Notes under the pieces: generated by a model
Databases searched by the model: none
What the model saw: the letters and a program-made list of their open reading frames with translations, nothing else
What the model was told of the DNA's origin: nothing
Made by a program: the position numbers and the translations under genes
Source of the DNA: an uncultured Veillonellaceae bacterium
GTDB taxonomy: Bacteria; Bacillota; Negativicutes; Selenomonadales; Selenomonadaceae
Direction: 5' to 3'
Assembly (NCBI GenBank): GCA_900316275.1
Contig: ONCF01000049.1
Location: forward strand, 1 to 38,386
Length of the DNA: 38,386 nt
In this document: positions 1 to 38,386 of the stretch, one piece after another
Layout of the letters: every line of letters starts with the position of its first letter
Position numbering within the stretch: position 1 is the first letter of the stretch

Positions 1-36
1 GAGGCCCGAGACACCGGAAAACAGGGAACGCATCAT
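1..36 (-). CDS. flgE: Flagellar hook protein FlgE, N-terminal 12 codons only
   Basis: The minus strand from 36 down to the window edge reads MMRSLFSGVSGL, the typical start of Firmicute FlgE; the gene continues outside the window. FlgE polymerises into the hook that joins the basal-body rod to the filament. An AGGAG sits about 12 nt upstream, inside the end of the preceding flagellar gene, and the two genes are separated by only six bases, so they should be co-transcribed. Only 12 residues are visible, but the match to the conserved rod/hook N-terminus and the flagellar neighbour make the call fairly safe. Confidence 0.75.
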   Translation of the reverse strand, partial: MMRSLFSGVSGL

Positions 37-42
37 AGTGAA

Positions 43-438
43 TCACTGCTCCTTTTCCTGGTCATCGCTGAGGATGACCGCACTGTCAATATTCGTAAAA
101 ATCCTTTCCCGCATGCTGGCGCCGTCCACAGCCGTGACCACGACCCGCTGTGGCACACTGAGGATGAGCACGGCCTTGCCGGGCACGTGCACGAACGCCT
201 CTTTGACGCCCTTGGCCGCCAGTTGGTCGGCCGCTCGCACGAGGCTGGCCTGCTCCGCGTCCGTCAGCGCGATGTGCCGCTCGGCGAGCCGGTCGGCCGC
301 GTGCCCCGAAAAGCGCACGGGCGTGCCCAGCTGCGCCGCCTGCAGTGTCTGCGTAAAAGAATCCCCGCCACGCGTGTGCTGCCGCCCACGCCGACGCTCT
401 GTGACCGCATGTCCCTGCGTCACTTCAGAGATTTTCAC
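43..438 (-). CDS. TIGR02530-type flagellar operon protein
   Basis: A 131-aa protein of the small 'flagellar operon protein' family that usually sits between flgD and flgE in Firmicutes. Family features seen: the block RFSGHAADRLAERHIALTD in the middle, an AAKGVKEAFV segment, and a C-terminal RIFTNIDSAVIL. Its exact role is unknown in the family; a part in hook or rod assembly is presumed from gene order. The frame is open back to an ATG at 501, but that ATG has no ribosome-binding site. The GTG at 438 is preceded by GGGAGG at 7-nt spacing and begins just before the conserved region, so I choose it. flgE follows within six bases. flgD and fliK, expected upstream, are absent. Confidence 0.82.
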   Translation of the reverse strand: MKISEVTQGHAVTERRRGRQHTRGGDSFTQTLQAAQLGTPVRFSGHAADRLAERHIALTDAEQASLVRAADQLAAKGVKEAFVHVPGKAVLILSVPQRVVVTAVDGASMRERIFTNIDSAVILSDDQEKEQ

Positions 439-532
439 TCCGTTGCCTCCCTGCTGAAACAGCTGCGCCACTAGCCGTGCCGTACTGTTTGTTACTAACA
501 TAATTTATGTTATTTATTATGTTCTATTTTAT

Positions 533-558
533 ATATCGACAAATCTCTGCTATTATTA
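533..558 (-). promoter_or_regulatory. Sigma-28 (SigD)-like promoter of the flagellar operon
   Basis: On the minus strand TAAT is followed by 15 nt and TCGATAT. The Firmicute sigma-D consensus is TAAA-N14-16-CCGATAT, so the -35 matches 3 of 4 and the -10 matches 6 of 7. It lies about 95 nt upstream of the chosen GTG of the TIGR02530-type gene. A sigma-A alternative on the same strand is TTGTCG-N17-TAATAA. Confidence 0.45.
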
Positions 559-597
559 AGTCATCATACAATTTTTTAACATCTCATATAACATAAG

Positions 598-635
598 CTG
601 CACATGATTTTATAGCATAGCAAAATCATGTGCAG
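598..635 (+). other. Perfect 14-bp hairpin in the leader of the RHH gene
   Basis: CTGCACATGATTTT (598-611) and its exact complement (622-635) enclose a 10-base loop and are followed on the plus strand by TCTTTTA. This resembles a weak intrinsic terminator or attenuator 30 bases before the RHH start codon. No plus-strand gene lies upstream to be terminated. Confidence 0.5.
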
Positions 636-665
636 TCTTTTAAAATATGTTATGAGGTGAGAAAT

Positions 666-857
666 ATGGAATCGTTGGTCATCACCAAAAAGAAACGCGG
701 CGAGGACGGCTACAAGGTCTTCTCCGTCCGCCTGAAGGAAGAAACGCTAGACCGCCTGAATACGCTCTGCGAGGCCACGGGCCGCACACGCAATGAGCTC
801 ATCGGCCTGCTGCTGGACTTCGCCATCCAGCACAGCAAGGTCGCTACGGACAAATAG
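666..857 (+). CDS. Small ribbon-helix-helix (CopG/MetJ-type) DNA-binding protein
   Basis: A 63-aa protein whose middle shows the ribbon-helix-helix pattern: a short strand KVFSVRL, helix KEETLDRLNTLCEATG and helix TRNELIGLLLDFAIQH. Such proteins dimerise and bind short, often palindromic operators through the N-terminal strand. The Lys/Arg-rich head (ITKKKRG) fits DNA contact. The ATG at 666 has GAGGTGA six bases upstream; an in-frame earlier start at 630 lies inside the hairpin and has no ribosome-binding site. No toxin gene follows, so it is not obviously an antitoxin. It is divergent from the flagellar operon and close to repeated TTATGTTA boxes, suggesting autoregulation and perhaps control of flagellar transcription (inference). 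Confidence 0.75.
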   Translation: MESLVITKKKRGEDGYKVFSVRLKEETLDRLNTLCEATGRTRNELIGLLLDFAIQHSKVATDK

Positions 858-893
858 CATACAGCCAGAATTTTCTGACATATAGACGTAAAA

Positions 894-937
894 AGCGGGC
901 AGTCACCCGAGGAAATTCCTCGCGGTAACTGCCCGCT
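894..937 (-). terminator. Terminator of the hem-GT41 operon
   Basis: AGCGGGCAGT (894-903) pairs with ACTGCCCGCT (928-937). Inside it CGAGGAA pairs with TTCCTCG. On the minus strand the hairpin is followed by TTTTTA. It sits 14 bases past the stop codon of the GT41 gene. The plus side has no T run, so it mainly serves the minus strand. Confidence 0.85.
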
Positions 938-950
938 TGGCATAGCAAAT

Positions 951-3900
951 TCATTTGGCCGGCTCAGTGTGAGCGGCGAGCAGCGTATAAATATGCTCCA
1001 AATCCCGCATGTAGCCCTGCTGGTCCATGACTGGCGAGCGCTGCAGACGCTCGGGGAGCGAATGATGCAACTCCGCTAGCGCGGACTGGTCGTTGGCCAG
1101 CGCGACCGTACGCTGCACGTAGTCGTCCATATCCTGCGCGATGCCCTGGTTAAAGCCGACGTTGGCCAGAATACTGGCGCCGAATCGCTGATGATGCGTC
1201 GCGCCTGCCAGCGTGACGACGGGTACGCCCATCGCGAGTGCGTCGCAGGTCGTGCCGCCGCCCGGATAGGGGAATGTGTCGAGTGCGATGTCGATGTCGG
1301 CATAGGCCGCGAGATAGTCCTCACTGTAGCCCTGCAGGCTGAGGCGCGCCGTATCCAGCCCTGCCGCCTGCGCCTGCGCGAGGAATGCCGCCCGGCGGCG
1401 CGGTTTATTCAGCGCCCCAGCCTTGATGAGCAGCCGCGCCGTGGGCAGTGCCTGCAGGATGCGCGCCCAGGTGCGCAGCACGTCAGCATTGATTTTGTCG
1501 AGCTGGTTCAGGCTGCCGAGCGTGACATCGCCCAGCCGCTGACAGGGGGCCTCGCGGCTGGTGGCAGCATGCAACATGAGCGGCGTATAGCAGAGGTGGC
1601 TGTGCGGCAGGCGCAGCAGCCGCTCCGTAAAGTAAGCCTCCTCCCCCGCTGGGGCCGTATAGCGGTCGACGAGGAAACCGTCCACGGCGGGCAGTCCGGT
1701 CGTGGCGAAATAGCCGATGCCGCACAGCTGACAGGGCGCGGGGCGCAACGCCAGCACGGGCAACGCGTTGTCGCCTGTATGCCCGGCCAGCTCCACGAGG
1801 ATGTCAATCTCGTCACGGCGAATCTGCGCCGCCTGCTCCGCCCAGCTCAACCCCGCAAGGTCGCGCCAGTGGTCGGCCTGCTGTTTGATCTGCGCCGTGA
1901 CCTCATCCGGCTCCTGCGTCGTGGAATACGCGTATGTCGTAAAGTGCACGCCGTCGCGTGCCTGAAAGAACGCCTGACTGAACGCCGCCACGATATGGCG
2001 GTGTAAATCCGGCGAAATATAGCCGATACGCAGCTTCGCGTGCCGGTACGGTGCAGGAGCCTGCGCTGGCGCAAAGAGCCGTCCGTAGCCCGCAGCTGCC
2101 TGCCGGTACTGCTCTGGCGGCAGTGTGAGGAATTGCTGACTGAGCAGATAGTTACTGTAGTCCGCCGCCGCGCCCTGCGCGAGTGTCTTCGCCTGACTGG
2201 AGGCCAGATAGGCGGCAGCGGCTGTGGCCCTGTCACCCTCGGCTTTCGCAGTCTCGGCGCGGCGATGCTCCAACGCCCCGCGCAGCCAGTCCTCCAGCCC
2301 CGGCTGGGCCAGCGCCTGCGCGCAGAGGGCGGCCGCCGTCTGCGTATCACCGCTCTGCCCCGCGCACTCTGCCTTTAAATAGAGTGCGCACGCGTCCGTA
2401 GCCGTGAGGTCACGGGCCGCCGCACTGGCCGCCGCTATGTTGCCTCCGTCGAGGTAGGCCACGATGGCCGCCTCGCGCAGACCGGTGTAGTCGGCTGTCG
2501 TGGGCAGTCCCTGCAGCACGCGGTCAGCGACGGCCATCGCCTGTGGCCAGTCGCCCGCCGCCGTATAGGCCGCCAGCTGCCGCTGCAACTGCCGCCGCTC
2601 CGCGTAGGTCGGTGGCGCCGTTGCGGCTTGTACAGGCTGCCTCCCTGCTCGCACTGATTTAGACCGCTGCGTCACTGTGGTTGGCGCCTGCTCCTGCACC
2701 GCTGGCTGCTGTGTCTGCCGTTTCGTCTCCTGCAATATCTGCGGCGTCGTGGATTGCCGAGTTTGCATCTGTAATTGCGTCTGATAGCGTTGCCAGATAG
2801 TCTGCCAGGCCGCGGCCGTTGCCGCACTGTAGGCCGCCGCATCCATGAGCGGCGAACGCTGCATGAGCGGACGCAGCTGGGTGTGCAGCGCCTGCACGAG
2901 CCCGGGGTCACTGGCGAGGCCCACGGCGCGCGCTACGTACTCCGCCTCGCTCGTGGCGCAGAGCTCGCCGAGGCCGAGATTTTGCAGCAGACTGTAGCCG
3001 AAGCGACCACCGTGCGTATTCCCTTTAAGCGTCACGAGTGGCACGCCCATGTAGAGTGCATCGCAGCTCGTGCCACCGCCTGGATAGGGGAACGTATCAA
3101 GCGCGATATCCAGGTCGCCGTACTCCCGCAGGTAGTCCCGGCTGATGCCGCGCCGCTCCACGCGCGCGAGGTCGAGCCCCGCCGCAATCAGCCGTGCCTC
3201 AGCCTCTTTCCGCCCCTCCTCGCTGTCGAAAATGCTGGCCTTGAGCAGTAGGTGACTGCCCGGCACCGCCGCGAGGATGGCCCGCCAGCAGGCGAGCACG
3301 CGGTCGTTGACCTTGGTAAAATTGTTGAAGCTGCCAAACGTGATATAGCCATTGCGTAGCCAGGGGATATCTGTGGTCACAGGCACCGCCTGCAGCGGAC
3401 GATAGCAAAAATGGCTCTGCGGCAGGGCCAGCACCGTCTCCGTAAAGGCTGCCGCCGTCGACTTATCGTCGAGATAACGGTCGCCGAGAAAATAGTCCAC
3501 GGCTGCCAGACCCGTCGAGGCGAAGTAGCCGATACCTGAAACCTGCACCGGGGCGGGACGCCAAGACAAAATAGGCAAGGTATTGCCGCGCGTATGCCCC
3601 GCGAGGTCAATGAGGATATCGATGCCGTCGGCCCGTATCTGCCGTGCCGCCGCCTCTGGTGCGAGTCCCTGCAGGTTGCGCCAGCCGTCGACCCGCTGCG
3701 CCACCTGCGCGCTGTAGGCATCCTCCGGTCCCGTCATATAGGCAAATACCGCGAACTGCTCATGGTCGTAATGCGTCACGAGCACGTAGCTGAAACAGAG
3801 CACAACATGCTGGCGGAAATCTGGCGAGAGAAAGCCAATACGCAATTTCCGTCCAGCAACCCCGACCTGCTGTGAACCAGCCGTTATAGACAACAGGTGC

Positions 3901-4484
3901 GATGCGGCCGCCGCGTCGCGATAGCTCACTGCTGGACACAAGGGCTGTAAGTGCGCAAAGAACTGTCCAAATCCTGCCGCTGCCTCCCGCTCGGCTGCGA
4001 GATCTGTCTGCGGCAGATAGTGCCGGTTAAAGAGATAGTTGCTGTACTCGAGCGCCGCCGTGGGCGCATCCTTAGCTGCCTCTGCCGCCCGCCGGTACGC
4101 TGCCACGCTCGTCTCACTGTCGCCGAGCTCACGCGCGCACTGCCCGAGCAAATTGGCGAGTTTCTCGACGTAGACGTCCGGCACGTCCGGCTGCGCCAGC
4201 AGCTTTTGCAGGAGGTCGCGCGCTGTCACATAGCGCCGCTGCATAAAGGCCACGCGTGCCGTAAGGAACTGCGTATAGAGGTCCTGCGGGGCCAGCGAGC
4301 GGAGCTGCACCAGAGCAGCGGCGGCCCCCGTCGTATCGCCAGCCTCCACATAGCTGCTCACGACGAGCCCCGCCGCCTCCACGGGCTCCCGCTCTGCCAG
4401 CTGCGCACAATATTGCCGCGCCGCAGCCCAGTCCTGCCGCCCTAAAGCTGTGTAAATTTCCTGCCGTACTTTCTCTATATCCAT
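951..4484 (-). CDS. Tandem TPR-GT41 (SPINDLY/OGT-like) glycosyltransferase, two catalytic halves
   Basis: The 1177-aa protein is an internal duplication. Each half has a helical TPR-like region (about 1-160 and 630-790) and a GT41 catalytic region (about 212-570 and 816-1170), joined by a Gln/Thr-rich linker (about 568-628). GT41 enzymes move GlcNAc or another sugar from a nucleotide-sugar to Ser/Thr of proteins. Both halves keep the key blocks: SPDFRQH (His226) and SPDLHRH (His830), AGHTRGN and AGHTGDN, FTKVND (Lys391) and LDKINA (Lys997, equivalent to the UDP-contacting Lys of OGT), and DTFPYPGGGTxCDAL at 463 and 1069. Neither half looks dead. No signal peptide, so cytoplasmic. It starts two bases after hemL with no clear Shine-Dalgarno, suggesting coupling. 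Related enzymes near flagellar genes glycosylate flagellin; that role here is inferred. Confidence 0.88.
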   Translation of the reverse strand: MDIEKVRQEIYTALGRQDWAAARQYCAQLAEREPVEAAGLVVSSYVEAGDTTGAAAALVQLRSLAPQDLYTQFLTARVAFMQRRYVTARDLLQKLLAQPDVPDVYVEKLANLLGQCARELGDSETSVAAYRRAAEAAKDAPTAALEYSNYLFNRHYLPQTDLAAEREAAAGFGQFFAHLQPLCPAVSYRDAAAASHLLSITAGSQQVGVAGRKLRIGFLSPDFRQHVVLCFSYVLVTHYDHEQFAVFAYMTGPEDAYSAQVAQRVDGWRNLQGLAPEAAARQIRADGIDILIDLAGHTRGNTLPILSWRPAPVQVSGIGYFASTGLAAVDYFLGDRYLDDKSTAAAFTETVLALPQSHFCYRPLQAVPVTTDIPWLRNGYITFGSFNNFTKVNDRVLACWRAILAAVPGSHLLLKASIFDSEEGRKEAEARLIAAGLDLARVERRGISRDYLREYGDLDIALDTFPYPGGGTSCDALYMGVPLVTLKGNTHGGRFGYSLLQNLGLGELCATSEAEYVARAVGLASDPGLVQALHTQLRPLMQRSPLMDAAAYSAATAAAWQTIWQRYQTQLQMQTRQSTTPQILQETKRQTQQPAVQEQAPTTVTQRSKSVRAGRQPVQAATAPPTYAERRQLQRQLAAYTAAGDWPQAMAVADRVLQGLPTTADYTGLREAAIVAYLDGGNIAAASAAARDLTATDACALYLKAECAGQSGDTQTAAALCAQALAQPGLEDWLRGALEHRRAETAKAEGDRATAAAAYLASSQAKTLAQGAAADYSNYLLSQQFLTLPPEQYRQAAAGYGRLFAPAQAPAPYRHAKLRIGYISPDLHRHIVAAFSQAFFQARDGVHFTTYAYSTTQEPDEVTAQIKQQADHWRDLAGLSWAEQAAQIRRDEIDILVELAGHTGDNALPVLALRPAPCQLCGIGYFATTGLPAVDGFLVDRYTAPAGEEAYFTERLLRLPHSHLCYTPLMLHAATSREAPCQRLGDVTLGSLNQLDKINADVLRTWARILQALPTARLLIKAGALNKPRRRAAFLAQAQAAGLDTARLSLQGYSEDYLAAYADIDIALDTFPYPGGGTTCDALAMGVPVVTLAGATHHQRFGASILANVGFNQGIAQDMDDYVQRTVALANDQSALAELHHSLPERLQRSPVMDQQGYMRDLEHIYTLLAAHTEPAK

Positions 4485-4486
4485 AG

Positions 4487-5806
4487 TTACTTGCGCGCCG
4501 CGGCGACAGCGGCGAAAGCTATGCCTGCAGCCTCTATCGTGCGCTCGATGTCCGCGTCCGTATGCGCACCGCTCATAAAGAGCGTCTCAAACTGCGACGG
4601 CGCGAGGTAGATGCCCTGCTCCAGCATGCTCTTGAACCAGACTTTGAACGCCTCCTGGTCGGCGGCGCAGGCGTCATCGTAGTCCCAGACCTCCTGCTCG
4701 CTGAAGAAAATGCCGAACATGGAGCCGGCCTGATGGGCCTGGATGGCCACGCCTGCCTCCTGCGCTTTAGCCTGCCAGCCGAGCAGCAGCTTCTTCACCT
4801 TGAGCGTAAGCTCGCGCACGTAGTCGCCCTTGCCGTCCTCTGGCTCAGCCGTGATAATTTTCAAAGTCTCAAGACCAGCCGTCATCGCGAGCGGGTTACC
4901 CGAGAGCGTGCCCGCCTGATAGACGGGGCCGACGGGACTGACCTGCTGCATGATGTCGCGACGCCCGCCGTAGGCCGCCACAGGCAGACCGCCGCCGATG
5001 ATTTTGCCGAGGCAGGTGAGGTCCGGCGTGATCCCGTAGGCCGCCTGCGCGCCACCCAGTGAGGCGCGGAAACCGCACATGACCTCATCGAAAATGAGCA
5101 GCGTGCCGTGCGCCTGCGTGAGTTCGCGCATCTGGCGCAGATAGCCCTGCCGCGGCAGTACGCAGCCCATGTTGCCGGCCACGGGCTCCACGATGACCGC
5201 CGCGATTTCGTCGCCCATTTTGTCCATGACCGCTTTGAGTGCGTCAATGTCGTTGTACGGCACGGAAATGGTGTCCGCCGCCGTGCCCTTTGTCACGCCC
5301 GGCGAGCTCGGCACGCCGAACGTGGCCATGCCCGAGCCCGCATTGACGAGCAGACTGTCGCTATGGCCGTGGTAGCAGCCGATGAACTTGACGATTTTCT
5401 CGCGGTGCGTATAGCCGCGCGCGAGGCGCAGGGCGCTCATCGTGGCCTCGGTACCGGAGTTTACCATGCGGATGGTCTCGATAGAGGGATAGACCTCCAT
5501 GACTTTTTTCGCGAGCTCGCTCTCGATGAGCGTGGGCGCGCCATAGCTCGTGCCGCGCGCAGCCGCCTTTTGCAGTGCCTGCACGACCTGCGGGTGCGCA
5601 TGGCCGACGACGAGCGGGCCCCAGGAACCGACGTAGTCGATGTACTCGTTGCCGTCGATATCGTAGATTTTATCGCCCGCACCGTGGTCGATAAACGGCG
5701 GGTTACAGTCCACGTTGGCATAGGAGCGCACGGGACTGTTGACGCCGCCTGGCATGAGGGTCTTGGCCTCGGCAAAGGCCGCGGCGGATTTTTCGAGATG
5801 CAGCAT
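4487..5806 (-). CDS. hemL: Glutamate-1-semialdehyde 2,1-aminomutase
   Basis: Converts glutamate-1-semialdehyde to 5-aminolevulinate with PLP, the second step of the C5 tetrapyrrole route. The 439-aa length is normal. Seen: the N-terminal [13 protein letters not shown] block, [15 protein letters not shown] for the phosphate of [12 protein letters not shown], and the PLP lysine in [10 protein letters not shown] (Lys268). The ATG has AAAGGAG at about 6-nt spacing. It follows hemB after 80 bases containing a terminator-like hairpin, and its stop is two bases from the GT41 start. Substrate comes from HemA, encoded in the same operon. Confidence 0.97.
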
Positions 5807-5826
5807 ATCGTTCTCCTTTACAAAAC

Positions 5827-5853
5827 AGGCAACACCGCCGTGCAGTGTTGCCT
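5827..5853 (-). terminator. Hairpin with short T run between hemB and hemL
   Basis: AGGCAACAC (5845-5853 on the minus reading) pairs perfectly with GTGTTGCCT across a 9-base loop and is followed by GTTTTG, then directly by the hemL Shine-Dalgarno. It can act as a partial terminator or attenuator, or as an RNA-processing hairpin, reducing hemL and GT41 relative to hemB. Confidence 0.6.
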
Positions 5854-5886
5854 AAAAGCCAGCTACGCCGTGGCATAGCCATAAAA

Positions 5887-6873
5887 TCAGAAGCAGTTGC
5901 CCTCCTGCAGCCAGCGGGCCGCGTCGAGTGCATGGTAGGTGATAATCATGTCGGAACCGGCGCGCTTCATGGAGAGCAACGTCTCCATGACGATGCGCTT
6001 TTCGTCAATCCAGCCGTTCTGCGCGGCGGCCTTGACCATGGCGTACTCGCCGCTCACGTTGTAGGTGGCGACGGGACGGTTGATGCGCTGGCGCACCTCG
6101 TGCACGATGTCGAGGTAGGCGAGCGCGGGCTTGACCATGATGATGTCGGCACCCTCGGCGAGGTCGAGCTCAACCTCTTTCAGCGCCTCGCGCGCATTGC
6201 CGGGGTCCATCTGGTACTGTTTACGGTCGCCAAACTGCGGCGCACTGTCAGCGGCGTCACGGAACGGGCCGTAGTAGCCCGAGGCATATTTGACAGCATA
6301 GCTCATGATGGAGACGTTGATAAAGTCATGGTCATCGAGTGCGTCGCGGATGGCGGCCACGCGGCCGTCCATCATATCAGAGGGCGCGACGATGTCCGCA
6401 CCGGCCTCGGCCTGTGAGACGGCGACTTTCTGCAGCAGCTTGAGGGTTTTGTCGTTGTCAACGTAGTGGCCCTCCAGGTGGCCGCAGTGGCCATGGCTCG
6501 TGTACTGGCAGAGGCAGACATCGCCGACGATGACCATGTCGGGCAGGGCCTTTTTGATGGCCATGATAGCGCGCTGCACGGGGCTGGTCATGTCCCAGGC
6601 GGAGGAGCCGTCGGCGTCCTTGTACTCAGGCAGGCCGAAAATCTCCAACGCGGGCACACCGAGTTCCCAGGCCTCGCGCGCCGTTTTCAGCGCTTCGTCG
6701 ACCGAGAGGTGATAGACGCCCGGCATGCTGGGGATTTCCTCGCGCACGTGCTCACCCGGCACGATAAAGAGCGGGTAGATAAAGTCTTTCGCCGAGAGCG
6801 AGGTCTCGCGCACCATATCCCGGACAGCCGGGGAAATGCGCATGCGGCGCGGGCGAAGTTTCTGCGTATACAT
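5887..6873 (-). CDS. hemB: Delta-aminolevulinic acid dehydratase (porphobilinogen synthase)
   Basis: Condenses two 5-aminolevulinate molecules to porphobilinogen. The 328-aa protein has the normal length. Seen: the zinc-type cysteine cluster [14 protein letters not shown] (Cys120, Cys122, Cys130), so the enzyme should be zinc-dependent; the substrate lysines in [17 protein letters not shown] (Lys195) and [10 protein letters not shown] (Lys248). The ATG at 6873 has TAGGAG about 10 nt upstream. Upstream lies the 605-bp repeat-containing gap that separates it from cobA-hemD; I see no convincing promoter there, so read-through from the long operon is likely. Confidence 0.97.
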
Positions 6874-6922
6874 TCTGCTACATCTCCTAGAAAACTACAC
6901 TTTCTTTTTGTTCGGGGCGGCC

Positions 6923-7120
6923 GGTGCCGCCGGGTGGTATAGCGTCGCTACGCTGAGTAAATTGGCTAAACGATTTTTTTGCCAAGAATTAAACCTTGTA
7001 AATTTCCAAAACGCGCTTCGCTTGAACGGTTGAAAATTTGCAAGGAAGCTAGTCGGCAAAAAAATCGTTCTTAACGCCAATTTACAACGCTTCGCTCGTG
7101 CTATACCACCCGGCGGCACC
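6923..7120. repeat. Foldback (MITE-like) repeat element 1, 198 bp
   Basis: Its ends are a perfect 21-bp inverted repeat (6923-6943 and 7100-7120, beginning GGTGCCGCCGGG). Inner parts also pair: TAAATTGGC with GCCAATTTA, ACGATTTTTTTGCC with GGCAAAAAAATCGT, and a central CCTTG-AAATTT with AAATTT-CAAGG, so nearly the whole unit can fold into one long hairpin. It carries the core GGAAGCTAGTC (7044-7054), shared in reverse with element 2. No ORF or transposase is present. It lies in the transcribed gap between cobA-hemD and hemB. Confidence 0.8.
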
Positions 7121-7224
7121 TCCTACACGTGAGTGTCAATCCCGATGGCTGGCTGTATTGCCACATACCAACAGTTGCAGACAAACGCACGGAAGTAGCG
7201 CCTTCAGCCACCAACGTTGAGGTA

Positions 7225-7425
7225 GGCGGGGAGGTGGGGTGCAACATAAGCGTAGCGTTGGAAATTTGCGTTAAGCAGGAAAAATTTTTCCGACTAGCTT
7301 CCTCTAAAAATGACTTTCGTTCAAGCGTCAGCGCGTTTAAGTCTTTTTTAAGGATTAATTCCCGGAAAAATTTTTCCTGTAGCAAATTTACTTAGCGAAG
7401 CGTTGTTGCACCCCGCCTCCCCGCC
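7225..7425. repeat. Foldback (MITE-like) repeat element 2, 201 bp, opposite orientation to element 1
   Basis: Ends are 21-bp inverted repeats (7225-7245 and 7405-7425, beginning GGCGGGGAGG) with a single mismatch that would be a G-U pair in RNA. Inner arms include GCGTAGCG, AAATTTGC and the palindrome GGAAAAATTTTTCC on both sides. The centre holds GACTAGCTTCC (7292-7302), GTTCAAGCG, AGCGCGTTT and TTAATTC, matching the reverse complement of element 1. The end sequences differ entirely from element 1 although arm length and layout are the same. About 100 bp between the two elements (7121-7224) show nothing I can name. Confidence 0.8.
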
Positions 7426-7443
7426 GTGCCACTAGCCCCCAAA

Positions 7444-7464
7444 GCTATACCGCCCGGCAGCACC
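7444..7464. repeat. Orphan terminal arm matching foldback element 1
   Basis: These 21 bases (GCTATACCGCCCGGCAGC onwards) match the right arm of element 1 (7100-7120) at 19 of 21 positions in the same orientation, and so also form an inverted repeat with 6923-6943. They sit just after element 2 and 15 bases before the cobA-hemD stop, perhaps the remnant of a third copy or the outer end of a composite unit. Confidence 0.6.
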
Positions 7465-7478
7465 GGTTGCCTCGCACT

Positions 7479-8993
7479 TTAGATTTTACTCTTAACAGCC
7501 TCCACCAGACCTGCGATGGTGTACTCCTCCGCCACGATGTTCGGCTCAATGCCGAGAGAGCAGGCGGTGCCGGCGGTGACGGGGCCTATGCAGGCCGTGG
7601 TGGTGTGCTGCAGGGGGGCGGCGCTGCCGAGGATTTTGACGAGGTTTTTCACCGTGCTGCTGCTCGTGAAGGTCACGAGGTCGATGTCACCGTTTTGCAA
7701 GGCCGTGGCGAGGGCCACGCCGTCGGCCTCGGCGGCGACTGTTTTGTAGGCGGGCGCGACGTCGACGGTGGCACCGAGCGCGCGCAGGCCCTCGGGCAGG
7801 ACCTCGCGGGCCTCCTGTGCGCGTGGCAGGAGGATTTTCGCGTGCGGTGGCAGCTGGCCTTTAAAGGCCTCGAGGATGCCCTCGGCACGATATTCCTGCG
7901 GCACGAGGTCGGCCGTTATGCCGTACTGCGTGAGTGTCTGCGCCGTGCTGCTGCCGATGGCGGCGACGCGGGCGTAGCCGAGGGCGCGCGTGTCTTTGCC
8001 CTGCCCGTTGAGGCGCGTAAAGAACGCTTTCACGCCGTTGGCGCTCGTGAAGATGAGCCAGTGGTAGTCCTGCAAATGGCCGATGGCCGCATTGAGCGCC
8101 GCGTAGTTGTCGTCAGGCGCCGCGAACGTAATGGCCGGTACCTCCTGCACGCTGGCACCGAGATTTTCCAGCGCCGTCGTGAGCCGCGAGGCCTGGGCGC
8201 GGGCGCGCGTGACAAGCACGCGCTTGCCAAAAAGCGGGCGCTGGCTGAGGCGGTCGAACCAGTGCAGCTGTGGGCGCAGTTTGCAGACGTCGCCGACGAT
8301 GAAGATGGCAGGCGGCTGCAGCCCGGCTTTCTCCACATCCTCGGCTGCCGTACCCACAGTCGTCTCCAGCACTTCCTGCTCTGGCTTCGTACCCCAGCGG
8401 ATGACGGCGGCCGGTGTATCGGCTGGGCGGCCGTTTTTGATAAGCTGCTCGGTAATCTGCGGCAGATGCGCGATGCCCATGAGGAACACGAGCGTGTCCA
8501 CGCCCGTGGCCAGCTTGTCCCAGTGCATCTGTGAGCCGCCCTTAGTCGGGTCTTCATGGCCCGTGATGACGGCGAACGAGGTCGCGACGGCGCGGTGCGT
8601 GACGGGGATACCCGCATAGGCCGGCACGGCGATGGCCGAGGTGATGCCCGGCACTTCCTCGAACGGGATATGATTTGCGTCGAGCAGGATGGCTTCCTCG
8701 CCGCCGCGGCCGAAGACGAAGGGGTCGCCGCCCTTGAGGCGCACGACGGTCTTGCCCTCCTTGGCCTTGTCCACAAGCAGCTGGTTGATGTCCGGCTGGC
8801 GCATGGTGTGCTGGCTGGAGGCCTTGCCCACATAGATGAATTCGGCCGTGTCGGGGGCCCAGTGCAGGATGCGCGGGTCCGCGAGACGGTCGTAGACGAC
8901 CACGTCGGCCTGCTTTAGGCACTCCACGGCTTTCAGCGTGATGAGGCGGTAGTCGCCGGGGCCGGCGCCTACGAGGTATACCATGCCTGTCAT
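7479..8993 (-). CDS. cobA-hemD: Uroporphyrinogen-III C-methyltransferase / uroporphyrinogen-III synthase fusion
   Basis: A 504-aa bifunctional protein. Residues 1 to about 245 are the SAM-dependent SUMT (CobA) domain: VYLVGAGPGDYRLIT at the N-terminus, YVGKASSQHTMRQPDIN, VVRLKGGDPFVFGRGGEE and PGITSAIAVPAYAGIPVTHR. Residues about 255-504 are the HemD domain, with KRVLVTRARAQAS, FTSANGVKAFF and a C-terminal TFTSSSTVKNL. HemD cyclises hydroxymethylbilane to uroporphyrinogen III and CobA methylates it twice to precorrin-2, so the fusion directs flux to siroheme/cobalamin rather than haem. This fusion is common in Firmicutes. The ATG at 8993 has AAAGGAG at good spacing. hemC ends 12 bases upstream. 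Confidence 0.96.
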   Translation of the reverse strand: MTGMVYLVGAGPGDYRLITLKAVECLKQADVVVYDRLADPRILHWAPDTAEFIYVGKASSQHTMRQPDINQLLVDKAKEGKTVVRLKGGDPFVFGRGGEEAILLDANHIPFEEVPGITSAIAVPAYAGIPVTHRAVATSFAVITGHEDPTKGGSQMHWDKLATGVDTLVFLMGIAHLPQITEQLIKNGRPADTPAAVIRWGTKPEQEVLETTVGTAAEDVEKAGLQPPAIFIVGDVCKLRPQLHWFDRLSQRPLFGKRVLVTRARAQASRLTTALENLGASVQEVPAITFAAPDDNYAALNAAIGHLQDYHWLIFTSANGVKAFFTRLNGQGKDTRALGYARVAAIGSSTAQTLTQYGITADLVPQEYRAEGILEAFKGQLPPHAKILLPRAQEAREVLPEGLRALGATVDVAPAYKTVAAEADGVALATALQNGDIDLVTFTSSSTVKNLVKILGSAAPLQHTTTACIGPVTAGTACSLGIEPNIVAEEYTIAGLVEAVKSKI

Positions 8994-9005
8994 ATAATTG
9001 CTCCT

Positions 9006-9947
9006 TTATTTTCTATCCAGTAATAAACCCAATTCGTGCATGATGGCGAGGCCGCCGGCGTTGAGCAGCTTGTCAGCGAGCTCGGTGCCGAGGGCAGTGG
9101 CGTTGGCCTGCGGGCCGGTCACGCTGTCGCGGTAGAGGCGCTGGCCGTCGAGGGCGGCGATAACGGCCTCGACGTGTAACTCTCCGTCCTGCGGCGTCGC
9201 GTAGACGCCCACGGGCACCTGACAGCCGCCCTCGACGCGCGCGAGGAAGGCACGCTCGGCGCGAGCACACTGTGCGGTGACCGCGTCGTTGAGGAACGCG
9301 AGATAGCCTTTGACCTCGCTGTCGTCCGTACGCGCCTCGATGGCGAGCGCGCCCTGACCGACAGCTGGCAGCACGAGACTCTGAGGCAGGACCTCGGCAA
9401 TGCGCGCACCGAAGCCGAGGCGTTTCAGTCCCGCCACGGCGAGGATGGCCGCGTCGAACTGGCCGTCATCGAGCTTTTGCAAGCGCGTGTTCACGTTGCC
9501 ACGCAGGCTCTCGACCTGCAAATCGGGCCGCACATGCAGCAGCTGCGCCTTGCGACGCAGACTGGACGTGCCGACGCGCGCGCCCTGCGGCAGGTCGGCG
9601 AAGTGCGCGTACGTATTGCTCACGAAAGCATCACCAGGGTCAGCGCGCTGCGTGATGGCCACGAGCTCGAGGCCCGCCGGTACCTCCGTCGGCATATCCT
9701 TGAGGCTGTGCACAGCGAGGTCGATTTCCCCGTCGAGCATGGCCTGCTCGAGCTCCTTGGTGAACAGCCCTTTACCGCCGATTTTCGCGAGCGGTGCGTC
9801 CAGTATCTTGTCGCCCTTCGTCTTCATGAGCCGTTTTTCGACCGTGAGACCGGGATACTGCCGGCGCAGACAGTCGGCCACGTAGTCGGCCTGCCAGAGC
9901 GCCAGCTTACTGCTGCGCGTACCGATAACAAGCGTGTTGTGCTTCAC
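9006..9947 (-). CDS. hemC: Porphobilinogen deaminase (hydroxymethylbilane synthase)
   Basis: Joins four porphobilinogens into linear hydroxymethylbilane. The 313-aa product shows VIGTRSSKLALWQA at the N-terminus, HSLKDMP with catalytic Asp84, GTSSLRRKAQL, SLRGNVNTRL and EGGCQVPVG, whose Cys242 carries the dipyrromethane cofactor. The start codon is GTG at 9947, about 10 nt after GGGGAG, and lies inside the 3' end of hemA (41-base overlap), so translation is probably coupled to hemA. hemD-cobA follows after 12 bases. Confidence 0.97.
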   Translation of the reverse strand: MKHNTLVIGTRSSKLALWQADYVADCLRRQYPGLTVEKRLMKTKGDKILDAPLAKIGGKGLFTKELEQAMLDGEIDLAVHSLKDMPTEVPAGLELVAITQRADPGDAFVSNTYAHFADLPQGARVGTSSLRRKAQLLHVRPDLQVESLRGNVNTRLQKLDDGQFDAAILAVAGLKRLGFGARIAEVLPQSLVLPAVGQGALAIEARTDDSEVKGYLAFLNDAVTAQCARAERAFLARVEGGCQVPVGVYATPQDGELHVEAVIAALDGQRLYRDSVTGPQANATALGTELADKLLNAGGLAIMHELGLLLDRK

Positions 9948-11226
9948 TGTCTCCCGTCTCCCCTATCGTATCGAGTTTGAACAAGGCGCGCATGGCCTCA
10001 GCGTAGAACTGCTCCTGCGCCGTGCCTGCCGCCGCATTGAGTTTCATCATGGGCATGCGCAGGATTTTGCGGACAATCATGCGCGTCATGTGGTCTATCT
10101 GCCGCTGCTCCGCCTGCGTGAGCTCGGGCAGTTTCGAGCTCGCGCGCTTGATTTCGCGCTGGCGGATACGCTCGCAGCGGTCGGAGAGCAGCGCCATGAG
10201 CGGACGGAAAGCGAGGTACTGGAACTTGTCCTGAATGTTCTGTACCTCCTCGTCCACGATACGCACGGCGCGCTTTGCCTCGGCCTGCCGCTCCTGCACG
10301 TGCTCGTCAACGACCTCCTCGAGCGCGTCGATGTTGTAGAGCGTGACGCCGCGGATGTCGCCGACCTCGGGGTCGACGTCGCGCGGCACGGCGATGTCGA
10401 TAAAGAACAACGGCCGTCCCGCGCGCTTCGTCATGAGCTGCTGCGTCTCCCACGGCTTCACGACGTAGTGCGGTGCGCCCGTGGACGTCACGATGACATC
10501 GATGTCCGTCGCGCGGCGCAGTGCGCCCTCAAACGGTATCGCTTCGCCGTCGAAACGCGCTGCAAGCTCCTGCGCACGCTCGAGGTGGCGGTTCGCGATG
10601 TAGATTTGCGTCACGCCGTGGCTACGCAGGTGCTGGATGGTGAGCTCGGCCATTTTGCCGGCGCCGAAGATGAGCGCCTGCCGCCCGGCAAGTCCCTTGA
10701 GCTCCTTTTCCGCGAGCTCCACAGCCGCATAACTCACCGAGACGGAGTTGTACTGGATGCGTGTCTCCGTACGCACGCGCTTGCCCGTGGCGATGGCGCG
10801 GTGGAACAGCGTGTTCAGCACCGTGCTCGTAGTACCGGCCTCGCGTGCAATCGTGTAGGCCGCCTTGACCTGCGAGAGAATCTGTCCCTCGCCGAGCACG
10901 AGCGAGTCGAGGCTGGACGCCACGTTGAACAGATGGCGGATGCACTCCTCGTCGATGAATTCGTACAAGTAGTCATCGATATTTTCCTCGTTGCCCGTGA
11001 GGTCAAAGAGGAACTGTTTCAGCGTCGCGAGGTCGGCCTCGGCGTCGTCCACCACCGCGTACATCTCGCTGCGGTTACACGTCGAGAGGATGACGGCCTC
11101 GTTGATGCCCTCATAATCGTTGAGATTGTCGAGCCCCTGCCGCACAGCCTGCTTGGCGATGGCGAAACGCTCGCGCACCGCCACAGGCGCCGTTTTATGA
11201 TTGAGTCCCAAAACCAATAATTGCAT
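9907..11226 (-). CDS. hemA: Glutamyl-tRNA reductase
   Basis: Reduces glutamyl-tRNA(Glu) with NADPH to glutamate-1-semialdehyde, the committed step of C5 tetrapyrrole synthesis. The 439-aa protein starts MQLLVLGLNHKTAPVAVRE and has catalytic Cys50 in ILSTCNRSEMYAV, the NADP domain (FGAGKMAEL), and a helical C-terminal dimerisation domain. The frame is open upstream to 11454, but the extension is Arg-rich, overlaps the upstream dehydrogenase gene and is not family-like; the ATG at 11226 has AGAGG six bases upstream. It overlaps the preceding gene by 32 bases and hemC by 41. Confidence 0.96.
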   Translation of the reverse strand: MQLLVLGLNHKTAPVAVRERFAIAKQAVRQGLDNLNDYEGINEAVILSTCNRSEMYAVVDDAEADLATLKQFLFDLTGNEENIDDYLYEFIDEECIRHLFNVASSLDSLVLGEGQILSQVKAAYTIAREAGTTSTVLNTLFHRAIATGKRVRTETRIQYNSVSVSYAAVELAEKELKGLAGRQALIFGAGKMAELTIQHLRSHGVTQIYIANRHLERAQELAARFDGEAIPFEGALRRATDIDVIVTSTGAPHYVVKPWETQQLMTKRAGRPLFFIDIAVPRDVDPEVGDIRGVTLYNIDALEEVVDEHVQERQAEAKRAVRIVDEEVQNIQDKFQYLAFRPLMALLSDRCERIRQREIKRASSKLPELTQAEQRQIDHMTRMIVRKILRMPMMKLNAAAGTAQEQFYAEAMRALFKLDTIGETGDSEAQHACYRYAQQ

Positions 11227-11836
11227 GTCGTACCTCTTCCTCCGCGCGGTCCAGCTGACCCGCGCGCACCATGCCCAAAATCCGGCCGTCCATGGCCGCC
11301 CGCCAGAACGCCTGCCGCGCCTCACTCGTGCCCAGCACCTGCGGCAATGCCTGCCGCAAGGCCGTGAGCCGTTCGAGCCAGTCGGCAAATGTCTCCGGAT
11401 AAAATTGCTCGAGCTCCTGCCGCACCTGGCGCGCGAGCTCGGGGCTGCCGCCACCCGTCGAGACGGTAAGCAGCAAATCGCCGCGTGCCATACTCGCAGG
11501 CACGGTGAAATCCGAGTTGCCCGGCGTCACCGCGTCATTGACGAGCGCGCCCTGCGCCCGTGCCTCCCGGCTCACGGCGGCATTGATATCCGCCGCGTCC
11601 GTCGCGGCAAAGACAAGCCGCGCGCCTGCGAGACAGCCCGGCGCATAGGCCTGCTCCCGCCAGCGGATTTCGCCAGCCGTTGCCCAGCCCGTGAGCATCG
11701 GCGTAAGCGTAGGGGCGATGACCGTCACTGCCGCCTTACTCGCCAGCAGCCGCCGCGCCTTGCGCTCGGCCACGCGCCCGCCGCCCACGACCGTGCACGG
11801 CCAGCCTGCGAGCCGCAGGTTAACGGGATAATCCAT
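11195..11836 (-). CDS. Precorrin-2 dehydrogenase / siroheme synthase N-domain-like protein
   Basis: A 213-aa protein of the CysG-N/SirC/Met8 family, which oxidises precorrin-2 to sirohydrochlorin with NAD and in some members also inserts iron. Seen: MDYPVNLRLAGWPCTVVGGG start, the Rossmann motif VVGGGRVAERKARRLL, VFAATDAADIN, LVNDAVTPGNSDFTVPA and LTVSTGGGSPELARQVR, then a helical C-terminal part. It is the first gene of the tetrapyrrole operon, uses the product of CobA, and overlaps hemA by 32 bases. Whether it also has ferrochelatase activity cannot be told from the sequence. Confidence 0.92.
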   Translation of the reverse strand: MDYPVNLRLAGWPCTVVGGGRVAERKARRLLASKAAVTVIAPTLTPMLTGWATAGEIRWREQAYAPGCLAGARLVFAATDAADINAAVSREARAQGALVNDAVTPGNSDFTVPASMARGDLLLTVSTGGGSPELARQVRQELEQFYPETFADWLERLTALRQALPQVLGTSEARQAFWRAAMDGRILGMVRAGQLDRAEEEVRHAIIGFGTQS

Positions 11837-11960
11837 GACCGTACACCGCCTTTAAGCCAGCCTGCTGCCAGCGCCACCAGATTCGGATAGGCGCCGCATG
11901 CAGAGTGCTTTTTGTGAATTCCTATCATTTACGAATTGCATTCATAATTACACTACGCCT

Positions 11961-11966
11961 ATTATA
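11961..11966 (-). promoter_or_regulatory. Promoter (-10 box) of the tetrapyrrole operon
   Basis: A perfect TATAAT on the minus strand about 125 bases before the first hem-operon gene. The -35 is weak (TTTGTT-like at 16-nt spacing). The leader downstream contains separated GTGTAATTATG and GAATTCAC half-sites that may be regulatory; I do not recognise a known riboswitch in it. Confidence 0.55.
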
Positions 11967-11989
11967 CCGCGAATGACGCCAAAACAAAA

Positions 11990-12019
11990 GAGCGTTAGCG
12001 CCCGAAAACGCTACCGCTC
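11990..12019 (-). terminator. Terminator after the response-regulator operon
   Basis: GAGCGGTAGCG and CGCTAACGCTC pair with one mismatch around an 8-base loop and are followed on the minus strand by TTTTGTTTT. It separates the secretin/response-regulator operon from the hem-operon promoter, which overlaps its distal side. Confidence 0.8.
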
Positions 12020-12067
12020 AAGAAATTTTTCATAATTTTTTCAGCATAGAGCCGCGGCAGATGCACG

Positions 12068-12739
12068 TTATTCCAGACTGATGATGTTGTTCTTCAGCAC
12101 GTAGACGAGTGCCTGCGTGCGGTCGTTGACGTGCAGCTTGTGGAAAATGCTCGTCATGTGGTTCTTGACCGTCTTTTCGCTCACGCCGAGTGCCTTGCCG
12201 ATGTCGGCGTTCGTATAGCCCTTGGCGATGCAGCCCACGACGTCCATCTCACGGGCCGTGAGGCGCTCACCGCGCGTCTCGGTCAGCAGATCCTTGGCCT
12301 TCTGCTCGAGATCGCCCTGCGGATGTACGCTGCCGAACAACCGCTCGGCCAGTGTCGGATAGATAAAGGGCTGTCCGGCGTTGACCACGTGGATGGCGCG
12401 CACGAGCGTCGCGGGCTCCACATCCTTGAGCAGATAGCCCAACGCGCCGTTACGCAACATCTCGAGCACATAGTTGTCGCCGTCGTGGATGGTCAGCGCG
12501 ATGATTTTCGTGGGACTATGGGACGCCTTGAGCTGGCGTGCCACCTCGAGGCCGCTGACACCCGGCATGTTGAGGTCGAGCAGCAGCACGTCCGGCTGCA
12601 GCATCTGCGTGCGGGCCAGTGTCTCCTGGCCGTCCTCCGCCTCACCGATGACCTCGAGATCGTCCTCGAAATTGAGTACGCGCTTGATGCCCTGCCGTAG
12701 CAGGGCGTGGTCATCGGCAATCAGGATTTTGATGGACAT
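12068..12739 (-). CDS. NarL/FixJ-family response regulator, no adjacent kinase
   Basis: A 223-aa response regulator. The receiver domain (1-120) has the acidic pocket ADDH, phospho-acceptor Asp55 in LLLDLNMPG, the Thr/Lys switch residues (LTIHD and Lys105 in YLLKDV). The C-terminal LuxR-type HTH (about 155-220) reads ERLTAREMDVVGCIAKG, then TNADIGKALGVSEKTVKNH. No histidine kinase gene is nearby. It starts 13 bases after the secretin stop with AAAGGAG at about 8-nt spacing, so it is made with the secretin. It may control surface-structure or competence-like genes in the manner of DegU/ComA relatives (inference). Confidence 0.9.
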   Translation of the reverse strand: MSIKILIADDHALLRQGIKRVLNFEDDLEVIGEAEDGQETLARTQMLQPDVLLLDLNMPGVSGLEVARQLKASHSPTKIIALTIHDGDNYVLEMLRNGALGYLLKDVEPATLVRAIHVVNAGQPFIYPTLAERLFGSVHPQGDLEQKAKDLLTETRGERLTAREMDVVGCIAKGYTNADIGKALGVSEKTVKNHMTSIFHKLHVNDRTQALVYVLKNNIISLE

Positions 12740-12752
12740 GCTATCCGCTCCT

Positions 12753-14030
12753 TTACTGTCCTGCCGCCGGTGCCGCCTCGGGCAGCACGTGGGCCTGCAG
12801 GAAAATCATAATCTCGGATTCTTCATGGCTGTTGTGTACATAGGTAAAGAACGAGCCTAAAATCGGCAACTGACTTAGGAAAGGAATGCGCGACAACGTG
12901 CGCGACTCCTCCTGTCCGATGAGGCCACCGATGACCATCGTCTCGTTGTCATGCAGGCGCACGCGCGTCGTGGCACTGCGCTCCTGAAAACGGTAGGCCT
13001 TGAGCTCGGGCACATACTCAGGCGAGCTGACCTCCGTAAAGACGTCGGTCGTAATGCGCCCGTCCGCATTGACGCGCGGCGTGCACTGCAGCGTGATGCC
13101 GACCTGATGGTACTCGTACGTCGTCGTGGACTCGCGGTACGTCGAGGTCTGACGCGGCACGGGCACCTCACCGCCGATATTGATGCGCGCCTCATGCCCC
13201 TGAATGGTCGTCACCTTCGGCCGGGCCAGGATTTTCGCCTGACCATGCGTGATGAGCTCGTGCAGCTTGACGGCAAACGTGCCCCGTAGCGGTCCGCCCT
13301 CAGGGTCGTGCGTAAAGGTAATCGTATCGGCCGTCTCACCACTTAGCTCGGTGCCGATGGCGCGCGAGCCCGACTTTGTCAGCGCTACGACCTGTGCCGA
13401 GAGCTCGACCTGCTGCGCCGGTACATCGAGCTGACGCGCGAGGCGCTCGGCCTGTGCGGCCTCGGCCGCTGTGCCGTAGTAGAGCAGTGAGTTTGTGGCC
13501 TCGTCGACGAGCACATGCTCATAGGCTGGGTGTGCGCGGCTTTCCGCAGCTGGCGCAACGCCCTTGCTGGCATGTGCATTTTTGCCTATTTTATTAACAT
13601 TCGTCACGCCGGTGCCCTTTTCCTGCCCGCCCAGCGATAAATTTATCGCGGCGGCCAGTTCGTGCGGCTCGGCGTAGTGCACGGGCCAGACATAGACCTG
13701 CCGCAGCTGCCCCGTCTCGCCCGCCGCCGTGACGAGGTATGTGCCCTCGCCTGCCGGCACGAGCACGAGACTGTGCGCCGCCGCCACCTGCCGCAGCACC
13801 TCCGCTGGCTCCGCCGTGAGCGCCACACTCACCGTGCCCGTCACACTGCCGTCGAGCACAAGGTTGATACCGCCGAGCCGCGCGGCCGAGAGCAGCACCG
13901 CTCGCACATCCGCGTCCGTCACTTGCATACTCACGGGCGACGCCAGTGCCCGCACCGGCCAGCCCCATAGCAACCCTAACAGAAAAAATGCTCCGATAAC
14001 GCCCCGCGCCCCCTGCCACAAAACCTGCAT
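12753..14030 (-). CDS. Secretin (PilQ/GspD-like) outer-membrane channel protein
   Basis: A 425-aa protein with a signal peptide (MQVLWQGARGVIGAFFLLGLL, then ALAS), an STN/N0-like domain (about 35-105, VSMQVTDADVRAVLLSAAR), an N1-like middle part, and a secretin domain in the C-terminal half (KILARPKVTTIQGHEARINI, VGITLQCTPRV, TRVRLHDNETMVIGGLIG, LSRIPFLSQLPILGSFF). Secretins form the outer-membrane gate of type IV pilus or type II secretion machines, so this implies a diderm envelope. It is short for PilQ, with few N domains. The ATG at 14030 follows AGGGAGG at 7 nt; the frame is open further upstream but overlaps the preceding gene. The partner gene lies 13 bases upstream. Confidence 0.92.
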   Translation of the reverse strand: MQVLWQGARGVIGAFFLLGLLWGWPVRALASPVSMQVTDADVRAVLLSAARLGGINLVLDGSVTGTVSVALTAEPAEVLRQVAAAHSLVLVPAGEGTYLVTAAGETGQLRQVYVWPVHYAEPHELAAAINLSLGGQEKGTGVTNVNKIGKNAHASKGVAPAAESRAHPAYEHVLVDEATNSLLYYGTAAEAAQAERLARQLDVPAQQVELSAQVVALTKSGSRAIGTELSGETADTITFTHDPEGGPLRGTFAVKLHELITHGQAKILARPKVTTIQGHEARINIGGEVPVPRQTSTYRESTTTYEYHQVGITLQCTPRVNADGRITTDVFTEVSSPEYVPELKAYRFQERSATTRVRLHDNETMVIGGLIGQEESRTLSRIPFLSQLPILGSFFTYVHNSHEESEIMIFLQAHVLPEAAPAAGQ

Positions 14031-14043
14031 AACCAAACCTCCC

Positions 14044-14832
14044 TTAAAACGTCGCATAATCGAGGTGTAACGCACCGCTGCCGTTGGCGAGCTCCGCGCC
14101 CTCGCTGCCCACGGCGACGAGGCACCAGCCACCAAACCACTCGCCCGGCGCCACGGCCGCCGTGTGCGTGCCATCGCTGAGAATGGCCAGCTGGCCGTGC
14201 TCGCCCGAGGCTACGCCTTGCAGCACGAGTACAGGCAATGTATAGGCAGGCGCGCCGACCACCGCACCGCCGTCAGCCGCAGGCGCTGCACCCGCAGGCT
14301 GCCCGCCTGGTGCTGTACCCGCATATTGCCCTGCCGCGCCTGCGCCCGCCATTGGTCCCTGCCCAGCCGCCTGCGCAGCCAGCTGGGTGGCCTGCTCCGG
14401 TGTGACCTGCGGCTGCGCATTGGCCGCGAGCACACTCGCCACCTCGCTGGCCGTCTCATGCTGGGGTGTAAAGGGATCACGCAATGCCGCCGTGGCCGCC
14501 GCCTGTGCCGCGCCCGTGATTGCGCGCCGCTGTCCCTTCTGCCGCCGTTTGCCTGCCGCGCCCGTTTTGCCAGACTGACCCGCGGTCTGGGATTTATCTG
14601 TTTGACTGGCAACCTGCGTATTTGCACCTGTCTCCCGCCCCGACTGAATTATGCCCCCAGCCTTTTCCGCCGGGCCGCCTCCGCCTGGCCCGCTGTCTGC
14701 GGCAGCGACGGCCATGTCCCCGTCAGACGGAAAAAGCAGGGGTACGCAGCTGTAGAGCGCGAACCCTACCGACAATACGCACGCCAAACCGGCCCAAAGC
14801 TGTTTTTGCTGTAAAGTCATGTGTACATTCAT
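14044..14832 (-). CDS. PilP/GspC-like secretin partner, membrane-anchored
   Basis: A 262-aa protein starting MNVHMTLQQKQLWAG with one transmembrane segment (about 12-32), a long Gly/Ala/Gln-rich low-complexity region (about 40-190) and a compact C-terminal domain (LPVLVLQGVASGEHGQLAIL, GEWFGGWCLVAVG, GALHLDY). The last part has the layout of PilP/GspC homology regions: a G-x-A-hydrophobic strand, a GE turn and a terminal strand. Such proteins sit in the inner membrane and hold the secretin across the periplasm. The ATG at 14832 has GGAG at 9 nt; a longer open frame exists without a good site. Its placement just before the secretin supports the call, but the family assignment is inferred. Confidence 0.6.
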   Translation of the reverse strand: MNVHMTLQQKQLWAGLACVLSVGFALYSCVPLLFPSDGDMAVAAADSGPGGGGPAEKAGGIIQSGRETGANTQVASQTDKSQTAGQSGKTGAAGKRRQKGQRRAITGAAQAAATAALRDPFTPQHETASEVASVLAANAQPQVTPEQATQLAAQAAGQGPMAGAGAAGQYAGTAPGGQPAGAAPAADGGAVVGAPAYTLPVLVLQGVASGEHGQLAILSDGTHTAAVAPGEWFGGWCLVAVGSEGAELANGSGALHLDYATF

Positions 14833-14937
14833 AGGTAAAATCTCCGCAATAAAGGCCCTGCCTGTTGACAGAGCCTGCGCAAGGCTATATGCCTCGCTGA
14901 ATGAGTGGCTGCTAAGCATAGCAGCCAACCCGCTTAT

Positions 14938-16410
14938 TTATTTGTTTTTCGCGGCGTCTTTCTCTTTTTTCAGGGCCTGCAGATGCGGCCACATGATTTT
15001 CTTGTAGTTCTCGACGCCCGGCTGGTCGAACGCATCGACATCCGCGAGCTCGCCCTCGTAGGCGATGCTCATGCAGAGCATGTACAGCAGCTCGCCGAGG
15101 TGATACGGCGTGAGCTCTGGCAGGATGTACATAGCGTTGTAGCGCTTGTTGGAAGCCATGGCGTCCGCGTTGGACTGCATGGCCTCGGACAGCGCCTCGC
15201 CCATCGTGACCCCTGCGACGCTCGCGAGCTTCGTGGCCTCGGGGAACACGTCGGGGATTTCGAGGTCATTCTGCCAGTTAGCGACTTTCACGAACTGCAC
15301 GACTTTGTTCAGGCGGCCCTGCTGGTGCTGCTGCGTCATGGAGTGCATGTCCGTCGTGCCGACGGCGACGAGCGGTGTGCGGCCGTAGCAGACCTCTTTG
15401 CCCTCTTTGTTGAACTGCTTGCCCAGCGACTCCGCCAGCAGCTGGATGTACCACTCGGACATGGAGCGCAGGTAGTCGCCGTACGGCATGAGCACTTCGA
15501 TGTCGCGGCCGTGTTTCTGGCTGGCGGCGAATTTCAGCGCAGCGTTCAGCATGGCCGGGTTCTGCCACATATCATCGTTCTGGCAGGCCTTGTCCATGTC
15601 CTGTGCGCCCTGCAGGAACGACTTGATGTCGTAGCCGATGCAGGCGGCCAGCGTGAGACCGACTTCGCTGAACACGGAGAAACGACCGCCGACGCCATCG
15701 GGCACCGCATACTGCGGCCAGCCCTTTTCGATGGCCAGCTTCTTGAGGATGGTCTGCTTCTCCATGTTCGGGTCCGTGACGGCCACGACCTCGAGGTCGA
15801 TGTTCTCGTCCTGCGAGAGCTGGTCATACTCCACCATGAAGTTGCTCATCGTATCCAGCGTGCCGCCGGACTTCGAGATGACGAGCAGCAGGACCTTCAG
15901 CTTCTTTTGGCCGTGGATTTTCGCGAGCTTGCCCTGGTTTTTCAGCATGTGGATGAGGTCGCCCGTACGGCGCGGGTCAATGTTGTTGCCGCTGAAGTAG
16001 ACTTTCGGGAAACCATGGCGCTCCTCTTTCGGCAGCTCGTTCCAGAAATCGCCGCAATGCGTATCAAAGAGCACTTTGTCGCCGAGGTAGGAGCCGCCGA
16101 TGCCCAGCGACACCACGATGTCGACGTTATCCTTGACATGGTCCGTGAGCTCCTGCAAATGCTTCATGGAGGACGGGCTGTTCAGGTGACCTTCCTCGAC
16201 ATAGGGCAGCTGCGAGAACAGAACTTTCTCCGGCTCGCCGTCTTTGGAGAGATGCGCGCGGATAAAGCCTTTCTCACGCATGACCTTCATGGCCTCGTGG
16301 GCCTTTTTCAGATCTTCCTCGTAGCACTTCAGGTCGGCGTCCGTGACCTTGCCTTCGCCGTACAGGTTATCGTAATCGAACTCAAAACCAGACTGCAGTT
16401 TCAAACTCAT
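14938..16410 (-). CDS. pgi: Glucose-6-phosphate isomerase
   Basis: Interconverts glucose-6-phosphate and fructose-6-phosphate. The 490-aa protein shows VVSLGIGGSYLGDKVL, YFSGNNIDP, LLLVISKSGGTLDTM (sugar-phosphate binding), VGGRFSVFSEVGLTLAACIG, QQHQQGRLN and a C-terminal DQPGVENYKKIM with the family's conserved lysine. The ATG at 16410 has AGGAG about 11 nt upstream; an in-frame GTG at 16422 would overlap the Shine-Dalgarno. It is preceded by its own promoter and lies downstream of the phosphohexomutase gene, a sensible pair in hexose-phosphate metabolism. A 7-bp hairpin without T run (14909-14928) follows the stop. Confidence 0.96.
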   Translation of the reverse strand: MSLKLQSGFEFDYDNLYGEGKVTDADLKCYEEDLKKAHEAMKVMREKGFIRAHLSKDGEPEKVLFSQLPYVEEGHLNSPSSMKHLQELTDHVKDNVDIVVSLGIGGSYLGDKVLFDTHCGDFWNELPKEERHGFPKVYFSGNNIDPRRTGDLIHMLKNQGKLAKIHGQKKLKVLLLVISKSGGTLDTMSNFMVEYDQLSQDENIDLEVVAVTDPNMEKQTILKKLAIEKGWPQYAVPDGVGGRFSVFSEVGLTLAACIGYDIKSFLQGAQDMDKACQNDDMWQNPAMLNAALKFAASQKHGRDIEVLMPYGDYLRSMSEWYIQLLAESLGKQFNKEGKEVCYGRTPLVAVGTTDMHSMTQQHQQGRLNKVVQFVKVANWQNDLEIPDVFPEATKLASVAGVTMGEALSEAMQSNADAMASNKRYNAMYILPELTPYHLGELLYMLCMSIAYEGELADVDAFDQPGVENYKKIMWPHLQALKKEKDAAKNK

Positions 16411-16468
16411 GCTCTGTAACACTCCTCTGTGTACAATTACAATATACTTATTTGTTCATACCGTTGCT

Positions 16469-16497
16469 ATTATACACCACATGTTAGCGCGCGTAAA
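16469..16497 (-). promoter_or_regulatory. Promoter of pgi
   Basis: TTTACG (-35, 4 of 6) is separated by 17 bases from a perfect TATAAT (-10, 16469-16474 on the minus strand), about 60 bases before the pgi start codon. Confidence 0.6.
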
Positions 16498-16553
16498 TAG
16501 TACGAACGACTCCGGTTACAACGTTGCAAATTTTGTACCCGTTCAGTGATACA

Positions 16554-18236
16554 TCAGGCCAACAGCGGTTTGACGGCCGCCGCGAGCTTGTCTTTCTCGG
16601 CCTGTGCCTCGGCGAGGTCTTTGCCCAGCGTGGTGAAATAGGTCTTGATTTTCGGCTCGGTGCCGGACGGGCGCACGACGATGGTCGCGCCGTCGTCGAG
16701 CGTGTACGTGAGCACGTTGGCTTTCGGCAGGCCGGTCTTGGCGGGCTCGGCGTAGTCCGTGACCTTGACGACCTTCTTACCCGCGAACTCCGTCGGCGGC
16801 GTCTGGCGCAGCTGGGCCATGATGCCTTTCATCTTGTCCATGCCGGAGAGACCGGGGAACTCGAACGCGTCGACCTTGTTGTAGTAGCGGCCGTACTGCT
16901 GGTAGATTTCCTCGAGGCGCTGCTTGATGGAGGAACCGATGGAGCGGTAGTAGGCCGCCATCTCGCAGATGAGCATGGAGGCGATGACCGCGTCCTTGTC
17001 GCGCACGTACGGGCCTGCGAGGTAGCCGTAGCTTTCCTCGAAACCGAAGATGAAGCGCTCAGTCTCGCCCGCCGCCTCGAGCTGGGCAATCTGGTCGCCA
17101 ATCCACTTGAAGCCCGTGAGCACATGCCGCAGCTCGACGCCGTAGTGCGCGGCGACTTTGTCGGCGAGCGGCGTGGAGACGATGGACATGACGGCCACCG
17201 GTTTCTGGGGCAGCGTGCCTTTTTCCTGGCGGCCCTGGCAGATATAGTCGAGCAGCAGCACGCCCATCTCGTTGCCGGTCACGAGCTCGTAGGAGCCATC
17301 CGGGCATTTCATGGCGATGCCCACGCGGTCGGCGTCGGGGTCGGTCGCGAGCATGAGGTCGGCATTTTCTTTTTTCGCGAGCTCGAGGCCCATTTTCAGC
17401 GCGTCGAAAATCTCGGGGTTCGGATAGGAGCAGGTCGTGAAGTAGCCATTCGGGTATTCCTGCTCGGGCACGATGGTGATGTCCGTGATGCCGATGTCTT
17501 TCAGCACGCGCGTGACGGGCACGAGGCCGGTGCCGTTGAGCGGTGAGTAGACGAGCTTGAGGCCGGCGGTTTTCGCGAGGCCCGGGCGCACCTGGCGTGC
17601 CTCGATGGCCTCATAGAACGCGTCTTTGCAGTCGTCACCGACAAACTGGATGAGACCTTTCTCGACGCCCTCGGCGAAGCTCACGTATTTCGCGCCCGTG
17701 AGCACGTCGGTTTTCTGGATGACGTCGTAGACGACGGCCACGGCGTCGTCGGTCAGCTGGCAGCCGTCGGGGCCGTAGGCTTTGTAGCCGTTGTATTTCG
17801 CGGGGTTGTGCGAGGCCGTAACCATAATGCCCGCGTTGCATTTGTAGTAGCGCGTGGCAAAGGAGAGGGCCGGCACGGGCATGAGCTCGTCGTAGATACG
17901 CACGTGAATGCCGTTGGCGGCCAGCACACCGGCGGCGGCGCGCGCGAAGTTCCAGCCCTTGAGGCGGCTGTCGTAGCTGATGGCGACGGTCTGCGTGCCG
18001 CCCTGCGTCTTGACCCAGTCGGCGACGCCCTGCGTGGCCTGACGCACGACCCAGATGTTCATGCGGTTGGTGCCGGCGCCCAGCGTGCCGCGCAGGCCAG
18101 CCGTGCCGAATTCGAGCGCAACGGCAAAGCGGTCTTTGATGGCCTCGTCGTCACCCGCGATAGCGTTGAGTTCCTGGTTGAGGTCGAAGTCCTGCAGGTC
18201 AGCCGCCGCCCAGCGTTTGTACTCGTCTTGATACAT
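16554..18236 (-). CDS. Phosphoglucomutase/phosphomannomutase (alpha-D-phosphohexomutase)
   Basis: A 560-aa four-domain phosphohexomutase that moves phosphate between C1 and C6 of hexoses, feeding nucleotide-sugar and polysaccharide synthesis. Seen: FGTAGLRGTLGAGTNRMN, the phosphoserine loop TASHNPAKYNGYK (Ser142), the metal site ATDPDADRVG (about 298-305), the sugar-binding FGFEESYGY and the phosphate-binding RPSGTEPKIKTY near the C-terminus. Length and motifs match B. subtilis PgcA-type enzymes. The ATG at 18236 follows AAAGGTGGAG; an upstream in-frame start at 18275 is not family-like. It may supply sugar nucleotides used by the GT41 enzyme, but that is speculation. Confidence 0.94.
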   Translation of the reverse strand: MYQDEYKRWAAADLQDFDLNQELNAIAGDDEAIKDRFAVALEFGTAGLRGTLGAGTNRMNIWVVRQATQGVADWVKTQGGTQTVAISYDSRLKGWNFARAAAGVLAANGIHVRIYDELMPVPALSFATRYYKCNAGIMVTASHNPAKYNGYKAYGPDGCQLTDDAVAVVYDVIQKTDVLTGAKYVSFAEGVEKGLIQFVGDDCKDAFYEAIEARQVRPGLAKTAGLKLVYSPLNGTGLVPVTRVLKDIGITDITIVPEQEYPNGYFTTCSYPNPEIFDALKMGLELAKKENADLMLATDPDADRVGIAMKCPDGSYELVTGNEMGVLLLDYICQGRQEKGTLPQKPVAVMSIVSTPLADKVAAHYGVELRHVLTGFKWIGDQIAQLEAAGETERFIFGFEESYGYLAGPYVRDKDAVIASMLICEMAAYYRSIGSSIKQRLEEIYQQYGRYYNKVDAFEFPGLSGMDKMKGIMAQLRQTPPTEFAGKKVVKVTDYAEPAKTGLPKANVLTYTLDDGATIVVRPSGTEPKIKTYFTTLGKDLAEAQAEKDKLAAAVKPLLA

Positions 18237-18309
18237 AATGCTCCACCTTTCTATGTAAAACCCAAAATTTAGCAAACAATCCTCTATCGGATATTCTTCT
18301 ACAAAAAAA

Positions 18310-18344
18310 GCATAAATCCTTTGTTTTGAGGTAAGGATTTATGC
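18310..18344 (-). terminator. Terminator of the ydcF-MATE operon
   Basis: GCATAAATCCTT pairs perfectly with AAGGATTTATGC (12 bp) around an 11-base loop and is followed on the minus strand by seven T. It lies about 90 bases past the MATE stop and just before the phosphohexomutase leader. Confidence 0.9.
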
Positions 18345-18370
18345 GAAAATTGAAATATGGAGGCGGACGC

Positions 18371-18413
18371 AGGCGGGCGGGCAGCCACGCTACGCGTGAC
18401 TGCCCGCCCGCCT
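18371..18413. repeat. Very GC-rich perfect hairpin after the MATE gene
   Basis: AGGCGGGCGGGCAG (18371-18384) pairs with its complement at 18400-18413; inside, CACGC pairs with GCGTG across a 3-base loop. No T run follows on either strand. On the minus strand it contains GCGGGCAGTCAC, the same 12 bases found in the terminator at 894-937, so the two may belong to one hairpin family. It may protect the mRNA 3' end. Confidence 0.65.
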
Positions 18414-18433
18414 GCTACTCAACGCTTTCCTCC

Positions 18434-19771
18434 TCACGCTATTCTCGACAGCAGTTGCTTGCGTGTGCGCCAATACGATATTGCAAGTGGTACGCAGGAA
18501 CCGAGCCACGCCATGGGGCTCGCGAAGCAGGCGCCGATGTAGCCGAACCACTGTACGAGGAAGATGGCGGCTGCGGCGCGCATGATGAGCTCCATGATGC
18601 CCGCAAAGGTGGGCACACCGGAGTGGCCGAGACCCTGCAGGGTGTAGCGGAAGATGAAGAGCAGCGAGAGTATCCAGTAGCTCGCGCCCTGAATGAGCAA
18701 GTAGAGGTGGCCGTATTCGACGACCTGCTCCTGCCCGTCGCCAACAAAGAGCCAGATGAGGTGCGGGCCAAAACAGGCGTTGACGAGACCGGCGACGATG
18801 GAGAAGCCGACGGACATGTAGATGCACTGCCGCACGCCGAGGGCGATGCGGTCGTACTGGCGCGCGCCGTAGTTTTGCGCCGTGTAGGCGGCCATGGCGA
18901 TACCGAAGGACATCATGGGCATGTTGGCGATGGCGTCGACTTTCTGCGAGGCGGCAAAGGAGGCGACGGCCGTGGGGCCGAGGTCGTTGAGCGCGGCCTG
19001 CAGGATGACGGCGCCGATGGCGATAATGGAGGCCTGAAAGCCCATGGGCAGGCCGATACGCAAATGCGCCCAGAGCAGATGGCGGGTCAGCTGCCAGTCG
19101 TCGCGGTGGATGTGCAGCACGGGGACTTTGCGCCAGATGTACCAGAGGCAGGCCAGCACGCCGAGGCCCTGCGCCACGACGACGGCCCAGGCGGCACCGG
19201 GGATGCCCCAGTCGAACACCATGATAAAGAGTGGCTCGAGCACGATGTTCGTGCTGAGTGAGAACGCGAGCACGACGGTCGGCGCCGTGCTGTTGCCGAG
19301 CGTGCGCACGATGTTGGTCGTCATCATGAGTGCGAAGGTCACGGGCAGGCCCCAGAAGCAGATGCTGATGAAATCGTAGGCACCCTGCATAATCTCCGGC
19401 GGTGTCTGCATCCAGATGAGCAGCTGGCGCACGATGGCGGAGCTGAACAGCGTGAGCACGATGGCGGTCAAAATGCTGATGACGAGACAGGCGGCCGCGC
19501 TTTGCCGCACGCCGCGCATGTCCTGCGCGCCAAAGCGCTGCCCCGTGTAGATGGCAAAACCGGAGGTCGCGCCCATGACAAACCCCATGATGAGAAATAG
19601 CAACGGCCCCGTGCAGCCGACGGCCGCCAGCGCCTCCACGCCGAGGATACGCCCGACGATGAGCGTGTCGACGAAGCCGTAGAGCTGCTGGAAAATATTA
19701 CCCGCGATGAGCGGCAGGGTAAACCATAAGATTAAACGGGCCGGACTGCCCGTGGTCATATCTTTCGTCAT
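18434..19771 (-). CDS. MATE-family multidrug/metabolite efflux transporter
   Basis: A 445-aa inner-membrane protein with about 12 hydrophobic segments arranged as two similar halves, the MATE fold. Typical features are the N-terminal LILWFTLPLIAGNIFQQLYG with FVDTLIVGRILGVEALAAVG, and the second-half GLPMGFQASIIAIGAVILQ with NDLGPTAVASFAASQKVD. MATE proteins export drugs or metabolites by Na+ or H+ antiport; the substrate cannot be predicted. It overlaps the stop of the YdcF-like gene by ATGA, with GAGG eight bases before the start, so the two are translationally coupled. Confidence 0.92.
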   Translation of the reverse strand: MTKDMTTGSPARLILWFTLPLIAGNIFQQLYGFVDTLIVGRILGVEALAAVGCTGPLLFLIMGFVMGATSGFAIYTGQRFGAQDMRGVRQSAAACLVISILTAIVLTLFSSAIVRQLLIWMQTPPEIMQGAYDFISICFWGLPVTFALMMTTNIVRTLGNSTAPTVVLAFSLSTNIVLEPLFIMVFDWGIPGAAWAVVVAQGLGVLACLWYIWRKVPVLHIHRDDWQLTRHLLWAHLRIGLPMGFQASIIAIGAVILQAALNDLGPTAVASFAASQKVDAIANMPMMSFGIAMAAYTAQNYGARQYDRIALGVRQCIYMSVGFSIVAGLVNACFGPHLIWLFVGDGQEQVVEYGHLYLLIQGASYWILSLLFIFRYTLQGLGHSGVPTFAGIMELIMRAAAAIFLVQWFGYIGACFASPMAWLGSCVPLAISYWRTRKQLLSRIA

Positions 19772-20526
19772 TCGAGGTACCTCGTCACGCCCGTGCGCAG
19801 GCGCTCCTGCAGCACGGTCACGTTGTCGAGCAGCGCGTCGGCTGTCGGGCGCAGCTTCGTATAGTTAAAGACCGGATGATGCGTCACGGAGTAGTCGGCG
19901 GGATAGGCCGTGCACTGGATACCCTGCTTCTCAAAGTTCAGCATGGCGCGGTTCATATGAAAGGCGGAGGTCACGAGCAGCGGCTGCGTGAGGCCGTGCT
20001 CGCGCAGGATGTCCGCCGAGAACTGCGCGTTCTGCGTCGTGTTGATACTGCGCGTCTCCACGAGGATTTTATCCTCCGGTACGCCGAGTGAGCGCAGGAT
20101 GCGCGCCGCTATGCGCGCCTCGTCGCCCGTATCTGAGTAGACGCGCCCGCCTGAAAGCAGGATAGGCACGTCGAGCTCGCGCTGCAGGCGCACGGCCGTG
20201 AGCAGACGGTTCGCCGGGTGGGCACAGAGCGCACCGTCGCCGTCCACGTCCGGGCTGTCGGGCATGGCGCCACCGCCGAGCATGATAACGACATCGCCCT
20301 GCGGCACTTTAGGCGGCTGGTAGTAATTCTCCAGCGCCGCCATACTGTACTCCGCGACAAGGGGCGAACAGAGAAAATAAAAAATAAAAGTGAACCCCGC
20401 GATAACGCCCGCGAGCCGTTTTTCGCCCTTGCGCCGCCACACATAAACGGCGAGCGCCCAGAACGCGAGAATAAGACAACCCGGCGGCAGCACCCAGCTC
20501 GCCCCGAATTTCAAAAAATAAACCAC
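19768..20526 (-). CDS. YdcF/SanA-like DUF218 membrane protein
   Basis: A 252-aa protein with two N-terminal membrane segments (CLILAFWALAVYVW and AGVIAGFTFIFYFL) and a DUF218 domain (about 75-235) containing VVIMLGGG, PANRLLTAVRLQ, VPILLSGGRVY, DEARIAARILRSLGVPEDKI, TRSINTTQNAQFSADIL and VTSAFHMNRAM. DUF218 proteins are linked to envelope integrity or lipid-carrier recycling but have no firm reaction. The frame opens at a GTG at 20538 without a Shine-Dalgarno; I prefer the GTG at 20526, which follows GGAGG by five bases. It is the first gene of the two-gene operon with the MATE transporter. Confidence 0.88.
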   Translation of the reverse strand: MVYFLKFGASWVLPPGCLILAFWALAVYVWRRKGEKRLAGVIAGFTFIFYFLCSPLVAEYSMAALENYYQPPKVPQGDVVIMLGGGAMPDSPDVDGDGALCAHPANRLLTAVRLQRELDVPILLSGGRVYSDTGDEARIAARILRSLGVPEDKILVETRSINTTQNAQFSADILREHGLTQPLLVTSAFHMNRAMLNFEKQGIQCTAYPADYSVTHHPVFNYTKLRPTADALLDNVTVLQERLRTGVTRYLE

Positions 20527-20644
20527 AATAGCCTCCACATATAAAGAAAGCGCAAATCCCCGCAGGAATCTCCGCCCGACTGTCCGTTGCGGATAAAATC
20601 CGCCCGACTTGCTGATAGAGCCTTACCTCACACGCAAATCGTGC

Positions 20645-20650
20645 TATAAT
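20645..20650 (+). promoter_or_regulatory. Extended -10 promoter of the cupin gene
   Basis: A perfect TATAAT preceded by TGC (extended -10) on the plus strand, about 57 bases before the cupin ATG. The -35 region (CTTACC at 17-nt spacing) is weak, as expected for an extended -10 promoter. Confidence 0.6.
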
Positions 20651-20706
20651 AAGTCACGTAGGCTATTCTACCAAATAATGCACCAAAAATAAAGGAGAGT
20701 TTCATT

Positions 20707-21051
20707 ATGGCATTCATCGAACCGAATCCCATCCAGGCCACGAAAAAAGCCGACGGCAACGGCACCATCACCATCGTCAAACTGCTCACGGACAAAGAGC
20801 TTGACGGCAAGTGCAGCATGTACGCCAAGGTCATCATCCCGCCCCTCTGCTCCATCGGCGAGCACGAGCACCACGGCAACACGGAGACCTACCACATCCT
20901 CTCCGGCACGGCCCTCTACAACGACAACGGCAACCAGGTCACGTTGCACGCCGGTGCCACGACCTTCTGTCCCGACGGCGAAAAACACGGCATCGCCAAC
21001 GCCTCCAAAACCGAAGACCTCGTGTTCATGGCGTTGATTATCAACAAGTAA
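20707..21051 (+). CDS. Small single-domain cupin protein
   Basis: A 114-aa cupin_2 protein. Motif 1 is GEHEHHGNTETYHILSG with the HxH...E...H metal ligands, and motif 2 ends with CPDGEKHGIANAS, giving the fourth histidine. It should be a metal-binding beta-barrel; the substrate is unknown, and small cupins of this kind act as sugar isomerases, dioxygenases or sensors. It has AAAGGAG nine bases before the ATG, its own promoter and a bidirectional terminator, so it is a single-gene unit. It is one of only two plus-strand genes in the window. Confidence 0.9.
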   Translation: MAFIEPNPIQATKKADGNGTITIVKLLTDKELDGKCSMYAKVIIPPLCSIGEHEHHGNTETYHILSGTALYNDNGNQVTLHAGATTFCPDGEKHGIANASKTEDLVFMALIINK

Positions 21052-21067
21052 TCTTCTGGCTCCTACT

Positions 21068-21099
21068 AGAAAAGCTCCCTCGTGCGAGGGAGCTTTTCT
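21068..21099. terminator. Bidirectional terminator between cupin and the Pro/Gln-rich protein gene
   Basis: AGAAAAGCTCCCTC and its exact complement (14 bp, 4-base loop) are followed by TTATT on the plus strand. The A/T tails inside the stem let it work for both converging genes; the minus-strand stop codon overlaps its last base. Confidence 0.9.
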
Positions 21100-22691
21100 T
21101 ATTCGCAAAACTGCAAAAATGCATCGAGGAACGCGTTCTTTTGCCAGTCGTTCAGCAGGCTGCTGTGGTTAATGGCGTAGCCGATACCGATGAGGTAGTC
21201 GATTTTCGCGAGGTGCGTGAGACTGCTCTGGTTGAGCATTTGCGCGAGCAGGTACATACCATGCTCGGTGCACTCAGTCTGGAGCATCATCTGCGTGGCC
21301 AGAATGCCCGCCTGGATGTGGCGCCACGTGGTCTCCGAGACATTGCGGAAAGGCTCGGGGCGCGTCATCGCATCCGCAGGTGGCTCAGGCGGCAGCGCCG
21401 GGATAGGCACCGTTGGTGCCTCGTGAGGCGGTGCTGGCTGTACTGGTGGCTGTGGCACGGTTGGCTGTGCCACATTGCCTGACTGCGCAGGCTGCACAGG
21501 CGGCTGCGCTGCCGTCGGCTGGTCGGCTGTGCGGCGCCCCGGTGCCCACTGGCGGTTGATACGATGGTCGGGCTGACCGTCGACCACCGTGCCGCCCGCC
21601 GCTGCTGCCGCAGACTGTGCAGGCACGGACGGCTGCTGGGCCGGTGCCGCTTGGGCAACGGATTGCGACGGTTGCGCATTCGTTGCTGACGGCACCACTG
21701 GTTTAGGCGGCTGCGTACTTGTTACTGACGGCATAGCTGGGGCAGCCGTCTGTGTGCCAGGCTGTTGCGCAACTGGTGCTGTCGTCTGCTGGTTATTTAC
21801 TGCCTGCGCTGTCGGCGTTGCCGCTGGCTGATTGGCTGGTGCCGACTGTGCCGCCGGTGCAGCATTCACGGCTGGCACCTGCTGCGGCTGCGTGGGCTGG
21901 CCTGGTGCTGGCTGGCTCTGCGCCGGCTGCTGCACGGGCTTGCCCGGGGTCGGCTGCTTTTGCGGTTTCAGCAGTTCCTGCCGGCGCTGCTTGTCGATGT
22001 CGCGTGCCGTGATGATGATAGGCTTGACCGCGCCGTTCGCGGGCGGCACCTCCACAATCTGCTGTGGACTGCGCAGGCCGCGGTTGTCATAAATATTGCG
22101 AGCCTTGGGCAGCGTGGTCTGTGTCTGGGTATCCTGCACCTGCGGCTGAGTCACTGTCATCGGCGCAGTTTTTGCCGTGGCTGCACCCTGCACCGTGCTC
22201 GTTGCACTCTGTGCTTTGGCAACCTGCACGCTGGGCTTAGCCGCGCTGACCACCTGGGCAGCCTTATTGGTAGCAGGCGCACTTTGCGCGGCAACTGGCA
22301 CATTGTTGCCCTGTGGCTTAGCCTGCTCAGCGGCCTCGCGGTCTTTTTCCGCCTGCTCGACGGACTGCCAGCGCAGGGGCATGCTCATGATGTCCCAGGC
22401 CTGCTCGTGCACAGAAGGCTGAGCTGCCGCCTGCTGCTGCATGTTTTTGGCCGCCTGCGAACCTGCGTCGGCGATGCCCATCTGCACGTGACCCTGCGCG
22501 TCCGTGCTCTCCTGCTCTACAGACTGGCGCTTTTTGTCGTCACTGTCGACGACGAGGCCCTGTGCCTGTGAGAGCTGCTGCACGTCCACGGTGCTGACCT
22601 GCGGCGTCGCGGCCCAGGCCGTGCCCGCCGAAAGTCCCGTGCAGACCAGTGCCGCCAGCACTGCCCTTTGTGTATGCTGCTGCCATTCCAT
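21099..22691 (-). CDS. Exported Pro/Gln/Ala-rich low-complexity protein
   Basis: A 530-aa protein I do not recognise. A signal peptide is clear (RAVLAALVCTGLSAGTAWA, then ATPQ). Residues about 30-240 are polar and Ala/Gln-rich; about 240-435 are a Pro/Gln/Ala/Thr low-complexity stalk (repeated QPAP, QPPVQPA, TAQPP units). The last 90 residues (FRNVSETTWRHIQAGIL, then MLQTECTEHGMYLLAQML and NHSSLLNDWQKNAFLDAF) form a compact helical domain. The layout suggests a periplasmic or cell-surface protein whose stalk spans the envelope. The ATG has AAGGAG at 8 nt. It is a single gene; a palindrome CTATAGCTATAG (about 22733-22744) lies in its promoter region. Confidence 0.8.
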   Translation of the reverse strand: MEWQQHTQRAVLAALVCTGLSAGTAWAATPQVSTVDVQQLSQAQGLVVDSDDKKRQSVEQESTDAQGHVQMGIADAGSQAAKNMQQQAAAQPSVHEQAWDIMSMPLRWQSVEQAEKDREAAEQAKPQGNNVPVAAQSAPATNKAAQVVSAAKPSVQVAKAQSATSTVQGAATAKTAPMTVTQPQVQDTQTQTTLPKARNIYDNRGLRSPQQIVEVPPANGAVKPIIITARDIDKQRRQELLKPQKQPTPGKPVQQPAQSQPAPGQPTQPQQVPAVNAAPAAQSAPANQPAATPTAQAVNNQQTTAPVAQQPGTQTAAPAMPSVTSTQPPKPVVPSATNAQPSQSVAQAAPAQQPSVPAQSAAAAAGGTVVDGQPDHRINRQWAPGRRTADQPTAAQPPVQPAQSGNVAQPTVPQPPVQPAPPHEAPTVPIPALPPEPPADAMTRPEPFRNVSETTWRHIQAGILATQMMLQTECTEHGMYLLAQMLNQSSLTHLAKIDYLIGIGYAINHSSLLNDWQKNAFLDAFLQFCE

Positions 22692-22784
22692 GCTGCTCGC
22701 TCCTTAACCTTAAAAAGTATTCCTGAAATTACCTATAGCTATAGCGCCACGCTCACAGGCAATATGCGCTCAGCCATCATACGC

Positions 22785-23270
22785 TTATGCCTGCTTACTC
22801 GTGCGCAGGGCGCCGATGAGCATTTTCAGGGCCACGTCGGCCGTTTTCTGCTTGATACCGCTGCGCGTGCCCGTGAAGCGGTGTGCGACGACCTTCGTGC
22901 CGTCGGGTCCCGCTACGGCCGTGTAGACGAGGCCGACAGGCTGGCCTTCCGAGGCGCTTGGCCCCGCGTTGCCCGTCGTGCTCACGCCGTAGTCCGTCTG
23001 CATGATTTTGCGCACGCCCTCAGCCATCTCGCGCGCCGTGGCGGCGGAGATAGCCGTATGCTTGGCGAGCGTCGTCTCATTCACGCCGACCACGCGTTGC
23101 TTGATGGCGTTCGTATAGCAGATGACACTGCCGTGCACATAGGCTGAACTGCCCGCAATATCCGTGAGCCGGTTCGTGATGAGCCCGCCCGTACAACTCT
23201 CGGCACAGGCCACGCTGCGCCCCTGCGCGCTGAGCAGCCGCCCCGCTTCTTCTTCCAGACTCATTTGCAT
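22785..23270 (-). CDS. CinA C-terminal domain protein (PncC-like NMN amidohydrolase)
   Basis: A 161-aa stand-alone CinA-C domain. Seen: RSVACAESCTGGLITNRLTDIAG across the active-site region, SVICYTNAIKQRVVGV, and STTGNAGPSASEGQPVGLVY near the C-terminus. Family members deamidate nicotinamide mononucleotide to nicotinic acid mononucleotide in pyridine nucleotide salvage. It lacks the molybdopterin-binding domain of full CinA. The ATG at 23270 has a G-rich stretch (GGGGG) five bases upstream rather than a classic Shine-Dalgarno; the frame opens at a TTG at 23297. It follows rimO by about 70 bases and is probably co-transcribed. Confidence 0.88.
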   Translation of the reverse strand: MQMSLEEEAGRLLSAQGRSVACAESCTGGLITNRLTDIAGSSAYVHGSVICYTNAIKQRVVGVNETTLAKHTAISAATAREMAEGVRKIMQTDYGVSTTGNAGPSASEGQPVGLVYTAVAGPDGTKVVAHRFTGTRSGIKQKTADVALKMLIGALRTSKQA

Positions 23271-23338
23271 AATGACCCCCCCATTCCCTCGAGGCAACTC
23301 CCTGCTGCCTCGTCAACATTCTTTCCATGATATGGGGT

Positions 23339-24715
23339 TTATTCGTTATCGGTGGCCGTTTTTCCTGCCTCGGCCACATCATTCTCCACATTCACGGGCT
23401 CGCCCACGACGTCGTAGGTAAAGCCCTGCAGCACCTTGACGCGCACGATGTCGCCCGGCTGGCTCGTCGTGTCGTTCTCGATGTAGACCTGGCCGTCGAC
23501 GTCCGGCGCCTCACGGTACGAGCGGCCCACAGCTATGTTCGGCTGCTCCTCGTCGCGCCCTTCGACGAGCACATCCAGTTCCCGGCCCTCCAGCGACTGA
23601 TTGATTTCCTCGGAAATTTTACACTGCAGGCTCATGAGGTCGTGGTAGCGCTCCTGCATGACATTCTCCGCCACCTGATTGGGCATATCGTAGGCCGGTG
23701 TGCCCTCCTCGCGTGAGTAGGTAAAGACGCCCACTTTATCGAGGCGCACCTCCTCGAGGAAATTGCGCAGCGTCTGATACTGTGCGTCCGTCTCACCCGG
23801 GAAGCCGACGAGGAACGTCGCGCGGATAGTCACGCCCGGGATACGCGCGCGCAGCTTTTTGATGAGCGTGCGCATGGCCGCCTGCGTGTCCGGCCGCCGC
23901 ATGGCCTTGAGCACCGAGTCGTGCGCATGCTGCAGCGGCAGGTCGACGTATTTGCACAGTTTCGGCTCCGTGGCGATGGTTTCGATGAGCTCGTCCGTGA
24001 AATATTTCGGATAGCTGTAGAGCGTACGAATCCAGCGGATATCCTCGACCTGGCACAGCGCCTTGAGCAGTTGCACGAGGCGCGGCTCGCCGTAAAGGTC
24101 GCGGCCGTATTCCGTGGAGTCCTGCGCGATGAGCACGATTTCCTTGACGCCGCTCGTCGCGAGCTGCGTGACCTCGTCGCGGATATCCTCGATGGGACGG
24201 CTGCGGTAGTCGCCGCGGATATAGGGGATGGCGCAGAACGCACAGCGGTTGTTGCAGCCCTCGGCGATTTTCACGTAGGCCGTGTAGCCCGGCGTCGTGC
24301 GGATGCGCGGCGTGTTCTCGTCGTACAGCGCCTCATCCTTGCCCGCGATGACGACGCGCTGCCCTTTCAGCGTAGCCTCCACGGCCTCCATGATGCGGCT
24401 CCAAGCGCCCGTGCCCACGATGGCGTCAGCCTCGGGGATGTCATCGAGCAACTCCTGCCCGTAGCGCTGGCCAAGGCAGCCCGCAATGATGAGGCTGCGG
24501 CAGCGTCCCGTCTCCTTATACTCGGCCATGTTGAGCACCGTGGTGATGGACTCCTCCTTGGCCGACTGAATAAAGGCGCACGTATTCACGATGAGGATAT
24601 CGGCCTCGGCGGGCTGGTTCGTAATCTCGATGCCGTGCTGCTGTAAAATGCCGAGCATGACCTCCGTATCGACGAGATTCTTGGAACAGCCCAGACTGAT
24701 AAAACCTGCTTTCAT
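23339..24715 (-). CDS. rimO: Ribosomal protein S12 methylthiotransferase RimO
   Basis: A radical-SAM enzyme that adds a methylthio group to an aspartate of ribosomal protein S12. The 458-aa protein has the N-terminal UPF0004 domain with cluster cysteines Cys10 (ISLGCSKNLVDTE), Cys46 (VNTCAF) and Cys80 (IAGCLGQRY), the radical-SAM CxxxCxxC (EGCNNRCAFCAIPYIRG; Cys154, 158, 161) and a C-terminal TRAM domain. ISLGCSKNLVDTE separates RimO from MiaB. The ATG has AGGAGG close upstream. The C-terminus is followed by the CinA-C gene. Confidence 0.96.
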   Translation of the reverse strand: MKAGFISLGCSKNLVDTEVMLGILQQHGIEITNQPAEADILIVNTCAFIQSAKEESITTVLNMAEYKETGRCRSLIIAGCLGQRYGQELLDDIPEADAIVGTGAWSRIMEAVEATLKGQRVVIAGKDEALYDENTPRIRTTPGYTAYVKIAEGCNNRCAFCAIPYIRGDYRSRPIEDIRDEVTQLATSGVKEIVLIAQDSTEYGRDLYGEPRLVQLLKALCQVEDIRWIRTLYSYPKYFTDELIETIATEPKLCKYVDLPLQHAHDSVLKAMRRPDTQAAMRTLIKKLRARIPGVTIRATFLVGFPGETDAQYQTLRNFLEEVRLDKVGVFTYSREEGTPAYDMPNQVAENVMQERYHDLMSLQCKISEEINQSLEGRELDVLVEGRDEEQPNIAVGRSYREAPDVDGQVYIENDTTSQPGDIVRVKVLQGFTYDVVGEPVNVENDVAEAGKTATDNE

Positions 24716-24747
24716 GTGTCCTCCTAAAAATTTATGTCAATTATACG

Positions 24748-25908
24748 TCATTTAAAACGGATGTCCTTGAGCCAATGGTCCAGGAACACCTGTTTTTGTT
24801 CTTTGCTAAAGTTGGGCAGCTGGCTGAACAGGATGAGGTTTTTGCCCGCAAACATCTTGTAGGCCAGTGTGCCCGGGTTCGTCGGCACGAAATACATCTC
24901 CTGCCGCTGTAGGGCGAGCTGCGCGTTGTCGCTGAGCAGCCAGTCTGCAAACTGCCGTGCGAGCTGCTGCTGCGGCGCGGCCGCGGGTGCGATAATGCCC
25001 GTACCGAGCAGGCGGTACGCCGTACCATCGGCCGGGTAGACGATGCGCAGCGGATAGCCCTGCTGCATGTAGCGCAGCGCCTCACTCTCGACGGCAATGG
25101 CCACATCGACCTCGCCCATGCCCGCCTGACGCACAGGATTGGAGAGATAACGCGCGTACTGCACGACCTTCGGATGCAGCTGCGTCCAGATGGCGTAGGT
25201 CGCGTTGTCGCCATACTGGGCAATCATGCTGATAAAGAGGTTGCTCGCCGCATCGGCCGCCATAAAGTCAGTCACGCCGATGCGCACATCTGGCAGCCGC
25301 GCGAGCGTGCCCCAGGTGTCAGGCACATCCGCGAGCGTCTTGAGATAGTCCTGATTGTAGCAGAAGACGACGGGATCGTACCAGACGCCCGTCCAGTAGC
25401 CATCATCCTGCCGCAGTGCGAGCGGCACCTGGTCGCCCTCCTCCGAGACATAGGGCGTGAGCCAGCCCTTGGCCGAGGCCTGCGCGAGCGTCGCGCGGTC
25501 GGCGAGCAGCAGCGCCGGTGCCTGCGCGTCAGGTTTTTCCTGCCCCGCCTGCTCCTGCAGTCGCGCCAGCACCTGCTCGCCACCGAGTGGCACGAAGTTC
25601 ACGCGGATGCGGCTCTCCTGCTCATAGGCGCGGGCGAGTATGCCCGCATTCTCCGCCGGCAGCGTAGTGTAGACCGTGAGCTCCTGCAACGGCCGCTGCC
25701 CCAGCGGCTGGTTCACCCGTGCCAGATACGTCGAGCCGGCAATGACCGCCAGAAACAAAATCAATCCCGTGAGTAAAAACGGAATATAGCGTCGCGTACG
25801 CGTGCTCTCACCTCCCAGGTCGGGGCTGCGGTATCTCCCCGACTCCTTATCCGTAATATTATAGCAGACTATGCCTAAAATAGCACCCTGCCACCGACAT
25901 TTCCGCAT
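24748..25908 (-). CDS. Membrane-anchored periplasmic solute-binding protein (iron-type SBP), start uncertain
   Basis: A protein of up to 386 aa. One transmembrane anchor (RYIPFLLTGLILFLAVIAGS) is followed by a type-2 periplasmic-binding fold: LTVYTTLPAENAGILARAYE, VRNFV-like strand, GYWTGVWYDPVVFCYN, PDTWGTLARL, MGEVDVAIAVESEA and TGIIAPAAAPQQQLARQFAD, resembling ferric-iron binding proteins (AfuA/FutA type). No permease or ATPase gene is adjacent. The start is odd: the only upstream ATG (25908) lies between the cheV terminator and an extended -10 promoter (25858-25866), so it is probably not transcribed, and no ATG, GTG or TTG with a Shine-Dalgarno occurs before the anchor. A rare start, or an N-terminal frameshift, is possible. 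Confidence 0.72.
   Translation of the reverse strand: MRKCRWQGAILGIVCYNITDKESGRYRSPDLGGESTRTRRYIPFLLTGLILFLAVIAGSTYLARVNQPLGQRPLQELTVYTTLPAENAGILARAYEQESRIRVNFVPLGGEQVLARLQEQAGQEKPDAQAPALLLADRATLAQASAKGWLTPYVSEEGDQVPLALRQDDGYWTGVWYDPVVFCYNQDYLKTLADVPDTWGTLARLPDVRIGVTDFMAADAASNLFISMIAQYGDNATYAIWTQLHPKVVQYARYLSNPVRQAGMGEVDVAIAVESEALRYMQQGYPLRIVYPADGTAYRLLGTGIIAPAAAPQQQLARQFADWLLSDNAQLALQRQEMYFVPTNPGTLAYKMFAGKNLILFSQLPNFSKEQKQVFLDHWLKDIRFK
25858..25866 (-). promoter_or_regulatory. Extended -10 promoter of the solute-binding protein gene
   Basis: TGCTATAAT on the minus strand, a perfect extended -10, directly after the cheV terminator. No recognisable -35 at 17 nt. Transcription would start near 25851, inside the longest open frame. 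Confidence 0.6.
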
Positions 25909-25912
25909 AAAA

Positions 25913-25947
25913 AAGGAACTGCACCCCCGTAAAGCATGCAGTTCCTT
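25913..25947 (-). terminator. Terminator of cheV
   Basis: AAGGAACTGCA and TGCAGTTCCTT pair perfectly (11 bp) and are followed on the minus strand by a run of six T; the stem starts 11 bases after the cheV stop. Confidence 0.9.
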
Positions 25948-25958
25948 GTCTGTGGTCC

Positions 25959-26969
25959 TTATTTCGTTTCCTGTGCGCGCTTGGCGGCGACACGGGCCTC
26001 GCTCTCGAGGTTCTCCTTGTCATCCTCCAGCGGTGTGCCGAACACGAGATGATCAAGCAGATTGATGAGCTTGTTGATTTCCGGCTTGGAAATCTGACCC
26101 GAGGCACCGAGCTCCTCGCCCTTGAGGCGCATCTCCTCGCTGATGAGGGAGGAGAACAGCACAAACGGGATATCCTTCAGGCGCTCGTCCTCGCGCACGA
26201 GTTTCAGCAGGCGATGGCCATCCATCTTCGGCATCTCGACATCGGAGACGATGATGCGGACCTGGTCCTCGATGGGCACGTCCTCTTTCTGCGAGAGTTT
26301 CTGCAGATAGTCCCAGGCATCCTGGCCATTGCCGAAGTCGCGCACATAACGGTAGCCGGACTCATGCAACGTCGTGACGAGCAGGTCTCTGAGCATCGGC
26401 GAGTCCTCGGCCACGACCACATGCACATCGGAGCGCTTGTCCTTGATGTCCTCGGTTGCTTCCTCGAACGTCGTAAGCTTGGCGTTGATTTCCGGATTAA
26501 TCTCCGCGATAATCGTCTCGAAATCGAGCAGCAGGACGATACGGTCCTCCATCTTCACGATACCGACGACGCGGCTCTGGTCACCGACCTCCGGCGACGG
26601 CTCCATATCGCGCCAGGAAATGCGGTGAATACGCGAGACATTGCCGACGAGGAAACCGATATTGTAGTTGTTAATCTCTGTGACGATGATGTTCTTGAGG
26701 TCCTCATCCGTCTGCACGTTGAGGCAGCGGGGCAGGTTCACGAGCGGAATCGCCTTGCCACGCAGCGTGAACAGACCATCGACATAGGGATGTGCCTGCG
26801 GCATCGCCGTCACCGGTGCCTTGGTAATGACCTCACGCACCTTGGCCACGTTGATACCATAGTTGACATTGCCGATACTGAACTCCACAATCTCAAATTC
26901 GTTGGTGCCAGTTTCGAGCAGGATGCCTTTCTTATCGCCATTCGTTTCTGCCATCAAATTCGCCCCCAT
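25959..26969 (-). CDS. cheV: Chemotaxis coupling protein CheV (CheW-receiver)
   Basis: A 336-aa two-domain protein. Residues about 20-165 are a CheW domain (NEFEIVEFSIGNVNYGINVA, VREVI, HPYVDGLFTLRGKAIPLVN), which couples receptors to CheA; residues about 185-305 are a receiver (VVVAEDSPMLRDLL, IIVSDVEMPKMDG, VLFSSL, ISKPE), phosphorylated to dampen signalling. This agrees with the flagellar genes at the left edge. The ATG at 26969 and the one at 26954 are both possible; the latter follows GGGGGC by about 7 nt. A TATAAA box at 27002-27007 with a weak -35 may be its promoter. It is monocistronic here. Confidence 0.95.
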   Translation of the reverse strand: MGANLMAETNGDKKGILLETGTNEFEIVEFSIGNVNYGINVAKVREVITKAPVTAMPQAHPYVDGLFTLRGKAIPLVNLPRCLNVQTDEDLKNIIVTEINNYNIGFLVGNVSRIHRISWRDMEPSPEVGDQSRVVGIVKMEDRIVLLLDFETIIAEINPEINAKLTTFEEATEDIKDKRSDVHVVVAEDSPMLRDLLVTTLHESGYRYVRDFGNGQDAWDYLQKLSQKEDVPIEDQVRIIVSDVEMPKMDGHRLLKLVREDERLKDIPFVLFSSLISEEMRLKGEELGASGQISKPEINKLINLLDHLVFGTPLEDDKENLESEARVAAKRAQETK

Positions 26970-27115
26970 ATTGCTCTATACCCGCGCTCTTGCAGTCGGG
27001 CTTTATACAGTACGCCATTTCCGCGCTTAACGCGCATGGAACAGCCTTCAGATTTGCGTCTACTGCTTTATTTCGCCCTTGCTGGCCTAAATCCTGCTAA
27101 GCGGCAAATTTTTCT

Positions 27116-28063
27116 TTATTTATTCTCCTGCGGCACGTTCTGTGCGTCCCACGTCTCCCGCAGCCAGGTCCAGCCGTCATGCTCGACAATGCGTCCCTGC
27201 TTGAGGAGGTGGCCAAGCGCCCGCTTGAACGCAGCCTTGGAAATGTGGAATTTGTCGCGGATAACCTCAGGCGACGTCTTGTCGCTGTACGGCATGCGCC
27301 CCTTGCGCCCCGCGAGGAGCGTGAGGATGGCCTCGGCGTCACTCACAAGCGCTTGCTCCTTGATCTGGCGCAGCGAGGCGTTGAGCCGCCCGTCGGGCCG
27401 CACGTAGGTTACGCGTGCCGTCACGACCTCGCCCACGCGCGGCCGCGTCTCGATTTCCTTGTTCGCGATAAAGACGATATAGCGCTCCTCGGAAAAGAGA
27501 AACGCACCCGCATCCGTGTAGTTGTAGATGGCCCCTGTCACGAGGTCGCCCTTATGCGCGTGACCGAGCGCCGACTGCGAGGCACGGCGCATCTCGTCCT
27601 CGACCTCCATCGTAACCGCGAGGCGGCCGGATTTATCCGTGTAGAGCTTCGCCCAGACCGTCTCGCCAATCTGCGGGCGCCCGCGCATGCCTGCGTACGG
27701 CATAAAGATGCCGCGCTCTGCACCCACGTCGACAAAAGCGCCGTCACGGCTCACATTGATGACTTTGAGGCGGGCAATCTGCCCCTCCTCCATCCTGGGC
27801 ACGCGCATGGAGGCCGTGAGGCGGCGCTTCGGATCGAGGTAAAGAAAGACCTTGACCTCATCGCCGACCTGGACCGGTGCCGTCTGCTGCAGCTTGTGCA
27901 GCAGGATATCGTCGTGCGTGTCGCCCGTGCCCGCATCGAGAAACGCGCCCATTTCGCCGAGGCGCGCGACCCTGAGCGTGGCCACGCTGCTCGGGCCGTA
28001 TTTACGGCGCGGCCTAGTGGTCTGTTCTGGCTGTGCAGGCTGCGCCTGTTTTTCCGTCGTCAT
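27116..28063 (-). CDS. CvfB/YitL-like S1 RNA-binding protein
   Basis: A 315-aa protein with repeated S1-type OB folds: about 30-90 (VATLRVARLGEMGAFLDAG, DDILLH), about 95-160 (GQIARLKVINVSRDGAFVDV, RGIFMPY) and about 170-235 (GAIYNYTDAGAFLF), and a C-terminal winged helix (FHISKAAFKRALGHLLKQG). This is the layout of CvfB, an RNA-binding regulator affecting virulence and expression in staphylococci. The frame starts with a TTG at 28072 overlapping the rsfS stop, but the ATG at 28063 has GAGG 10 nt upstream and is preferred. It is the last gene of the proB-to-cvfB run. Confidence 0.9.
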   Translation of the reverse strand: MTTEKQAQPAQPEQTTRPRRKYGPSSVATLRVARLGEMGAFLDAGTGDTHDDILLHKLQQTAPVQVGDEVKVFLYLDPKRRLTASMRVPRMEEGQIARLKVINVSRDGAFVDVGAERGIFMPYAGMRGRPQIGETVWAKLYTDKSGRLAVTMEVEDEMRRASQSALGHAHKGDLVTGAIYNYTDAGAFLFSEERYIVFIANKEIETRPRVGEVVTARVTYVRPDGRLNASLRQIKEQALVSDAEAILTLLAGRKGRMPYSDKTSPEVIRDKFHISKAAFKRALGHLLKQGRIVEHDGWTWLRETWDAQNVPQENK

Positions 28064-28068
28064 CGTGC

Positions 28069-28416
28069 TCAATCCTCATACGGCGTGAGCGGCGCATCGC
28101 CCCACAGCTGCTCGATGGCATAGTACTCGCGCGCATCCTGCCGCAGCACATGTGCCACGACATCGCCATAGTCGAGCAAGACCCACTCGCCCTCGCGGTA
28201 GCCCTCTTTATGACTGAAGGCCACGCCCTGCTCCGCGAGCTCTTCCTCGATGCTGTCGGCGATAGCGCGCACCTGCGTCGCCGTGTTGGCCGAGCAGACG
28301 ACGAAATAATCCGTCGAGCTCGAGAGCTCGCGCATATCCATGGTCACGATATCGCTGGCTTTCTTGTCACTGGCCGCCTTGCAAATGGCCTGACTCATCG
28401 TTTTTGCATCCATCAT
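28069..28416 (-). CDS. rsfS: Ribosomal silencing factor RsfS
   Basis: A 115-aa RsfS/Iojap protein that binds L14 and blocks subunit joining when nutrients are low. Seen: KASDIVTMDMRELSSSTDYF, VVCSANTATQVRAIAD and GYREGEWVLLDYGDVVAHV. The ATG at 28416 has AGGAGG at 8 nt and lies three bases after the LCP stop. The order nadD-yqeK-LCP-rsfS is conserved in Firmicutes. Confidence 0.96.
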   Translation of the reverse strand: MMDAKTMSQAICKAASDKKASDIVTMDMRELSSSTDYFVVCSANTATQVRAIADSIEEELAEQGVAFSHKEGYREGEWVLLDYGDVVAHVLRQDAREYYAIEQLWGDAPLTPYED

Positions 28417-28419
28417 GAT

Positions 28420-29475
28420 TTATTCCTCCTGTGCGGGTGCCGCACCCGCGTCATCACTCAAATCGGGGAAAAAGGCCTGCAGCTCCTGCCGCATGCCCGC
28501 CGTATCCGGCATCCATATCGTATCATCATCAGCGGCCAGCTTGCCCGGCAGCATGACCGTCTCAGGCTGCGCGCTGCTCACGTGCCGCAGCACATTCGCG
28601 AGGTGCGCCGAGTCGAACAGCTCCGCACTCGTGTCCACCTGCTCGCGCATAATCTGCGCAATTTCCGGCAGCTTTGGCACGACGTCGACCTGCAGCAGAC
28701 GGTCGTAGAGCAGGCGCAGGAACTTTTGCTGCCGCTGCGCGCGCCCGAGGTCGCCGAGGTCGGTGCCGCGGTAGCGCAGGTAGCCCATGGCCTCCTGCCC
28801 GCTGAGATGCTGGTAGCCCTGCTGCAAATGAATATGTGTGCTGGCCTCCGCATCGTCGTAGTCCATCGGGCACTCCACGTAGACGTCGATGCCGCCGAGC
28901 ACGTCGATGAGCGAGGCGAACGTCTGCATGTCCACAGCCACGTACTGGTGAATGGCCACGCCCGTGAGCGCGCTCACCGTGCGCACCATCGCGGGCGCGC
29001 CGCCATAGGCATAGGCGCTGCTGATGCGGTCATGCGTCGCGCCGTCGGGCATCGTGACCCAGGTGCCGCGCGGCACCGTGAGGAAATGCACGGCGCCCGT
29101 CTCGTTGTTCAGGCTCAGCACAGCCACGGTGTCGGCGCGCTTGACCGGGTTGCCGGAGACATCCGCGCCGTTGTCGATGCCCAGCAGCAGCACGTTCGTG
29201 TAGCCCGCGTACAGCGGGTCCGGCGTGCCGATTTTCTCCTGCTGCCGCTGCGTATAGCCCGCATAGGCTGCCCGGTAATCGTCGTAGACCTGCGCACTCC
29301 AGCGGATAAAGAGAAACGCGCAGGCCAGCACGGCCACCATGAACACGCCGCCGATACACATGAGCACCAGCGCCCGCAGCAGCCTGCGGCGCCGCTGACG
29401 CGCGAGCTCCCGCCGCTTGCGCCGGATATTTTCACGCGTGATATTGAGATCATCGTCCAGAGGCCTGTCCTTCAT
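28420..29475 (-). CDS. LytR-CpsA-Psr (LCP) family envelope phosphotransferase
   Basis: A 351-aa protein with a basic cytoplasmic head (RRKRRELARQRRRRLLRA), one membrane segment (about 35-58) and an extracytoplasmic LCP domain. Motifs: YTNVLLLGIDNGADVSGNPV, RADTVAVLSLNNETGAVHFL, SIPR-like TVPRGTWVTM, DRISSAYAYGGAPAMVRTV, IDVLGGIDVYV and YLRYRGTDLGDLGRAQRQQ with the catalytic Arg/Asp residues. LCP enzymes transfer polymers from lipid carriers to peptidoglycan or proteins; in a diderm the acceptor is uncertain. It overlaps the yqeK stop by ATGA. Confidence 0.94.
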   Translation of the reverse strand: MKDRPLDDDLNITRENIRRKRRELARQRRRRLLRALVLMCIGGVFMVAVLACAFLFIRWSAQVYDDYRAAYAGYTQRQQEKIGTPDPLYAGYTNVLLLGIDNGADVSGNPVKRADTVAVLSLNNETGAVHFLTVPRGTWVTMPDGATHDRISSAYAYGGAPAMVRTVSALTGVAIHQYVAVDMQTFASLIDVLGGIDVYVECPMDYDDAEASTHIHLQQGYQHLSGQEAMGYLRYRGTDLGDLGRAQRQQKFLRLLYDRLLQVDVVPKLPEIAQIMREQVDTSAELFDSAHLANVLRHVSSAQPETVMLPGKLAADDDTIWMPDTAGMRQELQAFFPDLSDDAGAAPAQEE

Positions 29476-30080
29476 CGCTGACCAGACTCCTTTGCCTGTG
29501 CTGCCTGCTGCAACAGGAGCTCATTACGCGCAAGCACCGTGTCGGGATGAATGAGATGGTGTTTGTAAATGACAAAGGCGATGGACTGGCTGAGCCCCTC
29601 GAGCACCATCGCGTCGAGCGTGGCCTCGCGTGCCAGCCGCCGCAGCTCCTCCACCTCCGGATACTCGCGGTTCGGCTCTATCATATCGGCAAACCAGATA
29701 ATCTTGTCGAGGCGCGTCATGCCGGGCCCGCCCACCGTGTGGCGCCAAATGGCCTGCGCAATGGCCTCATCGTCCACCTCGTAGAGTTCGCTGATACGCC
29801 GCGCGCCGATATAGGCGTGCAGCAGCAGCGGCATGCTTTGCTCGATAGCGCCAAAGGGGATGCCGCGCCGCACGGCCTCCGCGAGCATCTGCTCCTTCGG
29901 GTACTCGCGTGCGCAGTCGTGGAGCAACCCCGCCACGCGCGCCTGCTCCTCGTCGACGCCGAAACGTCGCGCCAGCTTGGCCGCTGTCTCGGCCACGCCG
30001 AGCGAATGCTCGTAGCGGCTCGGTTTCAGGCGGCTCTGCAGCAGCGCGCGCATAGCCGCAAAGCTCATCTGCATGCTCAT
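29472..30080 (-). CDS. yqeK: YqeK-type HD-domain diadenosine tetraphosphate hydrolase
   Basis: A 202-aa HD-domain protein. Metal ligands are visible as RYEHSLGV (His25), LLHDCAREY (His54-Asp55), LLHAYIGA, WRHTVGG and IIWFADMIEPNR. YqeK enzymes split Ap4A symmetrically to two ADP and lower this stress nucleotide. The start overlaps the nadD stop (ATGA), with GAGGGG eight bases upstream. Position between nadD and the LCP/rsfS genes is the standard Firmicute order. Confidence 0.94.
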   Translation of the reverse strand: MSMQMSFAAMRALLQSRLKPSRYEHSLGVAETAAKLARRFGVDEEQARVAGLLHDCAREYPKEQMLAEAVRRGIPFGAIEQSMPLLLHAYIGARRISELYEVDDEAIAQAIWRHTVGGPGMTRLDKIIWFADMIEPNREYPEVEELRRLAREATLDAMVLEGLSQSIAFVIYKHHLIHPDTVLARNELLLQQAAQAKESGQR

Positions 30081-30682
30081 AGATACAGCCCCTCTTTCTC
30101 AATGTACTCGCGCACGGCCTGCGGCACGAGATAGCGGATGGACAGGCCCGCCCGCACGCGCTCGCGGATGGCCGTGGAGGAAATCTCCAACTGTGGCGTC
30201 GCCACGGGGTGGATGTGCGCCATGCCCGCTGCACCAAAACGTGCCGTGAGCCCGGTCACGTCCAGCTCACTGCCCTGCCGCGTCGCCGTGACGAAATGGC
30301 AGAGAGTGAGCAGCGCGTCCACCTCGTGCCACGTCGCGAGCTCGTTGATGGCGTCGGCACCAATGATGAAGTAAAACACCGTGTCCGCCGGATAGATTTG
30401 TTGCAGCTCACGCACCGTATCAATCGTGTAGGACGGCCCCTGCCGCCGGAGCTCGATATCCGAGACGCGGAAATGCGGGTTGGAGCAGGCCGCGAGCTGC
30501 GTCATCACATAGCGGTGCTGCGCCGGTGTCACCACCCGCCCCTGCTTATGCGGTGGCTGGGCTGCGGGGATGAAGAGCACGGTCGTGAGCCCCAGCGCCG
30601 CCCGCACGCACTCCGCCGTAATGAGATGTCCCGCATGGATGGGGTCGAACGTGCCCCCCATAATGCCGATGCGCTTGGCCAT
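30077..30682 (-). CDS. nadD: Nicotinate-nucleotide adenylyltransferase
   Basis: Forms deamido-NAD from nicotinate mononucleotide and ATP. The 201-aa protein begins MAKRIGIMGGTFDPIHAGH with the nucleotidyltransferase GxFxPxHxGH motif, then PAAQPPHKQG, YTIDTVRELQ, FIIGADAINELATWH and the second ATP motif ISSTAIRERVRAG. The frame is open to 30739, but the ATG at 30682 is at the family start and has GGGAG upstream. The 48-aa membrane ORF and proA lie upstream in the same direction. Confidence 0.95.
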   Translation of the reverse strand: MAKRIGIMGGTFDPIHAGHLITAECVRAALGLTTVLFIPAAQPPHKQGRVVTPAQHRYVMTQLAACSNPHFRVSDIELRRQGPSYTIDTVRELQQIYPADTVFYFIIGADAINELATWHEVDALLTLCHFVTATRQGSELDVTGLTARFGAAGMAHIHPVATPQLEISSTAIRERVRAGLSIRYLVPQAVREYIEKEGLYL

Positions 30683-30780
30683 TTTCCCGCCGCTCCCTTC
30701 GTTGCGTCTGCCTTTACATACTTGTGCGACCTTTGGCATATTCTGGCAAACGTTGTTGCCCGCGTCAGACTTTTCCTAAA

Positions 30781-30927
30781 CTACGTGACTGCCAGCAGAG
30801 CGAGCCCTATGGCAACCGTCAGCGCGATGAGCACGAGCGCCCGCCCGTAGTCGCGTGCATCGTGCGCCCCTTTGGCCGTAGCCAGATAGGCACGCAGCGT
30901 GCGCGCATAGCCTGCGAGCTTACTCAC
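30781..30927 (-). CDS. Small one-TM protein of 48 aa, unknown
   Basis: I do not recognise a family. The frame begins with a GTG at 30927 inside the last codons of proA (overlap about 8 bases), with GAGGG eight bases upstream, and reads MSKLAGYARTLRAYL, then TAKGAHDARDYGR and a hydrophobic C-terminal helix ALVLIALTVAIGLALLAV. A basic/amphipathic head followed by a single transmembrane helix is typical of small membrane proteins. It fills the otherwise empty gap between proA and nadD. The evidence is the start context, tail anchor and fit; no homologue can be checked here. Confidence 0.5.
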   Translation of the reverse strand: MSKLAGYARTLRAYLATAKGAHDARDYGRALVLIALTVAIGLALLAVT

Positions 30928-32176
30928 GCACCTGGCCCTCGCCGTAGATGAGGTATTTCATACTCGTGAGCGCCTCGAGGCCCATGGGCCCGCGCGCGTG
31001 CAGTTTCTGCGTGCTGATGCCGATTTCCGCGCCGAAACCAAACTCGAAACCGTCCGTGAAACGCGTCGACGCGTTGACGTAGACGGCCGCCGCGTCGACC
31101 TCCCGCTGGAAACGGTGCGCATTCGCGAGGTCCTCGGTCACGATGGTCTCGGAGTGACCCGTGTTGTATTTATTGATATGCGCGATGGCCGCCGCGAGGT
31201 CCGGCACGACCTTGATAGACAGGATGAGGTCGCCGTACTCCGTCGACCAGTCCGCCTCCGTGGCCTCCTGCATCTCGGGGCAGATTTCGCGCGCCCGCGC
31301 GTCGCCGCGCATCTCCACGTGCTTCTCGCCCATGGCCCACGAGAGCTTCGGCAGGAACTCCGGCGCGATGGCTTCGTGCACGAGCAGCGTCTCCATGGCG
31401 TTGCAAACCGAAGGATGCGACGTCTTGGCGTTCACGGCGATGCGGATAGCCATGTCGAAATCCGCCGAGGCGTCGACGAACGTATGGCAGACGCCCGTCC
31501 CCGTCTCGATAACCGGGACGGCACTGTTTTCCACCACATGGCGGATGAGACCTGCGCCGCCGCGCGGTATCACGAGGTCCAGCAGGCCCGTGAGATGCAA
31601 CATGACATCGACAGCCGCGCGGTCCGGCGTCTCCACAAACTGGATGGCGCCCGCGGGCAGCCCCGCCTTCGTCGCGGCGTCCGCCAGCAGCGAGCTGATG
31701 GCGAGGTTCGAGCGCAGGGCCTCCTTGCCGCCGCGCAGCAGCACGGCATTGCCCGCCTTGAGGCAGAGGCCCGCCGCGTCCGCTGTCACGTTCGGCCGCG
31801 CCTCGTAGATGATGCCGATGACGCCGATGGGCACGCGCACACGGCGGATTTCGAGGCCATTCGGCCGGATGGTGGAGAAATCGCCCTGGCACACGGGGTC
31901 GGGCAGTGAGGCCGTCTGGCGCAGGCCCTCGGCCATCTTGCGCACGCGCCTTTCGTCGAGCATGAGCCGGTCGAGGTACGAGCGTTTCAGCCCCGCCTGC
32001 CGTGCCTGCTCGAGGTCCTCCGCGTTCGCCTTGAGAATGAGCTCACTGCGCTTTTCCAGCGCGTCGGCCATCGCGCGCAGTGCCTCATCCTTGACGCCCG
32101 TCGAGATGACGGCCAGTTGCCGCGAGGCGGCCTTGGCCGCCTCAGCTTTCTGTTGCATCATTGCCTGAATATCCAT
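30920..32176 (-). CDS. proA: Gamma-glutamyl phosphate reductase
   Basis: NADPH-dependent reduction of gamma-glutamyl phosphate to glutamate semialdehyde, the second step of proline synthesis. The 418-aa protein has the aldehyde-dehydrogenase fold with catalytic cysteine in VIETGTGVCHTFVD (Cys230), IGVIGIIYEARPNVTADAA, LLRGGKEALRSN and the C-terminal RFTDGFEFGFGAEIGISTQK. The ATG has AGGAGG at 8 nt. proB lies 31 bases upstream, so the two are one unit and probably form a channelled complex. Confidence 0.97.
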   Translation of the reverse strand: MDIQAMMQQKAEAAKAASRQLAVISTGVKDEALRAMADALEKRSELILKANAEDLEQARQAGLKRSYLDRLMLDERRVRKMAEGLRQTASLPDPVCQGDFSTIRPNGLEIRRVRVPIGVIGIIYEARPNVTADAAGLCLKAGNAVLLRGGKEALRSNLAISSLLADAATKAGLPAGAIQFVETPDRAAVDVMLHLTGLLDLVIPRGGAGLIRHVVENSAVPVIETGTGVCHTFVDASADFDMAIRIAVNAKTSHPSVCNAMETLLVHEAIAPEFLPKLSWAMGEKHVEMRGDARAREICPEMQEATEADWSTEYGDLILSIKVVPDLAAAIAHINKYNTGHSETIVTEDLANAHRFQREVDAAAVYVNASTRFTDGFEFGFGAEIGISTQKLHARGPMGLEALTSMKYLIYGEGQVRE

Positions 32177-32207
32177 CGTGCATACCTCCTACTGCTGCCC
32201 GTTACCG

Positions 32208-33335
32208 TCACACCATGAGTACCATGTTGTCGCGGTGGATGACTTCGTCTTTGATGTCGCCCTGGAGCAGCTGCGGGAATTCCTCTGTCTGGTGTCCCAT
32301 AATGCGTTTCAGGGTCTCGTTATCATAATTCACGATGCCGCGCGCGATTTCCTGCCCCTGGGGCGAAAGTACGCGCACGGTGCTGCCGGCGGCAAATGTG
32401 CCATCGCAGGCCGTGATGCCCGCCGCGAGCAGGCTGGAGCCACGCTCGCGCATAGCCCGCGCGCAGCCTGCGTCGACACTGATGTCGCCGCGCAGATCCT
32501 TGCCAAAGGCCAGCCAGCTCTTGCGCACCTTGAGATGCGCCTCCTTGGCTGCGAAAACCGTGCCGACGACCTCACCTGTGAGCAATTCCCGCAACACATG
32601 CGGCCGCGAACCCTTGGCGATGGCCATGGTTACGCCCGCGCTCGTGGCGATTTTCGCGGCTTCGATTTTCGTGTACATGCCGCCCGTACCGATGCTCGAG
32701 CCCGCACCGCCCGCGAGCTGCTCAACCTCCGGCGTGATATCGCCGATTTCGTGGATGAGCTCAGCCTCGGGATGCGTGGCGGGATTCGCCGTGTACAGCC
32801 CCTCGATATCCGACAGGATGATGAGCGCGTCCGCGTCCACGAGCGTGGCCACTATAGCCGCGAGGTTGTCGTTGTCGCCGATTTTGATTTCATCGACGGA
32901 GACGGCGTCATTCTCGTTAACCACGGGGATGATACCCATGGCGAGCATGGCCTGCAGCGCCTCACGCGAGTGGTGGTACTGGTTGTGGCGTACGGCGTTT
33001 TCCTTGGTGAGCAGCACCTGCCCCACGACCTGCCCGTACTCAGCAAAAATTTTCTCATACGTGTGCATGAGCACGCCCTGCCCGATAGCGGCGATGACCT
33101 GACGTTTCGGAATCTCGGGTGGCTTTTGCCGCAGGCCAAGCCGCCCCATGCCCGCCGCCTGCGCGCCCGAGGACACGAAGACGACCTCCTTGCCCGCGTT
33201 CGCGATGTCAACGATTTCCCGCACGAGCTGCTCGATGCGGTAGAGATTCAGCTTGCCCGTCCGATGCGCAAGCGTACTCGTCCCCACCTTCACGACCACG
33301 CGTCGCGCTTCTTTCAGCCGTTCACGTCCATCCAT
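32208..33335 (-). CDS. proB: Glutamate 5-kinase with PUA domain
   Basis: Phosphorylates glutamate to gamma-glutamyl phosphate, the first and feedback-inhibited step of proline synthesis. The 375-aa protein has an amino-acid kinase domain (RRVVVKVGTSTL, VVFVSSGAQAAG, VIPVVNENDAVSVDEIKIGDN, IILSDIEGLYTANP, GTGGMYTKIEAAKIA) and a C-terminal PUA domain (from about 285). The more usual SSGAIAAG reads SSGAQAAG here. Of two ATGs, the one at 33335 has a G-run six bases upstream; the one at 33341 abuts it. No clear promoter is seen between the yhbY terminator and this start. Confidence 0.96.
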   Translation of the reverse strand: MDGRERLKEARRVVVKVGTSTLAHRTGKLNLYRIEQLVREIVDIANAGKEVVFVSSGAQAAGMGRLGLRQKPPEIPKRQVIAAIGQGVLMHTYEKIFAEYGQVVGQVLLTKENAVRHNQYHHSREALQAMLAMGIIPVVNENDAVSVDEIKIGDNDNLAAIVATLVDADALIILSDIEGLYTANPATHPEAELIHEIGDITPEVEQLAGGAGSSIGTGGMYTKIEAAKIATSAGVTMAIAKGSRPHVLRELLTGEVVGTVFAAKEAHLKVRKSWLAFGKDLRGDISVDAGCARAMRERGSSLLAAGITACDGTFAAGSTVRVLSPQGQEIARGIVNYDNETLKRIMGHQTEEFPQLLQGDIKDEVIHRDNMVLMV

Positions 33336-33362
33336 GCGCATCCCCCACTATCAAAAAAGGAT

Positions 33363-33389
33363 GTCAAGCTCGCCTAACGGCGACTTGAC
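33363..33389 (-). terminator. Terminator of the obgE-yhbY operon
   Basis: GTCAAG-TCGCC pairs with GGCGA-C-TTGAC around a TAAC-type loop with one bulged base, followed on the minus strand by ATCC and six T (33353-33358). It lies just before proB. Confidence 0.75.
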
Positions 33390-33402
33390 TAAGCGATTCG
33401 CA

Positions 33403-33436
33403 CAATTTTGCGCGTCGCTACGCTCCTTCAAAATTG
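33403..33436. repeat. Short repeat related to the arms of foldback element 1
   Basis: CAATTTTG and CAAAATTG form an inverted repeat around GCGTCGCTACGCT. That 13-mer and the following AAATTGGCT both occur, in the same order, in the left arm of foldback element 1 (about 6942-6968). It sits between yhbY and its terminator. Confidence 0.5.
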
Positions 33437-33445
33437 GCTCTCTGC

Positions 33446-33748
33446 TTACGGCAACTCAATCTTTGGCTGCTTAAAGTTCCGCTTGAACAGCAGCCCGTTG
33501 CGCCCGATGACCTGCACGAGGTTCGCGTCGCTGCGCTCGGCGAGCATCGTGATAACCTCCTCGGGGTCCTCGAGGCAGTTCTGCTGCACGCGCACCTTGA
33601 TGAGCTCGCGCTTCTGGATAGCCTCCCGCGCCGCCTGTACGACGGCCGGTGTCAGCCCCTCTTTACCCAGCTGCACCACCGGTGCCAGCTCCACACCCAT
33701 GGCCCGCAAAAACCGTTTCTGCTTGCCCGTCAAAGAATTTCTCAGCAT
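33446..33748 (-). CDS. yhbY: YhbY-family CRM-domain RNA-binding protein
   Basis: A 100-aa single CRM-domain protein associated with pre-50S ribosomal particles. Seen: LTGKQKRFLRAMGVELAPVV, LGKEGLTPAVV, KRELIKVRVQQNC and VIGRNGLLFKRN. The ATG has GAGGAG at 7 nt. It follows obgE by 43 bases, a common Firmicute pair of ribosome-assembly factors. Confidence 0.95.
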   Translation of the reverse strand: MLRNSLTGKQKRFLRAMGVELAPVVQLGKEGLTPAVVQAAREAIQKRELIKVRVQQNCLEDPEEVITMLAERSDANLVQVIGRNGLLFKRNFKQPKIELP

Positions 33749-33791
33749 ATATTATCTCCTCATTCCGAGTCGTACGCTTACTGCCGACCCC

Positions 33792-35153
<1,362 letters not shown>

Positions 35154-35194
35154 TCACAACGCAACCTAACGCCGTTTGTATCACACTATATTCG

Positions 35195-35260
35195 GAGCCA
35201 CCCTCCCACTCTCCTGGCTCCCCTTTTGGGGAGCTGTCGCCGTCAGGCGACTGAGAGGGT
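35195..35260. repeat. Three-way-junction interspersed repeat
   Basis: Outer stem ACCCTC (35200-35205) with GAGGGT (35255-35260) encloses two perfect hairpins: GCTCCCC/GGGGAGC (35217-35234) and GTCGCC/GGCGAC (35236-35251). An alternative GAGCCA/TGGCTC pairing exists on the left. Elements of this look (GGGGAGCTGTCGCC...GGCGACTGAGAGGGT) resemble a repeat I recall from many gut Firmicutes; that memory needs a database check. Confidence 0.6.
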
Positions 35261-35290
35261 CGTCACTCTCTATTTTACTATAAAAATAAA

Positions 35291-35319
35291 ACCTGCGCCA
35301 CCACAAAGATAGCGCAGGT
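35291..35319 (-). terminator. Terminator of rplU-prp-rpmA
   Basis: ACCTGCGC and GCGCAGGT pair (8 bp, 13-base loop), followed on the minus strand by TTTATTTTTA; 15 bases after the rpmA stop. Confidence 0.9.
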
Positions 35320-35333
35320 CCATAACAAGCCAA

Positions 35334-35627
35334 TTACATTGCCTGCTCTTCAGCCGTATAAACGCTGACCTGGCGATTGTACTTGCCTTTACGCTCGAAA
35401 GCGACCTTGCCGGCCACCTTCGCAAACAGCGTATCATCCTTGCCGATGCCCACATTGTGGCCCGGATGGAAATGCGTACCACGCTGACGCACGAGGATGC
35501 TGCCAGCCGTGACGACCGTGCCGGCATGCTCCTTGACGCCGAGGCGCTTGGACTCGGAGTCACGACCATTACGCGTGGAGCTGACGCCCTTCTTATGTGC
35601 GAACAGCTGCAAATCAAAAGTAAACAT
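35334..35627 (-). CDS. rpmA: Ribosomal protein L27 with Prp-cleaved N-terminal extension
   Basis: A 97-aa L27. After a 9-residue extension MFTFDLQLF comes the mature start [21 protein letters not shown]. The extension ends in the xLQLF/AHKK site that the cysteine protease Prp cuts in Firmicutes, exposing the L27 tail that reaches the peptidyl-transferase centre. [20 protein letters not shown] is the L27 signature. The ATG at 35627 has GGAGGTG six bases upstream, formed by the end of prp; an in-frame GTG upstream would be part of that Shine-Dalgarno. Confidence 0.97.
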
Positions 35628-35632
35628 GAATT

Positions 35633-35953
35633 TCACCTCCGATTGACCTGGATTCGTACCCGCTCTGGGCTGTACTGGGCTACGCCCTGCAGTCCCAGCA
35701 GCATCGTTTGTAGCACTGCCTCTGTGCAGTCATCGGGGGCGCCGACGAGGTGCATAATGAGTTTTCCACTCGCTTTGTCATAACGGACGTCGCGATGCAG
35801 ATGCTCGTGCAAACCTAAAAGCGCAGCCTGTGTGAGCGCTGACACACCCGCACAGACGATATCCTGGCCGCTGGCGGCGAGGCCTGCGTGACCTGTGACC
35901 GCAAAGCCAGTGATTTTCCCTTCGGCCTCACAGAAAATTTCTACGTTAATCAT
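35633..35953 (-). CDS. prp: Ribosomal-processing cysteine protease Prp
   Basis: A 106-aa Prp (YsxB). The catalytic His22 ([12 protein letters not shown]) and Cys34 ([12 protein letters not shown]) are both at the family positions. It removes the N-terminal extension of L27, the product of the next gene. The start codon lies nine bases after the rplU stop with only a weak Shine-Dalgarno, so it is likely coupled to rplU; its stop codon overlaps the rpmA Shine-Dalgarno. Confidence 0.96.
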
Positions 35954-35962
35954 ACGTACAGC

Positions 35963-36274
35963 TTAGGCTTCGATCTTCTCGATAACAACCTTCGTGAACG
36001 GCTGACGATGACCCTGACGACGGCGGTAGTTGGATTTAGCCTTGTACTTGAAGACCAGAATCTTCTTCGCCTTGCCCTGAGCCTCGACTTTGCCCGTCAC
36101 TTTGGCACCCTCGACGACCGGCGTGCCGACCTTGACCTCGCCGTCATTGACGACCGTCAGGACATTGTCGAAAACCACAGCCTCGCCTTCGTTCGCAGCC
36201 AATTTCTCGACGGTGATGACATCACCCTCGGACACCTTGTACTGCTTGCCACCAGTTTTGATAATTGCGTACAT
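35963..36274 (-). CDS. rplU: Ribosomal protein L21
   Basis: A 103-aa L21: [20 protein letters not shown] at the start, [20 protein letters not shown] in the middle, and the C-terminal [19 protein letters not shown] that contacts 23S rRNA. The ATG at 36274 has GGAGGTG at 9 nt; a GTG 12 bases earlier overlaps that site. First gene of rplU-prp-rpmA, with a consensus promoter and a structured leader. Confidence 0.97.
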
Positions 36275-36382
36275 TACAGAATACACCTCCCTATATGTTT
36301 ACTCGCCAGTTACGGTACGTCGCAGGACGTTTTACAGGACCTCGCTGGGCGGTTGGGGAAGGCGCAAATCTTGCGCCTAACA
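36275..36382 (-). ncRNA. Structured rplU leader, candidate L21 leader
   Basis: About 108 nt of untranslated leader between the predicted start of transcription (near 36382) and the rplU ATG. It contains a perfect AGGCGCAA/TTGCGCCT hairpin (36360-36378) and a weaker downstream pairing region around ACGTCCTGCGACGT. Firmicutes often have an L21 leader that lets the protein regulate its own operon; membership in that family is inferred from position and size only. Confidence 0.4.
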
Positions 36383-36388
36383 GGTGAA

Positions 36389-36417
36389 ATCTTACCATAG
36401 AGCCATACTCATGTCAA
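36389..36417 (-). promoter_or_regulatory. Sigma-A promoter of rplU-prp-rpmA
   Basis: A perfect TTGACA (36412-36417) is followed after 17 bases by TAAGAT (36389-36394) on the minus strand. It starts eight bases beyond the permease stop codon; no terminator separates the permease gene from it, so some read-through is likely. Confidence 0.85.
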
Positions 36418-36424
36418 GCAAAAG

Positions 36425-37756
36425 TTACGAGCGCATCACGAGGTTGACGAGGAACGCGAGCGCCACAATCCACATGATCCACGTGACCTCTTTGTGCCGA
36501 CCCGTGACTGCCTTCATAAATGCGTAGCTCACGAAGCCGAACGCGAAGCCGTTGGCGATGGAGCCCGTCAGCGGCATCATAATGATGGTGAGGAACGCGG
36601 GCAGGCCGTCCGTGAAGTCGCTGAAGTTGATGCGACCCACATCGCTCATCATGAGCGCGCCGACGAGTACGAGCGCCGGCGCCGTGGCGAAGCCCGGCAC
36701 GAGGCCGATGACCGGCGCGAACATCAGCGAGACGAAGAAGCAGAGCGAGACCGTCACGGCCGTGAGGCCCGTCTTGCCGCCGGCCGCGATACCCGCCGCA
36801 CTCTCGATGTACGACGTGACCGTCGATGTACCAAAGATAGCCGAGAGCACCGTGCCGCAGGCATCCGTCGTGAGCGCACGGTCGAGGTTCTCAATCGTGC
36901 CGTCCGGTTTCACGAGGTTCGCTTTCGACGTGAGGCCGATAAGCGTGCCCATGTTATCAAAGAGCTCGACGACCGTGAACGTAAAAATGATGGAGACGAT
37001 GCCGTAGTTCCAGGCACCCGCGATGTCGAGCTGACCAAACGTGAGCCCCATGCTCGGCACGGAGCTCGAAATGATGTCACCGATGCAGTGCGGCACGGGC
37101 GAATAGCCGAGGCACATCGAGAGCACCGTCGTCGCGATAATGCCGATGAGGATAGCACCTTGCACGCGCCGCGCCATGAGCGCCGCCGTGAGCAGCAGGC
37201 CGAACAGCGCGAGCATGGTCGTCGGCTGTGTCACATGACCGAGTGCCACGAACGTGGCCTTATCCGGGATGATGAGTCCCGTGCCCTTGAGACCGATAAA
37301 GGCGATAAACATGCCGATGCCGACGCCGATGGCGATTTTCAAATTTTTCGGCACCGAATTGATGATGGCCTGACGAATGCCGCCGACGGTCAAAATGAGG
37401 AAGAAAATACCCGAGAAGAACACCGCGCCCAGCGCGACCGTCCAGTGCAAATGCAGCACGCCGACCACGTAGTAGGCAAAGAACGCGTTCAGGCCCATGC
37501 CCGGTGCTAGCGCCACGGGGTAGTTCGCGACGACGCCCATGGCCATGGTCGCAATGGCGGCAATCCAGATGGTCGAGGCAATAGCCGCCTCTTTCGGTAT
37601 CCCCGCCTCGGCGAGGATGTTCGGGTTAACGAACATAATATAGGCCAAGGCGATAAACGTCGTAAAGCCCGCAATGAGCTCCGTCTTGACCGTCGTGTGC
37701 TTTTCCTCCAGCTTAAAGAAGCGCTGCAAAAAGCCCGGCTGTGTTTGTGCCTGCAT
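36425..37756 (-). CDS. AzgA-type NCS2 purine permease (guanine/hypoxanthine/adenine)
   Basis: A 443-aa membrane protein with about 12-14 hydrophobic segments. AzgA/PbuG-type signatures: FKLEEKHTTVKTELIAGFTT at the N-terminus, MFVNPNILAEAG, PVALAPGMGLNAFFAYYVV, the central TFTVVELFDNMGTLIGLTSK and AIFGTSTVTSYIESAAGIAAGGKTGL-type segment. It imports purine bases by proton symport. The ATG has GGAGGAGG-type sequence about 10 nt upstream. The leader carries a purine riboswitch with cytosine at the specificity position, which favours guanine/hypoxanthine as ligand and probably as cargo. Confidence 0.94.
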   Translation of the reverse strand: MQAQTQPGFLQRFFKLEEKHTTVKTELIAGFTTFIALAYIMFVNPNILAEAGIPKEAAIASTIWIAAIATMAMGVVANYPVALAPGMGLNAFFAYYVVGVLHLHWTVALGAVFFSGIFFLILTVGGIRQAIINSVPKNLKIAIGVGIGMFIAFIGLKGTGLIIPDKATFVALGHVTQPTTMLALFGLLLTAALMARRVQGAILIGIIATTVLSMCLGYSPVPHCIGDIISSSVPSMGLTFGQLDIAGAWNYGIVSIIFTFTVVELFDNMGTLIGLTSKANLVKPDGTIENLDRALTTDACGTVLSAIFGTSTVTSYIESAAGIAAGGKTGLTAVTVSLCFFVSLMFAPVIGLVPGFATAPALVLVGALMMSDVGRINFSDFTDGLPAFLTIIMMPLTGSIANGFAFGFVSYAFMKAVTGRHKEVTWIMWIVALAFLVNLVMRS

Positions 37757-37849
37757 AAATGAATAAATCCTCCTCCGCGCGGCCGTAAAGATACAGCACT
37801 AGCAAGAGAAGGTAATTCCACAAAATCAGTGTTTCCTTAAACCTCATCT

Positions 37850-37917
37850 CTTGTAGACTGTGACAGTTTACGGCTGCCTGTAGAAACGCCCGCACCGTAT
37901 CAGCGGGCTTATACAAG
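37850..37917 (-). ncRNA. Purine riboswitch aptamer (guanine-type, variant J3/1)
   Basis: On the minus strand P1 CTTGTA/TACAAG closes a junction with conserved UAUAA, P2 GCCCGC/GCGGGC with loop UGAUACGGU, J2/3 GUUUCUAC, and P3 with loop CCGUAAA. The specificity base before UA is cytosine (37856), as in guanine riboswitches. Two features differ from the usual aptamer: the base before that cytosine is U, not A, and three extra bases (CAC/ACA) lie between P3 and J3/1. Downstream, TCTCTTG (about 37803-37809) can pair with CAAGAGA of the P1 3' strand, a plausible switch; no T-run terminator is obvious, so control may act on translation. Confidence 0.85.
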
Positions 37918-37932
37918 AAATTTACAGGGATA

Positions 37933-37961
37933 AGGATAGCACCCTGTGGGATTGGTGTCAA
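37933..37961 (-). promoter_or_regulatory. Promoter of the riboswitch-permease unit
   Basis: TTGACA (37956-37961), 17-base spacer, TATCCT (37933-37938) preceded by TGC on the minus strand. Transcription would begin just before the aptamer. Confidence 0.8.
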
Positions 37962-38011
37962 TGAAAATGTTAAATTGAGCGGCACATTCTTCTACATTAG
38001 GCGTACCAAAA

Positions 38012-38035
38012 AGGCTGTGCTTCTCAGCACAGCCT
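38012..38035 (-). terminator. Terminator of the tRNA cluster
   Basis: AGGCTGTGC and GCACAGCCT pair perfectly (9 bp, 6-base loop) and are followed on the minus strand by TTTTT. It lies 12 bases after the 3' end of tRNA-Ser. Confidence 0.9.
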
Positions 38036-38047
38036 GAATTTACATAG

Positions 38048-38138
38048 TGGCGGAGTGGAGAGGATTCGAACCTCCGCCGCGGTTACCCACGCTAACGATT
38101 TAGCAAACCGTCCTCTTCAGCCTCTTGAGTACCACTCC
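38048..38138 (-). tRNA. tRNA-Ser (anticodon GCU)
   Basis: A 91-nt class II tRNA with acceptor GGAGTGG/CCACTCC, discriminator G and encoded CCA. The anticodon loop TTTGCTAAA gives GCU, reading AGC/AGU. A long variable arm (TTAGCGTGGGTAACCGC region) and the T-loop GGTTCGAATCC are present. Confidence 0.97.
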
Positions 38139-38147
38139 ACTATATAA

Positions 38148-38223
<76 letters not shown>

Positions 38224-38239
38224 ATGCCTTGTTAACTAA

Positions 38240-38316
38240 TGGGGCGACTTGTGGGGATCGAACCCACGCATGCTGGAGCCACAATCCAGTGTGTTAACCG
38301 CTTCACCAAAGCCGCC
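38240..38316 (-). tRNA. tRNA-His (anticodon GUG)
   Basis: A 77-nt tRNA with the extra 5' G (G-1) opposite C73 that marks tRNA-His, acceptor GCGGCTT/AAGTCGC with one G-U pair, encoded CCA, anticodon loop ATTGTGGCT (GUG) and T-loop GGTTCGATCCC. First of the three visible tRNAs; the cluster may continue beyond the window. Confidence 0.97.
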
Positions 38317-38386
38317 ATCTTGGCTCGCATACACGAGCCGCTTAACCAGCAGCGTCTTATTCTCCCAGCCCGTCTCCAGACAAGTA

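Follow-up and report, generated by a model that had tools for sequence, protein, structure and literature searches.

The window, which is the whole 38,386-nucleotide stretch of DNA analysed here, belongs to a genome (G000) of a genus near Selenomonas, and was compared with those of three congeners (G001, G002 and G003). Its haem-biosynthesis operon carries, between hemD and hemB, an insertion that contains two foldback elements, here called rods, and is laid out as follows:

6892..7485, ends approximate, no strand assigned: whole insertion of ~590 bp between hemD and hemB
5887-6873, minus strand: hemB, flanking gene
7479-8993, minus strand: hemD, flanking gene
6923..7120, plus strand (loop-plus orientation): rod 1 (element 1), called from its complementary ends, shuffle z and model R1
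7225..7425, minus strand: rod 2 (element 2), convergent with rod 1
6923..6943, plus strand: left outer arm of rod 1, pairing with 7100-7120
7100..7120, plus strand: right outer arm of rod 1, pairing with 6923-6943
7009..7028, plus strand: apical loop of rod 1, AAACGCGCTTCGCTTGAACG, whose bottom strand is a C(GNA)G triloop
7318..7338, minus strand: apical loop of rod 2, a triloop with one additional base (CTGACGC)
7121..7224, no strand assigned: spacer of 104 nt separating the convergent rods
7444..7477, minus strand: truncated third left end of 34 nt, 82% complementary to 6910-6943, with an outer arm resembling that of rod 1

The initial annotation had described two ~200-bp foldbacks lying 104 bases apart in opposite orientation, with 21-22 bp ends, a shared centre, A/T-rich inner arms and a single T/G mismatch in the ends of element 2, and we recover every one of these features at the positions listed. 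The ends of rod 1 span 21 bp and are 100% complementary, while those of rod 2 span 22 nt and are 95% complementary, with that single mismatch. Compared with dinucleotide shuffles, the rods fold with z = -9.8 (rod 1) and -9.6 (rod 2), and 0 of 200 shuffles fold as well; covariance model R1 scores them at 145.6 bits (6950-7088) and 138.1 bits (7257-7398), respectively. Elements 1 and 2 are the convergent halves of one composite insertion and not two independent elements.

The same operon in the congeners bears on the history of the site. In G003, hemB and hemD are separated by a junction of ~25 nt that holds no element, and the element is likewise absent from the hem site of G002; G001 carries an internally deleted version, with rod 1 reduced to its left part and fused to rod 2 near a 13-nt repeat. 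Extra truncated left ends like that at 7444-7477 also lie just outside complete rods at three other loci (L033, copy C80c; L006, copy C91; L036, copy C27), and in all four cases the outer arm is related to, yet different from, that of the complete rod. Elsewhere in the window, positions 951-4484 encode a 1177-aa protein with TPR repeats and matches to glycosyltransferase family 41.

Distribution and pairing of the rods

Rods are dispersed through the window's own genome, where BLAST finds ~22 copies and a covariance model, itself built from 27 rods, finds 27. That the core might occur outside the window had been raised at the outset and proves correct: the model places rods in 21 of 61 sampled Selenomonadaceae genomes and in 11 of 30 genera, at 1 to 38 per genome, and the apical loop AAACGCGCTNCGCTTGAACG is present in at least 119 stretches of GTDB genomes. 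Among the matches listed, its carriers include Selenomonas, Centipeda, Mitsuokella, Lachnospiraceae, Eubacterium and a few records labelled Bacteroidales. Several of these GTDB labels belong to metagenome bins, and individual records may therefore carry a wrong assignment. A phylum-wide sample gave the loop in 5 of 398 genomes, four of them Selenomonadaceae. The rods of other clades have arms that are entirely different and still paired, with model scores of 1.9e-10 (L110), 4.9e-10 (L099) and 1.9e-9 (L060); a further genome-wide match, L051, has 4 paired positions and no foldback and was taken as chance.

The family found no match in plasmid and phage collections and none among viral contigs, and no Rfam family reaches its gathering score over the rods, either in the window or at 14 loci of other clades. 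Two rod-bearing loci carry SAM riboswitches on their minus strand (L043:3939-4042 and L113:2710-2817). In the literature, as covered by open-licence papers, we found no description of a rod family, and the tip sequence matched unrelated primers only; the double-foldback family is thus apparently undescribed.

The convergent arrangement seen in the hem operon recurs. Where a second rod lies within 900 bp, it is inverted and on the right-hand side in 32 cases; the three alternative arrangements occur 3, 5 and 2 times, all as loose 4-edit matches. The covariance matches listed add many more pairs in which a plus rod is followed by a minus rod within 600 bp, along with a single tandem pair (G227 C7), and contain no divergent pair. 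In S. ruminantium, two convergent rods form a recent unit 560-720 bp long, with AATTRCAGTTTR and its inverse as terminal inverted repeats (TIR), tens of unit ends per genome and some shorter or one-rod derivatives. A TIR of this type is not recognisable in the window's hem-site copy. At L056, the unit ends are AATTCCCATTTGTC and its matching inverse in place of AATTRCAGTTTR, and the terminal repeats thus differ in a matched fashion. At three S. ruminantium loci (L128, L116 and L082), the second half is a different type of rod, with arms GTGAGGGTGGGTGCAC and without the usual tip.

Covariation, strand and tip

An alignment of 27 rods over 38 pairs has 95.4% of its cells paired, with two-sided changes in 27 of the pairs. 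Two-sided cells outnumber one-sided cells by 168 to 9, a level that 0 of 500 shuffles attained; since the alignment under test also supplied the structure, and since related rods do not count as independent observations, this shuffle count is not a probability. When the structure is slid along the alignment, the paired cells drop from 95% to 55% or less. A partner test on the outer arms escapes the circularity: among the 29 copies whose outer arms could be excised automatically, a copy's own right arm was its best partner in 29 of 29, with a self score of 19.2 against 7.2 +/- 1.9 between copies. When whole right arms were dealt to other copies in a second alignment, which covers the inner stems of 38 rods, the Watson-Crick cells fell from 1223 to 969 +/- 19. 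The purH-purD gap holds a rod in G001 too, and between these two orthologous rods 18 shared pairs differ on both sides and 2 on a single side. The compensatory change put forward in the initial annotation is therefore very strong, both in the two-sided excess and in the partner test.

The arm replacement suggested in the initial annotation calls for refinement. The more distant rods carry different, still paired arms; recent S. ruminantium copies have identical arms. Because these identical arms travel with the unit, they were not captured from targets. Exchange of the core between copies is indicated by copy C39a, whose inner core is 92% identical to its paralogue C75d and 81% identical to its own orthologue.

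G-U pairs would be expected in large numbers if RNA helices were under selection. In the rods, which together hold roughly 10,000 pairs, the distinct isolated mismatches comprise 39 G.T, 69 A.C and 97 others. At sites with callable flanking genes, where the calls rest on a simple codon model, 9 rods run with transcription and 10 against it; 9 lie between convergent genes and none between divergent genes (promoter regions). The apical loop is invariant except at N in alignment A1, whose rows were chosen by that loop, and in other genera the tip keeps CTNCG, with G-C, C-G or A-T as the next pair outward. Read on the bottom strand, CTNCG is a C(GNA)G triloop, of the kind found in DNA mini-hairpins of exceptional stability (PMC4686876). 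With DNA parameters, the bottom strand gives the better fold in 138 of 157 rods, and with RNA parameters it does so in 143 of 157, in a set that includes near-identical recent copies; as the preference persists with RNA parameters, the strand fold fails to separate DNA from RNA. The few G-U pairs, the absence of orientation bias and the bottom-strand C(GNA)G tip favour one strand and DNA, short of proof for the latter.

That the rods are instead structured non-coding RNAs, transcribed as long double-stranded hairpins with a protein- or RNase-binding tip, strikes us as unlikely. Strong covariation and conserved internal loops are what structured RNAs display, C(GNA)G is possible as an RNA triloop too, and the better-folding bottom strand is also the one on which A.C mismatches, in excess over G.T by 69 to 39, become G.U. 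Against this, G-U makes up less than 1% of pairs, whereas compensatory change is commonly expected to pass through G-U (PMC8794818); orientation is unbiased relative to transcription, one rod in each convergent pair is always antisense, and Rfam offers no family. Convergent units with TIR, scarce G-U, both orientations and the C(GNA)G tip thus favour a mobile DNA element over an RNA device. The more specific proposal of the initial annotation, an RNA device in the hem operon, is left unsupported by the dispersal of the family, its 9 versus 10 orientation, the scarcity of G-U and the two congeners whose hem operon lacks the element.

Two-sided change without intermediates can come either from selection or from the copying of one arm from the other. 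Template-switch hairpins have long perfect stems with simultaneous two-sided changes (PMC8794818), and so do the rods; the former are RNA genes, whereas the rods are mobile repeats that conserve the orientation of their loop and internal loops. The scarcity of half-changed pairs may well reflect arm copying, and much of the perfect pairing may be due to template-switch correction of the arms. Taken to its limit, this process would make the rods old, immobile and functionless repeats, with arms identical solely through template-switch copying in replication (neutral concerted evolution). The excess of two-sided over one-sided changes is as template switching predicts (PMC8794818), and the C39a core, nearer to its paralogue, attests copying between repeats, but we consider this account improbable: pure arm copying should erase or invert the loops, whereas the internal loops and tip keep both sequence and orientation, no rod was found inverted within a pair, and the tip is conserved between phyla while the arms are not. 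For the tip and the internal loops, the conserved orientation is an argument for selection.

Proposed mobility and the search for a mobilising enzyme

Congeners have empty sites at the positions of copies C28 and C13 and at the window's hem site, and at C61 a left-end remnant is retained in G001. In 15 units of S. ruminantium, no target-site duplication was seen outside AATT, which is present in nearly every copy and may itself be duplicated. The flanking motifs GTTCGAGGC and GTTAGTGGCA were considered as target duplications and rejected; as they are not identical within copies, they are more likely to be element ends. A longer, ORF-bearing unit with the same TIR was not seen among the TIR pairs listed for four S. 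ruminantium-type genomes, whose assemblies break at copies.

We put the probability at about 50% that the rods form a non-autonomous mobile DNA element of two convergent foldbacks that acts as a hairpin or cruciform, which is the best reading of the data and agrees with the structure-dependent mobile element suggested in the initial annotation. Its observed basis consists of dispersed copies, empty sites, convergent pairs, a recent TIR-bounded unit, covarying arms and a conserved tip. What is preserved would seem to be a folded DNA shape plus a short conserved tip, with the stem sequence free to change. Such an element would operate along the following lines:

(i) Each rod is a near-perfect hairpin of ~140-200 bp with fixed internal loops and a fixed tip.

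(ii) The element would have inserted repeatedly between genes and then been inherited.

(iii) The rod probably works as extruded or single-stranded DNA, and the strand bearing the C(GNA)G tip is the more likely one.

(iv) A trans-acting enzyme or host factor would recognise both hairpin ends.

(v) Mismatched hairpins may be non-functional, or may be corrected by copying the opposite arm, either of which would keep the arms paired.

A bolder formulation, which we offer tentatively and hold to be doubtful, is a class of mobile DNA recognised by the hairpin tip, in which two convergent, cruciform-forming C(GNA)G ends would be synapsed and moved by a novel enzyme or host recombination factor in Selenomonadaceae, Lachnospiraceae and Bacteroidales, the arms varying as long as they pair.

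Candidate enzymes were sought in the genomes. Seven genomes with rods or rod units (G000, G001, G002, G003, G342, G402 and G403) all lack the Y1 transposase (PF01797), while control genomes matched in 5 of 14 cases; the TnpA/REP-associated transposase proposed in the initial annotation therefore finds no counterpart in the window's own genome or its congeners. Reverse transcriptase (PF00078) is missing from G000, G001, G003, G342 and G402, with the control matching, and a retro-element (group II intron or retron) was rejected on this ground. An integron was rejected too: the integron integrase (TIGR02249) passed its cut-off in 0 of 11 genomes, the controls falling below it as well. The Y2 transposase (PF04986, IS91-type) was matched in 0 of 11 genomes and likewise in none of the control genomes. 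No gene recurs beside the rods in a pattern that would point to a partner. The mobiliser would be either a DDE transposase, tyrosine recombinase or host factor acting in trans, or an enzyme since lost.

In the simplest DDE version, the units would be ordinary MITEs moved through a short TIR, with the rods as passengers. The S. ruminantium TIR AATTRCAGTTTR is clear, and 560-720 bp lies within the usual MITE range; we nevertheless rate this version as quite unlikely, because units of other clades did not show the AATTRCAGTTTR TIR although they share the rods, passengers should not retain covarying helices and an invariant tip across families, and no target-site duplication was seen outside the AATT found in nearly every copy. 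A REPIN-type element mobilised by a RAYT/TnpA-REP (Y1) transposase would match the rods in being an intergenic inverted doublet of palindromic repeats with compensatory changes (PMC3116915), but is highly improbable with rods several times longer than REPs and Y1_Tnp absent from all seven genomes. Without a Y1 transposase in the genome and its congeners, the REPIN/RAYT explanation fails as a present-day mechanism.

Relation to known systems

Integron attC sites resemble the rods in that the bottom strand folds and the arms vary while the shape is conserved. The rods differ in conserving the apical loop, in having no integrase above cut-off and in forming no cassette array. Organelle GC clusters and double-hairpin elements are dispersed mobile hairpins, some of which are reported with paired stem changes; the rods, by contrast, are bacterial, have far longer stems and occur as convergent pairs with one common tip.

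In kind, the family stands close to REPINs and MITEs, and its fit to either definition remains partial. REPINs are intergenic inverted doublets of palindromic repeats, non-autonomous, whose hairpins carry compensatory changes (PMC3116915), and rod pairs share each of these traits; they differ in that each half is itself a rod of 140-200 bp, that invariance lies in the tip and not in the end, and that the genome has no Y1. The S. ruminantium units resemble MITEs in being short (560-720 bp), non-coding and TIR-bounded, but their internal structure covaries across families and phyla, the TIR is not the conserved part, and no target-site duplication was seen outside AATT.

The rods amount to an extensive natural collection of long hairpins with almost exclusively Watson-Crick pairing, whose arms evolve in step, apparently at the DNA level. 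They make it testable whether perfect stems are kept up by selection or by template switching, and whether bacterial mobile elements can be recognised by folded DNA without known single-strand transposases. They also call for caution: DNA repeats can give rise to covariation, a signal that is commonly read as proof of RNA structure.

Some rods have themselves received insertions. At L034 and L032 (copies C93 and C75f) of the window's own genome, the rod is interrupted close to its tip by another small foldback, with core CCAAGAAnnCGAGCGTTAGCGAnGnnTGATTGG; a relative lies near position 7345 of L102, in a rod of S. infelix.
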